DNA of 64,000 nucleotides from Richelia sp. SL_2_1 (GTDB lineage Bacteria > Cyanobacteriota > Cyanobacteriia > Cyanobacteriales > Nostocaceae): contig JAAUSO010000006.1 in assembly GCA_012033205.1 (NCBI GenBank), forward strand, positions 1 to 64,000, written 5' to 3'. Shown here one piece after another: positions 1-64,000 of the stretch (position 1 is the stretch's first letter; every line of letters starts with the position of its first letter). Made by a program: the position numbers and the translations under genes. The notes under the pieces are model-generated. The model worked only from the letters and a program-made list of their open reading frames with translations. It was not told the origin of the DNA and did not search any database.

Positions 1-117
1 ATTATTTTTTCGAGATATTTAACTGAAAAACCCGACTTCTGATTGTTAGGAGTTGAGAAGTCGGGTTTTGAGGATAATTATTTTTTTCGAGATATTTAAC
101 TGAAAAACCCGACTTCT
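1..117. repeat. Direct duplication of a 40-bp unit carrying the REP-A hairpin
   Basis: A unit at 1-40 recurs at 77-117, differing only by one extra T in a T-run. Each unit ends with AAAAACCCGACTTCT. Between them, 55-69 holds the complementary GAAGTCGGGTTTT, so the first unit and the middle segment can fold into a 13-bp-class hairpin. The same arms recur at four other places in this window (REP-A family). The remainder, 118-316, is AT-rich and holds the leader of the next gene; I see no gene in it. Confidence 0.8.
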
Positions 118-316
118 AAGTCTTGCAAATAGTACACTGAAACTATTGACATATAAACTAACTTACTCGCACAAATGTGAACCCGCTTGTAAATTAGGCT
201 TTTTTTATTTAGAGGTAATAAACTACTTTATCGTAACGTCCATATTGACCTAAAATTCTACACGGGGAGACTGCAAACTCTCACCGAGAATTAATCAAAG
301 CTTTAGGAGTACATCT

Positions 317-835
317 GTGGACTTATCTCGTATCCCATCTCAACCAAAACCCGGTTTAATCAATGTTTTAATTGAAATTGTCGGTGGAAGTAAAAATAAA
401 TATGAATATGATAAAGATTTACAAGCTTTTGCTTTAGATAGGGTGCTTTATTCATCAGTGCAATATCCTTATGACTATGGTTTCATACCAAATACTTTAG
501 CTGATGATGGCGATCCCCTCGATGGTATGGTAATCATGGATGAACCAACCTTCCCCGGTTGTGTAATTGCAGCACGACCCATCGGTATGTTAGAAATGAT
601 TGATGGTGGCGATCGCGATGAAAAAATTCTTTGTGTACCAGACAAAGACCCACGTTATGTTAACGTGAAATCACTCAAAGATTTAGCTCCCCATAAACTT
701 GATGAAATCGCAGAATTTTTCCGCAGTTACAAAAACTTAGAGAAAAAAGTCACCGAAATCCTTGGTTGGCAAGATGTAGATAAGGTAGCACCTTTAGTTG
801 AACAATGCATCAAAGCAGGTAAAGAAAAAGGTTGA
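317..835 (+). CDS. ppa: Inorganic pyrophosphatase (family I)
   Basis: Soluble cytoplasmic enzyme that hydrolyses pyrophosphate to phosphate, pulling biosynthetic reactions forward. The 172-residue length fits bacterial family I enzymes. The signature DGDPLD lies at residues 64-69 and supplies metal-binding aspartates; the [11 protein letters not shown] segment (50-60) is also typical. The start is GTG at 317: AGGAG lies about eight bases upstream, and the reading [13 protein letters not shown] begins as expected for cyanobacterial homologues. The gene appears monocistronic or loosely linked to panD, 97 bp downstream on the same strand. Nothing unusual in the protein. Confidence 0.96.
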
Positions 836-932
836 GATACCGAGTAAGGAATTACCTAAAATTAAATCAGATATTTCCATCAAGTTTAATTTTTCCTGCA
901 ATTACCCCTTTCCCTTAAAAGCTAATTAAACA

Positions 933-1322
933 ATGCAGCGCACGCTTCTCCTAGCCAAAATTCACAACTGTACTCTCACCGAAGCTAATCTCAACTATAT
1001 GGGCAGTATCAGCATAGACCAAATACTTTTGGATAAATCTGGTATTTTACCTTACGAGCAGGTACAGGTGGTGAATATAACTAACGGTGAGCGTTTTGTT
1101 ACTTATGCAATACCGGCAATAGCCGATTCCGGAGCAATTGAGCTAAATGGGGCTGCGGCACGTCTAGCCATAAAAGGCGATCGCTTGATTATAATGTCTT
1201 ACGGGCAGTTAACTCCGGAAGAAATTTCAAGTTTCTCTCCTACAGTTGTCATCGTAGACGACAAGAACAAATTGTTAGAAGTCAGACACTACGATGAGCT
1301 GCTCGGTAAGACAATTATCTAA
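933..1322 (+). CDS. panD: Aspartate 1-decarboxylase
   Basis: Makes beta-alanine from aspartate for pantothenate and coenzyme A synthesis. The 129-residue proenzyme self-cleaves between Gly24 and Ser25 (visible as YMGSISID) to create the pyruvoyl cofactor. Other family hallmarks are Lys9 near the N-terminus and the NGAAARL segment, which forms part of the active-site wall. No strong Shine-Dalgarno sequence precedes the ATG. The next reading frame, a metallo-beta-lactamase-fold protein, starts five bases after the stop, so the two are probably co-transcribed. Confidence 0.95.
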
Positions 1323-1327
1323 AAAAA

Positions 1328-2229
1328 ATGTCAAATATACAGCCGTCAAAGCATCATCCAGATGTTAGCGAATCCCCAAAAAAATCTGCTTCTGAGCAAA
1401 CCGATCAATTTTTAGTCAAATTTTGGGGAGTACGAGGTTTAATTCCTACTCCAAGTCAAGAGACTAATGTTTATGGAGGTAATACTGCTTGTGTAGAAAT
1501 GCAAGTCGGGGGAAAGAATTTGATTTTTGATGGTGGTACTGGGTTGCGAATGTTAGGAAAAACTGGTTACAAACACAGCAAGAAATAGTAGTCCATTTAT
1601 TTTTTACTAACGCTCAAACAAACCGGATTCAGGGTTTTCCTTTTTTTGCTCCTGCATTTGCACCCCAAAACTATTTACATATTTATGGTACTGCTGCTTC
1701 TAATGGAGCATCAATTAAGCAATCACTTTGCGATCAAATGTTATTACCCCATTTTCCTTACCCTTTACAAGTCATGCAGTCACAACTGCAATTTTATCAT
1801 TTGACTCCGAATCAAGTGGTGGCTATTGATGATGTAACTGTACAAATAGGGTTAATTAATAATATTCAAAAATCTATAGGCTATAAAATTACATGGTCTG
1901 AATATAGCGTTGCTTACATCACTGATTTACAATCTAAAATAGATGATTCAGATGTTGAAGGTGTAATCAGATTAACTCAAGGAGTAGACTTACTAATTGT
2001 AAATCCTAACTACATTTCCTCCGATTTTGGCGACTCGAAAACACCAATTGATTCCTATTGGGAAAATGCTCTAGATTTAGCTCGTACAACGGGTGTTAAA
2101 AAACTTGTATTTTCTAATCATCATCCAAATCATCACGATGATTTTTTAGATAGAGTTCAAGCTGCCCTTAAATCTGACTTGGAAAAAGCCTCTTTAGCTC
2201 GTGAAGGTATGGTTATATCTATTAATTGA
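1328..2229 (+). pseudogene. MBL-fold metallo-hydrolase-like protein, one-base frameshift
   Basis: Two frames together encode one protein of about 300 residues. The first part has FWGVRGLIPTP, YGGNTACVEM and FDGGTGLRMLG, typical of the PhnP-like branch of the metallo-beta-lactamase fold. It stops early at 1588, but the next frame continues as WLQTQQE...FFTNAQTNRIQGFPFF to 2229. Adding one A to the A5 run at 1558-1562 restores GKNWLQ and a single open frame. The usual metal motif HxHxDH, expected just before IQGFPFF, is replaced by NAQTNR, so all its ligands are missing; a late HHPNHHDDF remains. I infer either an inactive MBL-fold protein or one with changed chemistry. It is probably in an operon with panD. 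The break may be a sequencing error. Confidence 0.8.
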
Positions 2230-2269
2230 TTGAAACGAAATATTCATTCCAATTCATGACTAATTTTCA

Positions 2270-2728
2270 TTAATTTTTATGGAGTTTGCTGCGGATAATC
2301 CAATAACTTATTGATAAAGCAAAAACCGCGATTGCCAAACCAATTACTTGTATCCCGTCTGTTTTATCTAAATCTAAAATAATAATCTTTCTGGCTACTG
2401 CAATCAAGGAAGTCCCAATTACTAATTCAACATGAATAACATTTTTTCTCAGATAAGCAGTAATATTTTCTAAAATTTCTAAAGCAATTAAAACATTTAA
2501 AAATAGTCCAAAAGTTGTAAATAAATTATCATTAAAATTTGGTTTATTAATATCCCAAATTAATATTTTGTTTACGACATAAATTGATAAATCTATAATT
2601 GCAAAGAATATGATCACCACCATAGTAATTGATAACAGCTTGGCAATGAGTTCTTCAATCTTTTCAATCAAATACAAACAATTTTCATTACTATTGTATT
2701 TCCGAATTGTTCTCAAGAAATTTCTCAT
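2270..2728 (-). CDS. PsiE-like (phosphate-starvation-inducible E family) membrane protein
   Basis: A 152-residue protein with four predicted hydrophobic segments (about residues 32-54, 70-92, 100-113 and 123-144) and short charged ends. The length and the FGLFLNVLIALEILENI and HVELVIGTSLIAVARKIIILD segments match the PsiE family of small inner-membrane proteins, whose molecular function is unknown although E. coli PsiE is phosphate-regulated. It is transcribed divergently from the Rieske gene. No Pho box was identified by eye. Family call is moderately confident from the pattern of conserved helices. Confidence 0.75.
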   Translation of the reverse strand: MRNFLRTIRKYNSNENCLYLIEKIEELIAKLLSITMVVIIFFAIIDLSIYVVNKILIWDINKPNFNDNLFTTFGLFLNVLIALEILENITAYLRKNVIHVELVIGTSLIAVARKIIILDLDKTDGIQVIGLAIAVFALSISYWIIRSKLHKN

Positions 2729-2920
2729 GTTTCATGCCTTGTAATAAAACAATTACCAGTTACATTAATGAATGTTATTTGTCATGTGAAAACAAATACA
2801 ATCAAGTCAGAATAAAGTACAGAAATGAAAATCTTACATTTATAACTATAAACAATCATTGGTACATTAATCTAATAATTTTAAATCACCCTGACCTCAA
2901 ACTACGAGAAAATATCAAGG

Positions 2921-3337
2921 ATGAACCGTCGTAACTTTTTAAATTGGGTTAGTGTTGGCACGATAGCAACTTCTTTACCCATCGCGATTGCAGCTTGTTC
3001 CTCAAAAGAAACAACGCATACCCCACAACCTCAAGAATGGCAAAATGTTGGTACTTCTAATCAATTAAACGCGAATGGTAAACTACTTGCAAAAAATACA
3101 TCCGTCGGAGAAGTATTAGTAGTCAAAACTTCCCTTACTAATAATTTAGTTGCGGTTAACCCTCGCTGTACCCATGCAGGTTGTACCGTCGAATGGAAAA
3201 ATGATACTAATAAATTTGTTTGTCCCTGTCATGGTTCTGAATTTGCGATTGATGGTAAAGTTATAGCCGCACCAGCCACAACACCTTTAAAAACCTATGC
3301 AGTCAAAATTGATGGTGATGCAGTTTTGATTCAGTAA
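2921..3337 (+). CDS. Rieske [2Fe-2S] protein with Tat/lipoprotein-like signal
   Basis: A small (138-residue) stand-alone Rieske protein. The N-terminus MNRRNFL, followed by a hydrophobic stretch and ending IAAC at residue 26, looks like a twin-arginine signal with a lipobox, so the mature protein is probably exported folded and anchored through Cys26. The cluster motifs are CTHAGC (first Cys and His ligands) and CPCHGSEF (second Cys and His); the additional Cys in each box could form the disulfide typical of high-potential Rieske proteins. It is not beside cytochrome f, so it is not an obvious PetC. The electron partner is unknown. A REP-A hairpin lies 64 bp downstream. Confidence 0.88.
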   Translation: MNRRNFLNWVSVGTIATSLPIAIAACSSKETTHTPQPQEWQNVGTSNQLNANGKLLAKNTSVGEVLVVKTSLTNNLVAVNPRCTHAGCTVEWKNDTNKFVCPCHGSEFAIDGKVIAAPATTPLKTYAVKIDGDAVLIQ

Positions 3338-3401
3338 ATAGCGTCAGTTCAAAAATTTATTTTTGCTTGGGGGAAAGCTTTAAAACCTCTAGTAAAATCA
3401 T

Positions 3402-3464
3402 AAGTTGGGTTTTTGAAGATAAATATCTGTAATACAAGATAATCTTGATCAAAACCCGACTTCT
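3402..3464. repeat. REP-A hairpin repeat (copy 2)
   Basis: Arms AAGTTGGGTTTTT at 3402-3414 and AAAACCCGACTTCT at 3451-3464 can pair across a loop of about 36 bases. It lies shortly after the Rieske gene stop at 3337. The rest of 3338-3745 is AT-rich leader sequence for the LysR gene, with no supportable gene; a short antisense frame there is built from the repeat. Confidence 0.75.
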
Positions 3465-3745
3465 GTGTTTTTCCTCCATGAATACTATCGGACTTATAAG
3501 TTTTATAAATTTATTTGAATTATCTATACTTTTATTAACAAAGCTAATTGATAGTTTTTTAATCAAAAATATTGATCAAAATTGACTTAAATAGCGTTGA
3601 ATACCCATATTAAGGTAGAATTACCAACATATTTAGCTCAATTCCAAATTGACAACTAAAAAATATCTGTAGCAAAACTTACTAAAAATTCTATAAGGAT
3701 ACGTTAAGTTAAGTTTGCCGTAAATGTAACTACAGCTACTTCAAA

Positions 3746-4681
3746 ATGCGGCTAGAACAATTGCAAGCCTTCTTAGCGATCGCCGATACTGGCAGCTTTC
3801 AAAAAGCAGCACACCAATGTAATGTTACCCAATCTACAATCAGTCGTCAAATTCAGTCATTAGAAGCAGATTTGGGATTTGAATTGTTTCACAGAACTAG
3901 TCAATCTAAATTGACTTTAGCAGGTGAAGCTTTATTACCTCGCGCCCGTAAAATTTGTTTAGAGTGGCAAACTGCGAAGCAAGAAATAACCGACTTGATA
4001 TCAGGTAAACAGCCAGAACTTTGTATTGCCTGTATTCCTTCCGTATGTGCTTATTATTTTCCACCTTTATTGCAATCATTTTGCAAGCAGTACCCTGATG
4101 TGCAATTACGGGTAACATCATTAGGTAGCGATAGGGCATTGAAAGTTCTGAAAGATGGACTTGTGGATTTAGCAATTGTCATGAACAATCGTTTTCTTAC
4201 CATGAGCAAAGAAATGGTTGTGCAAACACTTTATGAAGAACCCATAGAAGTTTTAACATCAGCCAATCATCCATTAGCTGAATATGAATCCATTCCTTGG
4301 TTGGAATTAATTCGGTATCCTCAAGTAATTTTCAAAGAAGGTTATGGAATGCAGCGGTTAGTACAAAATCAATTTGATCAAACTGATGCATTACTCAAAG
4401 CAGCTTTAGAAGTTAATACCTTAGATGCTTTCCGGGGAATAGTACGTCAAGGAGAATTAATCGCTTTATTACCAAGTTCAGCATTAATTGAAGCGCGTTT
4501 TGACCCCAGTCTTGCAGTTCGTCCTTTTTATATTAACAACAATGGTTCTTCCGTCAACCGTGTATATTTAACTCGTCAAGTAGTAATGGTAACAACCCAA
4601 GACCGATTACAAATTCCTCCCATTGAGTATTTTTGGAATCTAGTTTGCGAACATATACCAAAACAGGTTAAGGGATTTTAG
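3746..4681 (+). CDS. LysR-family transcriptional regulator
   Basis: A 311-residue LysR-type regulator. The N-terminal winged helix-turn-helix (residues 1-60) contains GSFQKAAHQCNVTQSTISRQ, and the remainder is a periplasmic-binding-protein-like effector domain beginning near residue 88. Such proteins bind DNA as tetramers and respond to a small ligand, which cannot be told from the sequence. It is followed by a 117-bp spacer made almost wholly of tandem repeats, then the TrpD-like gene on the same strand. The adjacency may be functional, but LysR proteins more often control divergent genes. It is not obviously CbbR, NtcB or CmpR from the residues visible. Confidence 0.92.
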   Translation: MRLEQLQAFLAIADTGSFQKAAHQCNVTQSTISRQIQSLEADLGFELFHRTSQSKLTLAGEALLPRARKICLEWQTAKQEITDLISGKQPELCIACIPSVCAYYFPPLLQSFCKQYPDVQLRVTSLGSDRALKVLKDGLVDLAIVMNNRFLTMSKEMVVQTLYEEPIEVLTSANHPLAEYESIPWLELIRYPQVIFKEGYGMQRLVQNQFDQTDALLKAALEVNTLDAFRGIVRQGELIALLPSSALIEARFDPSLAVRPFYINNNGSSVNRVYLTRQVVMVTTQDRLQIPPIEYFWNLVCEHIPKQVKGF

Positions 4682-4797
4682 ATTTTGGATTTTGGATTTT
4701 GGATTAGGAGTTAGGAGTTAGGAGTTAGGAGTTAGGAGTTAGGAGTTAGTAATTAGGAGTTAGGAGTAAGCTTATAACTGATAACTGATAACTGATT
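4682..4797. repeat. STRR tract: GATTTTG, TTAGGAG and ATAACTG heptads
   Basis: The whole gap between the LysR stop and the next start codon consists of 7-bp tandem units: about three GATTTTG, then roughly eight TTAGGAG-type units, then three ATAACTG units reaching the ATG. This is the short tandemly repeated repetitive (STRR) type known from heterocystous cyanobacteria. Confidence 0.9.
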
Positions 4798-4798
4798 T

Positions 4799-5848
4799 AT
4801 GAGCAATTCATTTAGAGATTTACTTAAAAAAATAGGTAGTGGGGAACATACAAAAGAAGATTTAACTCGTGGTGAAGCAAAATTAGCGACTAAAATGATG
4901 CTTTTGGGTGAAGCAACACCAGCACAAATTGGCGCTTTTTTAATTGCACACCGCATCAAACGACCTACTAGTGAAGAATTAGCGGGAATGTTGGATGCTT
5001 ACAGCGAACTTGGACCAAAATTACCAGCAATCAACCATCAGCAACCAGCTATAGTTTTTGGTATACCTTACGATGGTAGAACCCGCACTGCAGCAATTAG
5101 TCCGATCACAGCTTTATTATTAGCTTGTTCTGGACAAAATGTGATCATGCACGGTGGCGATCGCTTTCCCACAAAATACGGACTTTCGTTAGTAGAAATT
5201 TGGCAAGGTTTAGGTGTTGACTGGACAAAGTTAGAATTGCCCAAAACTCACCAGGTTATGGAAAAAACCGGAATCGGTTTTGTTTATACACCACTGCATT
5301 TTCCCCTAACAACAAGTATTTGGGAATACCGTGACCAAATCGGCAAGCGTCCACCTTTTGCCAGTATGGAATTAATTTGGTGTCCTTATGCTGGTGATGC
5401 TCACATCGTTACCGGGTTTGTTCATCCACCGACAGAGGAAAGGTTTAAGGCAACTTTATGTGACATCGGAATTACTAAGTTTACAACGGTAAAGGGTTTA
5501 GAAGGTAGTTGTGATTTACCACGCGATCGTACCGCGATTATCGGTTTGGGAAATGGTACAAATCCTATAGAAAGATTACTTTTGGTTCCTAGGGAATACG
5601 GCTTTACTACTCAAAATGTACCTCTGGGTAGTACTGAAGAATTATTATCAGAAATGAAATCAGTCTTGCAAGGTAAACCATCAGCATTGATGGAAACAGC
5701 ATTATGGAATGGCGGGTTTTATTTATGGCTTTGCGGAATTTGTAGTGATATGTCTTCCGGTTTAGCAACAGCCAAAGAATTATTTTACTCTGGTGCGGTG
5801 TTAACAAAACTTCAAGAATTGCAACAAGCAATTAACTCAATATTATAA
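4799..5848 (+). CDS. Anthranilate phosphoribosyltransferase-like protein (TrpD2/YbiB type)
   Basis: A 349-residue protein of the nucleoside phosphorylase-like/anthranilate phosphoribosyltransferase superfamily. The helical N-terminal domain (about 1-75, with LTRGEAKLATKMMLLGEATPAQIGAFL broken by family-typical turns) precedes an alpha/beta domain. Here GIPYDGRTRTAAISP and the HGGDRFPTKYG loop replace the canonical PRPP motif of true TrpD. That departure places it in the TrpD2-like group, where the E. coli member binds nucleic acid rather than making tryptophan. I therefore do not call it trpD. The ATG is preceded directly by heptad repeats with no Shine-Dalgarno sequence. Confidence 0.83.
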   Translation: MSNSFRDLLKKIGSGEHTKEDLTRGEAKLATKMMLLGEATPAQIGAFLIAHRIKRPTSEELAGMLDAYSELGPKLPAINHQQPAIVFGIPYDGRTRTAAISPITALLLACSGQNVIMHGGDRFPTKYGLSLVEIWQGLGVDWTKLELPKTHQVMEKTGIGFVYTPLHFPLTTSIWEYRDQIGKRPPFASMELIWCPYAGDAHIVTGFVHPPTEERFKATLCDIGITKFTTVKGLEGSCDLPRDRTAIIGLGNGTNPIERLLLVPREYGFTTQNVPLGSTEELLSEMKSVLQGKPSALMETALWNGGFYLWLCGICSDMSSGLATAKELFYSGAVLTKLQELQQAINSIL

Positions 5849-5897
5849 ATTGGGTAATTGGTAATGGGTAATGGGTAATTGGTAATGGGTAATTGGC
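5849..5897. repeat. STRR tract, GGTAATT/GGTAATG heptads
   Basis: About six tandem 7-bp units of GGTAATT or GGTAATG begin right after the stop codon of the TrpD-like gene. Confidence 0.85.
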
Positions 5898-5936
5898 AAG
5901 TCCCCATGATTCATTAAGGGGCTTGCATCCTTTTTT
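5896..5936 (+). terminator. Possible terminator hairpin after the TrpD-like gene
   Basis: GCAAGTCCCC (5896-5905) can pair with GGGGCTTGC (5917-5925) with one bulge, followed five bases later by a T6 run (5931-5936). The position 48 bp after the stop fits a transcription terminator, though the gap before the T-run is long. The rest of the gap to 6418 holds a second STRR tract and AT-rich leader sequence. Confidence 0.4.
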
Positions 5937-6040
5937 CTTCGGGGTAGCAGAGCGCTTCGCTTTCAGAAAGACATATCCCCAACTAAACTCCCCATAAAAA
6001 ACGCCTTCTTCAAGCTTTATTATTTGTGATTAATTCTGTT

Positions 6041-6107
6041 ATTCTCCCAATTCCCCATTCCCAATTCCCAATTCCCAATTCCCAATTCCCAATTCCCCAT
6101 TTTCAAT
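6041..6107. repeat. STRR tract, CCCAATT heptads
   Basis: About eight units of CCCAATT, with CCCCATT variants at the ends. A short plus-strand frame through it is a repeat artefact. Downstream, 6108-6418 is AT-rich and contains no recognisable gene before the FHA start. Confidence 0.85.
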
Positions 6108-6418
6108 TCAGAAGTCAAGACTCTAAATATACAATTAAATCAAACTACATCAAAAACGCTTTTGCCAGAACCTTGGCAATGCGTAAAATTTACAATTCAA
6201 TAAAACCAAAACACTGATCATTAGCGTAGACTAAGGATTACGGTAGTACTAAGAAGGGATTTTTAATGATAAATAAATTTTCACTTCTGAGCAAAGGTTG
6301 AACTATAGTGTATTAAACGGCATGGAAAGTTAAAAATACAATAAAAATACAATTGTGTGGTTAAGTCTTACTGCCTACCAAGACCAATTTATTATAGTTG
6401 AGAAATAATACTGACTCG

Positions 6419-7776
6419 ATGACAGGCAAAAACGCAAGACAGAATGCATTTCTGCGGCTAGTGTCTGGTAAGGAATTAGAAACAGTTGAGCAACGCTACT
6501 CGCTAATTCCAACTTCAGAGGCAGTAATTGGACGCGATCCTCACTGTCAAGTTGTATTAGATGCATTACAGTATCGCATGGTATCTCGCCGTCATGCGGT
6601 GATTCGCCCTTTAAGTTTATCCCCCGATGGTGAAATCAGTTGGATACTCTGCGACTTAAATAGTGCTAACGGTACCTATCTAAATGGAAAACGCTTGCAG
6701 GAATGCCAGCAAATTTTTCCTGGCGATCGCATTACTTTGGGGTACGATGGACCTGATTTGGTTTTGGTAGCGAAATCGTCGAACGAAAAACAACCATTTC
6801 TAATCATACATCTTTCCATTCCACTTCAAATTCCTCAAACTATTCCAAACCAGACTCAGTTAGCTTCACTCAATTATTTCCCATTATTTCTACAGGTAAA
6901 GATTTAACTCGCAAAGCTTATCTAATACCTGGAATTTTAACGGTGATATTTGTAGTACTAATGTTTGCCACCGTAGGAAAACCCGAAGCAAACCAAATTA
7001 TAGTTGCTGTTTATATTGCCTTTGCCGCTTATTATTTTATTTATCAGTTGTGTGGCAAGCATAAACCTTGGTGGGTTCTATTAGGGGTAGGTTTATCCAC
7101 AACTTTAATTTTACTTAGTCCCCTATTAGATTTATTTATTTTTATATTTCGCGAAATTTTACCCGGTAGTCTACCTTCTGGGCAAGAATCAATTACCTTT
7201 ACTGAATGGCTGGTGCGGATGTTTTTCGGTGCTGGTTTGATGGAAGAACTACTCAAAGCATTGCCAGTTGCCGGTATATATTTTATCGGTTTAGGATTGT
7301 CTTCCCCTTGGCGAGAACGTGTCGGACTTTGGGAACCTTTAGATGGAATATTGCTGGGAGCAGCTTCTGCTGTCGGTTTCACCCTACTGGAAACACTTGG
7401 TCAGTATGTGCCAGAAGTTACTCAGAATGCAGCAATTCAAGCAGGAGCAGAAACAGGTCAATTAGTCGGGTTACAACTGCTGATTCCGCGAATTCTCGGT
7501 TCTATCGCTGGACATATGGCTTATAGCGGATATCTCGGCTATTTCATCGGTTTAGCCGTACTTAAACCAAAATTAGCAGGACAAATTTTATTAGTTGGCT
7601 ATCTTAGTGCCTCAGCGCTTCACGCTTTATGGAATGCAACTGGTGCTATCAGTGGTGTATTTTTAGTAGTCGTAGGTGTATTATCTTATGCTTTTTTAAT
7701 GGCTGCAATCCTTAAAGCAAGAGCGCTTTCACCTAATCGCGAACAAAATTTCGCTACCCGCTTTTTCGGAAAATAA
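6419..7776 (+). pseudogene. FHA domain-PrsW intramembrane protease fusion, one-base frameshift
   Basis: The first frame (ATG 6419, MTGKNARQ) encodes a forkhead-associated domain that binds phosphothreonine: VIGRDPHC, SRRHAV, and NSANGTYLNG are visible. Around 6757-6767 the frame must shift by one missing base; the new frame then runs without stops through a serine-rich linker into KDLTRKAYLIPG and a multi-helix membrane domain ending at 7776. That domain carries the PrsW-type glutamate motif MEELLKALPV, plus GHMAYSGYLGYF and ALHALWNATG, whose histidines are conserved in this glutamic-type intramembrane protease family. The repaired product is about 450 residues. I infer a membrane protease whose activity or location depends on a phosphorylated partner. 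It faces, convergently, the CHAT-FHA/PP2C genes. The first frame alone ends at 6907. Confidence 0.8.
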
Positions 7777-7778
7777 CT

Positions 7779-7870
7779 AATTGGTAATTGGTAATTGGTA
7801 ATTGGTAATTGGTAATTTTACTCTTCCCTCTTCCCTCTTCCCTCTTCCCTCTTCCCTATTCCCTATTCAC
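7779..7870. repeat. STRR tracts, GGTAATT then CCCTCTT heptads
   Basis: About five GGTAATT units followed by five CCCTCTT/CCCTATT units, filling the start of the gap between two convergent genes. Confidence 0.88.
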
Positions 7871-8046
7871 TGATATATGTCTTTTGATAGATGAGGCTGG
7901 AGAACAAACTATCATATCTTTTAAATAATCATGGATAAATCTACCCTAAGAAATAAAAATTACAGAAATAGCATCGCTCCAGCCATCGCAAAAGTAAATT
8001 GATTGCATTGGCTTTGCAAATAAAGTAGAAAATGGCGGCAAAAGTT

Positions 8047-8703
8047 TTACTCTTCTGCTTGAAAGGTATTTAACTGATTTAATGCATGATAAGCAATCGT
8101 TAAACCAACTTTTGCTTGTTCAATTTCTGATAAAGCTGCCCATTCACGATTATCCTCTTGATTGTAATTAGCTAGAGTTGATTCTACTTTAGGATGGGAA
8201 CCACTTCTAGTTGCATAAGCTAAGGGACGTGCTAAAACCATGATGTCGTCAACTTCTAAACTCGGCAATACAGCTTGCACGCATTCAATCAGTTGTTCTG
8301 TGATTGACTGTTTTGCATTGAAAATTTCTGCTGCTTTCTGAGCAATCAAGTTGATCCAATCTTTTGGCATACTATTACAAAACTCTTTTTGTAAATTCTT
8401 TTGCAGCTTGAGTGCTATTGTTTGATTTGTATTACAATTGTAGTGTGCCGAACTCTCGACCTTAGACCAAAGCGCATCTAATTGGTTGTGAAAAGCTTCA
8501 CAGCGTGTATCTAGTTCCTCGTCTAGCAAAGCCTGCATCGGGAATTGCTCTTCTATTTGATTAAAATAAGCTTGGGTATCGTCTTCGTAAGAATTCCAAG
8601 GATAAGTATTATCTTCTGGTTCAAGTAAAGTTGTGAGTAAATCCCATTCGATTTGAGAAAGGGAATTGTGAGAATTTGTTGAACCTTGCATTTTGTCAGC
8701 CAT
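8047..8703 (-). CDS. Unrecognised acidic cytoplasmic protein
   Basis: I do not recognise the family. The product is about 218 residues, acidic, without signal peptide or membrane helix. It is rich in Gln, Glu and Leu, and probably mostly helical. The start at 8703 (MADKMQGS) is chosen because GGGAG lies about eight bases upstream; an upstream in-frame ATG at 8754 lacks such a site. It follows the CHAT-FHA gene on the same strand after a 171-bp gap, so it could be part of the same signalling unit or a separate transcript. It converges with the FHA-PrsW gene across a repeat-filled spacer. Confidence 0.7.
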   Translation of the reverse strand: MADKMQGSTNSHNSLSQIEWDLLTTLLEPEDNTYPWNSYEDDTQAYFNQIEEQFPMQALLDEELDTRCEAFHNQLDALWSKVESSAHYNCNTNQTIALKLQKNLQKEFCNSMPKDWINLIAQKAAEIFNAKQSITEQLIECVQAVLPSLEVDDIMVLARPLAYATRSGSHPKVESTLANYNQEDNREWAALSEIEQAKVGLTIAYHALNQLNTFQAEE

Positions 8704-8874
8704 GTGTTGTCTCCCGGTGAATGAATTAGCGGTATTGACAGCTACAGCACCCAATATCTGGTTTCCGCAAACTGAAATTTTCTTTTATCTACTGTTATAA
8801 CTTTTTGATTTGACGTAGCAACGTAGAGTCTATGTTAATAGTTAAAAGAGGAATAGTACCAATTTGATAAATAT

Positions 8875-10440
8875 CTAATTTTCAATCCGAAATTCCCAAG
8901 TTTGACTTTTAGTGCTACCAAACTTCAAATGCATTCCCGATTCTAAAGGTACTTCGCCTCTGTAGATTTGTTGCCAGCCACCGGAGCGTAAAATCCAAGT
9001 CGTACCATAAGTGGATAAATCTTGTAAATAGTAAGTTTGCACTTGAGTATTACCGACTAAACTATTACGACATAAAATTTCAGCGTGACGTTTGGAAACT
9101 GAAGGTTCTCGGATTACAATATCATTTTCTCTAGTGCGACCGATGCGAGTAACTCCGGGTTTTAATAACCAAATTTTACCTCCTGCTTGCAAAGAACGTA
9201 AGGAAACATTTGCACTACCAGGAATAAAAGTTGTGGGTATTTCTGTAGCACCTTCTTCAAAACTCTTGAGCAATTCACCGTCGAAGTGGGGATGTAAGTA
9301 AAGAACTGGTAAAGTCCAAGCGGGCTGGTTGAAATGATAAATTGTTAATAACCTTTTTCTACCTTCGGCAACAGCTTCGTCAATCGGTTTGCGACTACGT
9401 AAAGCTAAAGCAAAACTTTGAATAAAACTGTGACTTTCCTCATCTGTAATTTCATCACGCATTCCCAGTACCGCAGGTACACCTTGACGTATTAATACTT
9501 CTGCTAAACTACTGTGAGCAACAGCTCGGTTTTGATTAGAGAAAGGTTGCGCTCCCCAACAAGCATTGAAAACAGCCAACTTCACATCACTACGGGTTAA
9601 AGCTTGTGCCAGTTCCATACCATTAAGAGTCATCTCCTTTTGTAAAAATAGAAACCCCCCATCCGGACCTGGCAACCCGTGACCAGCGTAAAAAAACACA
9701 TTATAAGCTTTAGTATCTAATTCCGAAATTAGCTGTTCTGGAGTTGGTTTTACCAGGGTATTTACCATACAAGGCGCGTATCCGGCAGAAGTACTACCCA
9801 GGGAATGACTTCCAGAAAGAGTTTGTTGAAGAATAGCTGCTTCTGTTTCCAGTTGTAGGTTTTCATCTTCTCCTAAAACTAACAAAATATTTAAAGCATG
9901 ATCGGTTCCTGAACAAGACAGCGGTTCAACTTGAGAAGTAGTGCGACTAAACAACAGATGTTGAGACAGCGACATTGCTGGTTGCCCCGGTTCACGCTGC
10001 ATAATTTCCCAAGGAACAGCAATTAAATCTGGGTCGCGGATTTCCAAACGAAAGCGTAAACGTGTATGCTGACCCATAGCAATACCGCGACTGCGTTCCA
10101 AGCTGCCCAGAATTTCTCCCTCGAATGTCCAACGCCATAAACTAACTCCCATATATTGCATCAAACGGCTGCTATAGCTAGTTTTTTGACCGGAAGCTGA
10201 TGGTAGGGAGTTCAAGGGAAGCGGATTTGCAGTTTCCAACTTATTTTTTGGCGATATATCCAACCGGGAATGTCCAGCGAACATTTGTTGCCATTCCAGC
10301 CAAGCTTGATTTAGCTCTTGCGACCATACACAATCATGTAAAACATAACCACTCGGATAGGGAGCATTCACCACCCAAATTGCAAAATTGTCAGTGCCTG
10401 TATGAACTAGACGGGCGATCGCCAGGTTAAGGGATGGCAT
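8875..10440 (-). CDS. CHAT-domain protein with C-terminal FHA domain
   Basis: A 521-residue protein joining a caspase-like CHAT domain to a forkhead-associated domain. The CHAT part (about 140-400) shows FFYAGHG with the presumed catalytic His254 and FNACWGA with Cys294, plus VLGMRDEITDEES typical of the family. The FHA part (about 423-518) shows IGRTREND, SVSKRHAEI and LQDLSTYGT. CHAT proteins are clan-CD cysteine peptidases; FHA domains bind phosphothreonine. I infer a protease recruited to phosphorylated targets. The start at 10440 (MPSLNLAIARL) fits homologues better than the upstream ATG at 10476; neither has a clear Shine-Dalgarno site. The PP2C phosphatase gene lies 96 bp upstream on the same strand. 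Substrates are unknown. Confidence 0.87.
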   Translation of the reverse strand: MPSLNLAIARLVHTGTDNFAIWVVNAPYPSGYVLHDCVWSQELNQAWLEWQQMFAGHSRLDISPKNKLETANPLPLNSLPSASGQKTSYSSRLMQYMGVSLWRWTFEGEILGSLERSRGIAMGQHTRLRFRLEIRDPDLIAVPWEIMQREPGQPAMSLSQHLLFSRTTSQVEPLSCSGTDHALNILLVLGEDENLQLETEAAILQQTLSGSHSLGSTSAGYAPCMVNTLVKPTPEQLISELDTKAYNVFFYAGHGLPGPDGGFLFLQKEMTLNGMELAQALTRSDVKLAVFNACWGAQPFSNQNRAVAHSSLAEVLIRQGVPAVLGMRDEITDEESHSFIQSFALALRSRKPIDEAVAEGRKRLLTIYHFNQPAWTLPVLYLHPHFDGELLKSFEEGATEIPTTFIPGSANVSLRSLQAGGKIWLLKPGVTRIGRTRENDIVIREPSVSKRHAEILCRNSLVGNTQVQTYYLQDLSTYGTTWILRSGGWQQIYRGEVPLESGMHLKFGSTKSQTWEFRIEN

Positions 10441-10536
10441 GGATTCTTTAAAAAAGGCTAAATTTTTTTCAAGCAAAATGTTTGCCCAAAATTATCTTTT
10501 CAGGCGATTACCTGTATGATTTTAGTTTCTTATAGT

Positions 10537-12957
10537 TTATCGAGTTTTGGAACCAGTGCTGTTACCCGTTGGGGGTAATGTTGTTTTATCTCTGATATTA
10601 CCAGGACTGCTGGGGTTTTGCGAATCCTCAACAGGTGGTGAAGTTGAAGTATCTTCAATTTTGGGAGCTGAACTATCTGCCGTAGAACAGTCCTTAGGTG
10701 CAGTTGTTGGGTTGGAAATTGAGACGTTTGACGCAGTAAGCTGGGAACTTTTGAGCCATAATTGTTCGCCCGGTTTGGGTAAGGTTGTATTAGCAGCAGT
10801 AGTTACTGTTGGAGTAGGCAAAACTGTTACCTCCCCTTTTACATCTCCAACTGAGCATACCTTAATCTCTAGCCAATAGTCTTGTGATGATGGAATCTGC
10901 TCTTTTTGCACGACCTGTAATAAACTAGCTGGTGGTGCAGGAATTATTACTGGCTCTGAGGAAGCTGCATTCGCCTCGGCAGGCGGTGTCTTACTTTTAC
11001 TCAGATTAATTTCTTCTTTCGTATTGATTAACCAACCTTTGTCGATTTTGGCGAGTCTTGGGGAATTATCATCAATGGAAGTTTGGGGACTGTTGGGGGT
11101 TCTGGTATTTGTTGCTGCTACTGGTGTGGAGTCAACATTTCTGCTTAATGATGTTTGCCTCCAAAAGTATCCTAATGCACTACCCACTATCGTTAGTAAA
11201 GCAATTATTCCCAACATTAGGGGTAATTTAGAAACTTGAGGAACAACTTTTTTGGTAATTACTTGGGTTTTCTGGTTGGGAAGAGTTTGTGTTGCTGGAA
11301 CTAAATGGGAAGAATCAACTGCCGGAATTAACGAAACATCCGCAAGACTTGCTTCTAATGGTGACTTTGGCTCAGAATATTTAGTTTGGCAATGCATTAA
11401 GGCAATAGTCACATTATCATGACCATTTTGATTGTTAGCAATCTCTAACATTTGCTTAGTAACGCTAACTACATCACCCTTGTTGTTGAGTAATGGTAAA
11501 ATTTCCGTTTCCCAGTATTGTTCGATACGGTCAAAATCACTTAAACCGTCGGAACATAGTAAAAACACACAATCTTCATCGAGGATAAATCGCTGTGCTG
11601 TTGGATGTAAAGCACTACTTGCATTCATTCCCAATGCTTGGACTAATGAACCAGAAGCAGCTTGCTGTACAGCATCGCGATAAACTGCGTAGCCCAATCG
11701 TACTTCGCGGGAAGCCACATCATCGTCAAGAGTTATTTGATGGCAGTTATTGCGGGTAATTAAGTAAGCGCGACTGTCTCCGACATGAGTAATATACATG
11801 GAATGGGCAACTGGTAATCCGATGACTACAGTGGTTCCCATACGTTGTCGTCCTTGACGATTTTCGCTGTCGTTACGCTGGCTAATTTTATCGTTAGCAG
11901 CTGCTGCAGCCCGTTCTAAGTCGGTAAGTAGGGCAGCCGAGTTAACATGATCTCCTGGTAAATTTGCTAGTTGCCCTACCTGCTGTTGAATCGTCTCAAT
12001 CGCTAAATTAGACGCTACATTGCCTCCTTCATGTCCGCCGATACCATCACAAACAATAGTTAAAGCCGATTTTGATGGTGGTTTGGAGATAGCAGTACCA
12101 CTTTGGGGGTAACAAGCATCTTCATTGCGTTGGCGGCTAGACCCTTTATCAGTCACCGTAAACACTTTGATGGTAGAATCGTGGAATTGGCTTAACGAAG
12201 TTAATCCCCGATCTAAAACACCAACTAACTGTTCGCTCGAATGTATTTTCCCTTCAATTAACAAACCACAAACTTCGCCCAGAAAATTGCCAATCGCAGG
12301 TTGTGCTTGGGCAAGTAACTGTTGTTGCCAAAACTCTCCTAAAGCTGACAAGGCTGGTGTACTTTCCCCATCAGAACTTAATTCTAATAACCTGACTATT
12401 GAACCTTCTACCCGAATCAAATTTTTTGCCAGTAAGCTAGAACCAACACCAAAACTTACCAAAGGTTGCCATAATTGGGCTATTTGCCACAGCCAATTAA
12501 GTTGTCGTAGGGACGTTGCATTTTTCCAAGCATCTGTCAATTTGCCACACAATTTTACTTTGAGAGGCGATTCACTCAAAATAACCGGGGGTTTCTCTAA
12601 AAGTAATATTTCTCTAGGGGTGTTACCGACATTTAAAGTCAACAGTCCGTAAACTTGAGGAAGGTGTAAGCGATAGGGAATTAATCTCAGATAAGATTTA
12701 ATCTCATCCAACCTTTGTTGTTCAGGTATTTCTGGCAGAATCCCTGGTTTGGTATCTAATAAAACATTATCTTCAATAATTAAATAACGCTCTTGTAACA
12801 ATTCCCCAGAATTACCCAAAATCGAATTATCCGCCACAGCCCAGAGATAACGTTTGGGCAGAGGTGTGGAGCATTGCTGGCAAAACTTGTGGGTAAGGGG
12901 GTTAGCAGCTTGACAAAGTTCATTTGGACAGTAGAGCGTTGCCGCGTCATTTTCCAT
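10537..12957 (-). CDS. PP2C-family Ser/Thr phosphatase with zinc ribbon and membrane anchor
   Basis: An 806-residue protein. Residues 10-29 hold four cysteines (CPNEL-C, FCQQC) forming a likely zinc ribbon. Residues 40-260 are not recognised. The PPM/PP2C catalytic domain spans about 262-523, with RQRNED (275-280), CDGIGGHEGG, HVGDSRAYL, CSDGLSD and GHDNVT supplying the metal-binding aspartates. One transmembrane helix follows (about 578-598), then a Pro/Ser/Thr-rich tail of about 200 residues, possibly outside the membrane. It removes phosphate from phospho-Ser/Thr proteins. Directly downstream lies the CHAT-FHA gene, whose FHA domain would read the marks this enzyme erases. No Ser/Thr kinase is encoded in the window. 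Confidence 0.9.
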   Translation of the reverse strand: MENDAATLYCPNELCQAANPLTHKFCQQCSTPLPKRYLWAVADNSILGNSGELLQERYLIIEDNVLLDTKPGILPEIPEQQRLDEIKSYLRLIPYRLHLPQVYGLLTLNVGNTPREILLLEKPPVILSESPLKVKLCGKLTDAWKNATSLRQLNWLWQIAQLWQPLVSFGVGSSLLAKNLIRVEGSIVRLLELSSDGESTPALSALGEFWQQQLLAQAQPAIGNFLGEVCGLLIEGKIHSSEQLVGVLDRGLTSLSQFHDSTIKVFTVTDKGSSRQRNEDACYPQSGTAISKPPSKSALTIVCDGIGGHEGGNVASNLAIETIQQQVGQLANLPGDHVNSAALLTDLERAAAAANDKISQRNDSENRQGRQRMGTTVVIGLPVAHSMYITHVGDSRAYLITRNNCHQITLDDDVASREVRLGYAVYRDAVQQAASGSLVQALGMNASSALHPTAQRFILDEDCVFLLCSDGLSDFDRIEQYWETEILPLLNNKGDVVSVTKQMLEIANNQNGHDNVTIALMHCQTKYSEPKSPLEASLADVSLIPAVDSSHLVPATQTLPNQKTQVITKKVVPQVSKLPLMLGIIALLTIVGSALGYFWRQTSLSRNVDSTPVAATNTRTPNSPQTSIDDNSPRLAKIDKGWLINTKEEINLSKSKTPPAEANAASSEPVIIPAPPASLLQVVQKEQIPSSQDYWLEIKVCSVGDVKGEVTVLPTPTVTTAANTTLPKPGEQLWLKSSQLTASNVSISNPTTAPKDCSTADSSAPKIEDTSTSPPVEDSQNPSSPGNIRDKTTLPPTGNSTGSKTR

Positions 12958-13677
12958 AGTTTCCCACCGAGAAGGCGATTGGCAAGTTATTGTTTATTCA
13001 TAGAGAATGGCTATATGACCATTCGCGTTTACATAAAAGGATATATTACATTTTGACCGGAGAATGCCCATCAGCTTACTGTCTGCCGTTGTACGGCGGT
13101 GTACCGCTGACTCGCAACTTAGAACATACACGAGAGTAAATAGTATCGCAATTTATAAATTTCGCCCTTTTAATTAGCCATGATAAGCCTTTTAAAGAAA
13201 GTATATAAAAAATTACCAACTCTCGCATGATGTTCATACCATTTTGTAGGCAAACATTCTCTGAGAAAGAATCTTGCCATACACTTTATTGAATATTATT
13301 TCTTAATTATTTATTTGTTTTCTACATATATTTCTACTTCACAAATCATTAGACATTCAAAAAAATAAATATTTATACTTTTTTAGTTATCTAATACATT
13401 GTCCGAACAAGTAGTTCGTGCCTCATTTACTAGCTTAGAGGCTTTGCTCCCCAAAGTGAGGTTTTGTTTAAATATGTTTAACTTTATACAACTTTAATAA
13501 TGTACTTATGCCAATAAAGATAAATTCCAGTGTAACTTTCCGCCGATGCCTTATCATCACAAAGCATTCGGCAGAAAGGATGATCAACTATACAAAAATT
13601 ATCTCGGAGCAACCCTTAGATTTTAAGGACTTAAACATTAGTTAAAATTTGTGTACAGTCTCAATAAACAAGCAATT
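12958..13677. other. Gap of 720 bp without a supported gene
   Basis: AT-rich sequence between the PP2C and ndhM genes. It holds a short GCCGTTGTACGGC palindrome near 13083-13095 and the strong hairpin at 13536-13578. No reading frame looks like a real gene. Confidence 0.6.
13536..13578. other. Strong stem-loop in the ndhM-PP2C gap
   Basis: CTTTCCGCCGATGCCTT (13537-13553 region) is nearly the reverse complement of AAGCATTCGGCAGAAAG (13562-13578), giving a stem of about 15 pairs with small bulges and a short loop. It lies 100 bp past the ndhM stop. There is no T-run, so it is more likely an RNA-stability or repeat element than a classic terminator. Confidence 0.5.
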
Positions 13678-14034
13678 CTAATTATTTTGATCCGCTGCGA
13701 GTCGGGGAAGTCCCATACTGTAATTGCTGACTCGTCCGGAGATATTGTAGCTAATTGAGCCGAGTTGTAGAAGCGAACGCACCAAATGCTCTAAATCCGA
13801 GCCAATACGACGTAAATTATAATCAGTTAAGTCCGCACCGCTGTTAGCTTCGACTAATTCATCAAATTTACGATACACAGCCTGTAGACTGTCCTCACTC
13901 CAAGTGAATTCATTATCTGGGTCAACATCTAAAGTTAACACCTGATTGCTAGGAATTAATTCACCATCTTCAACTTCTGCCGCAAAAATACGGATATGGC
14001 GAGTTGTTGATTTGAGCAGCATCTGCTTATCCAT
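13678..14034 (-). CDS. ndhM: NAD(P)H-quinone oxidoreductase subunit M
   Basis: Encodes NdhM, a small oxygenic-photosynthesis-specific subunit in the peripheral arm of the thylakoid NDH-1 complex, which carries out respiration and cyclic electron flow from ferredoxin to plastoquinone. The 118-residue protein contains [33 protein letters not shown], and [16 protein letters not shown], all characteristic of NdhM. No membrane helix, as expected. The start [10 protein letters not shown] could alternatively be the second Met, four residues in. It is isolated from other ndh genes, which is usual in cyanobacteria. Confidence 0.95.
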
Positions 14035-14186
14035 AGGAGCTTTTTTTAATAAAGGTTAAGTAACACTGCAATTATTGTAGACTCTAAATTCTTGCTTGAA
14101 ACTTCAAATACGATCGCAGATTGTTCAGTCAACAAACCCGCTACCATCATAGACTTTAACGTCCGTCCAAATATGGGTTGAATTCC

Positions 14187-14243
14187 CCACCGCATCCCTC
14201 TTCCCCCTTCCCTCTTCCCCCTTCCCTCTTTCCTCTTCCCTCT
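14187..14243. repeat. STRR tract, CCCTCTT/CCCCCTT heptads
   Basis: About seven CCCTCTTC-phase heptads of the same class as at 7779-7870. A minus-strand frame of 71 codons crosses it and is not supported as a gene. Confidence 0.85.
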
Positions 14244-14280
14244 TTTTAATCCAAATAGCAAATAAACGCCGATGATTGTT

Positions 14281-14397
14281 TTAATTCCATTGGTTTAAAA
14301 GGACTGGAGTTTTGATTAATTGGGGAACCAGGAATTTAACATCAAAGTCACTCTGGTAAGCTTGAATCGCTGCTTGTTGTAAAGGGATTACAATTAC
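14281..14397 (-). pseudogene. Possible coding remnant (38 codons)
   Basis: On the minus strand an open stretch without a start codon reads IPLQQAAIQAYQSDFD and VPQLIKTPVLLNQWN before a stop. The composition looks protein-like and unlike the flanking AT-rich sequence. I cannot assign a family. It may be the end of a decayed gene. The remainder of 14035-14966 shows no other gene apart from a doubtful 24-codon frame at 14765. Confidence 0.25.
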
Positions 14398-14764
14398 TTA
14401 GCCCTCTTATTCATCAAAAATAATTTAGGAGTAGTGTTAATTGATGCTCCTTTACTAAATTTACCCTCAAAATTTTTGGTCTGAATGGTCAATTGTGTTT
14501 TTTTGATGAATAAAACATACATATAGTAGTTTCACGGAATTGCTAAACAACAACATTAGGCTATAGTCTAATCAAATGATTTCAGCGTTTTTACTTACGT
14601 AGTATTACTCTTATTTTAGTTAAAAGTAAAACTGTTATTGACGTGGAGATAAGTTTGATGTAAAAACCTTTAAAAAGCTCTAGCAAGTTCTTACAGAAAC
14701 TTCATTGTATAGAAGTTTAAAAACTGAATAATAGTTTATGGTTTGTTAGAACTGTAAGGAGCGC

Positions 14765-14839
14765 ATGAACATCAAAATTATAGACAATCAAAGTCTACTT
14801 AAAAACCACCAACCGGAGGGTGAAATGCAACACAAATAA
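14765..14839 (+). CDS. Possible 24-residue small ORF
   Basis: ATG at 14765 is preceded by AAGGAG, three bases away (a rather short spacing), and the frame runs 24 codons: MNIKIIDNQS then LLKNHQPEGEMQHK. A second ribosome-site-like GGAGG lies near its end. It is 127 bp upstream of the unknown gene at 14967 and could be a leader peptide or nothing at all. No family recognised. Confidence 0.2.
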   Translation: MNIKIIDNQSLLKNHQPEGEMQHK

Positions 14840-14966
14840 AATGGATAATTTTTCTTCTTGCTCCCGTCAGACACTACTTTCGATTTCAAACAAAATATAA
14901 AGAACTTTTGCTTGAGATAAAACTCCTCAACCCTTATGAACAACGAGTAAAGGAATCGTAACAACT

Positions 14967-15248
14967 ATGAACTCGAAAGCATTACCACGCCAAATAAACA
15001 ACGTCGAAGTAGGTGTTTATGAGTGCGAAATCAATCTCAAATTTCGACTGATTGAAGAAAAGAGTTTACTGCGCGATCGCGAACAACTCTTACAAGTACT
15101 GCTAGAAGCACTAACTGAAGGCTCCGACGACTTTCTAGAGATATTGCAGCAGGCTGTTAAACTTCATGAGACAACTGAGTTGAAAGCTTCACCGCAAATG
15201 CGACGACAGTTAATGCGGTTGCGTAACTCGAACGAAATGAACCAGTAG
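14967..15248 (+). CDS. Unrecognised 93-residue protein
   Basis: I do not recognise a named family, though the sequence looks like a conserved cyanobacterial protein. It is charged and helical: KFRLIEEKSLLRDREQLLQVLLEALTEGSDDFLEILQ, in separate helices, then a basic end QMRRQLMRLRN. There is no signal or membrane helix. AAAGGA lies about 12 bases before the ATG. The gene stands alone, with over 700 bp of AT-rich sequence upstream. A helix-rich regulator or adaptor is possible, but that is inference only. Confidence 0.6.
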   Translation: MNSKALPRQINNVEVGVYECEINLKFRLIEEKSLLRDREQLLQVLLEALTEGSDDFLEILQQAVKLHETTELKASPQMRRQLMRLRNSNEMNQ

Positions 15249-15436
15249 CTAACATTGCCGTACTGAGTAGCGGTAAATTGTGTAGCCAAGAAAGAGAAAA
15301 GTTTTGGTAAATGTTTAAGTTTAAATTCGGAACTTAATTTTTTCCCACAACAAACTAACTGGTATCACTCAAGGCTACTGTTGTTAACCTCGGTTGTGCC
15401 GAATCGTTCTCCTGCTTCGTCTACCCGGCATCTACT

Positions 15437-15646
15437 TTGTTTGTTACGGGGTTGCGTCTACAAGTGACCTCAATGTTGGTGAAAGTAATGTATGGAAGTA
15501 ATTGGGTGCCTACTAATGATCATTCTCGTCTTGCTTCAAGGCAGGGTTACAATCTACGAAGAATATTGACATACCAGGGAAGAAGATATTTAATCGGCGT
15601 TGCACGAAAAACTGTAGTATTCGTACCCTCCTTTAAGAAGGAATAA
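15437..15646 (+). CDS. Possible small basic protein
   Basis: A 69-codon frame ending in YNLRRILTYQGRRYLIGVARK and VVFVPSFKKE, strongly basic. An internal start at 15473 (MLVKVMYGS) or 15488 (MYGSNW) is as plausible as the first. No Shine-Dalgarno sequence decides it. No family is recognised. The next 590 bp to the response regulator are AT-rich and hold one perfect hairpin at 15773 and an STRR tract. Confidence 0.3.
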   Translation: MFVTGLRLQVTSMLVKVMYGSNWVPTNDHSRLASRQGYNLRRILTYQGRRYLIGVARKTVVFVPSFKKE

Positions 15647-15772
15647 AATAAGATAGGCAATTCCAGCATACGTTACCTCGAAAAGCATCTCGTAATTTTT
15701 GCTCTTTTCTTCATGGCATCAAGATAATAGTTCCCTAATTAAGCTTACCTAGAGTTGAAATAGAAGTAGTGC

Positions 15773-15808
15773 ATGGGATGAATCAGCATGAGTAAACTTT
15801 CATCCCAT
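15773..15808. other. Perfect 10-bp stem-loop
   Basis: ATGGGATGAA (15773-15782) and TTCATCCCAT (15799-15808) are perfect reverse complements with a 16-base loop. It stands 127 bp beyond the small frame at 15437-15646. No T-run follows. It could be a 3' end structure or operator. Confidence 0.5.
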
Positions 15809-16189
15809 ACATACTTTGATTTATCGACTAGATGACTTTATTTTGTTTAGATACACGTAGGAAAGATTTTTTCTACCGGATACGTTTTAAATTCTCGGTA
15901 TAAATCATCTTGCCCTTATAGTTAACTACTTAATAATTACCTATCTTTTCATACCTGTAAATACGGTAAATTACTTAAATTAAATTCAGGCTAATTCAAG
16001 CAAATCCTTTTAAAATCAAATACAGGAATTTAAGTTCAATAATATAAAGGTTAAAAATTTATCTCTTGACACAGGGAAAGGAAAAACAAGCAGAAAAAAA
16101 CTGAAAGTTACATTTATTCCTTGATTACTTAAGTAACTAGCCCAGCAAAATTATTTATATATTTACTGCTCAGTTATACAGCCCTTCCT

Positions 16190-16226
16190 TATTCCCCATT
16201 CCCAATTCCCCATTCCCAATTCCCAA
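16190..16226. repeat. STRR tract, CCCAATT/CCCCATT heptads
   Basis: Five heptads just past the end of the response-regulator gene, of the same class as 6041-6107. Confidence 0.8.
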
Positions 16227-16236
16227 ATTGATTTGA

Positions 16237-16932
16237 TTAATTAGCTAAACCATGTTCTAAAGCAAACCGCACTAACTCAGTACGGCTATTAGTCCCGGTT
16301 TTACTAAACAAACGGCTAACATACTTTTCTACATTGCGAACGCTTGTCTCTAAACGTCTAGCAATTTCTTTATTCATTAATCCTTCAGCAACCAGATTTA
16401 AAACACTTTGTTCTCTAGGAGTCAAGTCAATATTGAAAGGTGGACTTGATTGAGTAATGCCAGTTTTTTGAGTCAGTAGAGCCTTGATTTGGGCTATCTG
16501 AGAAGCGAGTTCGGCTAAGTCTGGCGTTTCTCCTTCCTCCCCACCAGAGCTTGTTTTGGCAATGCGACGAGCAAGCAAATTCTCTACGATTGCCACTAAC
16601 TCATCTGGATCGAAAGGTTTGGGTAAATAAGCGTCAACACCAGCTTGATAACCTTGAATGCGATCGCCAGTCATCCCTTTTGCAGTCAAAAATATCACTG
16701 GTAATGTTTTAAACCGAGTATCATCTCGGAGTTGCTTGAGAAATTGATAACCATCCACTTGAGGCATCATAATATCGGAGATTACCAAATCTGGTGTATT
16801 TTGTTGCATCCAATCCCAAGCATCACGGGCGTTACTGGCAACCTGAACTTTGAAATTACTCGCTTCTAAGTAATCTTTCACGGCTTCGCGCAATCCGGGT
16901 TCATCATCTACCAGTAACAGTTGTGGTGTCAT
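16237..16932 (-). CDS. NarL/FixJ-type response regulator (Ycf29-like)
   Basis: A 231-residue two-component regulator. The receiver domain (1-120) has the acidic pair DD (9-10), phosphoacceptor Asp53 in SDIMMP, and a LTAKG and KPF region. The C-terminal LuxR-type helix-turn-helix (about 168-231) has LTPREQSVLNLVAEGLMNKEIA. The overall pattern resembles the Ycf29/TctD-like group of cyanobacteria and red-algal plastids. The start is set at MTPQLLLVDDEPG; a longer frame to 17064 would add 44 residues translated from STRR heptads (QPTTNNYQPTTINY) and is rejected. The glycosyltransferase gene lies upstream on the same strand. The cognate kinase is not in the window. Confidence 0.9.
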   Translation of the reverse strand: MTPQLLLVDDEPGLREAVKDYLEASNFKVQVASNARDAWDWMQQNTPDLVISDIMMPQVDGYQFLKQLRDDTRFKTLPVIFLTAKGMTGDRIQGYQAGVDAYLPKPFDPDELVAIVENLLARRIAKTSSGGEEGETPDLAELASQIAQIKALLTQKTGITQSSPPFNIDLTPREQSVLNLVAEGLMNKEIARRLETSVRNVEKYVSRLFSKTGTNSRTELVRFALEHGLAN

Positions 16933-16977
16933 CTCGATTGTCCTGTATTGTACTTTTCTCAATTTAGCGAAATTTGG

Positions 16978-17050
16978 TGATGGTTGATAGTTGATGGTTG
17001 TTGGTTGATAGTTGTTGGTTGTTGGTTGATAACTGTTAACTGTTAACTGT
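16978..17050. repeat. STRR tract, GTTGGTTGATA/AACTGTT heptads
   Basis: Heptads of TGGTTGA, TGTTGGT and TAACTGT type fill most of the gap between two minus-strand genes and start immediately after the TGA stop of the glycosyltransferase gene. Confidence 0.85.
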
Positions 17051-18019
17051 TCACAACCATTCAATTTTCTCGGCTTGAGCAGGTAATTGTGCTTGCTGCT
17101 GTCCTAAGTAACGCGCTCTGGCTGTCAACAAACCAATTGGTGTGTTTACTAAGTCTACAAGGCTAGCTTTACCAAATAATGCTTTTAAACTGTTTTTGGG
17201 TACTTCTTTAACTAACCAACGCGCTAAGCCATAGTAACATTCATTAAGTGTGATCTCTCTCATCAATTCTACGCCGTGTAGCTCATGGAGATAGCTGTTT
17301 GAACGCCCATAACGTCGCCATTGACTCTTAAGTTCTTTTAATGTGGTTCGATGACGGTGCTGCACGATTGCTGAGGGCGCAAATTCTAAACTTCCTATCT
17401 CAAGCTGCAAAATTCGCCAACATATATCAGCATCACCTCCAGTTGTTAAATAAGGACGGAATAATCCTGCTTTTTCTAGCGCTAACCGACGAATTGCTAA
17501 ATTTGCAGTTTGTCCGTAAGCACAAAATTTATTTGCTAATGTATGTTTTTGTGATAAAGTTTCTTGTCGGTCTGCGTATTTCTCTAATAAGCTATTACCA
17601 GGTAAGGCTGTAATTTCACCGGCGACAATTACTACATTTTGATTGACAAAAGGCTGAATTAATGCATCTAACCACTGTGGTTGAGGGCGGCAATCAGCGT
17701 CAGTAAAGGCGATAATTTCCCCTAGGGCTTCACGAATACCTGTGTTGCGTGCAGCGTAAGAACTTTGGATATTGTTTTCACTCAAAGCCCGAATTTTAAT
17801 TGGGCAATTTTCTAACTGGCGTTTTAATAATTCAGATGTACCATCGCTACTGTTATTGTCTACCAATAAATACTCTACCCGTTGTTGTGGATAAGTTTGA
17901 GCGCCGAGACAATTAATTAACTCTGGTATATCTGCCGTACCGTTATAAATAGGAATGACTACCGATACCTGCGGTTGAAAACTATTGGTAGCGCTTGTGT
18001 TTAATGGCTCTTTGTTCAT
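17051..18019 (-). CDS. Family 2 glycosyltransferase
   Basis: A 322-residue GT-A glycosyltransferase. The nucleotide-sugar fold begins VSVVIPIYNGTADIPELI, with DNNSSDGT, ARNTGI and the metal-binding FTDADCRPQ near residues 107-115. GGDADICWRI corresponds to the acceptor/base region. No transmembrane helix is evident, so it is probably cytoplasmic or peripheral. The donor and acceptor cannot be inferred; exopolysaccharide or heterocyst glycolipid/polysaccharide synthesis are possibilities. The stop is directly against a heptad repeat tract separating it from the response regulator downstream. Confidence 0.88.
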   Translation of the reverse strand: MNKEPLNTSATNSFQPQVSVVIPIYNGTADIPELINCLGAQTYPQQRVEYLLVDNNSSDGTSELLKRQLENCPIKIRALSENNIQSSYAARNTGIREALGEIIAFTDADCRPQPQWLDALIQPFVNQNVVIVAGEITALPGNSLLEKYADRQETLSQKHTLANKFCAYGQTANLAIRRLALEKAGLFRPYLTTGGDADICWRILQLEIGSLEFAPSAIVQHRHRTTLKELKSQWRRYGRSNSYLHELHGVELMREITLNECYYGLARWLVKEVPKNSLKALFGKASLVDLVNTPIGLLTARARYLGQQQAQLPAQAEKIEWL

Positions 18020-18213
18020 GAATTGGAGATTTTTAATAGGAATTATTACTGAAGGAGGAAATAATTACTAATCCTCTAGTTTTGAGTATTCCCAATTAAA
18101 AAACCATTATCTATGAATTATTTCCATAAATCGAAAAATTAGCATTGGTAGTGGAATGAACCACCACTAATGCTGGTAAAGTTAATAACTGATAGAAATA
18201 GGGAATAAATTAT

Positions 18214-19542
18214 TTAAGGTTTAGGTAACACCACAGATTTGCGAGAAAGTTGATTCTGCTCCCCAGATGCAAAATAGTTGTTTGATAAAATCGACAGCGC
18301 ACGCGCATAATGAGGATCTTGATTTGTTCCCAACAATTTAGGATCGGAAGCAAGTTGACGTTCCTGCGATGCTGTCAAATCCATTTGTATATCGGGTGTA
18401 ATTCCCTTTTTATTGATATCAGTTCCTTGAGGAGTATAGTAATGAGCAATGGTAATTGCTACACCAGAGCCATCTGCTAGTTGATGGACTGATTGTACTA
18501 ATGCTTTGCCAAAAGTTTTAGAACCTACTACTGTTGCTCGCTTGTTATCTTTTAGTGCGCCTGTAAGAATTTCACTGGCACTAGCTGAATTGCCGTCTAC
18601 TAAGACTACTAGGGGAAGATTTGTCAAAGCCGTACTGTTGGCTTTGGTCAATTCGCTGCCACCTTTACGGTCTTCTGTACGTACAATATCACCTTTATCA
18701 AGCCACATCCGAGCAATCTCAATGCTTGCATTTAACAAACCACCAGGGTTTCCTCGCAAGTCTAGCACGAAGCCATCAACGTTACTCGCGTTCAATTTAC
18801 GTATAGTACGCTGCATTTGCTCTGCTGCATGAGCGCTAAATTCCCGCAAACGAATATAACCAACCTGCCGATTACCTTCTTTTCTAAGGGTATACATCAC
18901 GGTTGGTACTTCAATAGTCGATCGCGTCAACTTCACGTCAAATGGTTTTTGAGTAGGTCTTCCTAAGCGCAAATTGATCGACGTACCCACCTTGCCCCGA
19001 ATTAACTCCGAGGCATCCTCTATTTTCATGTTTTTGGTGGTTTTTCCGTCAATAGCCAAAATCACATCACCTGCTTTGATACCCGCTTCTAATGCCGGAG
19101 AGTTTTCTAAAGCCTCTACAACTGTTAAAAGCTGGGTTTGTTGATTAATTTCCATCCGAATACCAATCCCGGAAACTTCCCCAGAAGTCTGAGAAGTCAG
19201 AGTCTCGTAATCTTGGGGATCCATAAAACGAGTGTATGGATCATTCAATTTTTTCAAAGTTTGGCGAATTGCACTATAAGCTTGCTCGCGAGTAGTATAG
19301 TTATTTTTTAACAAAGTCTTTCTGGTAGCTATCCAGTCTTGGTTGTTAAATGAGCCATCTACATATTCACGATTTACTAATTGCCATACTTGGTCAACAA
19401 TGGCTTTAGGGCTATCCTGTAGAGCAGCTTGAACGGAACGACACCAAACTGGACCAAATACAGACACTGCCGCTGTGGTGGCTATTGCTCCACTCATTAA
19501 AGCCGATTGCAGCGGTGAGTAACGTTTCGCTGATTGTTTCAT
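18214..19542 (-). CDS. Carboxyl-terminal processing protease (S41A)
   Basis: A 442-residue S41 peptidase of the CtpA/B/C family, which trims C-termini of lumenal or periplasmic proteins; in cyanobacteria CtpA matures the photosystem II D1 protein. An N-terminal hydrophobic segment (about 12-40) is a likely export signal. A PDZ domain covers about 118-200 (GIGIRMEI, AGIKAGDVILAIDG). The catalytic dyad is Ser321 in GNSASASEIL and Lys346 in KTFGKALVQ, spaced 25 residues apart as in known enzymes. FVLDLRGNPGGLL is also conserved. Which paralogue (CtpA, B or C) cannot be settled by eye. It appears monocistronic. Confidence 0.92.
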   Translation of the reverse strand: MKQSAKRYSPLQSALMSGAIATTAAVSVFGPVWCRSVQAALQDSPKAIVDQVWQLVNREYVDGSFNNQDWIATRKTLLKNNYTTREQAYSAIRQTLKKLNDPYTRFMDPQDYETLTSQTSGEVSGIGIRMEINQQTQLLTVVEALENSPALEAGIKAGDVILAIDGKTTKNMKIEDASELIRGKVGTSINLRLGRPTQKPFDVKLTRSTIEVPTVMYTLRKEGNRQVGYIRLREFSAHAAEQMQRTIRKLNASNVDGFVLDLRGNPGGLLNASIEIARMWLDKGDIVRTEDRKGGSELTKANSTALTNLPLVVLVDGNSASASEILTGALKDNKRATVVGSKTFGKALVQSVHQLADGSGVAITIAHYYTPQGTDINKKGITPDIQMDLTASQERQLASDPKLLGTNQDPHYARALSILSNNYFASGEQNQLSRKSVVLPKP

Positions 19543-19863
19543 TTATGTTTGCACGAATGATTGTGTTTTTGACAGTTTAGAAATCAGATAATCCTGAAAC
19601 TGATAAGTTTTGCCATGAGGAATCTGACTTTTTGAGGCTTATTCTTGAAGTTTTTCTCAAAACACGCTTATTAGCTCTCAACGCCGGTTTTTTAACTTAG
19701 TCAATTTCCTCCGCAAGCTTAATTCATTCTTATGCCACTTTCATCAGTGTCATACTAGCACTGAATTTTACCTTGTTTAATAGAGACTATCACTTAGCTA
19801 TATAAGTTACATTAACTATGACATTTACCAAAACTACAACAAACTATTTTATTCGGGTTTACT
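19543..19863. other. Divergent gap, nothing recognised
   Basis: A 321-bp AT-rich region between the divergent protease and YdcF-like genes. It must hold both promoters, but I could not assign convincing -35/-10 pairs. Confidence 0.5.
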
Positions 19864-20571
19864 ATGAATCGTAAAGTAAAAAATCACCGATTTTCTCAAA
19901 CTAGAAGACAATTAAAAAAATGGTGGCGTTTTTTACAAAAATTTACGATTATTATTAGCCTGTTAGTTATTATTTGGTTATTTTTTACTAGTATAAGTGT
20001 ATTTTTTGCCTCTGCCAAACCTGTGGATGCTTTTTTCGTTTTGGGTGGTAGCATCAAACGAGAAATATATGTTGCTCAATTAGCAGAAAAATATCCGCAA
20101 ATCCCCATTTTAATTTCTAGCGGTTCTCTCGATCCTTGTATTTGGCTAATCTTTCAACGCCAAGCTGCACCTATGGATAATGTTTGGTTAGAAAAATGTG
20201 CTGACTCCACTTTTGATAACTTTTACTATAGTATTCCAATTTTGCAGAATTGGGGCGTGCATAAGGTGAAGTTAATTACTTCTATGACACATTTACCAAG
20301 AGCTAAATGGATAGCACAAATACTTTTAGGCGCTCACGGAATGTGGGTAGAACCTGACATAATTCAAGAACAAGGTATTCCAGGAAATCGCGAACATTGG
20401 TTGAAAACTAGTTTAGATGTTACTCGTAGCTTAGTTTGGGCGGGATTAAGTCAAGTCATCAAACCCCAATGTTCTCATGTCATACAGTTAAGTAAAGTTA
20501 ATTTACAAGAATGGCAAAGTCGTGGTTTTAAATGTGAACGTCAAGGAAATTTGAAAGTTACAAAATTTTAG
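19864..20571 (+). CDS. YdcF/ElyC-like (DUF218) membrane-anchored protein
   Basis: A 235-residue protein with a basic N-terminus, one transmembrane helix (about 28-51) and a Rossmann-like YdcF-family domain: VDAFFVLGGSIKRE, YPQIPILISSGS, ADSTFDNFYYS and LITSMTHLPRAKWI. Related proteins (SanA, ElyC, YdcF) act in envelope integrity and S-adenosylmethionine or polysaccharide-related functions, but the reaction is unknown. It converges with recJ across a short gap holding TTTTAGA repeats. Confidence 0.82.
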   Translation: MNRKVKNHRFSQTRRQLKKWWRFLQKFTIIISLLVIIWLFFTSISVFFASAKPVDAFFVLGGSIKREIYVAQLAEKYPQIPILISSGSLDPCIWLIFQRQAAPMDNVWLEKCADSTFDNFYYSIPILQNWGVHKVKLITSMTHLPRAKWIAQILLGAHGMWVEPDIIQEQGIPGNREHWLKTSLDVTRSLVWAGLSQVIKPQCSHVIQLSKVNLQEWQSRGFKCERQGNLKVTKF

Positions 20572-20648
20572 ATTTTAGATTTTAGATACATTTGCGAGGC
20601 GAACGTACAAGCTTTAAATTTTGGATTGAGAGTTTGCTGTATTACCCA

Positions 20649-22997
20649 TTACCCATTACCTATTAATTGATAATTAATAATTGATATCGGTACTTTATTA
20701 AAATAATGTTTCTGAAATTCTTCTTCACGTATTGCTGCAATAAATTTTTCGATGGCATCTGTTCTTTTATCAGTAGAATTTGTCTCATCTTCATGACCAA
20801 ATATCAAGTAATTATCTTGCGCTTTGATTGTATATCCTAAAGTTTTTAAAGCTTGAAAACCTAAATGTAAGGTTTGGTTACTTATCGATAGTTTTTCTAA
20901 GATTTTTATGCGGGTAACGGCTTGATTGGTACGACACAAATATTTAGCTATTCCTACAAGTTTAAACCAAATTTCTTCTGGTGGTTGGGGATTATTTTTT
21001 GACCATGCTAATGCTAATGGTTGTTGTTTATGAAAGGAACGTCTTAACCATACCCGTAAGTCATCCCAACGAGTTGGACATTCTTTAATCATCAGGGGAG
21101 AATCGGATAATGATGGATAGTTATTCGGGGACATATTTCGCCAGTCTAAAATAAATGACAAACTGTTATTAACTGGATTAATTGCATTTTTAGTCGGACG
21201 TACTGCTATCAGTCGAATTTCATAACGTTTTTTAAAAGTGTTATAGTCTAGCTCAACTATACAATCGCATTTCTGGGGTGGTAATTCATCTTTATAATGT
21301 CCCCACCAAATGCCAGGAAAAGTATTTGTACTAGATTCATCTCGGATATTAAATTCTGTTTTGATGTACTGAATTTTTTGACCCCGCGAATCTTCTTGAT
21401 TTCGATGCCAAGTATTTTCAAACCAACAGTCTTTTATCAATAATTTTGGTACTGGATTACCCATTCCACAGGGTTCAAGTAATTTTAATTCTAAAAATAA
21501 TTCTTTCCCTAAGTCTGCAACAGTTACGATTAAATCTGCTTCCACTGTTGGTTTTGGTGTTGTACCTCCGCTTATTTGTCGCAACCGCTGGTTAATTGCT
21601 TGTGTAAATAAAGGGATATTTTCTACTGGAATACTCAAACCTGCTGCAAACGGATGTCCTCCGAAACGATGCAGTAAATGTGCTTGATCTTTGACTAATT
21701 GATATAAATCTACTGAGTTAACTGAACGTGCTGAACCTCTTGCTAAGGTAAGGGATGGGGTGAAATTAATATTCTCTTTGTCCTCTTCTACTACTTCTGT
21801 ACTTAATAAAATTGTCGGTCTTCCGGTATCTTGGGCTACTTGCCCTGCTACTAATCCTAAAACACCTACTGCCCATTGAGGGTCTGCAATAACTATAACA
21901 CTGGTAGTTGATAAGTCTATTTGAGAAAGCTTTTGGGCTACTTGATTGCCTACGTCTTTTTGCAAAGATTTACGGCGAGTATTTGCGAGTTCGGTGATTT
22001 CTGCTAGTTCACAAACGCGCTGATGGTCGGGACTAGTTAGTAATTCTACGCAAAAGCTTGCGTCTCCTTGAATACGACTAACAGCATTGATTCGCGGTCC
22101 CAAACCAAAGGAAATATCTGTAGGGCGATCGCCATTTTTCTGGCACAATTCTAACAGTCTGCCTACACCTGGTCTTCTTCTTGCTGCTGGTGGTTTTTTA
22201 AAGTCCTGTTGTAGTTGTCCAATTCCTAATTGCGCTAAGTAACGACAATCTCCGCTCAATTGCACTAAATCAGCGATTAATCCCACTGCTACTAAGTCTA
22301 ATAAATCTTCTAATGGCTGTTGCGGTATTTGTGGGAAGCTGATGTAAAGAGCTTCTACTAGTTTATAAGCTACCGCTACTCCGGAAAGATGAAATAGTTG
22401 ATGGGATTCGGGTAAATTGCGGGGATTAATAATTGCGGTTACGGGTGGACGTTCTGGTAGTAAGGTATGATGGTCTGTAACAATAATATCTATACCTAAG
22501 TTGTTTGCATAGATGATTTCATCGAGATTAGTGCTGCCAGTATCGCAAGTAACTATTAGCTGAAAACCTTGCTGTTTAAGCTTTTCAATTCCGGAAATAT
22601 TCAGCCCGTGAGATTCTGTTAAACGATTAGGTATGTAGTAATTTAACTGTGTATGTTTGGCAAAAAACTGTCCCAAACCATCCCACAACACTGCTGTAGA
22701 AGTAATTCCGTCAGCGTCAAAATCTCCCCAAATTGCCACTTTTTCATGGTTATTTCGGGCTTTTTGCAATCTTTCTACAGCTAAGTGCATTTCTTGTCCA
22801 AATTCAAAGGGACTTGCACTTTGATATGTTTGGGGATTAATATGATTTTCTAGCTGAATTTGATCTCTAATTCCTCGTTGCCATAATAATTGTGCAGCAA
22901 AATTTCCTTTTGAGGTAGATATATGTTTAACTAATTCTAAGAACCATTCGGGTGGTTCTTCGGTTGATTTAAGAATCCATTGTTGTTCGGATATCAT
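20649..22997 (-). CDS. recJ: Single-stranded-DNA-specific exonuclease RecJ
   Basis: A 782-residue 5'-to-3' single-strand DNA exonuclease used in recombination and mismatch or base-excision repair. The DHH phosphoesterase core shows GDFDADGITS (91-100), TCDTGS and the DHHT motif (about 175-178); the DHHA1 domain includes RFGGHPFAAGLSIP. The C-terminal part, after about residue 640, is a cyanobacteria-type extension that is longer than the roughly 575 residues of E. coli RecJ and ends in a winged-helix-like segment. It is followed upstream, across about 300 bp, by two further minus-strand genes, one of them a RecB-like nuclease. Confidence 0.93.
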   Translation of the reverse strand: MISEQQWILKSTEEPPEWFLELVKHISTSKGNFAAQLLWQRGIRDQIQLENHINPQTYQSASPFEFGQEMHLAVERLQKARNNHEKVAIWGDFDADGITSTAVLWDGLGQFFAKHTQLNYYIPNRLTESHGLNISGIEKLKQQGFQLIVTCDTGSTNLDEIIYANNLGIDIIVTDHHTLLPERPPVTAIINPRNLPESHQLFHLSGVAVAYKLVEALYISFPQIPQQPLEDLLDLVAVGLIADLVQLSGDCRYLAQLGIGQLQQDFKKPPAARRRPGVGRLLELCQKNGDRPTDISFGLGPRINAVSRIQGDASFCVELLTSPDHQRVCELAEITELANTRRKSLQKDVGNQVAQKLSQIDLSTTSVIVIADPQWAVGVLGLVAGQVAQDTGRPTILLSTEVVEEDKENINFTPSLTLARGSARSVNSVDLYQLVKDQAHLLHRFGGHPFAAGLSIPVENIPLFTQAINQRLRQISGGTTPKPTVEADLIVTVADLGKELFLELKLLEPCGMGNPVPKLLIKDCWFENTWHRNQEDSRGQKIQYIKTEFNIRDESSTNTFPGIWWGHYKDELPPQKCDCIVELDYNTFKKRYEIRLIAVRPTKNAINPVNNSLSFILDWRNMSPNNYPSLSDSPLMIKECPTRWDDLRVWLRRSFHKQQPLALAWSKNNPQPPEEIWFKLVGIAKYLCRTNQAVTRIKILEKLSISNQTLHLGFQALKTLGYTIKAQDNYLIFGHEDETNSTDKRTDAIEKFIAAIREEEFQKHYFNKVPISIINYQLIGNG

Positions 22998-23040
22998 CAG
23001 ATTTTAGATTTTAGATTTTAGATTTTGGATTATAGGTTTT
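22995..23040. repeat. TTTTAGA heptad tract before recJ
   Basis: About four TTTTAGA heptads start at the ATG of recJ on its 5' side, so they occupy its leader. The remainder of the gap to 23294 is AT-rich with no supported gene. Confidence 0.7.
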
Positions 23041-23294
23041 GTAGTTGGGCTTTAGCCCTTAATCAGTTATCAAATAAGAGCGTGATTATCGCAACAAATA
23101 ACCTTGAGTTATCCATAAAAAGTCAATCCAAGTTATTTATATATTTACAACTCAGTTATATAAATTTTTTCTCCAATCCTACTCTCTCTTACATATTTGA
23201 GCCGAAAAAAAGTAGTTACACCAAGAAATCAATCTAACTTATAAATTCTAACTTCTAACTTAGATTAATCCAAAATCAAAAATCTAAAATTGTT

Positions 23295-23924
23295 TCAGCT
23301 TAATTGATTTTCTTCATCAAATTCTTTCTCTATAGGTTTAATAATCGTTTCACCACCAATTAATTCTTGTTTGCGTGCGCGGATAGAATTAGAACGTCTG
23401 TAACCAGCCCTTTCTGCTTTTTGATGTTCGTATTCTATTAATCTGCCATATTGTTCGTGTTTGCTTAAATTCATCGATAAAAAAATGTGTTGCCGTGTAT
23501 TACCAAAACCTTTACGATGAAAGAACTTAACCGCTGGAACATTAGCTGGATCTGTATCTGCAAGCATAAATCTTGCACCGTCTTCAATCATCCGCGCAAT
23601 CAGATTATCAACTAACTTATCCGCTACCCGACGACGTTGAAATTTGGGATTTACTCCCAACCACAAAATATAACCATAAGTCCAAGATGCTTTACTAATA
23701 ATTGTTCCTAAAATAAATCCTGCTAATTCTTGATCAACTTCAGCAACCAAACAATATTCTGCATCTGTATTGTAAAGTCCAATTACCTCCCATTCATCCC
23801 AGGTTCTATATAAATAAGGATACAAATCACTAGTAAATAATTGTTCACCTAAATGAAATACTGGCGCAATGTCATCAATTTTTAATTCACGAACGTAAAC
23901 TACATTGTTATTTTCTGACTGCAT
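23295..23924 (-). CDS. GNAT-family N-acetyltransferase
   Basis: A 209-residue acetyltransferase. The acetyl-CoA-binding P-loop region reads NPKFQRRRVADKLVDNL (residues about 97-113), and ADTDPANVPAVKFFHRKGF is the typical C-terminal GNAT segment. The target, which could be a protein N-terminus, lysine, antibiotic or polyamine, cannot be inferred. The last 45 residues form a charged extension. It starts 18 bp after the stop of the RecB-like nuclease, so the two are very likely one operon. Confidence 0.88.
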   Translation of the reverse strand: MQSENNNVVYVRELKIDDIAPVFHLGEQLFTSDLYPYLYRTWDEWEVIGLYNTDAEYCLVAEVDQELAGFILGTIISKASWTYGYILWLGVNPKFQRRRVADKLVDNLIARMIEDGARFMLADTDPANVPAVKFFHRKGFGNTRQHIFLSMNLSKHEQYGRLIEYEHQKAERAGYRRSNSIRARKQELIGGETIIKPIEKEFDEENQLS

Positions 23925-23942
23925 AAAATAATTAAGAAGTTA

Positions 23943-24818
23943 TCAACCTTTTATAGGTACTTCTTGAATGTTAGCTAAGTTAACTAAGGTTACATCGACT
24001 CCAGGTAAATTGTGAGACGATGATTTTGTATCAGAACCAACAATCTGTCTTTGACAACGAGAAGCATACTGACAATAATTACACGTTTTGTTACCTTCGG
24101 ATAATTGAGGAAATTGTTCTCCTTGTTGATAAGTTTCCAGCCATTGAGTTAACCGATTTAAATGTTGATTGAGTTTCTTTTTGGTTTGCTGATGCTGGGA
24201 AGAATTATAACTAAATTTAATGCTGTGTGGTTTGCTTGGAGACTGGACAAACCAATAAGTCATGGAAATATTTTCTGGTGGATAATCGCTCGTTTCTGCT
24301 AATACGTACAGATAAAGACGTGTTTGCCAATTGTATTGGAGTTTACGTTTATTTTCCGGTTTGGGATAAGTTTTCCAGTCAAAAATTTCTGCTTGTTCTG
24401 GATTTGCAATCAATAAATCGTAAATAGCCGTCAGTAGATAATTTTCTACTTGCAATGTACGGTAATGTTCGCTTTCGCGAAATATCTCGCTATTTCCATT
24501 ATTAATTAAAATTTCTGGTGCTGCTATCGCAAAAGCTTTTATCCAATTTTGCAGTTGCAAAATATCATGATTATTTTTACGATCATCATCATCAGCTTGC
24601 AAAAATTTATCAATTTCCAAACCCATTTCTTGCTGCTGCATCAGTAAGTGAAAGCGGCTTCCCTGTAACTGTTTTTCTTGATTTTCTGGCTTTATTGGCG
24701 GACGAAGTTGTTCTAAATAAGTATGTTGAAACTCACGGGGACAACGTTCTAATAAGTTAAGTTGTCCTTGAGAAATTCGCAGTAATTGATTTTGTAGCGA
24801 ATTAGTTATGGAAATCAT
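23943..24818 (-). CDS. PD-(D/E)XK nuclease, RecB/Cas4-like, with Fe-S cysteines
   Basis: A 291-residue RecB-type nuclease. Near the N-terminus LLERCPREFQHTYLEQ gives a cysteine (about residue 26); the active-site core is IFDWKTY with upstream acidic residues; QTRLYLYVLAE is the QxxxY motif. Near the C-terminus KTCNYCQYASRC supplies three more cysteines. One N-terminal plus three C-terminal cysteines is the arrangement that binds a 4Fe-4S cluster in AddB and Cas4. No CRISPR array or cas genes are nearby, so a repair role is more likely. It forms a probable operon with the GNAT gene; recJ is close by on the same strand. Confidence 0.88.
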   Translation of the reverse strand: MISITNSLQNQLLRISQGQLNLLERCPREFQHTYLEQLRPPIKPENQEKQLQGSRFHLLMQQQEMGLEIDKFLQADDDDRKNNHDILQLQNWIKAFAIAAPEILINNGNSEIFRESEHYRTLQVENYLLTAIYDLLIANPEQAEIFDWKTYPKPENKRKLQYNWQTRLYLYVLAETSDYPPENISMTYWFVQSPSKPHSIKFSYNSSQHQQTKKKLNQHLNRLTQWLETYQQGEQFPQLSEGNKTCNYCQYASRCQRQIVGSDTKSSSHNLPGVDVTLVNLANIQEVPIKG

Positions 24819-24911
24819 GATTTGTGATGTTTTTAGTTATTTTAATTATAATTAGCTAAATAATCAAAAATATAAATCAAAATACAACCAACCTAAAGCT
24901 GTAATATTTTT

Positions 24912-24960
24912 AGTCCATTTTAATGGACTTCTGCTATCAGACTGGGACTTGCAGTCCCAG
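24912..24960. repeat. Two adjacent perfect hairpins
   Basis: AGTCCATT/AATGGACT (24912-24929, loop TT) and CTGGGACT/AGTCCCAG (24942-24960, loop TGC) are perfect 8-bp stems 12 bp apart. They share the GGACT core and look like one REP-type composite unit. Confidence 0.7.
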
Positions 24961-25075
24961 GCAGGTAAAAAATTACTTTAACCATCGGTTTCTATGATGC
25001 AAAATATGAATTAACGTATATCAATCACAAATTTTTATGCTTAATAATCCCTAAAAATCTACTTATTATATTTGT

Positions 25076-25421
25076 ATTTAATTATATTTAATTATATTTA
25101 ATTTAATGATATTACTCCTATCCCGCTCTAAAATTACCTTTCACCCTTGTTGGTGCAGTTCATCTATTTTTACCTCTTTCCTCTGCCCTCTCTGCGCGGC
25201 AGCTGCTACAACGGAGGGAGCCTCCCTTCGGGTTCGTTAGTTGCTCATGGGGGAAACCCCCAAGACCGCACTAACTCACCGCAACGCACTGCCTTGTCTC
25301 TGCGGTTTTTTTTATTGGTAATCTTCTACCGGGAAGGGAGTAGATTTAATTTAATTATATTTAATTTAATTATATTTAATTATATTTAATCTAATTTAAT
25401 TTAATCTAATTTAATCCAAAA
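25076..25421. repeat. AT heptad-like tracts flanking a GC-rich dispersed repeat
   Basis: TTTAATTATA-type tandem units occupy about 25076-25105 and 25343-25421. Between them, 25185-25312 is strikingly GC-rich, with palindromes such as GGGAGCCTCCC and GGGGGAAACCCCC, and resembles dispersed intergenic repeats of Nostocales. No gene is supported in 24819-25534; the 80-codon frame here is made of repeat sequence. Confidence 0.65.
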
Positions 25422-25534
25422 TAAGCTCACATCACAATTTTTCAATAAATATAAACTAGTCATCAGAAGAATTGATAATTAAGTTTTGCAAATCGATTTA
25501 TGTTATAAATACATGGTATTCTTCTGTTTGTATC

Positions 25535-26329
25535 ATGAAAAATTTAGTTAGTCGTGTTTGTTTTCTTTTAGTTATATTACTTGGAATTCAGTCTTCAAAA
25601 GCAAATACTCTTCAACATGATTTTGAAGAAACTAAATTTAATCAGGGAGATATTTGGAATGCTTTAGAAGCTTGCTGCGAACATTCTTATAAATATTCAA
25701 CTACTACGTTTTATCAAGGAAAACAATCCGCTAAATTTGAATTGCGAAGGGATGACAAAGAGATTCATGACAGTAAGCGTTCCGAACTTGCCACAAGATT
25801 AGAAGAGTCTGGGGGAGATAATTGGTATCGTTTGAGAATGTTTATTCCAGATAATTGGGAAAATGATCCTGATTCATTTGAAATTATCAGTCAATGGCAC
25901 AGCTACCCTGACTTAGATAAAGGAGAAAATTGGCGAAGTCCACCTTTATCAATGGGTATTAAAGGCAATAAAATTAGTATACAAAAACAATGGGATTCTA
26001 AGGAAGTAACTGAAAATAACACTCCCGAAGGTAAGTCGGTTTTATGGGAAGGAAATTTAGATGATTTGAAAGGGAGATGGGTTGAATGGACTTTTCATAT
26101 GAAATGGTCTTATTTACAAGATGGAATCGTAGAAGTTTGGCAAGATAAACAAAAAATTGTTAACAGTAAAGGTGCCAATTCTTATAATGATGAAAGAGGT
26201 GTTTATTTAAAAATTGGTTTATATAAACCAGATTGGAAATACAATCCCCAAAAATCTGTTGTCGATTCTCGAATAATTTATTTTGATGATGTAGAAATTG
26301 GCTACGGCGAGAAAATTTCTGGCTTTTAA
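25535..26329 (+). CDS. Secreted polysaccharide lyase-like protein (heparin lyase I fold)
   Basis: A 264-residue protein with a clear Sec signal peptide: basic MKNLVSR, a hydrophobic core, and likely cleavage after SKA (residues 23-25). The mature part matches the heparin lyase I/PL20-like jelly-roll family: YQGKQSAKFELRRDDKE, RSELATR, EIISQWHSYPD, WTFHMKWS, and a C-terminal IIYFDDVEIGYG. Such enzymes cleave uronic-acid-containing polysaccharides by beta-elimination; the substrate here is unknown and could be the cell's own sheath. The start at 25535 is chosen over an upstream Met because it begins the signal peptide. It is isolated between repeat tracts. Confidence 0.8.
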   Translation: MKNLVSRVCFLLVILLGIQSSKANTLQHDFEETKFNQGDIWNALEACCEHSYKYSTTTFYQGKQSAKFELRRDDKEIHDSKRSELATRLEESGGDNWYRLRMFIPDNWENDPDSFEIISQWHSYPDLDKGENWRSPPLSMGIKGNKISIQKQWDSKEVTENNTPEGKSVLWEGNLDDLKGRWVEWTFHMKWSYLQDGIVEVWQDKQKIVNSKGANSYNDERGVYLKIGLYKPDWKYNPQKSVVDSRIIYFDDVEIGYGEKISGF

Positions 26330-26351
26330 TAACACTTAATAATCACTACTT

Positions 26352-26390
26352 TCAACCTTTAACCTTTAACCTTTGACCTTTAACCTATTC
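26352..26390. repeat. STRR tract, CCTTTAA heptads
   Basis: Five CCTTTAA/CCTTTGA heptads between two convergent genes. The same CTTTGAC heptad appears inside gltS. Confidence 0.8.
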
Positions 26391-26484
26391 CCTGTTTCCA
26401 TAAAAATAAAAAGGTAAAAGGTAAAAGAACGAAGTTTAGTTTAGCTTTGTTCCTTTTCCTTTTTCCTTTATTCGTACCTGATGC

Positions 26485-26691
26485 TTATTTCATATTAGCT
26501 CGTGCATCTCGTACTGCGGCAAAGAAAAACAAAATTGTCAGTGGAATGCTAATTCCCAAGATAATTGCAGTATTTTGCATTCCTAAATCTGGTTGTCCCG
26601 AACTGAGTTCAAATATTGAACCAACTGCTGCGATTGCAGCAATGCAAGAACCAAGTAAAAACAAACCCGCAATCGGAGTTATTGTATTCAT
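26485..26691 (-). CDS. Small two-helix membrane protein
   Basis: A 68-residue protein with two hydrophobic segments (about 5-24 and 41-62) separated by a short polar loop FELSSGQPDLGM and ending in a basic RDARANMK tail. The start at 26691 is supported by AGGGGG about nine bases upstream; a longer frame reading back into the deformylase gene is rejected. It starts 11 bp after the def stop, so it is co-transcribed with it. I do not recognise a named family, though it looks like a conserved cyanobacterial protein. Confidence 0.7.
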   Translation of the reverse strand: MNTITPIAGLFLLGSCIAAIAAVGSIFELSSGQPDLGMQNTAIILGISIPLTILFFFAAVRDARANMK

Positions 26692-26702
26692 AAATTTTCC
26701 CC

Positions 26703-27266
26703 CTATGCTATTGATTTTACAGCTTGATGGGAAAAACCATACTTGGATAGCTCTTCTGTCAAAGCTAAACTGTTTTCTACTCGGTCTACAAATACTACAC
26801 CATTTAGATGATCCATCTCGTGTTGGATACAACGTCCGAGCAAATCCCCAGCTTTCAAGGTTTGGGGACGACCATTTTCATCTTTATAGGTAATTTCTAC
26901 CATTTCAGGACGCTTGACATCCAGATAAACACCCGGAATGCTTAGACATCCTTCTTGTTCTACGCAGATGTTACCGTAGACTTTTTTAATCATTGGGTTA
27001 ATTAAAATTAATGGCGGATTAGCTGCGTTATCTGGTTCAATATCTATAACGATAAGTTGTTTATGAACTGCTACTTGGGGTGCAGCTAAACCAATACCGT
27101 CATTGCTGTACATCGTTTGCAGCATTTCGCGCACCAATCGACGAATTTCGTCATCCACCCTTGATATGCGCTTTGCAGGTTGTCTTAAAACCTTATCCCC
27201 CAAGTAATGAAGTTCCAAGGGCGGATTTTTTAACTTTTTTTTCTCAACAACGATCGCAGAGGACAT
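26703..27266 (-). CDS. def: Peptide deformylase
   Basis: Removes the formyl group from the initiator methionine of new proteins. The 187-residue sequence has all three family motifs: GIGLAAPQV, EGCLSIPG with the metal-binding Cys, and QHEMDHLNG with the two metal-binding His and the catalytic Glu. It is metal-dependent and cytoplasmic. It is followed closely by the small membrane protein gene. Length and motifs are normal for a type 1B-like bacterial enzyme. Confidence 0.96.
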   Translation of the reverse strand: MSSAIVVEKKKLKNPPLELHYLGDKVLRQPAKRISRVDDEIRRLVREMLQTMYSNDGIGLAAPQVAVHKQLIVIDIEPDNAANPPLILINPMIKKVYGNICVEQEGCLSIPGVYLDVKRPEMVEITYKDENGRPQTLKAGDLLGRCIQHEMDHLNGVVFVDRVENSLALTEELSKYGFSHQAVKSIA

Positions 27267-27318
27267 AATTTTCTAACTCACAACTATCAACGTGAAATGA
27301 TTCCGCTTTACTTTATAT

Positions 27319-27372
27319 TAGCAACCAGGTGCATCGGCAGGAGGAGGATTAGGAAACTCCGGTTCAGCTCTC
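27319..27372 (-). CDS. Possible 18-residue ORF or gene remnant before def
   Basis: On the minus strand ATG at 27372 opens MRAEPEFPNPPPADAPGC then a stop, 53 bp before the def start. The frame is open eleven codons further upstream without a start. The proline-rich, Cys-ending product has no recognised family. It may be the end of a decayed gene. Confidence 0.25.
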
Positions 27373-28350
27373 ATTTGTTCATATATCTTCTTAAGTATCT
27401 TAAATAATTAATTAGATATTAAGCTAATTAGTATAAATAAGTCATTATTTATAAGTTTAAAATAGGCAAATATCTGACATTAAGTCTTGTTTATGACATC
27501 TATTTTTGAGAATAATTAAATTTATTTATTCAGTTCTCAGATGAATCACTCTGAAACTTTAACTGCTAGATAATTTAATTTATTGATTTTTATTTTGCAT
27601 TGTTTATTTATCAATTGTTCTCCAATTTAGCTGATGACAAATTTTTTCTGTAACTGCATAAAGTAGCTAAATACACATTTTAACCAAGTTTTAAGATTAA
27701 TTCTGCCAATTAGGCACCACTGTTTTTAATTATTTAGTTATCCTCAAGTTTTAGTTTTGACATTGAGGTAATTAAATGTACTACTTAAAGTAGTTCTAGC
27801 GAGCTATTGAACCTTGGCTAAATTTTAAGTTTTATGTAGAAAAAATTCTTTACATCTGTCACAAGAAGTAAATAATTTAATTGATTTGCCTTTTGTCCCA
27901 GGGAGAACAGTCTCTTCTCGTTAAATTACATAAATTAACTTGAGTATAAGTGGTAATAAAATTAAGCATGATGCCGATCAAAGCATTAAATTCAGCTTTT
28001 GTGACAGTTGATGGTCTATAAAGATAATATTCGTCGCTTTTTGCCAGTTGACTTGTACTGAATATGAGTTAATGTAAGAGCGGATTTATATTCTCAGTAT
28101 CTACCCTAAACTCGATTATCTAAATACCAAGTAAAATTTAACCAACAATAATCGGGAATTTTTTAGTTGCAAAGTGAATATTATGATACGGTACGACTTG
28201 TCTAGATGAACTACCATTTCCTAGGTAGCGATTTTCGAGATTTTCTGAATTGAAGACAATTGTAATATATAGTTTACAATACCATTTGATGAGAAAATCT
28301 AAAAAAAATATAAAAGAGATTAAAATGATTGTGGTGTTTGGAGGATAAAA
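27373..28350. other. Gap of about 980 bp without a supported gene
   Basis: Very AT-rich sequence between the divergent def and DUF1815 genes. No heptad repeats or long frames were seen. A weak ribosome-site-like GGAGGA precedes the GTG at 28351. Confidence 0.5.
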
Positions 28351-28698
28351 GTGTTTCTAAGATTAGCGCAACAACACCGACAATTTGTTCAAGACTTGGT
28401 TATGAACTTACAAGCCTTAGCAATTGTCCTTGAGAGACGGGGATATCCTGCGTCTTGTTATACTTGCGGCGACCAAATGAACAGTGCGTCATTTATGGTT
28501 AGTTTGGGAGAAAATCATCTGATTCGATTTTTAGTGTCCGATTATGGCATTACTTGGACTGAGATGCGTGACGATCGCGAATTAATGAAGTTGGAAGGTG
28601 CCGAAGCTGTCAACCAGCTACAGGAATTAGCGGATTTAGTCAAGCATCCACCAATGGAAGCTTCTGCTGGCGCTAAAACTCTTGTAAAACCCTACTAA
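28351..28698 (+). CDS. DUF1815-family protein
   Basis: A 115-residue soluble protein restricted to cyanobacteria, function unknown. Recognisable segments are FVQDLVMNLQALAIVLERRGY, SCYTCGDQMNSASFMVS, and FLVSDYGITWTEMRDDRELMKLEG. The two cysteines in CYTC might bind metal or form a disulfide. The GTG start at 28351 is supported by GGAGGA six bases upstream; an internal ATG (residue 18) is less likely. It stands alone between two roughly 1-kb AT-rich gaps. The family assignment is from memory of the pattern. Confidence 0.78.
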   Translation: MFLRLAQQHRQFVQDLVMNLQALAIVLERRGYPASCYTCGDQMNSASFMVSLGENHLIRFLVSDYGITWTEMRDDRELMKLEGAEAVNQLQELADLVKHPPMEASAGAKTLVKPY

Positions 28699-29686
28699 GT
28701 ATTGCTCGAGCAAGGTAGCCTCTATCAAGGTAATTTGAGAGTGACTTGTTCAGACCAAAAAAAGCGATATTTTAAGTTCATAGTTAATTTGAGCCAACCA
28801 TTAACTAAATATTTGTTCTAGTTCGCGTAGCAGCTTAAAATCAAGTGATGACACGGACATTGGTTGCTGAACTTGTTGCTATATCCATAGTTTGTCAAAT
28901 TAAAATTGACAAAGTAGAAGATTAGTGTTTCCTAAATGGCAGGATTTTTGTAGAAAATAGCAAATAGAGTCATTGTAGTTTTGATTCGGGCAAATGTAAT
29001 TGAGGCTACCAACTCCAATACTCAAAATCTGGGGCATCTTGTATAAATGGGTTTCTAATTTTATTAGAAGAATGTATAACTTATTTTTATCTGTGTTCAC
29101 AATTTTCTGATTCTGAAGTAATCATTAAAAGATATTTTTGCTTCAGAAAAGAAAATAAGTAGGCATAAAACAAGTTTAGGAGTTTTATATGTCAAATTGC
29201 GATCGCCTCTGAACAGGTGCTTGTTGGTGAAGCTTTTCGGGCAATGTTAGGTGTTAATTTATGATGCGAATCACTACAGATACAACTAGTCATTTAAAGT
29301 GAATAGTACTAAGTATAACGGTGCTGTGTAATTGGATTTACACAAAACTATTGTATTCTATAATACTGTTGAAATCAAACATTTTCAACAGAATACTTTG
29401 ATTTTCCCTTCCAAATTCATGCTTGTAGAGTTTATTAGCACTATTTTGATTAAAATATAAGTTTAAAATTTAAGAAAATATTAAGCTTGAAACAATTATC
29501 GTATTTTAGTTTTAAAGCCGCAACAAATAATTAATCAATTGGATATCTTGCCAATCGGTCAAAGAGTATTGTAATTATAATCATGAGAAAATAACGAAGA
29601 ATCCTGTAAAAGCGAACGGGATTAATTATTTTGTTATTACAAACTAATAAAGAAAGTCCTGCCAGCATCTGCAAAGAAACCTTAAG
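28699..29686. other. Gap of 988 bp without a supported gene
   Basis: AT-rich. A short open stretch near 29197-29260 reads AIASEQVLVGEAFRAMLGVNL before a stop and might be a coding remnant, but has no start or family match. Nothing else was recognised. Confidence 0.45.
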
Positions 29687-30187
29687 ATGTCCGAAGAAAA
29701 ATCAGATAAACCACAACTACCTCCTACTGGAGCTATCGACAATCAATATTTACACGCATCTGAAAACTGGTTTGAATATCCTGTGAGAGTTCAACCTCAT
29801 CACACCGATTATGCTGGTGTTGTGTGGCATGGTAATTATCTTGCTTGGATGGAAGAAGCCAGAATAGAGTGCTTACGCTCCATTGGGATTGAATATACCG
29901 ATTTAGTAACTTTAGGCTGCGAGTTACCCGTAGTAGAAATGTCCATACGCTATCATAAATCACTTCAGTTGGGTAAGGCTGCTGTAGTCAAAACTCGTAT
30001 GGAAGAAGTCACAGGGGTTCGCATCAATTGGGATTATGCGATTCAATCAACCGATAAGCAAGATTTATATGTCAGTGCCAAAGTTACCCTAGTGGCAATG
30101 GACAGGGAAAAAGGTAAAATAATGCGTCAGTTACCTCCTGGAGTGAAAGAGGTTTTTGCAAGGCTTTCTGCATCGAAGAAGAGTTAG
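29687..30187 (+). CDS. Acyl-CoA thioesterase, hotdog fold (4HBT/YbgC type)
   Basis: A 166-residue single-hotdog thioesterase. The active-site segment HHTDYAGVVWHGNYLAWMEEAR (given here in two parts: HHTDYAGVV and WHGNYLAWMEEAR) contains the aspartate and the NYL helix start of the 4-hydroxybenzoyl-CoA thioesterase family. The first 30 residues are a polar extension. The substrate is unknown; in cyanobacteria a related enzyme hydrolyses DHNA-CoA in phylloquinone synthesis, but this protein cannot be assigned to that step by eye. It converges with dxr across a repeat-filled gap. Confidence 0.87.
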   Translation: MSEEKSDKPQLPPTGAIDNQYLHASENWFEYPVRVQPHHTDYAGVVWHGNYLAWMEEARIECLRSIGIEYTDLVTLGCELPVVEMSIRYHKSLQLGKAAVVKTRMEEVTGVRINWDYAIQSTDKQDLYVSAKVTLVAMDREKGKIMRQLPPGVKEVFARLSASKKS

Positions 30188-30239
30188 TACCATCAGGGAT
30201 TTTGGATTTGAGATTTGAGATTTTGGATTCAAAGAGTGA

Positions 30240-30361
30240 GGAGTTAGTACCACCGGAGTTAATTAACAACCAACAACTAACAACTAACCACTAACAACCA
30301 ACCACTAACAACCAACAACCAACAACCAACCACTAACAACCAACCACTAACAACCAACAAC
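30240..30361. repeat. STRR tract, AACAACC/AACCACT heptads
   Basis: About fifteen heptads of CAACAAC, CTAACAA and CCACTAA type fill the gap between two convergent genes. It is not a CRISPR array: units are 7 bp with no spacers. Confidence 0.9.
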
Positions 30362-30375
30362 GTCAACTGTCAAAT

Positions 30376-31572
30376 TTATCGCATCGAAATTACTGTTGGT
30401 GTATGTTGTAAAGTTTCAGCAGCAGTGGTTACTTCTTGTCTTGACCATTTATCCGCTGTCAAAATATCATCTAAATTAGGATGTAAATGATTGTTTTGAG
30501 AATGGCGATCGCAAACTGTTTCGATACAGCGGGGAATATCTAAAAAGTGAATTTTCTCTTCTAAGAATAAAGCTACGGCTTGTTCGTTAGCAGCATTTAA
30601 AACTGCTGGCATTGAGCCACCAGCCCTACCAGCAGCGTAAGCTAACTGCATACAGGGATACTTTTGATGATTAGGTTCGCGGAATGTCAAGGAACCTGCT
30701 TTAACTAAATCCAAACGTTCCCAGTCAGTGTAAATACGTTCTGGATAAGATAAAGCATACAGCAAAGGTAAACGCATATCAGCCCAACCCAACTGAGCTA
30801 AAACAGAAGTATCTTGTAACTCAATTAAAGAATGAATAATGCTTTGGGGATGAATGACAATTTCAATGTCATCGTAATCTAAACTAAATAAGTAGTGCGC
30901 TTCAATTACTTCCAATCCCTTATTCATCAAAGTTGCCGAATCTACAGTAATTTTACGTCCCATTGACCAATTAGGATGTTTAGTTGCATCAGCCACTGTA
31001 ACTTCTGCTAATTTTTCTACATCCCAATCACGGAAAGCACCACCGGAAGCTGTCAGGATAATTTTGCGTAAACTACCTTCTGGAATGCCTTGTAAACATT
31101 GAAATATCGCGGAATGTTCGGAATCTGCCGGTAATAATTTTACTCCATGTTTTTCTATTAAAGGTAAAACTACGGGTGCGCCAGCAATTAAAGTTTCTTT
31201 ATTTGCCAAAGCAATATCTTTACCCGCTTCAATGGCAGCAATGGTAGGTAACAATCCAGCACAGCCGACAATACCAGTAACTACAGTGTCAGCTTCTGCA
31301 CAACGAGCAACTTCAATCACACCCGCTTCCCCCGCGAGTAAAGTTGGCTGGGGTTGAATATCTTTTATTGCCTCTTTGAGTTGTGGTAATTTATCTTCAT
31401 CACAAATTGCCACTATACTCGGTCGAAACTGCCGAATCTGAGATGCTAATAATTCTACATTGCGCCCTGCGGCTAATCCCACAATCCGAAACTGTTGGGG
31501 ATATTGACTAACAATATCTAAAGTTTGAGTACCAATAGAACCAGTAGAACCAATAAGACTGATAGTTTTCAC
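30376..31572 (-). CDS. dxr: 1-deoxy-D-xylulose 5-phosphate reductoisomerase
   Basis: Second enzyme of the methylerythritol phosphate pathway; converts DXP to MEP with NADPH, feeding carotenoids, phytol and quinones. The 398-residue length is standard. Visible motifs are GSTGSIG (8-14, NADPH binding), [23 protein letters not shown] (metal-binding Asp and Glu), [12 protein letters not shown], and [18 protein letters not shown]. The stop lies 15 bp from the heptad tract. No operon partner is evident; upstream is a REP-B element. Confidence 0.97.
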
Positions 31573-31683
31573 AATTTTATTAAGTAATTAACAGACAACT
31601 TTACTATAAATTGTCTGGGGCTTGAAGAATAGGGGATGGGGAGATGGGGAGACAAAGGGAGACAAGGCGAAATCAAGGATATT

Positions 31684-31741
31684 TAAACCCACTGAGGTGG
31701 GTTTTGATTGTGTAGCCGCGACTTCTAGCCGCCAGGTAAAG
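31684..31741. repeat. REP-B repeat (copy 1)
   Basis: A hairpin AAACCCAC-TGAG-GTGGGTTT (31684-31703) is followed by TGTAGCCGCGACTTCTAG and CCGCCAGGTAAAGTTTA. The second part recurs, diverged, at 39663-39697. This combination is a dispersed intergenic repeat type of cyanobacteria. Confidence 0.7.
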
Positions 31742-31880
31742 TTTACTTTTATCTCGTCATCCCCGTTGGGGATATTTAACAATGGGCTTTTTCGCGGTTT
31801 TACTTACTACTTTTTCTCTCAGATTTGCTCAGAAATTGTGGGTAGGGTAGATGAGAAAAGAAAGGATAAATAAATAACTG

Positions 31881-33665
31881 CTAATTGTTAACAGTATTTA
31901 AAATACATTTAGCATCTAGCACTGTAAAATTTTGAACTTTTGCAACGGTGCAATTTGGTATTGTTTGGGATAAAGCTGGAAGATTCTTTTGGTGCAATCT
32001 GTCAAAAATATCTTTGGTTATTTTGACTAATATATCTTGGTTGAGATTACTTTTATAATATTGTTTTAGGAAAAGATTATTTTGAATATATTCGGGAATG
32101 AATGCTTCAGATTCTAATAGCCAGTAATCTACTCCATATTTTTGAATAAAAGTTGTTACATCCAAAAGATTTTCACTATATTGAGCCTGAATTAAGTCTA
32201 TAACTCGCTGGCGAAATTGACTATAATAACCAAAGTGATACGGAACTGCATATTCTCTACCTACTAAAATAGAACGTTGGGAAAATGCAGGTAAATTATC
32301 AGCTTCTCTTGCAATAGAAGCGATGAGAATATCTTTTGGTTGTTTTTGGAAAAACTCATATAAAGCCGGTACGGAACCTTCTTGATAAGCAGTTTTAGGA
32401 AAGTTTTTCACAAAAACTGGATAATAGAAGAGCAGTCCAATAGCGATAAAACTTATTAAAAACGACGAAAAAAACTTTCGTAAATGTGGATGAAAGTAAG
32501 AATTACCCCCTGTATTAAAACTACTTAAAATAGCTTCAATAATAGCAGAAAAAACAATAGCTGCCGATACGGCTAAAATAACCCGAAAACTATGGTCAGT
32601 ATAGCGGCTGGGAAGATAAAACTTAAACAAAAATAGATGAGCTAAAACGAACATTCCTACTGATACAATCAGCAATTGAATTAAAATGATTATCTCCCTT
32701 TGAATCTTTGCTAACAAAGGGAATTTTGCCGGAAATAATCTCATTAACGGGAGAAAAAAAGCAGCGATTAAAGTAACAGGAGAAAATGCATAAGGAGCAA
32801 ACATTCCGCTACGTCCACTAAGAAAATAATCTACAAGATTTTCCCGAAAAAAAGCAGTCCTTCCTCCCCACCAAAATTCTGGTAATTGCTTGGCTTGAGC
32901 TACAGTAATTACTGGTCCAAATTCCGGTGATTTGAGAGCATAAGGTAACATAACTAAAAATGCGACTACTATTCCTACTACAGAAAATAAATAATTATTT
33001 TGTCCAGAAAAACGCAAGCGTCCATCACTCCAATCCCACAGTCGTACAATTAGAATTCCCACACAAATAAACACATACTGGGGATAAAAAATTCCTAAAA
33101 GTACAATTACAGCCAAACAAGGGAGCAAAGATTTTCGCGATAAATAATATAAAAATGCTAGCAAAAACAGATAGGTAAAAGCCCTAGCTGTTCCAGAAGA
33201 TAAATCATCCTTCATCCAAATATTTTGATTGAATATCAATGTGGATAAAAAAGCAGTAAATGGTAAAGGTATTATTTGTAAGCTGAAACCAAAGCAGTAA
33301 ATAGTTGTCAAAATTCCCAAAATTGATGGGATAAGTTTATTCAAAAATAATGGACTAATACCGAAAAAAGCAAAAGTTTTATAAAGACTAGAGTATCCAA
33401 ATGGTGCAACAGACTGAAAATAATCCGCAATCAAATCGTTAGGAAATAAATTTGGATCTACATAGCGCATCATCCAAAATACGTGCTGTCTCGCATCATC
33501 CTGTACGACATACTCGCTGCTAAAAGCTTGTTGCAATGCTAATATTGCGTAAACAATTGAGACAGTTATGCTCAAAGTAAACCAAAATATTATTTGTTTT
33601 TTCGAGATATGATTACGGGTAAAAAATGATTTATGTAAGCGTGAGATTGATGGATATGTCAACAT
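31881..33665 (-). CDS. Multi-pass membrane protein, GT-C glycosyltransferase-like
   Basis: A 594-residue integral membrane protein with about a dozen hydrophobic helices. After the first helix comes VVQDDARQHVFWMMRY, where the acidic pair in the first external loop resembles the catalytic loop of GT-C (lipid-phosphate-sugar) glycosyltransferases. A C-terminal soluble region of about 150 residues follows. No specific family is certain. It stands back to back with a methyltransferase/GtrB-like cluster of glycan genes, which supports a role in surface glycan synthesis. Some members of such families are annotated only as hypothetical. Confidence 0.65.
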   Translation of the reverse strand: MLTYPSISRLHKSFFTRNHISKKQIIFWFTLSITVSIVYAILALQQAFSSEYVVQDDARQHVFWMMRYVDPNLFPNDLIADYFQSVAPFGYSSLYKTFAFFGISPLFLNKLIPSILGILTTIYCFGFSLQIIPLPFTAFLSTLIFNQNIWMKDDLSSGTARAFTYLFLLAFLYYLSRKSLLPCLAVIVLLGIFYPQYVFICVGILIVRLWDWSDGRLRFSGQNNYLFSVVGIVVAFLVMLPYALKSPEFGPVITVAQAKQLPEFWWGGRTAFFRENLVDYFLSGRSGMFAPYAFSPVTLIAAFFLPLMRLFPAKFPLLAKIQREIIILIQLLIVSVGMFVLAHLFLFKFYLPSRYTDHSFRVILAVSAAIVFSAIIEAILSSFNTGGNSYFHPHLRKFFSSFLISFIAIGLLFYYPVFVKNFPKTAYQEGSVPALYEFFQKQPKDILIASIAREADNLPAFSQRSILVGREYAVPYHFGYYSQFRQRVIDLIQAQYSENLLDVTTFIQKYGVDYWLLESEAFIPEYIQNNLFLKQYYKSNLNQDILVKITKDIFDRLHQKNLPALSQTIPNCTVAKVQNFTVLDAKCILNTVNN

Positions 33666-33883
33666 AGATTATAGATTCGATATTTATTTTTATTGCTTTT
33701 TGCAGATAAGTAGAAATGAGAAAATATCTTAAAAAATATCGCTTTTCATTGAATTTGCTCGCAAAAATAATTTATAGGAGATTCTACCACGAGAAAGCTC
33801 TTAAAAACTTGTGATTTTGCAGAAAATATGTATTTGATGATACTTGGAAACTGATTATAATTTGGGTAGCTGGAGAAAAGCTT

Positions 33884-34627
33884 ATGGAAAAAGACTTTTA
33901 TCTACAGTATGCATCTGTAGAAGATAAACATTGGTGGTTTGTAGCGCGTCGTCGAATTATCGAAAAAGTAATTCTAAGACTAAATTTACCAAAAAATGCT
34001 CAAATATTAGAAGCTGGTTGCGGTACGGGTGGTAATCTACAAATGTTATCCCGTCACGGACAAGTTGCGGCGATGGAATTAGATAAAATGGCTTGTCAAC
34101 TAGCAAATCAACGGCAAGTAACTCACGTTAAACAAGGCAGTCTCCCCGATGATATTCCTTTCACTTCCCACCATGACTTAATTTTGATACTGGATGTGAT
34201 AGAACATCTTGATGATGATTTATCAGCACTCAAGGCTTTGTATTATAAACTAAAGCCTGGAGGCTATTTATTAGTAACAGTTCCTGCTTATAAGTTTTTG
34301 TGGAGCGAACACGATGAAATTAACCATCACAAACGCCGTTATCGATTAACAAGTTTAAAACGTGTGGTAAAAACAGCAGGCTATGAAATAGGTTACGGAA
34401 GTTATTTTAATACTTTTTTGTTCCCTGTAGTGGCTATCGTCAGAATTTTAGGAACACTGTTACCAAAACAAAACAAAAATCAACTCAATAGTGATTTAGT
34501 ATTACCATCGAAACCAGTTAATCAATTTTTTCAATGGTTATTTGCCAGCGAACGTCATTTTATCAATAGACTTTCTCTACCTTTTGGTGTATCTGTTTTA
34601 TTATTGGCGCAAAAACCACATATATAA
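33884..34627 (+). CDS. Class I SAM-dependent methyltransferase
   Basis: A 247-residue methyltransferase. The SAM-binding glycine loop ILEAGCGTGGN is at about 45-55, the acidic residue MELDK follows, and LILILDVIEHLDDD is the post-motif region typical of UbiE/COQ5-like and glycan-modifying enzymes. The C-terminal part contains a hydrophobic stretch. GGAG sits about eight bases upstream of the ATG. The GtrB-like glycosyltransferase starts 38 bp downstream, so they are probably co-transcribed and the target is likely a lipid-linked sugar or similar; this is inference. Confidence 0.9.
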   Translation: MEKDFYLQYASVEDKHWWFVARRRIIEKVILRLNLPKNAQILEAGCGTGGNLQMLSRHGQVAAMELDKMACQLANQRQVTHVKQGSLPDDIPFTSHHDLILILDVIEHLDDDLSALKALYYKLKPGGYLLVTVPAYKFLWSEHDEINHHKRRYRLTSLKRVVKTAGYEIGYGSYFNTFLFPVVAIVRILGTLLPKQNKNQLNSDLVLPSKPVNQFFQWLFASERHFINRLSLPFGVSVLLLAQKPHI

Positions 34628-34665
34628 TTGTTGATTAATAATCAGTCATTGATAATTAATTACAC

Positions 34666-35625
34666 ATGACTCAACCTATAGTTTCGATTGTAATCCCAAT
34701 TTACAATGAAGAAGAAAATATACCTGAACTTTATCGTCGTCTACAAACTGTTATCGAACAGTTGGATGGTGAAACAGAATTAATTTTTGTTGATGATGGT
34801 AGTCGCGATAATTCTCTAAATTTAATGCGCGAAATTCATGACCGCGATTACCATTTTAATTATATAAGTTTAGCTCGTAATTTTGGTCATCAAATAGCTG
34901 TAACTGCTGGTTTAAACTTTGTTCGCGGTAAAGTTGTAATTGTGATGGATGCTGATTTACAAGACCCACCAGAACTAATTTTACCAATGATTGAAAAATG
35001 GCAACAAGGTTATCAAGTAGTTTATGCTCAACGTCTATCTCGTAAAAAAGAAACTGTTTTAAAACGGTTTACAGCTTATGCATTTTATCGTATTTTGAGA
35101 CGTTTAGCGGATGTAAATATACCCCCCGATACTGGAGATTTCTGCTTGATGGATCGAGAAGTAGTTGATATTTTAAATTCTATGCCAGAACGCAATCGTT
35201 ATATACGTGGTTTGCGTGCTTGGGTAGGTTTTCGACAAACAGCAATCACATTTGAAAGAGACCCACGTTTTGCTGGTAAAGTAAAGTATTCTTTCGCCAA
35301 ATCTTGGGCTTTAGCTATTAATGGAATTATTTCTTTTTCCAGAGTTCCGTTAAAACTTGCTACTTATTTAGGAATGCTTTCAGCAGGTGTCGCTTTATTA
35401 ATGATATTTTTAGTTTTATATTGGCGTTTATTTGGTTTGGCTTCTCCTTTAATTGGTTATACATTAATTACAATTGCGCTGTTTTTCTTAGGTTCAGTAC
35501 AGTTATTTTGTATTGGTATTTTAGGGGAATATATTGGTAGAATTTACGAAGAAGTTAAAGGTCGTCCGATTTATACAGTAAAAGAAATTAGAGGAATTGT
35601 AAATAGGAAAAGAGTTAAAAGTTAG
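34666..35625 (+). CDS. GtrB/DPM1-like family 2 glycosyltransferase
   Basis: A 319-residue polyprenyl-phosphate glycosyltransferase. The GT-A domain shows [28 protein letters not shown] and [10 protein letters not shown] (metal-binding); [14 protein letters not shown] is the acceptor region. Two C-terminal transmembrane helices (about 235-255 and 265-290) anchor it, as in GtrB and ArnC. It transfers a sugar from a nucleotide donor to a lipid phosphate on the inner leaflet. The adjacent SMR-like carrier and DUF2079/PIG-V membrane proteins could flip and use that lipid-linked sugar. Confidence 0.93.
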
Positions 35626-35633
35626 GAATTGTA

Positions 35634-35655
35634 GAGACGTTATATATAACGTCTC
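35634..35655. repeat. Perfect 22-bp palindrome
   Basis: GAGACGTTATATATAACGTCTC is its own reverse complement. It lies nine bases after the stop of the GtrB-like gene. Palindromes with the same GAGACGT/ACGTCTC arms are dispersed repeats in cyanobacteria; it may also attenuate transcription into the next gene. Confidence 0.75.
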
Positions 35656-35751
35656 CCAAAGATTCGAGGAAAACGAACCACTAAGAATTAAGAGTTAATA
35701 ATTTTAAGTTAAAAATCGCGATAAATCAATCTAAAATCCAAAATCGATAAT

Positions 35752-36120
35752 ATGTCTTGGCAAGAATTTTGTTTGTTACTGTTGTCAGTTTCTGCAAGTG
35801 TAATGGGACAATTATTTTTAAAAATCGGTGCGGCAAAATTAGGAAGAGTTGATGTAGAAAATGCAGTTAAACAAATTTTGGGAATTATTACAACCCCGGA
35901 ATTATTAATCGGTTTAGCTTGTTATGGTATTGGTGCTGTTATTTATATACTTTTGCTAACTAGAGTTAATTTGAGTGTAGCTGGACCTTCAGCATCTTTA
36001 GTTTATGTGTTTTCGGTATTGCTGGGCTATTTTATTTTTAAAGAATCTATTCCTTTAACTCGTCTTATGGGTTTAAGTTTGATTGTTTGTGGTGTGATAT
36101 TAGTAGTTTGGCAAAAGTAA
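35752..36120 (+). CDS. SMR/EamA-like small transporter (ArnE/F-like flippase subunit)
   Basis: A 122-residue, four-helix membrane protein with the small multidrug resistance/EamA fold: LLLLSVSASVMGQLFLKIG, GIGAVIYILLLTRVNLSVAGP, and a terminal IVCGVILVVWQK. Proteins of this size next to GtrB/ArnC-type glycosyltransferases are often lipid-linked-sugar flippases (ArnE/ArnF, which pair as heterodimers). Only one such gene is seen here, so it would need to act as a homodimer. The substrate is inferred from context, not from residues. Confidence 0.8.
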   Translation: MSWQEFCLLLLSVSASVMGQLFLKIGAAKLGRVDVENAVKQILGIITTPELLIGLACYGIGAVIYILLLTRVNLSVAGPSASLVYVFSVLLGYFIFKESIPLTRLMGLSLIVCGVILVVWQK

Positions 36121-36240
36121 CTATAAGTACTCGTGCAAAATAAATTAAACATTTCGTTTAGTCCGTGAAGAGGGAAAAGGGAAGAGGGGAGCCTTATATA
36201 ACTCACGAGTAATTATATAAATAATTTTGCGTAAGTACTT

Positions 36241-36370
36241 ATTAGGACTTATGCAACTGGGATCTTTTCTTGTAGGGTGCTGTAACTTAGAAATTCTGAA
36301 CGTAGTAATAAGAAGCCTGTGGTGTCACGCACCAACCACCGATTGTGACACTTGCGGCTATTCCTGTATA
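36241..36370. repeat. Dispersed intergenic repeat with GTGTCAC inverted arms
   Basis: The segment has the flavour of a repeat common in Nostocales (GACTTATGCAACTGGG then TAGGGTGCTGT and CACGCACCAACCACC). GTGTCAC and GTGACAC (about 36326-36352) form a perfect 7-bp stem. It fills the gap before the DUF2079 gene. Confidence 0.45.
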
Positions 36371-36454
36371 TATCTCAGTAAAAATAATTAAAAGAGTGTC
36401 ACAAAGACTGATAATCAATAATTAGATCAAAATTGAGACTAAAGGTCACTTCGG

Positions 36455-37870
36455 ATGACAAAAAAACTAAATCAATATACTGTTATTGGTTGGATGGTTG
36501 CTTTGAGTTCCTTAATCCTTTTTGCTTGTAGTAGTTTGCGACACGCACTGTTTCAATCTACAGCTCTGGATTTAGCTGTATTCGACCAATGGATTTATTT
36601 AGCCAGTATTGATGCACCACCGATTTCTTAACTGTTAAATTTTCATTTACTGGGGGATCATGCAGCCTTCATTTTATATGCAATCGCTTTACTATATAAG
36701 ATAATTCCTAACGTACATTGGCTCTTTGCAATACAAGCTATTGCTTTATCAGCAGGAGCATTACCAATATATGCTTTGAGCTTACAAAGTGGCTTATCCC
36801 CTGTTTATGCAAGAGCAGTTGCTTTATGTTATTTACTTTATCCAGCGTTATTTAACAGCAATTTTTTTACCGATTTTCGTCCCGAAGCAATTGCAGTACC
36901 TGCATCACTTTGGGCAATATTAGCAGGAATTACTGGTAAAACTTGGCAATTAATTGCAGCTGTAATTTTGATTTTAAGCTGTAAAGAAATTTTGAGCTTA
37001 ACCGTAATTGCATTAGGACTTTGGTTTTGGTTAGTTGCAAAAAAACGATTATATGGTTGGGGATGTATCATATTTGGGATAGTTTGGTTCGTTATGACAA
37101 TTGGCTATTTAGTGCCAATGCTCAGAGCAGGTGAGGCTGGAGGTGTGGTATTTTATGCAACTCTGGGAAATTCACCGTCAGAAATTCTCTCCAATATTTT
37201 TACTAACCCAGGTTTAATTTTAAGTAAGTTTTTCGCTACAGATACAGTTTTTTATTACTTTTTACTTGTGGTACCAGTAATTATTGGATTGCGCTGGCAG
37301 CAAGCAATGATACTATTACCAGCATTACCAATGCTGTTGCTAAATATATTATCAGATTATTTTGCACAAAGAGATTTAATTCATCATTACTCATTACCTA
37401 TTTTTCCATTTATTATTGTTTGGCTATTGCACTCCGTACAACAGTATAAACGACGAAAACAAAGACGCTGGTTGACTCCAAAATTGTTAATTACTTGGGC
37501 GTTGATAGCTTTTTTAGTGTTGGCAAAGTACGGATATTTTTGGTCGCGATATTTGAATAAATTGGATACTTGGCAAGCTACGCGAGAAGCTGTGAGTCAA
37601 GTTAAAACTAAAGGTAGTGTTTTAGCTACCTCAGCTATTGCACCTCATTTAGCTCATCGAAAATTAATTGAGTTAACAAATACCGATTTACCACCAACAG
37701 ATTTAACTAAATATGACTATATATTGCTCAATCTCCGCCATCCTGGCTGGTCAAGTAATAAAGATTTTGTCACAAATTTAATAAATCAACTTAAAAACAA
37801 CCAAAAATTTAATTTACACTATCAACATGATGATGTTTACTTGTTTGTAAAGCTTTCCGATCTTAAGTAG
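36455..37870 (+). pseudogene. DUF2079 membrane protein interrupted by an in-frame stop
   Basis: From ATG 36455 the frame reads MTKKLNQYTVIGWM...SLRHALFQS...LDLAVFDQWIY to APPIS, then TAA at 36629-36631. The same frame continues at once with LLNFHLLGDHAAFILY and stays open to 37870, with about ten hydrophobic helices and a soluble C-terminal domain. This matches DUF2079, predicted GT-C-like membrane proteins of glycan clusters. The stop can be explained by one base change (for instance TCA to TAA). Downstream translation could begin at 36776, but that would lack the first helix and the conserved acidic loop FDQ. It is therefore probably a nonfunctional or mis-sequenced gene of about 471 codons. 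Confidence 0.78.
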
Positions 37871-38062
37871 GTCAGCACGGAAAATTATCATTGAGACAAG
37901 GCAAAAGGCTGTCTTGGTTTAAGATTGATTTACATTTCTTTATATAGCGCTATTTTTTTGTGCCAGCTTACTTAAGTTTGGAATTTTAGATTAGAAAATA
38001 ATCTCTTGGTTTTCAAAGTAAACAATTTTTATTCAAACCTAAAATCCAAAATCTAAAATAGA

Positions 38063-39320
38063 ATGTCTCAACCAAAAAAACTCTTAGATAATAATTTAGT
38101 TTTCCCTACAACAATGTGGTTTCTTAGCCGATTAGTAATTATTGTCGCCATGTTGTTCATTACTCCCTTACTACCGATTCCAGCAAATGCCCAATCTCCT
38201 CCTTTGGGATGGGATGTTTTCTACGCATGGGATAGCATATGGTATCACCGCATTGTTGTTGTTGGTTACGAATTTGTTAACGATGGTAAACAATATTCGG
38301 TTGCTTTTTTTCCACTTTTACCCTTATTAACTAAGGCAATTATGTACTTTGGTTTGCCTTTTCACGTGGCAGCCACATTATTAAATAATTTTGCCTTTTT
38401 AGGTGCTTTAATTGTGCTTTATTCTTGGGTAAAAGAAAGTTATGGCATAAGTGCAGCCCGTTGGAGTACTGTTGTTTTGGCATGGTGTCCTTATTCTCTT
38501 TACGGAAGTGTAATTTATACTGAAGGCTTATTTTTATTATTTAGTACCGCAGCTTTACGCGCTTTTGATAAAAAACAGCATATATCAGCAGCTATTTGGG
38601 GAATGTTATCAACAGCAACTAGAATCACTGGAGTCATGTTGATTCCGGCTTTTTTGTTCGTTGCTTGGAAACAACATCGCGGTATCAAAGCTTATCTGGC
38701 TAGTTTGGCGGTGGGATCAAGTACGTTGCTTTATAGTTTGTACTGTCTCATTAAATTTAATGATCCTTTAGCATTTATCCACGTACAAAAAGGTTGGCGA
38801 GATTCTACAGGATTCGCTGCTCAAAATGGTGGAATATGTTGATGCAAATTGTTTTCAGTTCTCCTTTATTATTTGGCTTAATTATTATCAGCGGTTTTTT
38901 ACTATGGCGCTTTCACCAACAGTTAACTAATATCAAATTGCGCGGTATATTATATTTTTTGTGGTTATTATTATGGTTGGGTATCGGTGAACCTTTGTGG
39001 TCAACAGATGGAAATCCATTTGGAAAAATTCCTTTAGTTAAAATAACTATTGTCTTCGGTGGACTTTATTTATTATGGTATTCACGCACTAAAATTCCTT
39101 TAGTCGCTACGATTTACGGTTTTTTTTCCTACCTTTTAATACTTAATACCGGACTTACAGCCTCTGTAGAGCGCTACGCTTATGGTATCGTTTCTCTGTC
39201 TTTCGCTCTGGGGCTAGTATTAAAACAGCATCGTGATTGGGGTTTTGCGATCGCAATATTTTCGCTGTTTTATTAGCAAGTTTAGCCGTACAGTTTGCCC
39301 AAAATCAGTGGGTAGCTTAA
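38063..39320 (+). pseudogene. PIG-V-like mannosyltransferase, two frameshifts
   Basis: Three frames in series encode one membrane protein of about 420 residues. The first (38063-38842) has GWDVFYAWDSIWYHRIVVVGYEF, the lumenal acid-containing loop typical of the PIG-V/GT-C mannosyltransferase family. One missing base at 38823-38827 moves the frame to WWNMLMQIVFSS, running to 39276. A second missing base at the T4 run 39259-39262 restores FFAVLLASLAVQFAQNQWVA, with a stop at 39320. Both breaks are one-base losses. The intact product would add a sugar from a polyprenyl-phosphate donor. Its neighbours are DUF2079, the GtrB-like enzyme and a polysaccharide deacetylase. Confidence 0.78.
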
Positions 39321-40103
39321 ATTATTCTAGAAAATAAAATATTATTATTATATGTATTTTGCCTTACAAGAATATTCTCTCAAGAATGCTTAAATAAGTT
39401 AATACTAAAAGTGCAAATACACAAAAATATTTTCAGATATTGATAAATTCAGTGTTTCTACTGTCTGCATTTTAATATGTATTTGTCATTATTAATATGT
39501 TGTAATCTGATTTTTTATACTTATATTCCTGTATAAAAAATAGCTTAATAAATTCACGTGTAAGTAGCTAATTGAAATTTTAAGCATCAAAAACAGCTTA
39601 AAAATCAAATCGCCCACGCAGGTGGACTTAATGAATTTTAAACCCGTGTAGACGGATTTTGTTTATGTAGCTGCGGCTTCAACCGCCAGATAAAGTATAA
39701 AATTAGATTTTTAAAACATCCTCTGAAACTAAATTACTATAGGCAGCGTCTGACTGGGATATTACGCTTACAAGGTAAATATTACCTGGTGAAAATTTTA
39801 ACATTTTCTTTGATAGACAAATCATTCCTTAAATGTAAAATGAATCTGGTTAGCAGTAAAACTGATACAGTCATTTGGTCTAGTGAATGTACTGATTACT
39901 AGCTGTAGTTCCTGATTATTGATTTCGGCTTTTAAGTAAAGTTTATACATATATCCCCCTGTAAAGGCGAACTTCTGTAAACCTGTGTTTAATTTTTCAG
40001 GATTACTAAAAATTAACCGGGTAATAAAGAATATAGAAAAACTGTGTTATTACATACCGTCATATCCGTAAATGGCGGTTTGATTGTGAAGGAGCCGTGT
40101 TTA
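39321..40103. other. Gap of 783 bp; holds REP-B copy 2
   Basis: AT-rich sequence with a REP-B repeat near 39611-39697 and otherwise no supportable gene. The leader of the deacetylase gene, with its ribosome site, is at the right end. Confidence 0.6.
39611..39697. repeat. REP-B repeat (copy 2)
   Basis: GCCCACGCAGGTGGAC, TTTAAACCCGTGTAGACGG and TGTAGCTGCGGCTTCAACC with CCGCCAGATAAAGTATA form a diverged copy of the element at 31684-31741. Confidence 0.65.
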
Positions 40104-41012
40104 GTGGAAAATAAAAAGTCGTTAGCTTTATCCCAAGGAATATTAATTGCTCTTACTGCTTTGTGTGGTAGTTTTGTGTTTGGTTTGATGTTACCCATCA
40201 AGCAAGACTCTACTAATATAGATAGTAAACAACAAATAAAAGTTAAAAATATCACGGCGGAATCTGGTTCGCTTTCTCGTATCAATGCATTCAAGGGCGC
40301 AATGCTTAGCACTTGGCAACAGGAAGCTATATCCAAAGGTGTCTTCCATACTGTGCCAAAACAGTTCCGTGGAACAACAATCAAGCAAGCGAATCTTGCA
40401 CCTGATGATAAATTAATTGCTCTGACTTTTGATGACGGTCCATGGCCTGAGTATACTGCTCAAGTACTAGAAATATTGAAAAAAAATGATATTAAAGCCA
40501 CGTTTTTTGTAGTAGGGCAAGTTTTGAACAACTATCCCGATTTAGGGAAGCGAATAGTCGCTGAGGGTCATACTATTGGTAATCATACTTGGCATCACTG
40601 GTATCATTTCTTTAACAAACAAGCAGCGGCATTAGAAATTGATCGTACATCAGACTTGATTTATAAAACCACAGGTACTAGAACTACTTTGTTTCGTCCA
40701 CCAGGTGGAATGTTACATAATGGCTTGGCTGCTTATGCTCAAAGTAAAGATTATACCGTAGTGATGTGGTCTGCCGATTCCATTGATTACGCCCTTCCTT
40801 CTCCTCCTGTCTTGGTGAGTAGAGTCATGAAACAGGCAAGTCCTGGTGGTATCGTATTGTTGCATGATGGTGGTGGTCCGCGTAAAAACACTGTTGCGGC
40901 TTTACCATCAATGATCAGCAACTTGAAAAAGCAAGGTTATCGTTTTGTCACTATTCCCGAATTGTTAGAGCATGAGGAGAAACAAAAAAAGACGGTAACG
41001 GCACAAAGATAG
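40104..41012 (+). CDS. Polysaccharide deacetylase (CE4), membrane-anchored
   Basis: A 302-residue NodB-homology deacetylase. A basic N-terminus and one hydrophobic helix (about 8-29) form a signal anchor, so the catalytic domain lies outside the membrane. Motifs are ALTFDDGP (catalytic and metal-binding Asp), HTIGNHTWHH (metal-binding His), RPPGG, and LLHDGGG. It would remove acetyl groups from peptidoglycan or exopolysaccharide N-acetylhexosamines. The start is GTG at 40104 because GGAG lies nine bases upstream; the frame is open to 40044 but without a ribosome site. It converges with gltS. Confidence 0.88.
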   Translation: MENKKSLALSQGILIALTALCGSFVFGLMLPIKQDSTNIDSKQQIKVKNITAESGSLSRINAFKGAMLSTWQQEAISKGVFHTVPKQFRGTTIKQANLAPDDKLIALTFDDGPWPEYTAQVLEILKKNDIKATFFVVGQVLNNYPDLGKRIVAEGHTIGNHTWHHWYHFFNKQAAALEIDRTSDLIYKTTGTRTTLFRPPGGMLHNGLAAYAQSKDYTVVMWSADSIDYALPSPPVLVSRVMKQASPGGIVLLHDGGGPRKNTVAALPSMISNLKKQGYRFVTIPELLEHEEKQKKTVTAQR

Positions 41013-41128
41013 TGGTTAGTGGTTAGTGGATGGTGGTTAGTGGTTAGTAGACGGTGGACAGTGGTTATTAGAAAAACCAACAACCAACAACCAACAACCA
41101 ACAACTATCAACTATCCACCAACAACTA
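41011..41128. repeat. STRR tracts, GGTTAGT then CCAACAA heptads
   Basis: GT-rich heptads (GTGGTTA) are followed by AC-rich heptads (CAACAAC), so the two halves are roughly complementary and could fold into a long imperfect hairpin between the two convergent genes. Confidence 0.85.
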
Positions 41129-41129
41129 A

Positions 41130-44100
41130 CTAAACCTTACTTAACTGCTTTTCCCCTACATAAGCTTGGGGTGAATCAGCCTCTGACGGTGGCACCAACT
41201 GCCAGAACTTCGGTAAAAACTCTTGCCAATTATCCAAAATCATCTTGGCTTTCGCAGAACCAGTACCATCGCAATGCAGGGCAATCAAGTTTTTGAGTTG
41301 GGTTTCCCCAGCCAGTGTAACTATTCGCTGTATTTTGACGATTTCTGGGTTAACTAATTCTGGAAAATTACCGTCTTCATCTAAGAAGTAAGCTAATCCT
41401 CCAGTCATCCCTGCTGCGACGTTGCGCCCAACTTTACCCAAGACTACCACTACACCGCCGGTCATGTATTCGCAACAATGATCTCCGGCTCCTTCAATTA
41501 CGGCTGTAGCTTTGGAGTTACGTACTGCAAAGCGTTCCCCAGCTTTACCGAGAGCAAACAGCATTCCACCAGTGGCACCATAAAGACAAGTATTGCCGAT
41601 TATGGTATTTTCTGACGGGTCGTATTTGACGCTTGTGGGTGGAAGTATGGTGATTTCACCGCCGTTCATGCCTTTACCGACATAATCGTTAGCAACTCCA
41701 TACAATGTCAGATTCATGCCATTGAGATTAAATGCACCAAAGCTTTGTCCGACGCTGCCGTTTATAGTCAAGTTAATTTGACCCCCAAACCATCATCGCC
41801 GTACTTGGACGCAATCGCTCCAGCAATCCGTGCGCCGATGGTTCTATCAGTATTAACAGTTGACAGATGATAGTTGACAGTACCATGAAAGTCAATAGCG
41901 TTCTTAACTGCGGTGGAAGCAAGTATTTGATCATCCAATACCGCACCGTTGCTATGCACTACTTCGTGCTGCAACCAACTGCGATTTTCTCTGGAATCTG
42001 GTAATTTCAACAAACAATCAAGATTCAATGCTCGTGTCTTGGTAAGCTCAACACCAGAACGCTCTCTGAGTAAATCAGCACGTCCGATTAGGGATGATAA
42101 ACTTCGATAACCAAATTTTGCCAGCAAACTGCGTACTTCTTCGGCAATAAAATAAAAGAAATTTACGACTTTTTCTGGTGTTCCAGGGAACCGCCGGCGT
42201 AATTCTTCCTTCTGAGAAGCCACACCCACGGGACAGTTATTGGTGTGACATATCCGCGCCATAATGCAACCTTCGGCAATCATGGCAATCGAGCCAAAAC
42301 CAAATTCTTCTGCTCCCATCAACGCTGCCATCAACACATCCCAACCGCTCTTTAAACCACCATCGACTCGCAAAACTACGCGATCGCGCAAATCATTTTC
42401 CATCAACACCCGATGCACTTCGGTTAAACCGAGTTCCCACGGAGTTCCTGCGTGTTTAATCGAACTCAACGGCGATGCTCCCGTACCACCATCATGACCA
42501 GATATTTGAATTACATCGGCGTTAGCTTTAGCTACTCCCGCTGCAATGGTGCCGATACCGATTTCTGACACTAGTTTCACCGATACCTGAGCTTGGGGAT
42601 TAATTTGATGCAAATCAAAAATCAATTGCGCTAAGTCTTCAATGGAATAAATATCATGGTGCGGTGGAGGGGAAATTAAAGTCACTCCAGGTTTAGAACG
42701 TCGCAAAGAGGCAATATATTCACTCACCTTCTTACCTGGTAATTGTCCTCCTTCTCCCGGTTTGGCACCTTGAGCCATCTTAATTTCAATTTGACGAGCG
42801 CTGATCAAATATTGGGGAGTGACTCCAAACCGTCCGGATGCCACCTGTTTAATGGCACTGGTTGCAGTATCCCCATTACGCAAACCGTTTAAATGAGGTA
42901 AAGTCGCCGAATGACCTGTTTGATCAACATCATCTAAAGTTTTGTAGCGTACCGAATCTTCACCACCTTCACCAGAATTCGACTTACCGCCCAACCGATT
43001 CATGGCGATCGCTAAAGTTTCGTGTGCTTCTCGCGACAATGCGCCTAAAGACATTCCCCCAGTACAAAACCGCTTAACGATTTCTGTTACCGGCTCTACT
43101 AGAGCAATATCAATCGGCTGTCTATCGGGTTCGTAGTCGAGTAAATCGCGCAATGCGGTTATTGGTCTATGTTGTAAATGCTGTTGATAAACTTGGTAGT
43201 GGTCATAATTTTTACTATCAACAGCCTGGTGTAATGCTTTGACCATTTCCGGACTGTTCATATGGTATTCACCACCACGACGGTACTGAATAAAACCGAG
43301 ATTTTCTAGCTTAGTCGCAGTTGTGGGAAAAGCTTTGCAATGAATCGATAAAACTTCACAAGCCAATTCCTCGATGGTTAAACCACCAATCCGGGAAGTA
43401 GTACCGCTAAAACCCAACTCCAACAAATCTCGACCAATACCAATAGCTTCAAAAATTTGCGCTCCTTGGTAACTGCTCAACAGCGAAATTCCCATTTTGG
43501 AAAGGATTTTTAGCAAACCATTTTTTACAGATTCAATGTAATTTGCGATCGCTTGCTCCAAACTAATAGCTGCAATTTTACCACGCTGCATAAACTGTTG
43601 AGTTTTGGGGTCAGACCACCAATTTACTACAGTATCCAGAGCCATGTAAGGACAAACAGCCGCAGCACCGAACCCAATCAAACAAGCGAAATGATGAGTA
43701 CTCCAACACTGAGCAGTATTAACCACCAAAGAAGCATTCATTCGCAACCCGGATTGGATTAAATGATGGTGTACCGCACCGACAGCGAGTAGAGGAGGAA
43801 TGTAAGTATTTTCTGCGTCAATCGCTCCATAATTCGATTCCGAGGAATTAGAAGATTGATTGTTGATTTGATCGCTCAATACCAAAATTTTGGCACCATT
43901 ACGTACCGCTTCAACAGCTTGGCTCTGCAAAGATTCTACAGCGGCTTTTAAAGCTGCGCGCCCGCCGTGAATAGGAAACACCGTAGATAATTCCACCGCA
44001 TTAAAATCAGACCTTTTGATTTCAATTAATTGAGCGGATGTCAACACCGGCGATTCCAAGTTTAACCGACGAGCATATTCCGGTTTGGGGTCGAGTAAAT

Positions 44101-45832
44101 TACCACGTTCGCCCAATTCCACCTTCAGCGACATCACCAATTTTTCCCGCAAAGGATCGATGGGTGGATTTGTGACCTGAGCAAACCGCTGTTTGAAATA
44201 GTCATACAGTAAATGTGGTTTTTCCGAAAGTATCGCTAGAGGGATATCATCCCCCATACAAAAAGTCGGTTCCTTACCATCAATCGCCATCGGTTGAATA
44301 ATCATTTCCACATCTTCTGTGGTATAACCAAAAGCTATTTGAGTTGACAGTTGACCTTCAACCTTTGACCTTTGACCTTTGACCTGATTACTTTCAATTG
44401 ATGAGTGACCATTACCATTGACACCATTCCCGTTAACTGATAACTGATAACTGTTAACTGATAACTGACTCCGATGCTGTTGCAACCATTTTCCATAAGG
44501 ATGTTTTTTGGCAACAATTTGCTTGATTTCCCAATTCTTGAGGATTTGATGATTGGACAAATCCACAGCAATCATTTGTCCGGGACCTAAACGTCCTTTC
44601 TCGATAATATTTTCTTCGGGAAACTCAATCACACCAGCTTCAGAAGCAACCACAATATAGTCATCAGAAGTAATGCAGTAACGTGCTGGTCTCAAACCAT
44701 TCCGGTCTAAAGTTGCACCCACAGTCAGACCATCACTATATACCAACAGCGCTGGACCGTCCCAAGCTTCTTGTAAACCGCTGTAGTACTCATAAAAATC
44801 AACAATCTCCGGATAATTACTTAAAGCCGGTTGATGATTATAAGCTTCCGGAACCATTATCATCAAAGCTTCTTCTGGACTACGCCCTGAACGCACCTGT
44901 AACTCAAACACATTATCTAAAGTAGCAGAATCGCTGGCATCTATACTGACAAACGGCTTTAACTCATCCATTCGTCCTTGCCAAATGGGATGGTTGAGAG
45001 TTGCTTGTCTCGCCGTCATCCAGTTGATATTACCCAGAAGCGTGTTAATTTCTCCATTATGACCCAAAAGCCGCATTGGTTGTGCGAGGGGCCATTTGGG
45101 CATGGTATTGGTGCTAAAACGCCGATGGTAGACAACGAAACTAGTAGAGTAGGCAGGATTTTTTAAATCAAGATAAAAATCCGCTAAAACTGCCGAACGT
45201 ACCATACCCTTGTAGACAATTGTCCGACAAGACAGCGAACAAACGTAAAACTCCGTACTCCAGTCGCTGTTGTGACTTTGGATAGCCTTACCAATTAGAC
45301 GGCGGGTAATATAAAGTTTTCTTTCTAACTCATCCCCACTAACATCTTTAGCTTGTAAAAAAATCTGCTCAATTTGCGGTTGATTCTCTCTCGCTTGTAC
45401 TCCCAAAACCCCCGAATCTACCGGAACCGCACGCCATCCGAGTACGGTGAGGTTTTCATTCTTGGCAATTTGTTCCACAGTTGAGCGGGCAATTTGGGCA
45501 GCGCTTTCATCGCGGGGTAAAAATAGCATTCCCACCGCCAGATTTTGATGCTGATTTTGATCCTTCGTATCAGGAAGTAATAATTCCCAAGGAATGGAAC
45601 TTAATATTCCCGCACCATCACCGGAATCGCGATCGGCACTACAGCCACCACGATGTTCTAAACAGGTTAAAGCATTCAAGCCTTTTGCTAAGATTTCATG
45701 ACTTGGGCGATTTTGACGATGAGCGATAAAACCCACACCGCAAGCGTCTCTTTCTTCAACCAACCACTTTTGACCTAAAAAAGTATCTGAAAATGTGATG
45801 TTTTTGTCTTGATTCATTTTCTGGTTATTCAT
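41130..45832 (-). pseudogene. gltS: Ferredoxin-dependent glutamate synthase, one-base frameshift near the C-terminus
   Basis: Large Fd-GOGAT that makes two glutamates from glutamine and 2-oxoglutarate. From ATG 45832 (GGGGGA nine bases upstream) a short propeptide precedes catalytic Cys31 ([12 protein letters not shown]). The glutaminase domain is about 31-430; then come the central domain, the FMN/synthase domain ([17 protein letters not shown]), the 3Fe-4S motif [12 protein letters not shown], and the GXGXG domain. The long frame ends at 41768 after [10 protein letters not shown]. Adding one C to the C5 run at 41782-41786 gives [16 protein letters not shown] and joins the last 213 residues. 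About residues 450-495 are translated heptad repeats. An alternative upstream Met at 45889 lacks a ribosome site. The enzyme is central, so an error in the sequence is likely. Confidence 0.9.
44345..44466. repeat. STRR heptads inside the gltS coding region
   Basis: Three CTTTGAC heptads (44350-44375), ACCATT-type units, and five AACTGAT/AACTGTT heptads (about 44427-44466) lie in-frame in gltS. Because the unit is 7 bp, three units make a 7-residue repeat, seen as [14 protein letters not shown]. The location is between the glutaminase and central domains. Confidence 0.85.
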
Positions 45833-45915
45833 AGAATGTCCCCCGATATCGTTAATTGTCTTGATAAAAATTTCTTCACAAACAAACAAAGCAAACTGAG
45901 TTACCGTCTCTAGCC

Positions 45916-45955
45916 AAAGTTTGATGCACAGAATATCCCCGCATCAACTTTTCGC
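45916..45955 (-). promoter_or_regulatory. 40-bp inverted repeat, gltS-proximal copy
   Basis: Matches the copy at 46623-46662 in reverse orientation over 40 bp with about five differences, including a perfect 17-bp core GAATATCCCCGCATCAA. Within it, TTGATGC and GCATCAA form a 7-bp dyad. It lies 84 bp before the gltS start. It may be an operator, an RNA hairpin, or one end of a small element. Confidence 0.65.
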
Positions 45956-45973
45956 AAATGTCGGGAAAAAAAA

Positions 45974-46013
45974 TTTTAACCCCAGGCTTAATTTTTGTAC
46001 GCCTGTGTTAAAA
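45974..46013. other. Stem-loop in the gltS upstream region
   Basis: TTTTAACCCCAGGC (45974-45987) pairs with GCCTGTGTTAAAA (46001-46013), about 12 pairs with a 13-base loop. On the plus strand it is followed by a T6 run fifteen bases away. Role unknown. Confidence 0.5.
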
Positions 46014-46622
46014 TTGCCCCGTTATTTTTTATGTGTTTATGCACTAGTCAAATCAACCGTTTTTACGTATTGCCAGTTTACTATTTGTCTCAGTACGGCT
46101 ATGTATTTTCGGTTAGCGGCTTTTCTTAAATCCAAGTTTTATATTACAGATTCAGCGATTTATTGCCGCCCCGAAACAAAACTTCTATTATTCGCTTCAT
46201 TAATTTCAATATCCTTCGCCTTCAGGCGCTGGCTCGCCGTTCTGTTAATTAGGTGCCGTTCTCAAAGCAGCGTATTATACTAGTTGTCCATTTGCAATTC
46301 CTGATTCTCTTGCTAATTTTGCTAATTTTTTAATCTTTGTGCCACTGTATACCTGCACCGATACGGTAACGCCCCTTACAAATATTATTAGTGCCTGTTA
46401 TACCCTGCACAACTAGCTTTGAATAAAAAAGATAAAACATTACAACTTATCTTTTACAAGCAAAAACTCCTATATTTATTTGGCAAAAGAAACTGTTTCT
46501 TGACATATTATTTACAATCTCGGCGCGTAAATTACTATGTCATGGTTTTACAAATGGCAGAAAGATAATTATACACTATCACGTTGGACAACTTTGGGTT
46601 TGATAATTGTTTCGATGTAAAA

Positions 46623-46662
46623 GCGAAAATTTGATGCGGGGATATTCCTGACATCAAACTTT
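46623..46662 (+). promoter_or_regulatory. 40-bp inverted repeat, glycosidase-proximal copy
   Basis: Partner of 45916-45955. It keeps the dyad TTGATG-N15-CATCAA and lies 44 bp before the glycosidase start. Both copies have the same orientation relative to the gene they precede. Confidence 0.65.
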
Positions 46663-46706
46663 TCCAAAAAAATTGATTTTTTTTAGTCACTACTTCATCA
46701 AATATT

Positions 46707-48904
46707 ATGGTCAAAAAGCTTTCTTTCAGTCAAGAAAAAATCCGCAATTCTAGAGGTAATAAAAATGATAGTTCTATTGAAAAATTAAAAAAGTCAGGAC
46801 TATGCTTCTCAGGTAACTCTCTTCAAGCCGGGGAATCGTGTTTGAGAAGTGTCTTGCCATCCAAATTATGGGGCGATCGCTTTTTTCTGAAGTTTACGGT
46901 ATTTTCAACTCTTGCAATAATTATAAATCTCAGTGCTAGTTCTATTGTCAAGGCTCAGCATCAAAATAATCAAATTAAAACTTCAATGCCTTTGCCAAGT
47001 CAATCATCAGTAGTATCTACTTCAAAAGGATTATTTTCCTATGGTACTCAAATATCTTTGAATGGTCGCACGGTACCAGGAACTTGGTTGCAACCCAAAG
47101 GCAAAGCTACAAAAACTTATCTAAGTGATGGAGCGCTGCGACAGTTGATAGGGGTAGATTTATTAAATAGTAATAATCCGCAACTACAACCAGTACAGTG
47201 GTTCTCTTCATTATCCAAACCACAGGTATTAAATAGTTTCCTCGTCCAGGGATATCGCTATTTGGATGTGACAAAATTTGCTCAACAAGCAAAATGGCAA
47301 GTACAAACCAAAGGTAATATCTTAGTAATTTCAACACCGAGCGCAAAAATAGCAAATATTTATCAAGATCAAAATCAAGAACAAAATCAAGATCAAAATA
47401 AAAATCAAAGTCAAAATTCACTGATTCAGCAACGGGTAATCATCGATTTAGATCGTCCCACACCCTGGAAACTAAATCCGGGTGCTTTGATTAAAAAGCC
47501 AGAACTATTACTTCCAACTCCATCCAAACCTCAGCTTCCAGAAAATCAAGATTCTCAAAATGTTGTCATCGAGACAAATAATCCTACCTTCAAACCAGAA
47601 CCACCAGCAAGAGAATGGACAATTACCATTGATGGAGTTGCCGACACTAATTTAGTCCAACGTTATTCGACTTCACCCCTAGAAAATATTCTTGACAAAA
47701 TCCGCACAATATCTCCACAAACAACCCCCGAACCACTAATTCGTCAAGTAGAAGTAGTCAATAATCAAACTATTATTCGACTTGCAGTTCCCTTCGGCTT
47801 CGCTCCTCGCATCAGCACTTTACCCGCACCGCATCGTTTAGCGATCGATATTCGTCCAGATGCTTTAGTCGAACGCTCAATCGATTGGGCGACGGGATTG
47901 CGCTGGAAACAGCAGTTTATCTCGTTGGAGCAAGAACGCTTTCCGGTAGTATGGCTAGAAATTAATCCCCGCACTTCCAAAGTCAAAATTAGACCCCTCG
48001 CCACCAACCAAGATAAACAAGAAGGTACCGCACCCCTAATTAACACCGCCCAAAAATACCTCGCAGTCGCCGCAATTAATGGTGGTTTCTTCAATCGCAA
48101 GAACCGCTTACCTTTGGGTGCCATTCGTCGGGATGGTCAGTGGCTCTCCGGTCCGATTCTGAATCGAGGTGCTGTTGCTTGGAATGATGCCGGACAATTT
48201 TATATGGATCGACTTTCTTTACAAGAAACTTTGGTTGTTCCCAATGATCAAAGCTTGTCAATTTCTCATCTCAACAGTGGATACGTACAGCAAGGAATAG
48301 CTAGATATACGTATTTCTGGGGAGAAAGCTATACACCTCTTACTGACAACGAAATTATTGCGATCGTTGAGAATAATCAAGTTACCCAACAATACGCAGG
48401 GAAACAAGCTGGAGTTGGTGCTGTTCCGATTCCAAAAATGGCTATTTAATAGCTTTTCGCGGTAGCGCCGTCAATGATGCAGCAAAATTACCCATCGCAA
48501 CTCCTATACGTATTGTTAGTTCGGCTGTTTCTCCGGAATTTAACCGCTATCCCCAGATTTTAGGAGCCGGACCTCTTCTGATCAAAGACAACCAAATTGT
48601 TCTCGATGCTGAGGCCGAAAAATTCGGTAAAGCCTTCGCCGAACAGAAAGCTATCCGCAGCGCCATTTGTACTACTCAGAGCGGAAATATCATCTTTGCT
48701 GCCGTACATGACCGCGCCGGTGGAACTGGACCAAGCTTAACAGAACACGCTCAATTAATGCAGAAATTGGGCTGCGTCAACGCTCTCAATTTAGACGGTG
48801 GTAGTTCTACAAGTCTTTATCTAGGAGGACAATTACTGGATCGTTCCCCCAATACTGCCGCCAGCGTTCACAACGGAATTGGAATTTTCTTACCACGTCC
48901 CTGA
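46707..48904 (+). pseudogene. Phosphodiester glycosidase (NAGPA-like) family protein, one-base frameshift
   Basis: The first frame (580 codons) has a membrane segment or signal (about residues 63-85), an AMIN/copper-amine-oxidase-like region, a Gln/Asn-rich stretch QDQNQEQNQDQNKNQ, and the start of the catalytic domain (AAINGGFFNRKNRLPLGAIRRDG). It stops after VPIPKMAI. Adding one A to the A5 run at 48434-48438 restores VPIPKNGYLIAFRG, and the frame then runs to 48904 through ILGAGPLLIKDN and ALNLDGGSSTSLYL, the hallmark of the phosphodiester glycosidase (NAGPA) domain. The repaired protein is about 732 residues and probably exported, acting on envelope or sheath polysaccharide. It is divergent from gltS. 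Confidence 0.85.
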
Positions 48905-49257
48905 GTGGGGGGATAGGGAGATGTTTTTAATCCAAAATCCAAAATTCCACGTCCTTTAACTACTTAGTAATGCTTCGTATATAAGCTATTTAGTATTTTT
49001 ACTTATTAGTCAAAATAAATGACTAATAATTAAAAACTTTTTAAAGCTTGTGAAAAGCTAGCTTGATGATTGATGAAGAGTTTATGTGAACATACCATTA
49101 TTGCGACTTGTTGATTACACCGTAACAATTGATTTTGGTATGTTTGGCTAAGGTGGACTCAATTGCAGACAATTACGGTTGCAATATTACGCTACTTTTT
49201 TCCAACAATAGTTAAGAGTACTAGCGGATTTTTTTTATGTCTTCAAACGAGGTAATT
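48905..49257. other. Gap of 353 bp, nothing recognised
   Basis: AT-rich, with a short ATCCAAAA duplication near 48930. No gene or clear promoter elements seen. Confidence 0.5.
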
Positions 49258-49677
49258 ATGGCTCAATACCAAGAAACAGTAGAATCAAGCGCACTTACTA
49301 AACCCCCATCTGTGACTCCTAGAGGCGTTGCTGCAACTGAGTTACGTCCTTGGGGTTCTTTTACCGTTTTGGAAGAAGCACGGGGCTATAAAATCAAGCG
49401 TATTGAAGTTAAACCTGGACATCGCTTGAGCTTACAAATGCACCATCACCGTAGCGAACACTGGATTGTCGTATCTGGAACTGCTAAAGTTACCTGTGGT
49501 GAACAAGAAATTGTATTGAGCAATAATCAGTCCACCTACGTTCCCCAATGCACCACGCACCGCTTAGAAAACCCTGGTGTAATTCCTTTAGTATTAATTG
49601 AAGTACAAAACGGGGAGTACTTAGGAGAAGACGATATTGTGCGTTATCAAGACGACTATGCTCGCGCTGAAAAATAA
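49258..49677 (+). CDS. Cupin, mannose-6-phosphate isomerase type II C-terminal-like
   Basis: A single-domain cupin of 139 residues equivalent to the C-terminal phosphomannose isomerase domain of bifunctional ManC/type II enzymes. Motifs are RPWGSFTVLEE, KPGHRLSLQMHHHRSEHWIVVSGTA (metal-binding His cluster; given as KPGHRLSLQ and MHHHRSEHW), and YVPQCTTHRLENPG. It would interconvert fructose-6-phosphate and mannose-6-phosphate for GDP-mannose synthesis, consistent with the nearby glycan genes. The start at 49258 (MAQYQETV) is preferred because GAGG lies five bases upstream; an in-frame ATG at 49237 is possible. Confidence 0.87.
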   Translation: MAQYQETVESSALTKPPSVTPRGVAATELRPWGSFTVLEEARGYKIKRIEVKPGHRLSLQMHHHRSEHWIVVSGTAKVTCGEQEIVLSNNQSTYVPQCTTHRLENPGVIPLVLIEVQNGEYLGEDDIVRYQDDYARAEK

Positions 49678-49830
49678 AATTGGGGATAGCTTGCTCAAAG
49701 CTAACAACTCTTAACAGAGTCATAACTTTCATTTTAAAAATATATTGTGTTTTTCGTTTAAATCCCGCATGGAAACTTCTTACCCTTCTTGGTTTAAGAT
49801 TTTCCGTGCGGTACTTTTTCGTGGGGTATA

Positions 49831-49892
49831 TGTCGGGTTTTGATCATCGTTTTGTGATCTTACGACCGATATTTATTGTCAAAACCCGACTT
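49831..49892. repeat. REP-A hairpin repeat (copy 3)
   Basis: Arms TGTCGGGTTTTGATCA (from 49831) and GTCAAAACCCGACTTTTGA (from 49879) with a loop of about 35 bases, between the cupin and IscA-like genes. The 73-codon frame through it is rejected. The rest of the 304-bp gap is AT-rich leader. Confidence 0.8.
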
Positions 49893-49981
49893 TTGAGCTG
49901 ATCAAAGATGTTTGAGAGTGTAATCACGTTAAAATAATCAACTGTGGCTTTAAAATCCCAAATTTTTTGTTGTGTTTTTCC

Positions 49982-50317
49982 ATGATTAAACTTTCTCAAG
50001 CAGCAGCAGACGAAATACAGCGATTAAAATCAAAACAGAAACAGCCTAACCTTCTATTTTGTTTGGCTGTCAAACCTGGTGGTTGTTCCGGTTGGTTTTA
50101 CGATCTGACTTTCAAAGACGGACACACATTAACAGATGGCGATCGCATTTTTATCAGTCACAATATTCAAATAGTCGTTTCGACCGAAACCTTAGAACAT
50201 ATTCAAGATTTAACTATAGAATATTCAGAAGACCTGATGGGTGGAGGTTTTCGCTTTTACAACTCCCTAGCAAGTACTGTTTGCGGCTGCGGGAATTCTT
50301 TTTCAGTGGACAGTTAA
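49982..50317 (+). CDS. IscA/SufA-like iron-sulfur cluster assembly accessory protein
   Basis: A 111-residue A-type carrier. The three conserved cysteines are Cys35 in PGGCSGW and Cys101 and Cys103 in VCGCG, which together hold iron or a transient Fe-S cluster for delivery to target proteins. The rest follows the family (LSQAAADEIQRL, FISHNIQIVV, LTIEYSEDLMGGGFRFYN). The start MIKLSQ at 49982 is preferred over the longer MLCFSMIKL frame, although no ribosome site is seen. It lies upstream of the str operon on the same strand, separated by 173 bp with its own promoter-like box. Confidence 0.93.
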   Translation: MIKLSQAAADEIQRLKSKQKQPNLLFCLAVKPGGCSGWFYDLTFKDGHTLTDGDRIFISHNIQIVVSTETLEHIQDLTIEYSEDLMGGGFRFYNSLASTVCGCGNSFSVDS

Positions 50318-50434
50318 CACTAAGCAGTGAAAATTTCTACTTTCGTGTTCACAATGTCTAATGTGCAAAACACCATATATTAAAAAAACCTAAAAATATC
50401 AAAAAAAATTTACATAATCTTTTAGAAAAAGAGA

Positions 50435-50440
50435 TATAAT
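50435..50440 (+). promoter_or_regulatory. Likely -10 box of the rpsL promoter
   Basis: An exact TATAAT hexamer 51 bp before the rpsL start. TTTACA at 50409-50414 could be the -35 box, but the 20-base spacing is wider than ideal. Confidence 0.5.
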
Positions 50441-50490
50441 TAGGATTTGTTAAAAGTTAGACAATACAACAGCTTCATGTGCTGTAACTC

Positions 50491-50868
50491 ATGCCAACAA
50501 TACAGCAATTAATTCGTAACGAACGCTTTAAAGCGCGTCAGAAAACAAAGTCCCCGGCTCTGAAACAATGCCCTCAAAGGCGGGGCGTTTGTACCAGGGT
50601 TTACACAACGACTCCTAAGAAACCCAACTCAGCTTTGAGAAAAGTTGCAAGGGTAAGATTGACTTCTGGATTTGAGGTAACAGCCTATATTCCAGGAATT
50701 GGTCATAACTTGCAAGAACACTCAGTTGTAATGATCCGTGGCGGTAGGGTAAAAGACTTACCGGGTGTGAGATACCATATCATCCGTGGAACCTTAGACA
50801 CCGCCGGAGTCAAAGACCGCAAACAAGGTCGTTCAAAGTACGGAACGAAGCGCCCGAAAGAATCATGA
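50491..50868 (+). CDS. rpsL: 30S ribosomal protein S12
   Basis: A 125-residue protein of the decoding centre. Conserved segments [39 protein letters not shown] (given in parts: [11 protein letters not shown] and [13 protein letters not shown]) and [25 protein letters not shown] are all present. The KKPNSA lysine and the GRVKDLPG loop are the usual sites of streptomycin-affecting variation, and here both carry the standard residues. First gene of the str operon, which continues as rpsG-fusA-tuf-rpsJ. No Shine-Dalgarno site is visible at its ATG. Confidence 0.98.
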
Positions 50869-51395
50869 TTGTGGTTGGATTACCGCAGAATACATATTAT
50901 TTATATCGGTCGCGGTCTAACTACAGTTACCATGATTACACTCTGCGGTAAAAGATCAGCCACACTCGAATGTACGAGAAAACAATCAAACTGCCCTATG
51001 GAAGCAAGGCGGCTACCTGGGTTCTAGCTTGCTAGATAAAGGTCGCAAGACCAGAGAGGGAGAGTAAGACCATCACCGACTTGAGTGTCGGACTTGCAGT
51101 AATGTAAGTAGATTACGTGGCATCTGCCAATGAAACAGGAAGCGTGAACCGCCATGGGGTGGGGTAGTTAACAAGCGTTCTCAGTATACTGATAAAGTTG
51201 AGAAAGTCCACGGCAACAGCGAGTTTAACTTTGATTAGTTCAGGTTTTTAGATTCTCCGCAATTGTTTGCTTAGAATGAGGAAGTTAGTATTTCTCGATT
51301 TCTTGTCAAAGAAATAGGAATACATCCCAATATAATGGCCGGAAGTAATCAAGAGTATTTCTCTGTAGTTGCCCTAATTGAATTAAAGGTTAAGT
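50869..51395. other. Anomalous hairpin-rich insert between rpsL and rpsG
   Basis: A 527-bp spacer, unusually long for this operon position. Its first half is richer in GC than nearby gaps. TTACCGCAGA (50880s) and TCTGCGGTAA (50942-50951) are inverted repeats; GGTCGCAAGACC and a GACTTGAGTGTCGGACTT segment can also fold. Near 51119-51172 the text CATCTGCCAATGAAACAGGAAG and CCATGGGGTGGGGTAGTTAAC recalls the 3' end of IS200/IS605-type tnpB elements. No intact frame exists. I infer either a decayed transposon end or a structured RNA. Confidence 0.35.
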
Positions 51396-51866
51396 ATGTC
51401 TCGTCGTGGTGTAATTCAAAGGCGTGCAGTCCCGCCTGATTCCGTTTACAACAGTCGCTTGATCAGTATGACAATCAGGCGAATCATGCGTCATGGCAAG
51501 AAATCTCTTGCGGCGCGGATAGTTTATGATGCAATGAAAATCATTGAAGAAAGAACTGGTAACGACCCTACAGAAGTGTTTGAGAGAGCGATACGCAATC
51601 TGACTCCATTGGTGGAAGTAAAAGCTCGGCGAGTTGGTGGAGCCACTTACCAAGTACCAATGGAAGTTCGTTCCGAAAGAGGAACAACCCTCGCACTGCG
51701 TTGGTTGGTTCAGTATTCCCGTCAGCGTCCGGGTCGAACAATGGCAAGCAAGCTAGCAAACGAGTTAATGGATGCGTCAAACGAAACGGGTAGCGCAATT
51801 CGCAAACGGGAAGAAACACACCGAATGGCAGAAGCAAACAAAGCTTTTGCTCATTATCGTTACTAA
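51396..51866 (+). CDS. rpsG: 30S ribosomal protein S7
   Basis: A 156-residue primary 16S rRNA-binding protein that nucleates the small-subunit head. Typical segments: [57 protein letters not shown], and [20 protein letters not shown] precedes the ATG by about six bases. fusA begins 152 bp downstream on the same strand. Nothing unusual. Confidence 0.98.
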
Positions 51867-52018
51867 ATTGAAGATCGATATATTGGCGACCTAGGTCGGC
51901 AATGTATCATCTTTATTGCTATAAATATAACGGTTTTAGTTAGGTTATATAGTATAGAAACTTCTCGTTTTGGTAATATATCAAAATATCTGTAGGTTGA
52001 AAATCATAGGAGGCAGTA

Positions 52019-54097
52019 GTGGCACGTACCATCCCGCTAGAAAGAGTGCGCAATATGGGTATTGCAGCGCATATTGATGCGGGTAAAACAACAACAACAG
52101 AAAGAATACTGTTTTACTCCGGCATCATTCACAAAATAGGTGAAGTTCACGAGGGAACTGCCGTCACGGACTGGATGGCACAAGAACGGGAACGGGGAAT
52201 TACGATTACTGCTGCTGCAATTAGTACCAGTTGGAAAGAACATCAAATTAACATTATTGATACCCCTGGTCACGTGGATTTCACCATTGAAGTTGAACGT
52301 TCGATGCGGGTATTGGATGGTGTAATTACGGTTTTATGTTCTGTAGGCGGCGTGCAGCCTCAGACAGAGACAGTTTGGCGGCAAGCAGACCGCTATCGGG
52401 TGCCAAGAATCATTTTTGTCAATAAGATGGATCGCACGGGCGCAAACTTTTATCGAGTTTACGAGCAAGCACGCGATCGCCTGCGGGCTAATGCGATTCC
52501 CATACAATTGCCCATCGGTAACGAAGGGGAATTTAGCGGCATTATTGACTTGGTAAAAATGCGTGCTTTTGTTTATAACAACGACGAAGGCACTGATATC
52601 GAGGAAACTGTTATTCCTGACGAAATGCAGGAATTGGCTTCGGAATATCGTACTAAGCTGATTGAAGCAGTAGCGGAAACCTCGGATAGCTTGATGACCA
52701 AGTATTTCGAGGGTGAGGATTTGACCGAAGAGGAAGTTCGTCTTGCCTTGCGTAAAGGTACAATCGCTGGAACTATGGTGCCGATGCTTTGCGGTTCGGC
52801 ATTCAAAAATAAAGGCGTACAATTGTTACTTGATGCAGTGGTAGATTATCTGCCATCCCCACTAGAAGTACCTCCAATTCAAGGCACCCTACCAAACGGT
52901 GAAACCGTTGAAAGGCACGCTGACGATCAAGCTCCTTTATCGGCTCTGGCTTTCAAAGTTATGGCTGACCCCTACGGTCGTCTGACGTTTATTCGAGTTT
53001 ACTCTGGGGTGCTAAAAAAAGGCAGCTATGTGTACAACTCCACCAAAGATAAAAAAGAACGACTTTCTCGTTTGGTGTTAATGAAAGCAGATGACCGACA
53101 AGATGTCGAACAACTATCGGCGGGAGACTTAGGGGCTGCGGTGGGGTTAAAGTATACCTTGACAGGTGACACGCTTTGTGATGAAGATTCTCCAGTGATT
53201 CTGGAATCGCTTTATATTCCTGAATCAGTAATATCTGTGGCGGTTGAACCCAAAACCCAAAACGATATGGAGAAATTAGGCAAAGCACTGCAATCACTTT
53301 CGGAAGAAGACCCAACCTTCCGAGTTAGCGTTAACCCTGAAACCAATCAAACAGTGATTGCGGGAATGGGGGAACTACACCTGGAAATTTTAGTAGATCG
53401 GATGCTACGAGAATTTAAGGTGGAAGCTAACGTTGGTGCGCCGCAGGTTGCCTATCGGGAAACAATCCGCAAATCCATTAACGGAATTGAAGGTAAATTC
53501 ATCCGTCAGAGCGGTGGTAAAGGTCAATACGGTCACGTAGTGATCAACTTGGAACCTGGAGAGGCTGGAAGCGGTTTTGAATTTGTTTCTAAGATTGTCG
53601 GTGGTTCGATACCAAAAGAATATATTGGACCTGCCGAACAAGGAATGAAAGAAACTTGCGAATCCGGTATTATAGCTGGGTATCCATTAATTGACGTTAA
53701 AGCAACGTTGGTTGATGGGTCTTATCATGATGTAGACTCTTCGGAAATGGCTTTCAAAATTGCTGGTTCAATGGCAATGAAACAAGCTGTAATCAAAGCT
53801 TCTCCAGTGCTGTTAGAGCCTATGATGAAAGTTGAGGTAGAAGTACCCGAAGATTTCCTTGGGGATGTCATCGGCGACCTCAACTCTCGTCGCGGTCAAA
53901 TTGAAGGCATGGAGTCCGAAGATAGCTTAGCCAAGGTAACTTCTAAAGTGCCATTGGCAGAAATGTTTGGTTACGCAACTGACATTCGGTCAAAAACCCA
54001 AGGTCGGGGTACCTTCTCAATGCAGTTTAGTAGCTACGAAGAAGTACCTCGCAACGTGGCTGAGGCAATAATTGCTAAAAACAAAGGGAACGCATAG
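52019..54097 (+). CDS. fusA: Elongation factor G
   Basis: The 692-residue translocase GTPase of protein synthesis. GTP-binding motifs are [10 protein letters not shown] (16-25), [16 protein letters not shown] and NKMD; later domains include [12 protein letters not shown] and the domain IV segment GGKGQYGHV. The start is GTG at 52019, with AGGAGG six bases upstream and [15 protein letters not shown] as in homologues. tuf starts 22 bp downstream. Standard length. Confidence 0.98.
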
Positions 54098-54119
54098 TTA
54101 GAAAAGGAAACGAGGATAC

Positions 54120-55349
54120 ATGGCACGCGCAAAATTTGAAAGAAATAAACCACACGTTAATATCGGTACTATTGGCCACGTTGACCACGGTAAAACCACG
54201 TTGACAGCAGCCATCACCATGACTTTATCCGCCTTGGGTCAGTCTGCGGCGAAGAAGTACGATGATATTGACAACGCACCTGAAGAAAAAGCACGGGGTA
54301 TTACTATTAATACTTCCCACGTTGAGTATGAAACTGACAGTCGTCACTATGCTCACGTAGATTGTCCCGGACACGCTGACTACGTGAAAAACATGATCAC
54401 TGGTGCAGCCCAAATGGACGGTGCAATTCTTGTAGTGTCTGCTGCTGACGGTCCGATGCCCCAAACTCGCGAACACATTCTGCTCGCAAAGCAGGTTGGT
54501 GTACCTAGCCTTGTGGTGTTCTTGAACAAGCAAGACATGGTGGATGATGACGAATTGTTGGAGTTGGTGGAGTTGGAAGTCCGCGAACTTCTTAGCGACT
54601 ACGATTTCCCTGGTGACGATATTCCTGTAATTTCAGGTTCTGGTTTGCAAGCCTTGGAAAAAATGATTGCTAACCCCACTATGAAGAAAGGTGAAGACCC
54701 CTGGGTAGATAAAATCTACGATTTGATGGAACAGGTAGATGCTTATATTCCTACTCCCGAACGTGCTGTAGATAAGCCTTTCTTGATGGCGGTAGAAGAT
54801 GTATTTTCGATTACAGGTCGCGGTACTGTGGCAACTGGTAGAATCGAACGCGGAAAAGTTAAAGTTGGCGACCAAGTTGAACTGGTTGGCATCAGAAATA
54901 CTCGCGCCACCACCGTAACTGGGATCGAGATGTTTAAGAAGAGTCTCGATGAAGGTATGGCTGGAGATAATGCAGGAGTATTGCTGCGCGGTATGCAGAA
55001 AGAGGATATCGAACGTGGCATGGTAATCGCAAAGCCTGGTAGTATTACTCCTCATACTGAATTTGAAGGCGAAGTATACGTTTTAACAGAAAAAGAAGGC
55101 GGTCGTAAAACCCCATTCTTTTCCGGTTATCGTCCTCAATTCTACGTGCGTACCACTGATGTAACAGGTTCAATCAAATCCTTTACCGCCGATGATGGTA
55201 GTGAAGCGGAAATGGTAATGCCTGGAGACCGCATTAAAATGAACGTAGAATTAATCAGCCCGATCGCGATCGAACAAGGAATGCGCTTTGCAATCCGCGA
55301 AGGTGGTCGTACTATCGGTGCTGGGGTAGTTTCTAAAATCGTCAAGTAG
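54120..55349 (+). CDS. tuf: Elongation factor Tu
   Basis: A 409-residue GTPase that delivers aminoacyl-tRNA to the ribosome. [10 protein letters not shown] (18-27), the [12 protein letters not shown] switch I region, DCPGHADY and NKQD are present. The last carries Gln in place of the common Cys, which is normal in cyanobacteria. A short insert around residues 185-200 ([13 protein letters not shown]) is typical of cyanobacterial and plastid EF-Tu. GAGG lies five bases before the ATG. A terminator hairpin follows 27 bp after the stop. Confidence 0.98.
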
Positions 55350-55375
55350 TTGGTCATAAATCTTAATTGAACAAC

Positions 55376-55409
55376 AAGCAGGGATGGTATAGCGCATCTC
55401 TGCTTTTTT
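55376..55409 (+). terminator. Rho-independent-like terminator after tuf
   Basis: AAGCAGGGATG (55376-55386) pairs with CATCTCTGCTT (55395-55405) with one mismatch and an 8-base loop, followed by T6. It may only partly stop transcription, since rpsJ follows. Confidence 0.75.
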
Positions 55410-55548
55410 ACCTGTTTTAATAAATTGGAAACAGAAACAATCAGAATCGGGAAAGTGATTTTTTGATTTTGACCGACGTTGGTATATATTTCATATATAT
55501 TTCCATTTCTTTCTCGTACAAATAATCAGAACCAGGAAAACTGAAAAA

Positions 55549-55866
55549 ATGGCTACTTTACAGCAGCAGAAAATTAGAATTCGTTTAAAAGCTTTTGACC
55601 GTCGCTTACTCGATACATCTTGCGAAAAAATAGTTGATACCGCAAATCGTACTAATGCAACAGCGATCGGTCCGATACCTTTACCTACAAAGCGCCGCAT
55701 TTACTGCGTACTTCGTTCTCCTCACGTAGATAAAGATTCGCGAGAACACTTTGAAACCCGTACCCATCGACGGATTATTGATATCTATCAACCTTCCTCC
55801 AAAACCATTGATGCTTTGATGAAACTGGATTTACCTTCGGGTGTGGATATTGAAGTTAAACTTTAG
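55549..55866 (+). CDS. rpsJ: 30S ribosomal protein S10
   Basis: A 105-residue ribosomal protein that also partners NusB in antitermination. The sequence [52 protein letters not shown] (given in parts) and [12 protein letters not shown] is canonical. AGGA lies about ten bases upstream. It closes the str operon in this order, as in other cyanobacteria, with a strong terminator downstream. The tuf-rpsJ gap is 199 bp with a hairpin, so rpsJ may also have its own promoter. Confidence 0.97.
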
Positions 55867-55944
55867 TCGCATTGTCACATACTTGGCTGTTAATCGATAA
55901 ATCACAACCCATAAAATATACATAGTGTCAATAGATATTTGTTA

Positions 55945-55972
55945 CCCTTAGAAAAATTTCTAAGGGCTTTTT
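55945..55972 (+). terminator. Rho-independent terminator after rpsJ
   Basis: CCCTTAGAA and TTCTAAGGG form a perfect 9-bp stem with a 4-base loop, followed by CTTTTT. It is the clearest terminator in the window and marks the end of the str operon. Confidence 0.88.
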
Positions 55973-56007
55973 ATTAACTTGAGTTTAACAGAGTGGAACG
56001 AGTCATT

Positions 56008-56074
56008 AAGAAGTCGGGTTTTTACGAGAAATATAGGTAACATCAGAAAACACTCATAAAAACCCGACTTCTTA
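56008..56074. repeat. REP-A hairpin repeat (copy 4)
   Basis: AAGAAGTCGGGTTTTTA (from 56009) and AAAAACCCGACTTCTTA (from 56058) are near-perfect complements, 35 bases into the region past the rpsJ terminator. The rest of 55867-56255 is AT-rich leader without a gene. Confidence 0.85.
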
Positions 56075-56255
56075 CCCCACGAAAAATTCAGGTTTTACAG
56101 CTTCTTTTCATCGAGATTCAGTAATCAAGGATTCACCATCAAATTCACGTTTTGTTAACGCTTCAAAACGAGTTTAGGGTAAAATATAAAGAAAATAGAG
56201 TTTTTTCCACAAAGAAATACTTTTATGTATAGTAAAAATATAAATAACTGTAAAT

Positions 56256-56906
56256 ATGACTTCCTCTTCTAAAATCGCAGTTCGCGAACTACCTCTGTTC
56301 CCATTACCAGATGTAGTTCTGTTCCCTACTAGACCATTACCTTTACATATTTTTGAATTTCGCTACCGAATCATGATGAACACCATTTTGGACAGCGATC
56401 GCAGATTCGGGGTATTAATGGTAGATCCAGCAAAAGGGACGGTTGCTAATGTTGGTTGCTGTGCGGAAATCATTCATCATCAACGATTAAAAGATGACCG
56501 AATGAAAATGCTAACTGTAGGACAACAAAGATTTCGCGTTTTAGAGTACGTTCGCGAAAAACCTTATTTTGTTGGGTTAGTTGAGTGGATTGATGACGAA
56601 GAATCATCAATTGATTTACGAAATGAAGCATCTGAGGTGGAGCAGTTATTGCGTGATGTTGTACGGCTTAGTGCCAAGTTAACCGAGCAAAACATCGAAC
56701 TACCACAAGATTTACCCGCTTTACCTAAAGAATTATCTTACTGGGTAGCCAGCAATCTTTACCGTGTTGCTCCAGAGCAACAATTACTTTTGGAAATGCA
56801 AAATACTGCCGATCGATTACAACGAGAAGCAGAAATTTTAACTTCAACTCGCAATCATTTAGCCGCTCGTACTGTTCTTAAAGATACATTAAATCAAACT
56901 TTGTAA
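56256..56906 (+). CDS. Lon N-terminal domain (LON substrate-binding) protein
   Basis: A 216-residue stand-alone version of the Lon protease N-terminal domain, with no ATPase or protease part. The opening RELPLFPLPDVVLFPTRPLPLHIFEFRYR (in parts RELPLFPLPDVVLFP and LPLHIFEFRYR) is the family signature. The role is unknown; related proteins may bind unfolded or damaged proteins. It sits between the ribosomal operon and pheA, in a neighbourhood that is often shared among cyanobacteria. It converges with pheA. Confidence 0.92.
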   Translation: MTSSSKIAVRELPLFPLPDVVLFPTRPLPLHIFEFRYRIMMNTILDSDRRFGVLMVDPAKGTVANVGCCAEIIHHQRLKDDRMKMLTVGQQRFRVLEYVREKPYFVGLVEWIDDEESSIDLRNEASEVEQLLRDVVRLSAKLTEQNIELPQDLPALPKELSYWVASNLYRVAPEQQLLLEMQNTADRLQREAEILTSTRNHLAARTVLKDTLNQTL

Positions 56907-57052
56907 TTAACAATTAAGAGTGGGTTATTAATTAGTAATTAAATGGAGTTTATGAAACCTAAAATTTCTATTTTAAGAACTTTAGTAATATTTAACCTCA
57001 AAATATAGGAGTCAAATTACGAGTTAAAACATATTAACTATTTGTCCTAATT

Positions 57053-57081
57053 TTAAATTAAATTAAATTAAATTAAATTTA
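57053..57081. repeat. AATTA pentad tract
   Basis: Five AAATT units at the tail of the convergent Lon-N/pheA gap. Confidence 0.7.
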
Positions 57082-57978
57082 AAACAAGGATTCTGTTGAT
57101 AAAACATTGTAACTACCAAAAATTTTCAGGATTTCTGTGTGATTAGACAATTCAGCTAAAGCAGATTGCATTTCGATAGAAGCAGCATTTGCTTCCAAAT
57201 CGATGAAAAACAAGTATTCTCCTAGAGAACGTTTTGTTGGACGCGATTCAATTCTGCTGAGGTTGATATTTTGCTTGACGAAAACTTGCAAAGTTTTAAC
57301 TAATGCACCGGGTAAATTTGCTGGTACACTAAATGCTAGTGAAGTATAAAAAGTGGTGCTAACTGACATTTGAGCATTTAGATCGCGATATCCCATTTTG
57401 CTGATGCTTTGGTTATCACACTGACTAATTACCCAAAAACGGGTACAATTTTCTGGGTAATCATTAATACTGTTTGCAAGCACAGGTAGATTATATAGTT
57501 GCGCGGCTCTGCGAGATGAAATAGCTGCCGCAGCTTTAACATTTTTTAATTGTTGTAGCGCTTCTGTTGTAGAATTACTAGGAATTAGCTGTACATTAGG
57601 GAGAAACTTATCCAACCATTTTTGACATTGAGCTAATGCTTGTGGATGAGAATAAACGGTTTCGATACTATCTAAGTCTTGAGAACAGGAAATTAATGCG
57701 TGAGTTATGGGCATAACTAAAGCTAATTGAATTTGCAGATTCTCTAACTGCCAAAGTGTATCTAAAGTGACAGTAACCCCTCCTTGAATAGAATTTTCTA
57801 CAGGTACTACAGCTAAATCTGCTTGACCATTAGCTACAGAATCAAGTGTTTGGAAAATGCTCGGATAAGGACGCAAATAAGCTTCGGTATTAGTAGTTTT
57901 AGTTAGCCAACTGACATAATACAAGGCTGCTTGTTCTGCATAAGTACCCAGAGGTCCCAAATGTGCAATTGATATCAT
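57079..57978 (-). CDS. pheA: Prephenate dehydratase
   Basis: A 299-residue monofunctional enzyme that turns prephenate into phenylpyruvate in phenylalanine synthesis. The PDT domain has HLGPLGTYAEQAALYY, VPVENSIQGGV, and NCTRFWVIS with the catalytic Thr-Arg-Phe. The C-terminal ACT domain has GALVKTLQVF and ESRPTKRSLGEYLFFID, whose ESRP motif binds phenylalanine for feedback inhibition. No chorismate mutase domain is fused. It is divergent from the DUF1997 gene. Confidence 0.96.
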   Translation of the reverse strand: MISIAHLGPLGTYAEQAALYYVSWLTKTTNTEAYLRPYPSIFQTLDSVANGQADLAVVPVENSIQGGVTVTLDTLWQLENLQIQLALVMPITHALISCSQDLDSIETVYSHPQALAQCQKWLDKFLPNVQLIPSNSTTEALQQLKNVKAAAAISSRRAAQLYNLPVLANSINDYPENCTRFWVISQCDNQSISKMGYRDLNAQMSVSTTFYTSLAFSVPANLPGALVKTLQVFVKQNINLSRIESRPTKRSLGEYLFFIDLEANAASIEMQSALAELSNHTEILKIFGSYNVLSTESLF

Positions 57979-58224
57979 ATTGATAAAACCTTTAGTTTTT
58001 ATATTCTATTACTTATGTTGACTTAAAAAATGGAATATTTTGAGTTCTAATCTGTTTTTAAGAGTTCAAATAGCAAATAAAATACCAAATTTATAACCTT
58101 AAATAGATACTATAATTCACAAAAATTTTTATAATCAGTAAAGAGTATCGAGTTTTCACAAAAACAAAAACCTATATTCTTGTAAAAAAAAATATAATTA
58201 TCGACAAATTGTTGTCGCTTAACT

Positions 58225-58815
58225 ATGGCTACTAAATTTAAAGCCTGTCAATCTGTAGAAATTCCCGTTCCATACGAGCCTATTCCAATTAAGCATTACT
58301 TACGTCAACCCCAACGCTTGGTTAATGCATTAGTTGATTCTAGTCGGATTGAACAGTTAAGTAGAGAGGTTTTTCGTTTAAAAATGCGTCCTTTAAGTTT
58401 TATGTCACTGAGTATTCAACCAGTTGTAGACATGAAAGTGTGGGCTTTAGCTGATGGAACAATTCGTTTGGAATCAGTAAATAGTGAAATTCGTGGAATA
58501 GAATATATTAACCAACGTTTTCAACTCGACTTAAAAGGTTATTTATCGAGTTACGAAAAAGACGGAAATACTTATCTTAAAGGTATCGCAAATTTAGAAG
58601 TCAAGGTAGAATTTCCGCCACCTTTATCTTTTACTCCTAAATCAATATTAGAAGCTGCTGGTAACAGCCTGCTTAAAAGCGTATTACTGACAATCAAGCA
58701 AAGATTGTTACATCAACTGCTAATTGATTATCGGCATTGGGTAGAATTACATTCTATTGATAATAATTATCTTGACTCCGATGGTAATGATTTTACGGTT
58801 TTTAAACCCGAATAA
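58225..58815 (+). CDS. DUF1997-family protein
   Basis: A 196-residue protein of a family found in cyanobacteria and plastids, function unknown. Recognisable parts are YLRQPQRLVNALVDSSRI, VFRLKMRPLSFMSLSIQPVVDM, and the C-terminal SLLKSVLLTIKQRLLHQLLIDYRHW. The absence of a signal or membrane helix suggests a soluble protein; the fold may be lipid-binding-like, but that is speculation. A REP-A hairpin begins 15 bp after the stop, consistent with a 3' end role. It is convergent with rnhB. Confidence 0.88.
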   Translation: MATKFKACQSVEIPVPYEPIPIKHYLRQPQRLVNALVDSSRIEQLSREVFRLKMRPLSFMSLSIQPVVDMKVWALADGTIRLESVNSEIRGIEYINQRFQLDLKGYLSSYEKDGNTYLKGIANLEVKVEFPPPLSFTPKSILEAAGNSLLKSVLLTIKQRLLHQLLIDYRHWVELHSIDNNYLDSDGNDFTVFKPE

Positions 58816-58829
58816 TTGTTTTGACTTTT

Positions 58830-58896
58830 AAGAAGTCGGGTTTTTTAGCTTAAATATTTCTAAACCCACATAACCACTATAAAAACCCGACTTCTC
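58830..58896. repeat. REP-A hairpin repeat (copy 5)
   Basis: AAGAAGTCGGGTTTTTT (from 58830) and AAAAACCCGACTTCTCA (from 58881) are near-perfect complements with a 34-base loop, between the convergent DUF1997 and rnhB genes. It could terminate both. Confidence 0.85.
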
Positions 58897-58949
58897 ACCC
58901 AATAATTAGAGGCAGCGATTGAGAAGAATCAAATAAACAAGTTATTTGG

Positions 58950-59624
58950 TCATTTTTGCTCAATTTGACAGGGACTAAAAGATTTACGATGCAACCTGGA
59001 GATACCGTAATTTTGTAGAGCTAACAGGTGTTTTTGACTACCATAACCCTTATTTCTTTCTAAATCGTACATTGGGTATTTTTCAGCAAGGCGAGTTATT
59101 AGTTGATCGCGCCAAACTTTAGCGACGATACTAGCAGAAGCTATCGTCAGTAAGCGAGAATCTCCTTTAATTATTGTTTCTTGGGGTAGTAATAAGTCTT
59201 TTACCCGCTGATTCCCATCAATTAAACAAAGTGCAGGCTGTACCTTCAATTTGAGAACAGCCCGCTTCATTGCTAAAAGTGATGCTTGGAGGATATTAAA
59301 AGAGTCTATTTCAGCCGTAGTTGCAAAACCGATTTTCCAGTCTATTGCAATATCAAAAATCGAACTAGCTAACTGATTTCTTCGATTAGCTGATAGCTTT
59401 TTACTATCTTTAATCTTGGTTGTGAAGATTTGGGGCAAACTATTACTATCTGGTAGAATCACGGCTGCTGCTACCACAGGACCAAACAAAGCACCTCTCC
59501 CCACTTCATCCACACCTGCAATTAATCCTTTCCTATGGGAATACGTAGAAAATTCCAGCCAATTTTGTTCCGGGGGGATTGTTGACTTGTCGATCGCAGT
59601 GATAGCTTGCCTAATTTCTACCAT
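58950..59624 (-). CDS. rnhB: Ribonuclease HII
   Basis: A 224-residue endonuclease that cuts RNA in RNA/DNA hybrids and removes misincorporated ribonucleotides. The active-site AGVDEVGRGALFGPVVAAAV has Asp39 and Glu40; LIDGNQ supplies another acid; KGDSRLLTIASASIVAKV and the C-terminal GYGSQKHL are also standard. The gene starts 18 bp after the rne stop, making a rne-rnhB operon, as in other cyanobacteria. Confidence 0.96.
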   Translation of the reverse strand: MVEIRQAITAIDKSTIPPEQNWLEFSTYSHRKGLIAGVDEVGRGALFGPVVAAAVILPDSNSLPQIFTTKIKDSKKLSANRRNQLASSIFDIAIDWKIGFATTAEIDSFNILQASLLAMKRAVLKLKVQPALCLIDGNQRVKDLLLPQETIIKGDSRLLTIASASIVAKVWRDQLITRLAEKYPMYDLERNKGYGSQKHLLALQNYGISRLHRKSFSPCQIEQK

Positions 59625-59642
59625 AATATTGGCGATTAAATC

Positions 59643-61721
59643 CTAGCTGACAGAAGAACGACGACGGCGGCGACGGCCATCTGCTGTTTTGGTTTCTGTT
59701 TCATTTTCATTATCGTCCATCGTTTGATTCGATTGTATTTGCTCTTGTTCTTGTTCTTCTTGTTCTTGTTCTTCTTGTTCTTGTTCTTCTTGTTCTTCTT
59801 CTTGTTCTTCTTCTATTTCCTCTTCTACTGTAATTTGATTACTTATTTTTACTTTTTTCGGAGTTGGAGTAAGGGAGTATGATTCTTCCTCTATACTTAC
59901 TTCATCTTCACCTGGCGGAACAATATTAATGATTACAGATTTTTCGTTTTTGAACTCTTTGTCAAATTTCTTTAAAGGTGTAACGCCCATTAAAGCATAA
60001 ACATCTTGTTCTTCGGGTGTCATTTCCACCGAAATAATTTCTGGTGGTTCAAGTACTCCTTTAACCGATTCTACTCTGGTTCTGGTGCGTTCAGGTCTTT
60101 CGCTCCATCCTTTACTCAAACCTGATGGGGAATTATCAATTCTTCTTGTTAATTCTGGTTCGGAATCGATGTCCAACTCATCATTAACTACTGTCAACGG
60201 ACTCCCATTAATCCGTGGCTCATCTTTGTCATTTCCTCCATTAATCTCGACGACGCGACGACGACGACGACGTTTGGTGTTATCACCTAATTCTTGATAG
60301 CTGGGATGATTGAGCAAGTTTAGGTTGGCAAAATCCGCTTCTGCTTCGTCCCCTGAATCTGGGTATTCATCGACTACTTCTCTTGGCTCGCTTAAACGAG
60401 GAGCAGACAAACGCGGTTCTCTTTGGGGTAAAGGTACTACACGCTCTGGTAATTCTGCTGATGGTGGTGCAATTCGGGATTCGTTTTCCCCAGGTAGATG
60501 TACGATATGTCCTAAACCACCGCAGGTAGGGCAAGTTTCTCCAAAAAGCTCGTAAATATTTTGACCTTGACGTTTGCGGGTTAGTTCTACTAAACCCAAT
60601 TCGGTTAATTGAGCAATTTGAGGACGGGCTTTGTCTGCTTTTAAGGCTTTATTAAAGTGTTCCAGAACCTGTAGTTGGTCTCGTCGCGATTCCATATCGA
60701 TAAAATCAACGACAATCACTCCCGCAATATTACGCAAACGCAACTGACGGGCTATTTCTGTTGCTGCCTCGCAGTTTGTCCACAATACCGTTTCTCTTGC
60801 GGTTGCCGAACGGGTAAATGAACCGGAGTTGACATCTATCACCGTTAATGCTTCTGTCGGTTGAATAATAATATAACCACCAGAAGGTAAATCTACTCTG
60901 GGTTTTAGAGCTTCTTTAACGGCGGCATTAATCCGGAAATATTCTAATATTGCAGTGCGATCGCGGTGATGGTCAATTAATAAGCCTTGGGGTACTTGTC
61001 CCCCACTCCAGTTTTGTAAATACTGCTTTACCCGCTTTAAGCCGGTACTGGAGTCTACTACAATCCGGTTGACATCAGCGCCGTACATATCCCGCAAAAC
61101 CCGCTGGATGAAGTCATCGTCACGGTTGAGCAAGGCTGGAGCACGGCAAGATTGGGCTTGCTCGCCGACTGACTCCCATTGTTTTTGCAGCAATTCTAAG
61201 TCTTCAATAATTGCTTCTTCTGGCTTTCCTTCGGCTTCGGTACGGATTAATAAGCCCATTCCTGCGGGTTTGATCAAGATTGCTAAGGCTCGCAAACGGT
61301 TGCGTTCATTTTCATTCCTGATCCGACGGGATAAGTTAACACCTCGTCCGTAAGGCATCAGGACTACGTAGCGTCCCGGCAAGGTAATGTTACCAGTAAG
61401 TCTTGGTCCTTTAGTACCAGTAGGCTCTTTCATTACTTGCACCATTACTTTTTGTTGTGGTGCTAGTAATTCCGTAATTGCCGCAGAAGAGCGTCTTAAT
61501 CTTAATGGTCCAAGGTCGGTTACATGAATAAAACCATTCCGTTCGGGGTCACCAATATTGACGAAAGCTGCATCTATCCCAGGTAATACATTTTCTACTA
61601 CTCCTAAATAAATGTCACCAATTTGGTGGTGACCAGTAGCTACGACAAGTTCTTGTATTTGGTCTTCAGAAAACACCGCAGCAATTTGATGCTGTTCGGC
61701 GATAATAATTTGTTTCGGCAT
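59643..61721 (-). CDS. rne: Ribonuclease E/G
   Basis: A 692-residue endoribonuclease central to RNA decay and processing. The S1 domain is near residues 35-110; catalytic parts are TVIDVNSGSF and VVDFIDMESRRDQ; CPTCGGLG is the zinc-link. The C-terminal 290 residues are noncatalytic and acidic, with an EEQEQEEQEQEEQ low-complexity stretch (about 645-672), ending RRRRRRSSVS. That arginine tail matches the cyanobacterial nonapeptide known to recruit polynucleotide phosphorylase. GAGG lies eight bases before the ATG. The 5' leader lies within a 599-bp spacer; autoregulation through it is known in other cyanobacteria but is not visible here. Confidence 0.96.
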   Translation of the reverse strand: MPKQIIIAEQHQIAAVFSEDQIQELVVATGHHQIGDIYLGVVENVLPGIDAAFVNIGDPERNGFIHVTDLGPLRLRRSSAAITELLAPQQKVMVQVMKEPTGTKGPRLTGNITLPGRYVVLMPYGRGVNLSRRIRNENERNRLRALAILIKPAGMGLLIRTEAEGKPEEAIIEDLELLQKQWESVGEQAQSCRAPALLNRDDDFIQRVLRDMYGADVNRIVVDSSTGLKRVKQYLQNWSGGQVPQGLLIDHHRDRTAILEYFRINAAVKEALKPRVDLPSGGYIIIQPTEALTVIDVNSGSFTRSATARETVLWTNCEAATEIARQLRLRNIAGVIVVDFIDMESRRDQLQVLEHFNKALKADKARPQIAQLTELGLVELTRKRQGQNIYELFGETCPTCGGLGHIVHLPGENESRIAPPSAELPERVVPLPQREPRLSAPRLSEPREVVDEYPDSGDEAEADFANLNLLNHPSYQELGDNTKRRRRRRVVEINGGNDKDEPRINGSPLTVVNDELDIDSEPELTRRIDNSPSGLSKGWSERPERTRTRVESVKGVLEPPEIISVEMTPEEQDVYALMGVTPLKKFDKEFKNEKSVIINIVPPGEDEVSIEEESYSLTPTPKKVKISNQITVEEEIEEEQEEEQEEQEQEEQEQEEQEQEQIQSNQTMDDNENETETKTADGRRRRRRSSVS

Positions 61722-62320
61722 TCAATTTCCTCAAAAATTGGCAGCTCAAATATTCGGGGAGGGGTTGTTATTCAATCTACCCTGCCTTCCCCTTGCAAGG
61801 CGCTGCTGTAATAAAATTGCACTTACTTTCGCTCAAATAAACACGAGCTATTCACATTGTCATTGCGTTTACGCAACCTAGGAATTCCAGAACGGTTGCA
61901 TATTATAAATTAAATCGCCCGTTCGTGGTTAATTCGTGATACCTTTCCCCTGACCATTGAAGGTGTTAGTTAAAGGTAGTTACTTTATAAATCATCAAAT
62001 GCGCGAGAAGAGATTGAATCAAGCACTTACAAGTCGGGACTGATTCATGTTCGTAGCCATAAACAAGTTAGAGAGAGCGTTCTTTTATCTACCGATGCTT
62101 GATCTGGGATAATATCCCAGGGTCTTGCAAACTAATATAGAAAGCTTTTGCACCCCGTACATCGGGGTAATGAATCAGCTCGTTCCGTTGCAGCGCCAGA
62201 AAAATTCTCTTCATCTAATTCTAACGCAAGGTCATAAAAAATCAATTCCGAGTTGATCTTAAATTAGAGGGCATGATAACTACAATTGTCCTCTTATGCC
62301 CCGTCCTTAAGGAAGGGGTA
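61722..62320. other. rne leader and spacer, 599 bp
   Basis: Contains the rne leader and, near 62152-62175, CCCCGTACATCGGGG, a short hairpin. The stretch 61985-62070 has protein-like or transposon-end-like composition (TACAAGTCGGGACTGATTC) without an open frame. No gene is supported. Confidence 0.5.
62299..62318 (-). terminator. Palindromic hairpin at the end of the radical SAM gene
   Basis: CCCCGTCCTTAAGGAAGGGG is palindromic apart from one mismatch and begins three bases beyond the stop codon. It lacks a T-run on the minus strand, so it is a weak terminator candidate. Confidence 0.4.
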
Positions 62321-64000
62321 TTAAACTGCCAAAATTAGCTTGCTCCGATGTATGTGCAGCAGATTGAATTCTGTTGTCGTTACAAGTTCAAGCATAAATG
62401 CAATTTGTTCTGGACGCAACAATGTACCATCATTGCGGCAAGCTCCTAGATACTGCAATTGAGCAGCATTACTCGAAATTAATTCTTTGTTGACTGTTTC
62501 GATAAATTCTAACTCAAACAAACGTTCGCGCAGATTTACCGTTTTCATTTTACCTTTTTTGGTTTTGTGCTGTATCCAAATTTCCTCTTTGGCTTTTACG
62601 GCATCAACCCAATCTCGCCATTGAGATGAATTTGCTTGTTGACTACAACTTACAGTAATTAAATACTGGGCGGCTTCAAGAAGTTGAGATGCGCTGCCCG
62701 AAGTTGCATCCACTTGCACGACATCATATATAGGTATGCCTTGGGGTAAGCAAGAACTTAAATTGTTTCGGAAAGTATCAACATCAATTTCTTCAGTTAG
62801 TTCAAAATCTACAATTTCATTAGTGCTAGTAGCTCCCAAGCTTAAAGCGTTTGCGATCGATATTCTCGGTTGGGGATTATACCCACCGCTAAATGATACT
62901 GGTAATCCGGCTCGTCGCACAGCTCGGTCAAAAATTTTCATCAAATCCAAATGACCGACTAATGCCATATCATCCTGTTTACCAAAGCGTACTCGCAATC
63001 GTTGAGCTTTGGTTGTATTGGGAACAAAATCTCCGGCAAATTCAGGAATCGGCGGCGGTGGAACTACAATATTATGACCAAAATCTGTACCACAAACCCC
63101 ACAATGAGAGCAACTGTCAAAGGAACAATCGGGAACAGTGGCGGATAATAAAGCCTGTTGCAAGTCTTCCTTGAGCCACTTTTTCTCGATTCCCGTGTTT
63201 ATGTGGTCCCAAGGTAGGGGGCGATCAAGGCGTTCGTCTACACTACTGCCTTGCATTACATTCCACTCACCACAAAGCACTTGGCGATATTTCCATTCTA
63301 AACCAGCTTCGGATATTGCTTGTTCCCAAGCGGTAAAAGCTTGATCTAGATTGTCGAACCACGAATCCATCCCCGCACCCAATTCCCAAGCACGACGCAC
63401 TACAGTCCCTAAACTTCTGTCTCCCCTGCCGACGAAATCTTCCATCGCCGAAATCCGCACGTCGGTGAAATTTACTTTCACTCCGTGTATTCTGCGAAAT
63501 TCTTGCCGCAGCAATTCCTGCTTGCGTTTAAACTCGGTGGTGGAAACTGAGTGCCATTGAAATGGTGTATGAGGTTTGGGTGTAAAATTGGAAATTGTTA
63601 AGTTAAAGTTCAAAGGTCTTCTACCTTTTGCCCAACATTCCCGCTTTAACCAGTTGACTGTTTGAGCAATGCCCAATACATCATCATCTGTTTCACCGGG
63701 CAAGCCAATCATAAAGTATAGCTTTACCTTATCCCATCCTTGTTCCCAAGCTGTTTTTACCCCCCTTAATAATTCTTCATTAGTCAAACCCTTATTAACA
63801 ATATCCCGCATCCTTTGCGTACCAGCTTCTGGAGCAAAAGTCAATCCACTTTGTCGCCTTCCACCCAAAATATTGGCAATATTTTCATCAAATCTATCTA
63901 CTCGCTGACTGGGTAGGGAAAGGGAAATATTTTCATCTTTGAGACGATTTTTGATTTCCATCCCTACCGAACTTAAAGCTAAATAATCCGAACAGGAAAG
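62321..64000 (-). CDS. TIGR03960-type B12-binding radical SAM protein (partial; N-terminus beyond window)
   Basis: The frame runs through the right edge of the window: upstream of the Met at 63961 it continues as LSCSDYLALSSVG, so the start lies outside. Seen here are the later radical SAM barrel (LTFAPEAGTQRMRDIVNKGL, KLYFMIGLPGE) and a cysteine-rich segment SCSHCGVCGTDFG. A C-terminal DUF2344/TIGR03936 domain (RVRFGKQDDMALVGHLDLMKIF) follows, making a single-protein fusion. The reaction is unknown; DUF2344 proteins are often next to rne/rng, as here, and a role in RNA or tRNA modification is suspected. The CX3CX2C cluster-binding motif would lie in the missing part. Confidence 0.88.
   Translation of the reverse strand, partial: LSCSDYLALSSVGMEIKNRLKDENISLSLPSQRVDRFDENIANILGGRRQSGLTFAPEAGTQRMRDIVNKGLTNEELLRGVKTAWEQGWDKVKLYFMIGLPGETDDDVLGIAQTVNWLKRECWAKGRRPLNFNLTISNFTPKPHTPFQWHSVSTTEFKRKQELLRQEFRRIHGVKVNFTDVRISAMEDFVGRGDRSLGTVVRRAWELGAGMDSWFDNLDQAFTAWEQAISEAGLEWKYRQVLCGEWNVMQGSSVDERLDRPLPWDHINTGIEKKWLKEDLQQALLSATVPDCSFDSCSHCGVCGTDFGHNIVVPPPPIPEFAGDFVPNTTKAQRLRVRFGKQDDMALVGHLDLMKIFDRAVRRAGLPVSFSGGYNPQPRISIANALSLGATSTNEIVDFELTEEIDVDTFRNNLSSCLPQGIPIYDVVQVDATSGSASQLLEAAQYLITVSCSQQANSSQWRDWVDAVKAKEEIWIQHKTKKGKMKTVNLRERLFELEFIETVNKELISSNAAQLQYLGACRNDGTLLRPEQIAFMLELVTTTEFNLLHIHRSKLILAV

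Follow-up and report, generated by a model that had tools for sequence, protein, structure and literature searches.

In Richelia sp. SL_2_1, two proteases carrying FHA domains are encoded beside a PP2C phosphatase and an acidic protein, which raises the question of which of these genes act together and on what target. A sequence-only reading of the 64,000-nucleotide stretch analysed here (the window) had proposed a joint phospho-controlled protease system. Translation and Pfam searches confirmed the ORFs and domains of all four genes. FHA-PrsW lies on the forward strand; the acidic gene, CHAT-FHA and PP2C all lie on the reverse strand.

Gene content of the locus

CHAT-FHA (8,875–10,476) resembles HetF, a caspase-fold protease, and as proposed joins a CHAT domain (9,343–10,035; Pfam E = 2.9e-19) to a C-terminal FHA domain (8,917–9,150; E = 1.1e-11) in one reverse-strand protein. 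The catalytic-type residues His266 (9,679–9,681) and Cys306 (9,559–9,561) were present in 65/65 aligned sequences, as were Thr411 and Pro414 of a T-E-L/I-P stretch (9,235–9,246) in the linker between the two domains. Phosphothreonine binding by FHA domains depends on key Arg and Ser residues; here Arg447 was found in 61/65 and Ser461 in 64/65 sequences. FHA domains usually carry an NGT turn, the Asn of which is replaced in CHAT-FHA.

The PP2C gene (10,537–12,957) lies upstream of CHAT-FHA on the same strand and encodes a zinc ribbon, an unassigned region of 230 residues, a PP2C catalytic domain (residues 265–521; 11,395–12,165; Pfam and NCBIfam) and a transmembrane segment (residues 578–601; 11,155–11,226). 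Its earlier description as a zinc-ribbon, membrane-anchored phosphatase stood for the catalytic domain (E = 3.4e-11) and in part for the rest: the zinc ribbon fell below the Pfam cut-off (E = 0.019), yet its four Cys were conserved in 52/52 Nostocales-type sequences, and the transmembrane segment was read by eye from the translation. The PP2C region is similar to that of cyanobacterial PRK14559 (NF011149), at 239.1 bits, short of the curated 374-bit threshold. A pseudokinase reading of the N-terminal region (residues 36–264) was not adopted, as HHalign against 19 kinase rows from the same genome gave just 2.6%. The AlphaFold model of this region was poor (pLDDT 49), and Foldseek placed PknG and PAN3 at the top, with E > 0.2.

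FHA-PrsW (6,419–7,776, forward strand) combines an FHA domain (Pfam E = 3.7e-18) with a PrsW-type intramembrane metalloprotease (E = 4.3e-35). The proposed fusion holds as a single ORF in relatives, but in the window the frame is broken at a T run (6,762–6,765): the FHA frame closes at 6,907, and PrsW continues in another frame, open from 6,757. In two relatives whose DNA is about 97% identical, the run reads TTTTT in place of the window's TTTT and the frame is open over 459 aa. Across the 63 other genomes that match PrsW, the open frame spans 423–533 aa, versus 339 aa in the window, and in one of the 63 the matched stretch contains a stop; among 80 named loci, FHA and PrsW shared one ORF in 74, PrsW stood alone in 1 and neither was found in 5. 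Because relatives with the extra T and the other genomes keep a long open frame, the break is either a deletion private to this sequence or an error in sequencing. Programmed frameshifting was rejected on the same grounds as unneeded.

The acidic gene (8,047–8,703, reverse strand) belongs to an ORF of 235 aa with a pI of 4.55, for which the ATG at 8,703 is a more likely start than the TTG at 8,754. Searches of this ORF against Pfam, NCBIfam and PADLOC gave no match at E up to 0.1, and its family (34 rows) gave scattered single weak matches against Pfam and PDB profiles. The AlphaFold model was weak (pLDDT 66) and all-helical, and a fold search of the PDB returned no match with E ≤ 0.001.

CHAT-FHA and the acidic protein occur together

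Across 292 cyanobacterial genomes, CHAT-FHA and the acidic gene were both present in 67; CHAT-FHA alone was found in 1, the acidic gene alone in 3 and neither in 221. The searches were asymmetric: a profile of the acidic family was run against all 292 genomes, and CHAT-FHA was sought by tblastn at 1e-50, with a profile applied in 10 genomes only. One genome (G140) was excluded from the acidic count, reducing it from 71 to 70, as its profile matches contained stop codons (E = 0.006–0.008), and a HetF-like CHAT gene without FHA in another genome was not scored as CHAT-FHA. Restricting the table to the 24 genomes of the four families where the presence of either gene varies gave 11/1/2/10 (Fisher p = 3e-4, ignoring kinship inside families).

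Among the 66 genomes found by tblastn, which were the ones compared, 50 have the two genes within 8 kb of each other; a further genome added by profile had the two on different contigs. Linkage alone cannot account for the co-occurrence, since the genes were apart in 16/66 genomes. They lay near each other in 12 families, so the association extends beyond close relatives, the point on which the sequence-only reading had staked its proposal. The acidic protein can also persist alone, as judged from the three genomes that have it without CHAT-FHA, one of which retains just a 48-aa FHA-like remnant beside the acidic gene.

Homology of the acidic protein to PatU

The acidic protein had been described as unknown. 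It is indeed acidic and matches no family database, but it is not an orphan: reciprocal profile searches and an HHalign comparison identify it as a distant PatU homologue. Outside its own family, the acidic profile matched only the stop-containing stretches of G140 and four loci, all of them PatU-like ORFs adjoining a HetZ-like ORF, one of which scored 656.5 bits against NCBIfam HetZ (cut-off 550). In reverse, a PatU search of 80 genomes retrieved the acidic gene of one genome at E = 4.5e-4. HHalign of the two families gave 85.4% with a score of 47.4, compared with maxima of 17.0 for 20 column shuffles and 21.1 for four real control families, one of which (PP2C) was a badly cut alignment; this value is suggestive and alone not conclusive. 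For the PatU alignment, one row was dropped as a duplicate of another at the same locus, and the HetZ half of a fused frame was removed first.

The homology covers about 100 residues at about 19% identity. PatU/PatU3 and the acidic protein share a PW[N/E] motif, a helical block started by Pro, an LV..V..L.P core, an invariant Arg and a Q....L..A helix. In the merged alignment, the acidic protein has no counterpart of the C-terminal region that follows this helix in PatU. The motif reads YPWN in the acidic protein (8,593–8,604) and aligns with FPWE in PatU, with Pro-Trp nearly invariant in both. All 64 acidic proteins carry Arg183 (8,206–8,208, counted from the TTG at 8,754), which lines up with an Arg found in 31/31 PatU rows. 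The patU gene lies immediately downstream of hetZ (PMC7377430), and the PatU of this genome is likewise at the hetZ locus, on another contig (C125); the acidic gene instead adjoins CHAT-FHA.

Relationship of CHAT-FHA to HetF

CHAT-FHA matched the NCBIfam HetF model in part (1.1e-39, 136.5 bits), below the cut-off of 1,200 bits; given this score and an FHA domain in place of the transmembrane and TPR parts, it is a paralogue rather than HetF. In a tree that included eight of the genome's ten other CHAT matches, CHAT-FHA and HetF grouped apart from all eight; the joint branch had a support of 88/90, short of the starred level, and long branches led to the other CHAT rows. Bit scores were 198–220 for HetF and 33–62 for other CHAT proteins. 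Of the CHAT proteins tested, CHAT-FHA is the closest paralogue of HetF. We saw no mention of CHAT-FHA in the open-licence literature searched, including the accessible text of PMC12599244.

A candidate protease and its target

We consider it probable that CHAT-FHA and the acidic protein are a protease and its target, paralogous to HetF and PatU3 and forming a second, phosphorylation-wired version of that pair, because CHAT-FHA groups with HetF among the CHAT proteins tested, the acidic protein is a distant homologue of PatU, and the two genes are present or absent together. CHAT-FHA would cut or clear the acidic protein, perhaps at the invariant Arg, and would thereby relieve inhibition by this regulator, in the way that HetF acts on PatU3. 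A Ser/Thr kinase may phosphorylate CHAT-FHA, with Thr411 as a candidate site, or a docking protein; the FHA domain would then bind the phosphothreonine and gate or place the protease, and the neighbouring PP2C would reset the switch. FHA-PrsW would be a common neighbour and not an obligate part. A companion kinase, which the sequence-only reading had suggested seeking, was not found on the window's contig (41 kinase matches lie elsewhere in the genome). We rejected the idea that the FHA domain reads a conserved phosphothreonine on the acidic protein: among 64 rows, no column reached 60% Thr, and in the 34- and 56-row alignments no invariant or 90% column was Thr.

Alternatively, the acidic protein may be an adaptor, activator or inhibitor that presents or blocks CHAT-FHA, with the real substrate elsewhere. 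Near-obligate co-occurrence and neighbouring genes suit a complex as well as a substrate, the weak all-helical model is consistent with such a role, and PatU3 is itself an inhibitor that acts by binding HetZ (PMC7377430). Against this, the protease activity of HetF can cleave PatU3, as stated in a review (PMC12288457), and paralogy would extend this to CHAT-FHA. The Arg invariant in both target families also suits a recognition or scissile residue, which makes Arg183 a candidate for recognition or cleavage, although it could be structural. We regard an adaptor or similar role as unlikely on balance.

It is quite improbable that all four genes form one phospho-controlled module, as first proposed, in which CHAT-FHA and FHA-PrsW act together under PP2C. 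Both proteases have FHA domains, and of the 52 genomes that encode the two, 36 have them within 8 kb of each other; the arrangement PP2C > CHAT-FHA > acidic gene with FHA-PrsW convergent recurs in seven families, two of them outside the order. The neighbourhood is therefore widely conserved, but not as one unit. FHA-PrsW was present in 52 of the 68 CHAT-FHA genomes, missing from 16 and found in 12 genomes without CHAT-FHA, and its correlation with the pair was 0.37–0.42, versus 0.89 within the pair (80 chosen genomes). Being convergent with the other genes, it does not belong to a single operon with them. PP2C is more widespread: the 99 genomes that have it (95 of which entered the neighbourhood comparison) include 67 of the 68 with CHAT-FHA and 32 without. 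Only CHAT-FHA and the acidic protein behave as a near-obligate pair, with FHA-PrsW and PP2C as looser neighbours.

CHAT proteases are effectors in other systems, and in Plectonema cf. radiosum a near-copy of CHAT-FHA fused to SAV_2336-N neighbours a VMAP-C protein and an AAA ATPase, but a cell-death or anti-phage cassette is very improbable here, with CHAT-FHA in 32/32 same-family genomes sampled (this one included), its neighbours mostly kept, and a sole PADLOC match (PDC-M21C, on PP2C) of 14 bits. Of the two roles first envisaged for the cluster, regulated proteolysis is supported by the paralogy to HetF/PatU3, and cell death or defence is unsupported for the cluster itself.

Comparison with known systems

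PatU and HetF are a known target and cutter in cyanobacterial cell division and differentiation. HetF/PatU3 connects cell division with heterocyst development. A paralogous pair with a built-in phosphothreonine reader and an adjacent phosphatase predicts a target, a control logic and a candidate scissile residue. If the proposed relationship is true, PatU belongs to a wider family and the pairing is not bound to heterocysts, as 8 of the 80 chosen genomes contain the new pair but neither HetF nor PatU. These 80 were hand-chosen from the 292 and took in 14 of the 32 own-family genomes and the majority of those listed for the order and the class. More tentatively, and with rather less confidence than an even chance, HetF/PatU3 might be one branch of an ancient cyanobacterial family of pairs of a CHAT protease and a PatU-type target, the second branch being phospho-wired through its FHA domain and the adjacent PP2C and at work even where HetF and PatU are absent, with cleavage at the common Arg as the shared step.

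OdhI and GarA are FHA switch proteins, and CHAT-FHA resembles them in having a conserved Thr in the linker ahead of its FHA domain, which makes Thr411 a candidate phosphosite for an intramolecular switch. It differs in that similarity to the OdhI model is weak and at the level of the FHA domain (16.9 bits), and in that the Thr+3 position is Pro. With HetF, a CHAT protease belonging to the Anabaena divisome, CHAT-FHA shares a similar CHAT region over about 300 residues, with His in SGH/AGH and Cys in NSC/NAC contexts. HetF has transmembrane and TPR regions (PMC8406250) and no FHA domain, whereas CHAT-FHA has an FHA domain instead of the transmembrane–TPR part, and a PP2C neighbour. Like CHAT-FHA, HetF is paired phyletically with a PatU-type protein: HetF and PatU were both present in 42 of the 80 chosen genomes and discordant in 2.

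Conservation of the gene neighbourhood

Four neighbouring genes had been joined in the sequence-only reading into one possible phospho-controlled protease system. ORF and domain calls place FHA-PrsW (an FHA domain with an intramembrane protease) at 6419-7776 on the plus strand and, on the minus strand, CHAT-FHA (a caspase-like protease with a C-terminal FHA domain) at 8875-10476 and a zinc-ribbon/PP2C/TM protein at 10537-12957; the acidic protein is a minus-strand ORF at 8047-8703. Heptanucleotide tandem repeats (units AATTGGT, TCCCAAT, TAATTGG, CTCTTCC and TCCCTCT) occupy spacers around the cluster (5848-5896, 6045-6109, 7778-7868 and 14195-14244).

Among 292 genomes drawn from the phylum, tblastn detected CHAT-FHA in 68 (E up to 1e-50). 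The acidic protein was likewise detected in 68 by tblastn, and in 70 with a profile of 34 divergent members (71 minus G140, whose matches contain stops). PrsW was present in 64 genomes and PP2C in 99 (E up to 1e-40). CHAT-FHA and the acidic gene occurred together in 66 genomes by tblastn and 67 with the profile, with CHAT-FHA alone in G237 and the acidic gene alone in G005, G123 and G207; they lay at most 8 kb apart in 50 of the 66 and apart in 16. Both were present in all 32 same-family genomes sampled, our own included. CHAT-FHA and PrsW were both found in 52 genomes (near in 36), CHAT-FHA without PrsW in 16 and PrsW without CHAT-FHA in 12. Where either CHAT-FHA or the acidic gene varies (24 genomes, four families), the 2x2 table was 11/1/2/10 (p 3e-4), a statistic that, like the other co-occurrence figures, ignores relatedness. 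On these counts, CHAT-FHA and the acidic gene form a tight pair, PrsW is a looser neighbour and PP2C is distributed more widely.

When ten genomes without CHAT-FHA, including G005, G123 and G207, were searched with a CHAT-FHA profile, the sole match at E up to 1e-20 was a HetF-like gene of G207. In G005, a 48-aa remnant resembling the FHA end (L086:3199-3339, E 0.001) occupies the expected CHAT-FHA place and adjoins an intact acidic gene, PP2C and FHA-PrsW, an apparent case of protease loss with the partner retained.

Scanning GTDB genomes with an alignment of CHAT-FHA confirmed 454 relatives, possibly including HetF and other CHATs. The best 80 of these 454, hereafter named loci, nearly all belong by title to Nostocales genera (one is an 'uncultured cyanobacterium'); 79 contain the acidic gene and 78 PP2C, one as a 462-aa piece. 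The locus lacking the acidic gene carries the second CHAT-FHA copy of Plectonema cf. radiosum LEGE 06105 (L122:115-5347). With 93% identity to the CHAT-FHA of the window, it is fused to a preceding SAV_2336 N-terminal domain and stands in one row with a VMAP-C protein and an AAA ATPase; the arrangement has the look of a ternary conflict-type system into which the CHAT-FHA effector was recently captured.

A frame break in FHA-PrsW

FHA and PrsW share a single ORF in 74 of the 80 named loci (PrsW alone in one, neither in five), but in the window they lie in separate frames. In the MAG Rivularia sp. T60_A2020_040 and in P. cf. radiosum LEGE 06105, relatives whose DNA is about 97% identical, the T run at 6762-6765 is one base longer and the frame stays open over 459 aa. 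The open PrsW frame spans 339 aa in our genome; PrsW was matched in 63 others, where the frame spans 423-533 aa, and in one of them (G229) a stop falls within the matched stretch. On another contig (C125), a single 720-aa frame spans hetZ and patU (L222:328-2487): hetZ lacks one base beside an A run relative to two relatives and runs on in frame into patU. Single-base deletions or assembly errors are suggested for both breaks; assembly error is a fair suspicion because hetZ, another conserved gene, also lacks one base.

Predicted relationship to HetF and PatU

The best NCBIfam match of CHAT-FHA was HetF, at 136.5 bits against a cut-off of 1200, and HetF was its top paralogue in our genome (E 6.1e-33; next 4.3e-10). 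A tree was built from 32 HetF (2 identical), 22 CHAT-FHA and 8 other CHAT rows. In it, HetF and CHAT-FHA each formed one group (99/98 and 82/80) and joined at 88/90, with rooting weakened by the long branches of the other CHATs. Sequence comparison thus argues that CHAT-FHA is a HetF paralogue.

Beyond its own family, the acidic profile matched only G140 and, weakly, four frames of 333-407 aa (E 2.5e-4 to 8.9e-3). NCBIfam identifies a neighbour overlapping the matched frame in G078 as HetZ (656.5 bits, cut-off 550), and a HetZ-like ORF, checked against NCBIfam for the G078 locus, shares the small locus in 32/32 PatU rows (31 distinct loci, the four matches included). According to PMC7377430, patU lies directly downstream of hetZ, and HetZ is a binding partner of PatU3. 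The G078 PatU protein matched 43 of 80 genomes, its second match in G197 being that genome's acidic gene (E 4.5e-4). HHalign of 64 acidic against 31 PatU rows gave a probability of 85.4% (score 47.4, 101 columns, E 5.8e-6 for a single comparison), with controls reaching at most 17.0 (20 column shuffles) and 21.1 (four real families). Among the matches listed for a PatU HMM on 3,526 ORFs, 24/24 were acidic-gene ORFs by coordinates (E up to 0.0017); the reciprocal search, a weaker test confined to PatU-locus ORFs, listed 18, all PatU. The merged alignment retains Pro-Trp at 97-100% and one Arg, also paired by HHalign, in 64/64 acidic and 31/31 PatU rows. The structure model of the acidic protein was weak; its sequence relationships argue that it is PatU-like.

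Of 80 chosen genomes, 42 had both HetF (E up to 1e-50) and PatU (E up to 1e-3) and two had one of them alone; 49 had both CHAT-FHA and the acidic gene and four had one of these alone. The new pair occurred without HetF and PatU in eight genomes of three families, and HetF and PatU occurred without either new gene in two genomes of one family. Within pairs the correlations were 0.95 and 0.89, between pairs 0.68-0.69, and for PrsW 0.37-0.45. The two pairs are related, yet separable.

Possible mechanism

HetF's protease activity can cut PatU3, as a review reports (PMC12288457). By paralogy, CHAT-FHA would be expected to act on the acidic protein, as cutter or clearer. The invariant Arg is a candidate recognition or cleavage residue, although it could instead be structural; separase, a related protease, prefers Arg.

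As for phospho-control, the search for a Ser/Thr kinase companion gave 41 kinase matches in the genome, all of them on contigs other than the window's. The PP2C protein has a conserved region of about 230 aa between zinc ribbon and PP2C domain (12166-12852), without an assigned family; strand/helix order and weak, non-significant fold matches hint at a possible degraded kinase fold. No conserved Thr was found in 64 acidic rows. The FHA domain of CHAT-FHA keeps its binding Arg in 61/65 and Ser in 64/65 rows, and in the preceding linker Thr411-x-x-Pro414 is invariant (65/65), which suggests an intramolecular phospho-switch. PP2C, whose gene lies upstream of CHAT-FHA and is likewise on the minus strand, could reset such a switch. 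OdhI/GarA is an intramolecular phospho-switch, and the linker Thr and FHA domain of CHAT-FHA would operate likewise.
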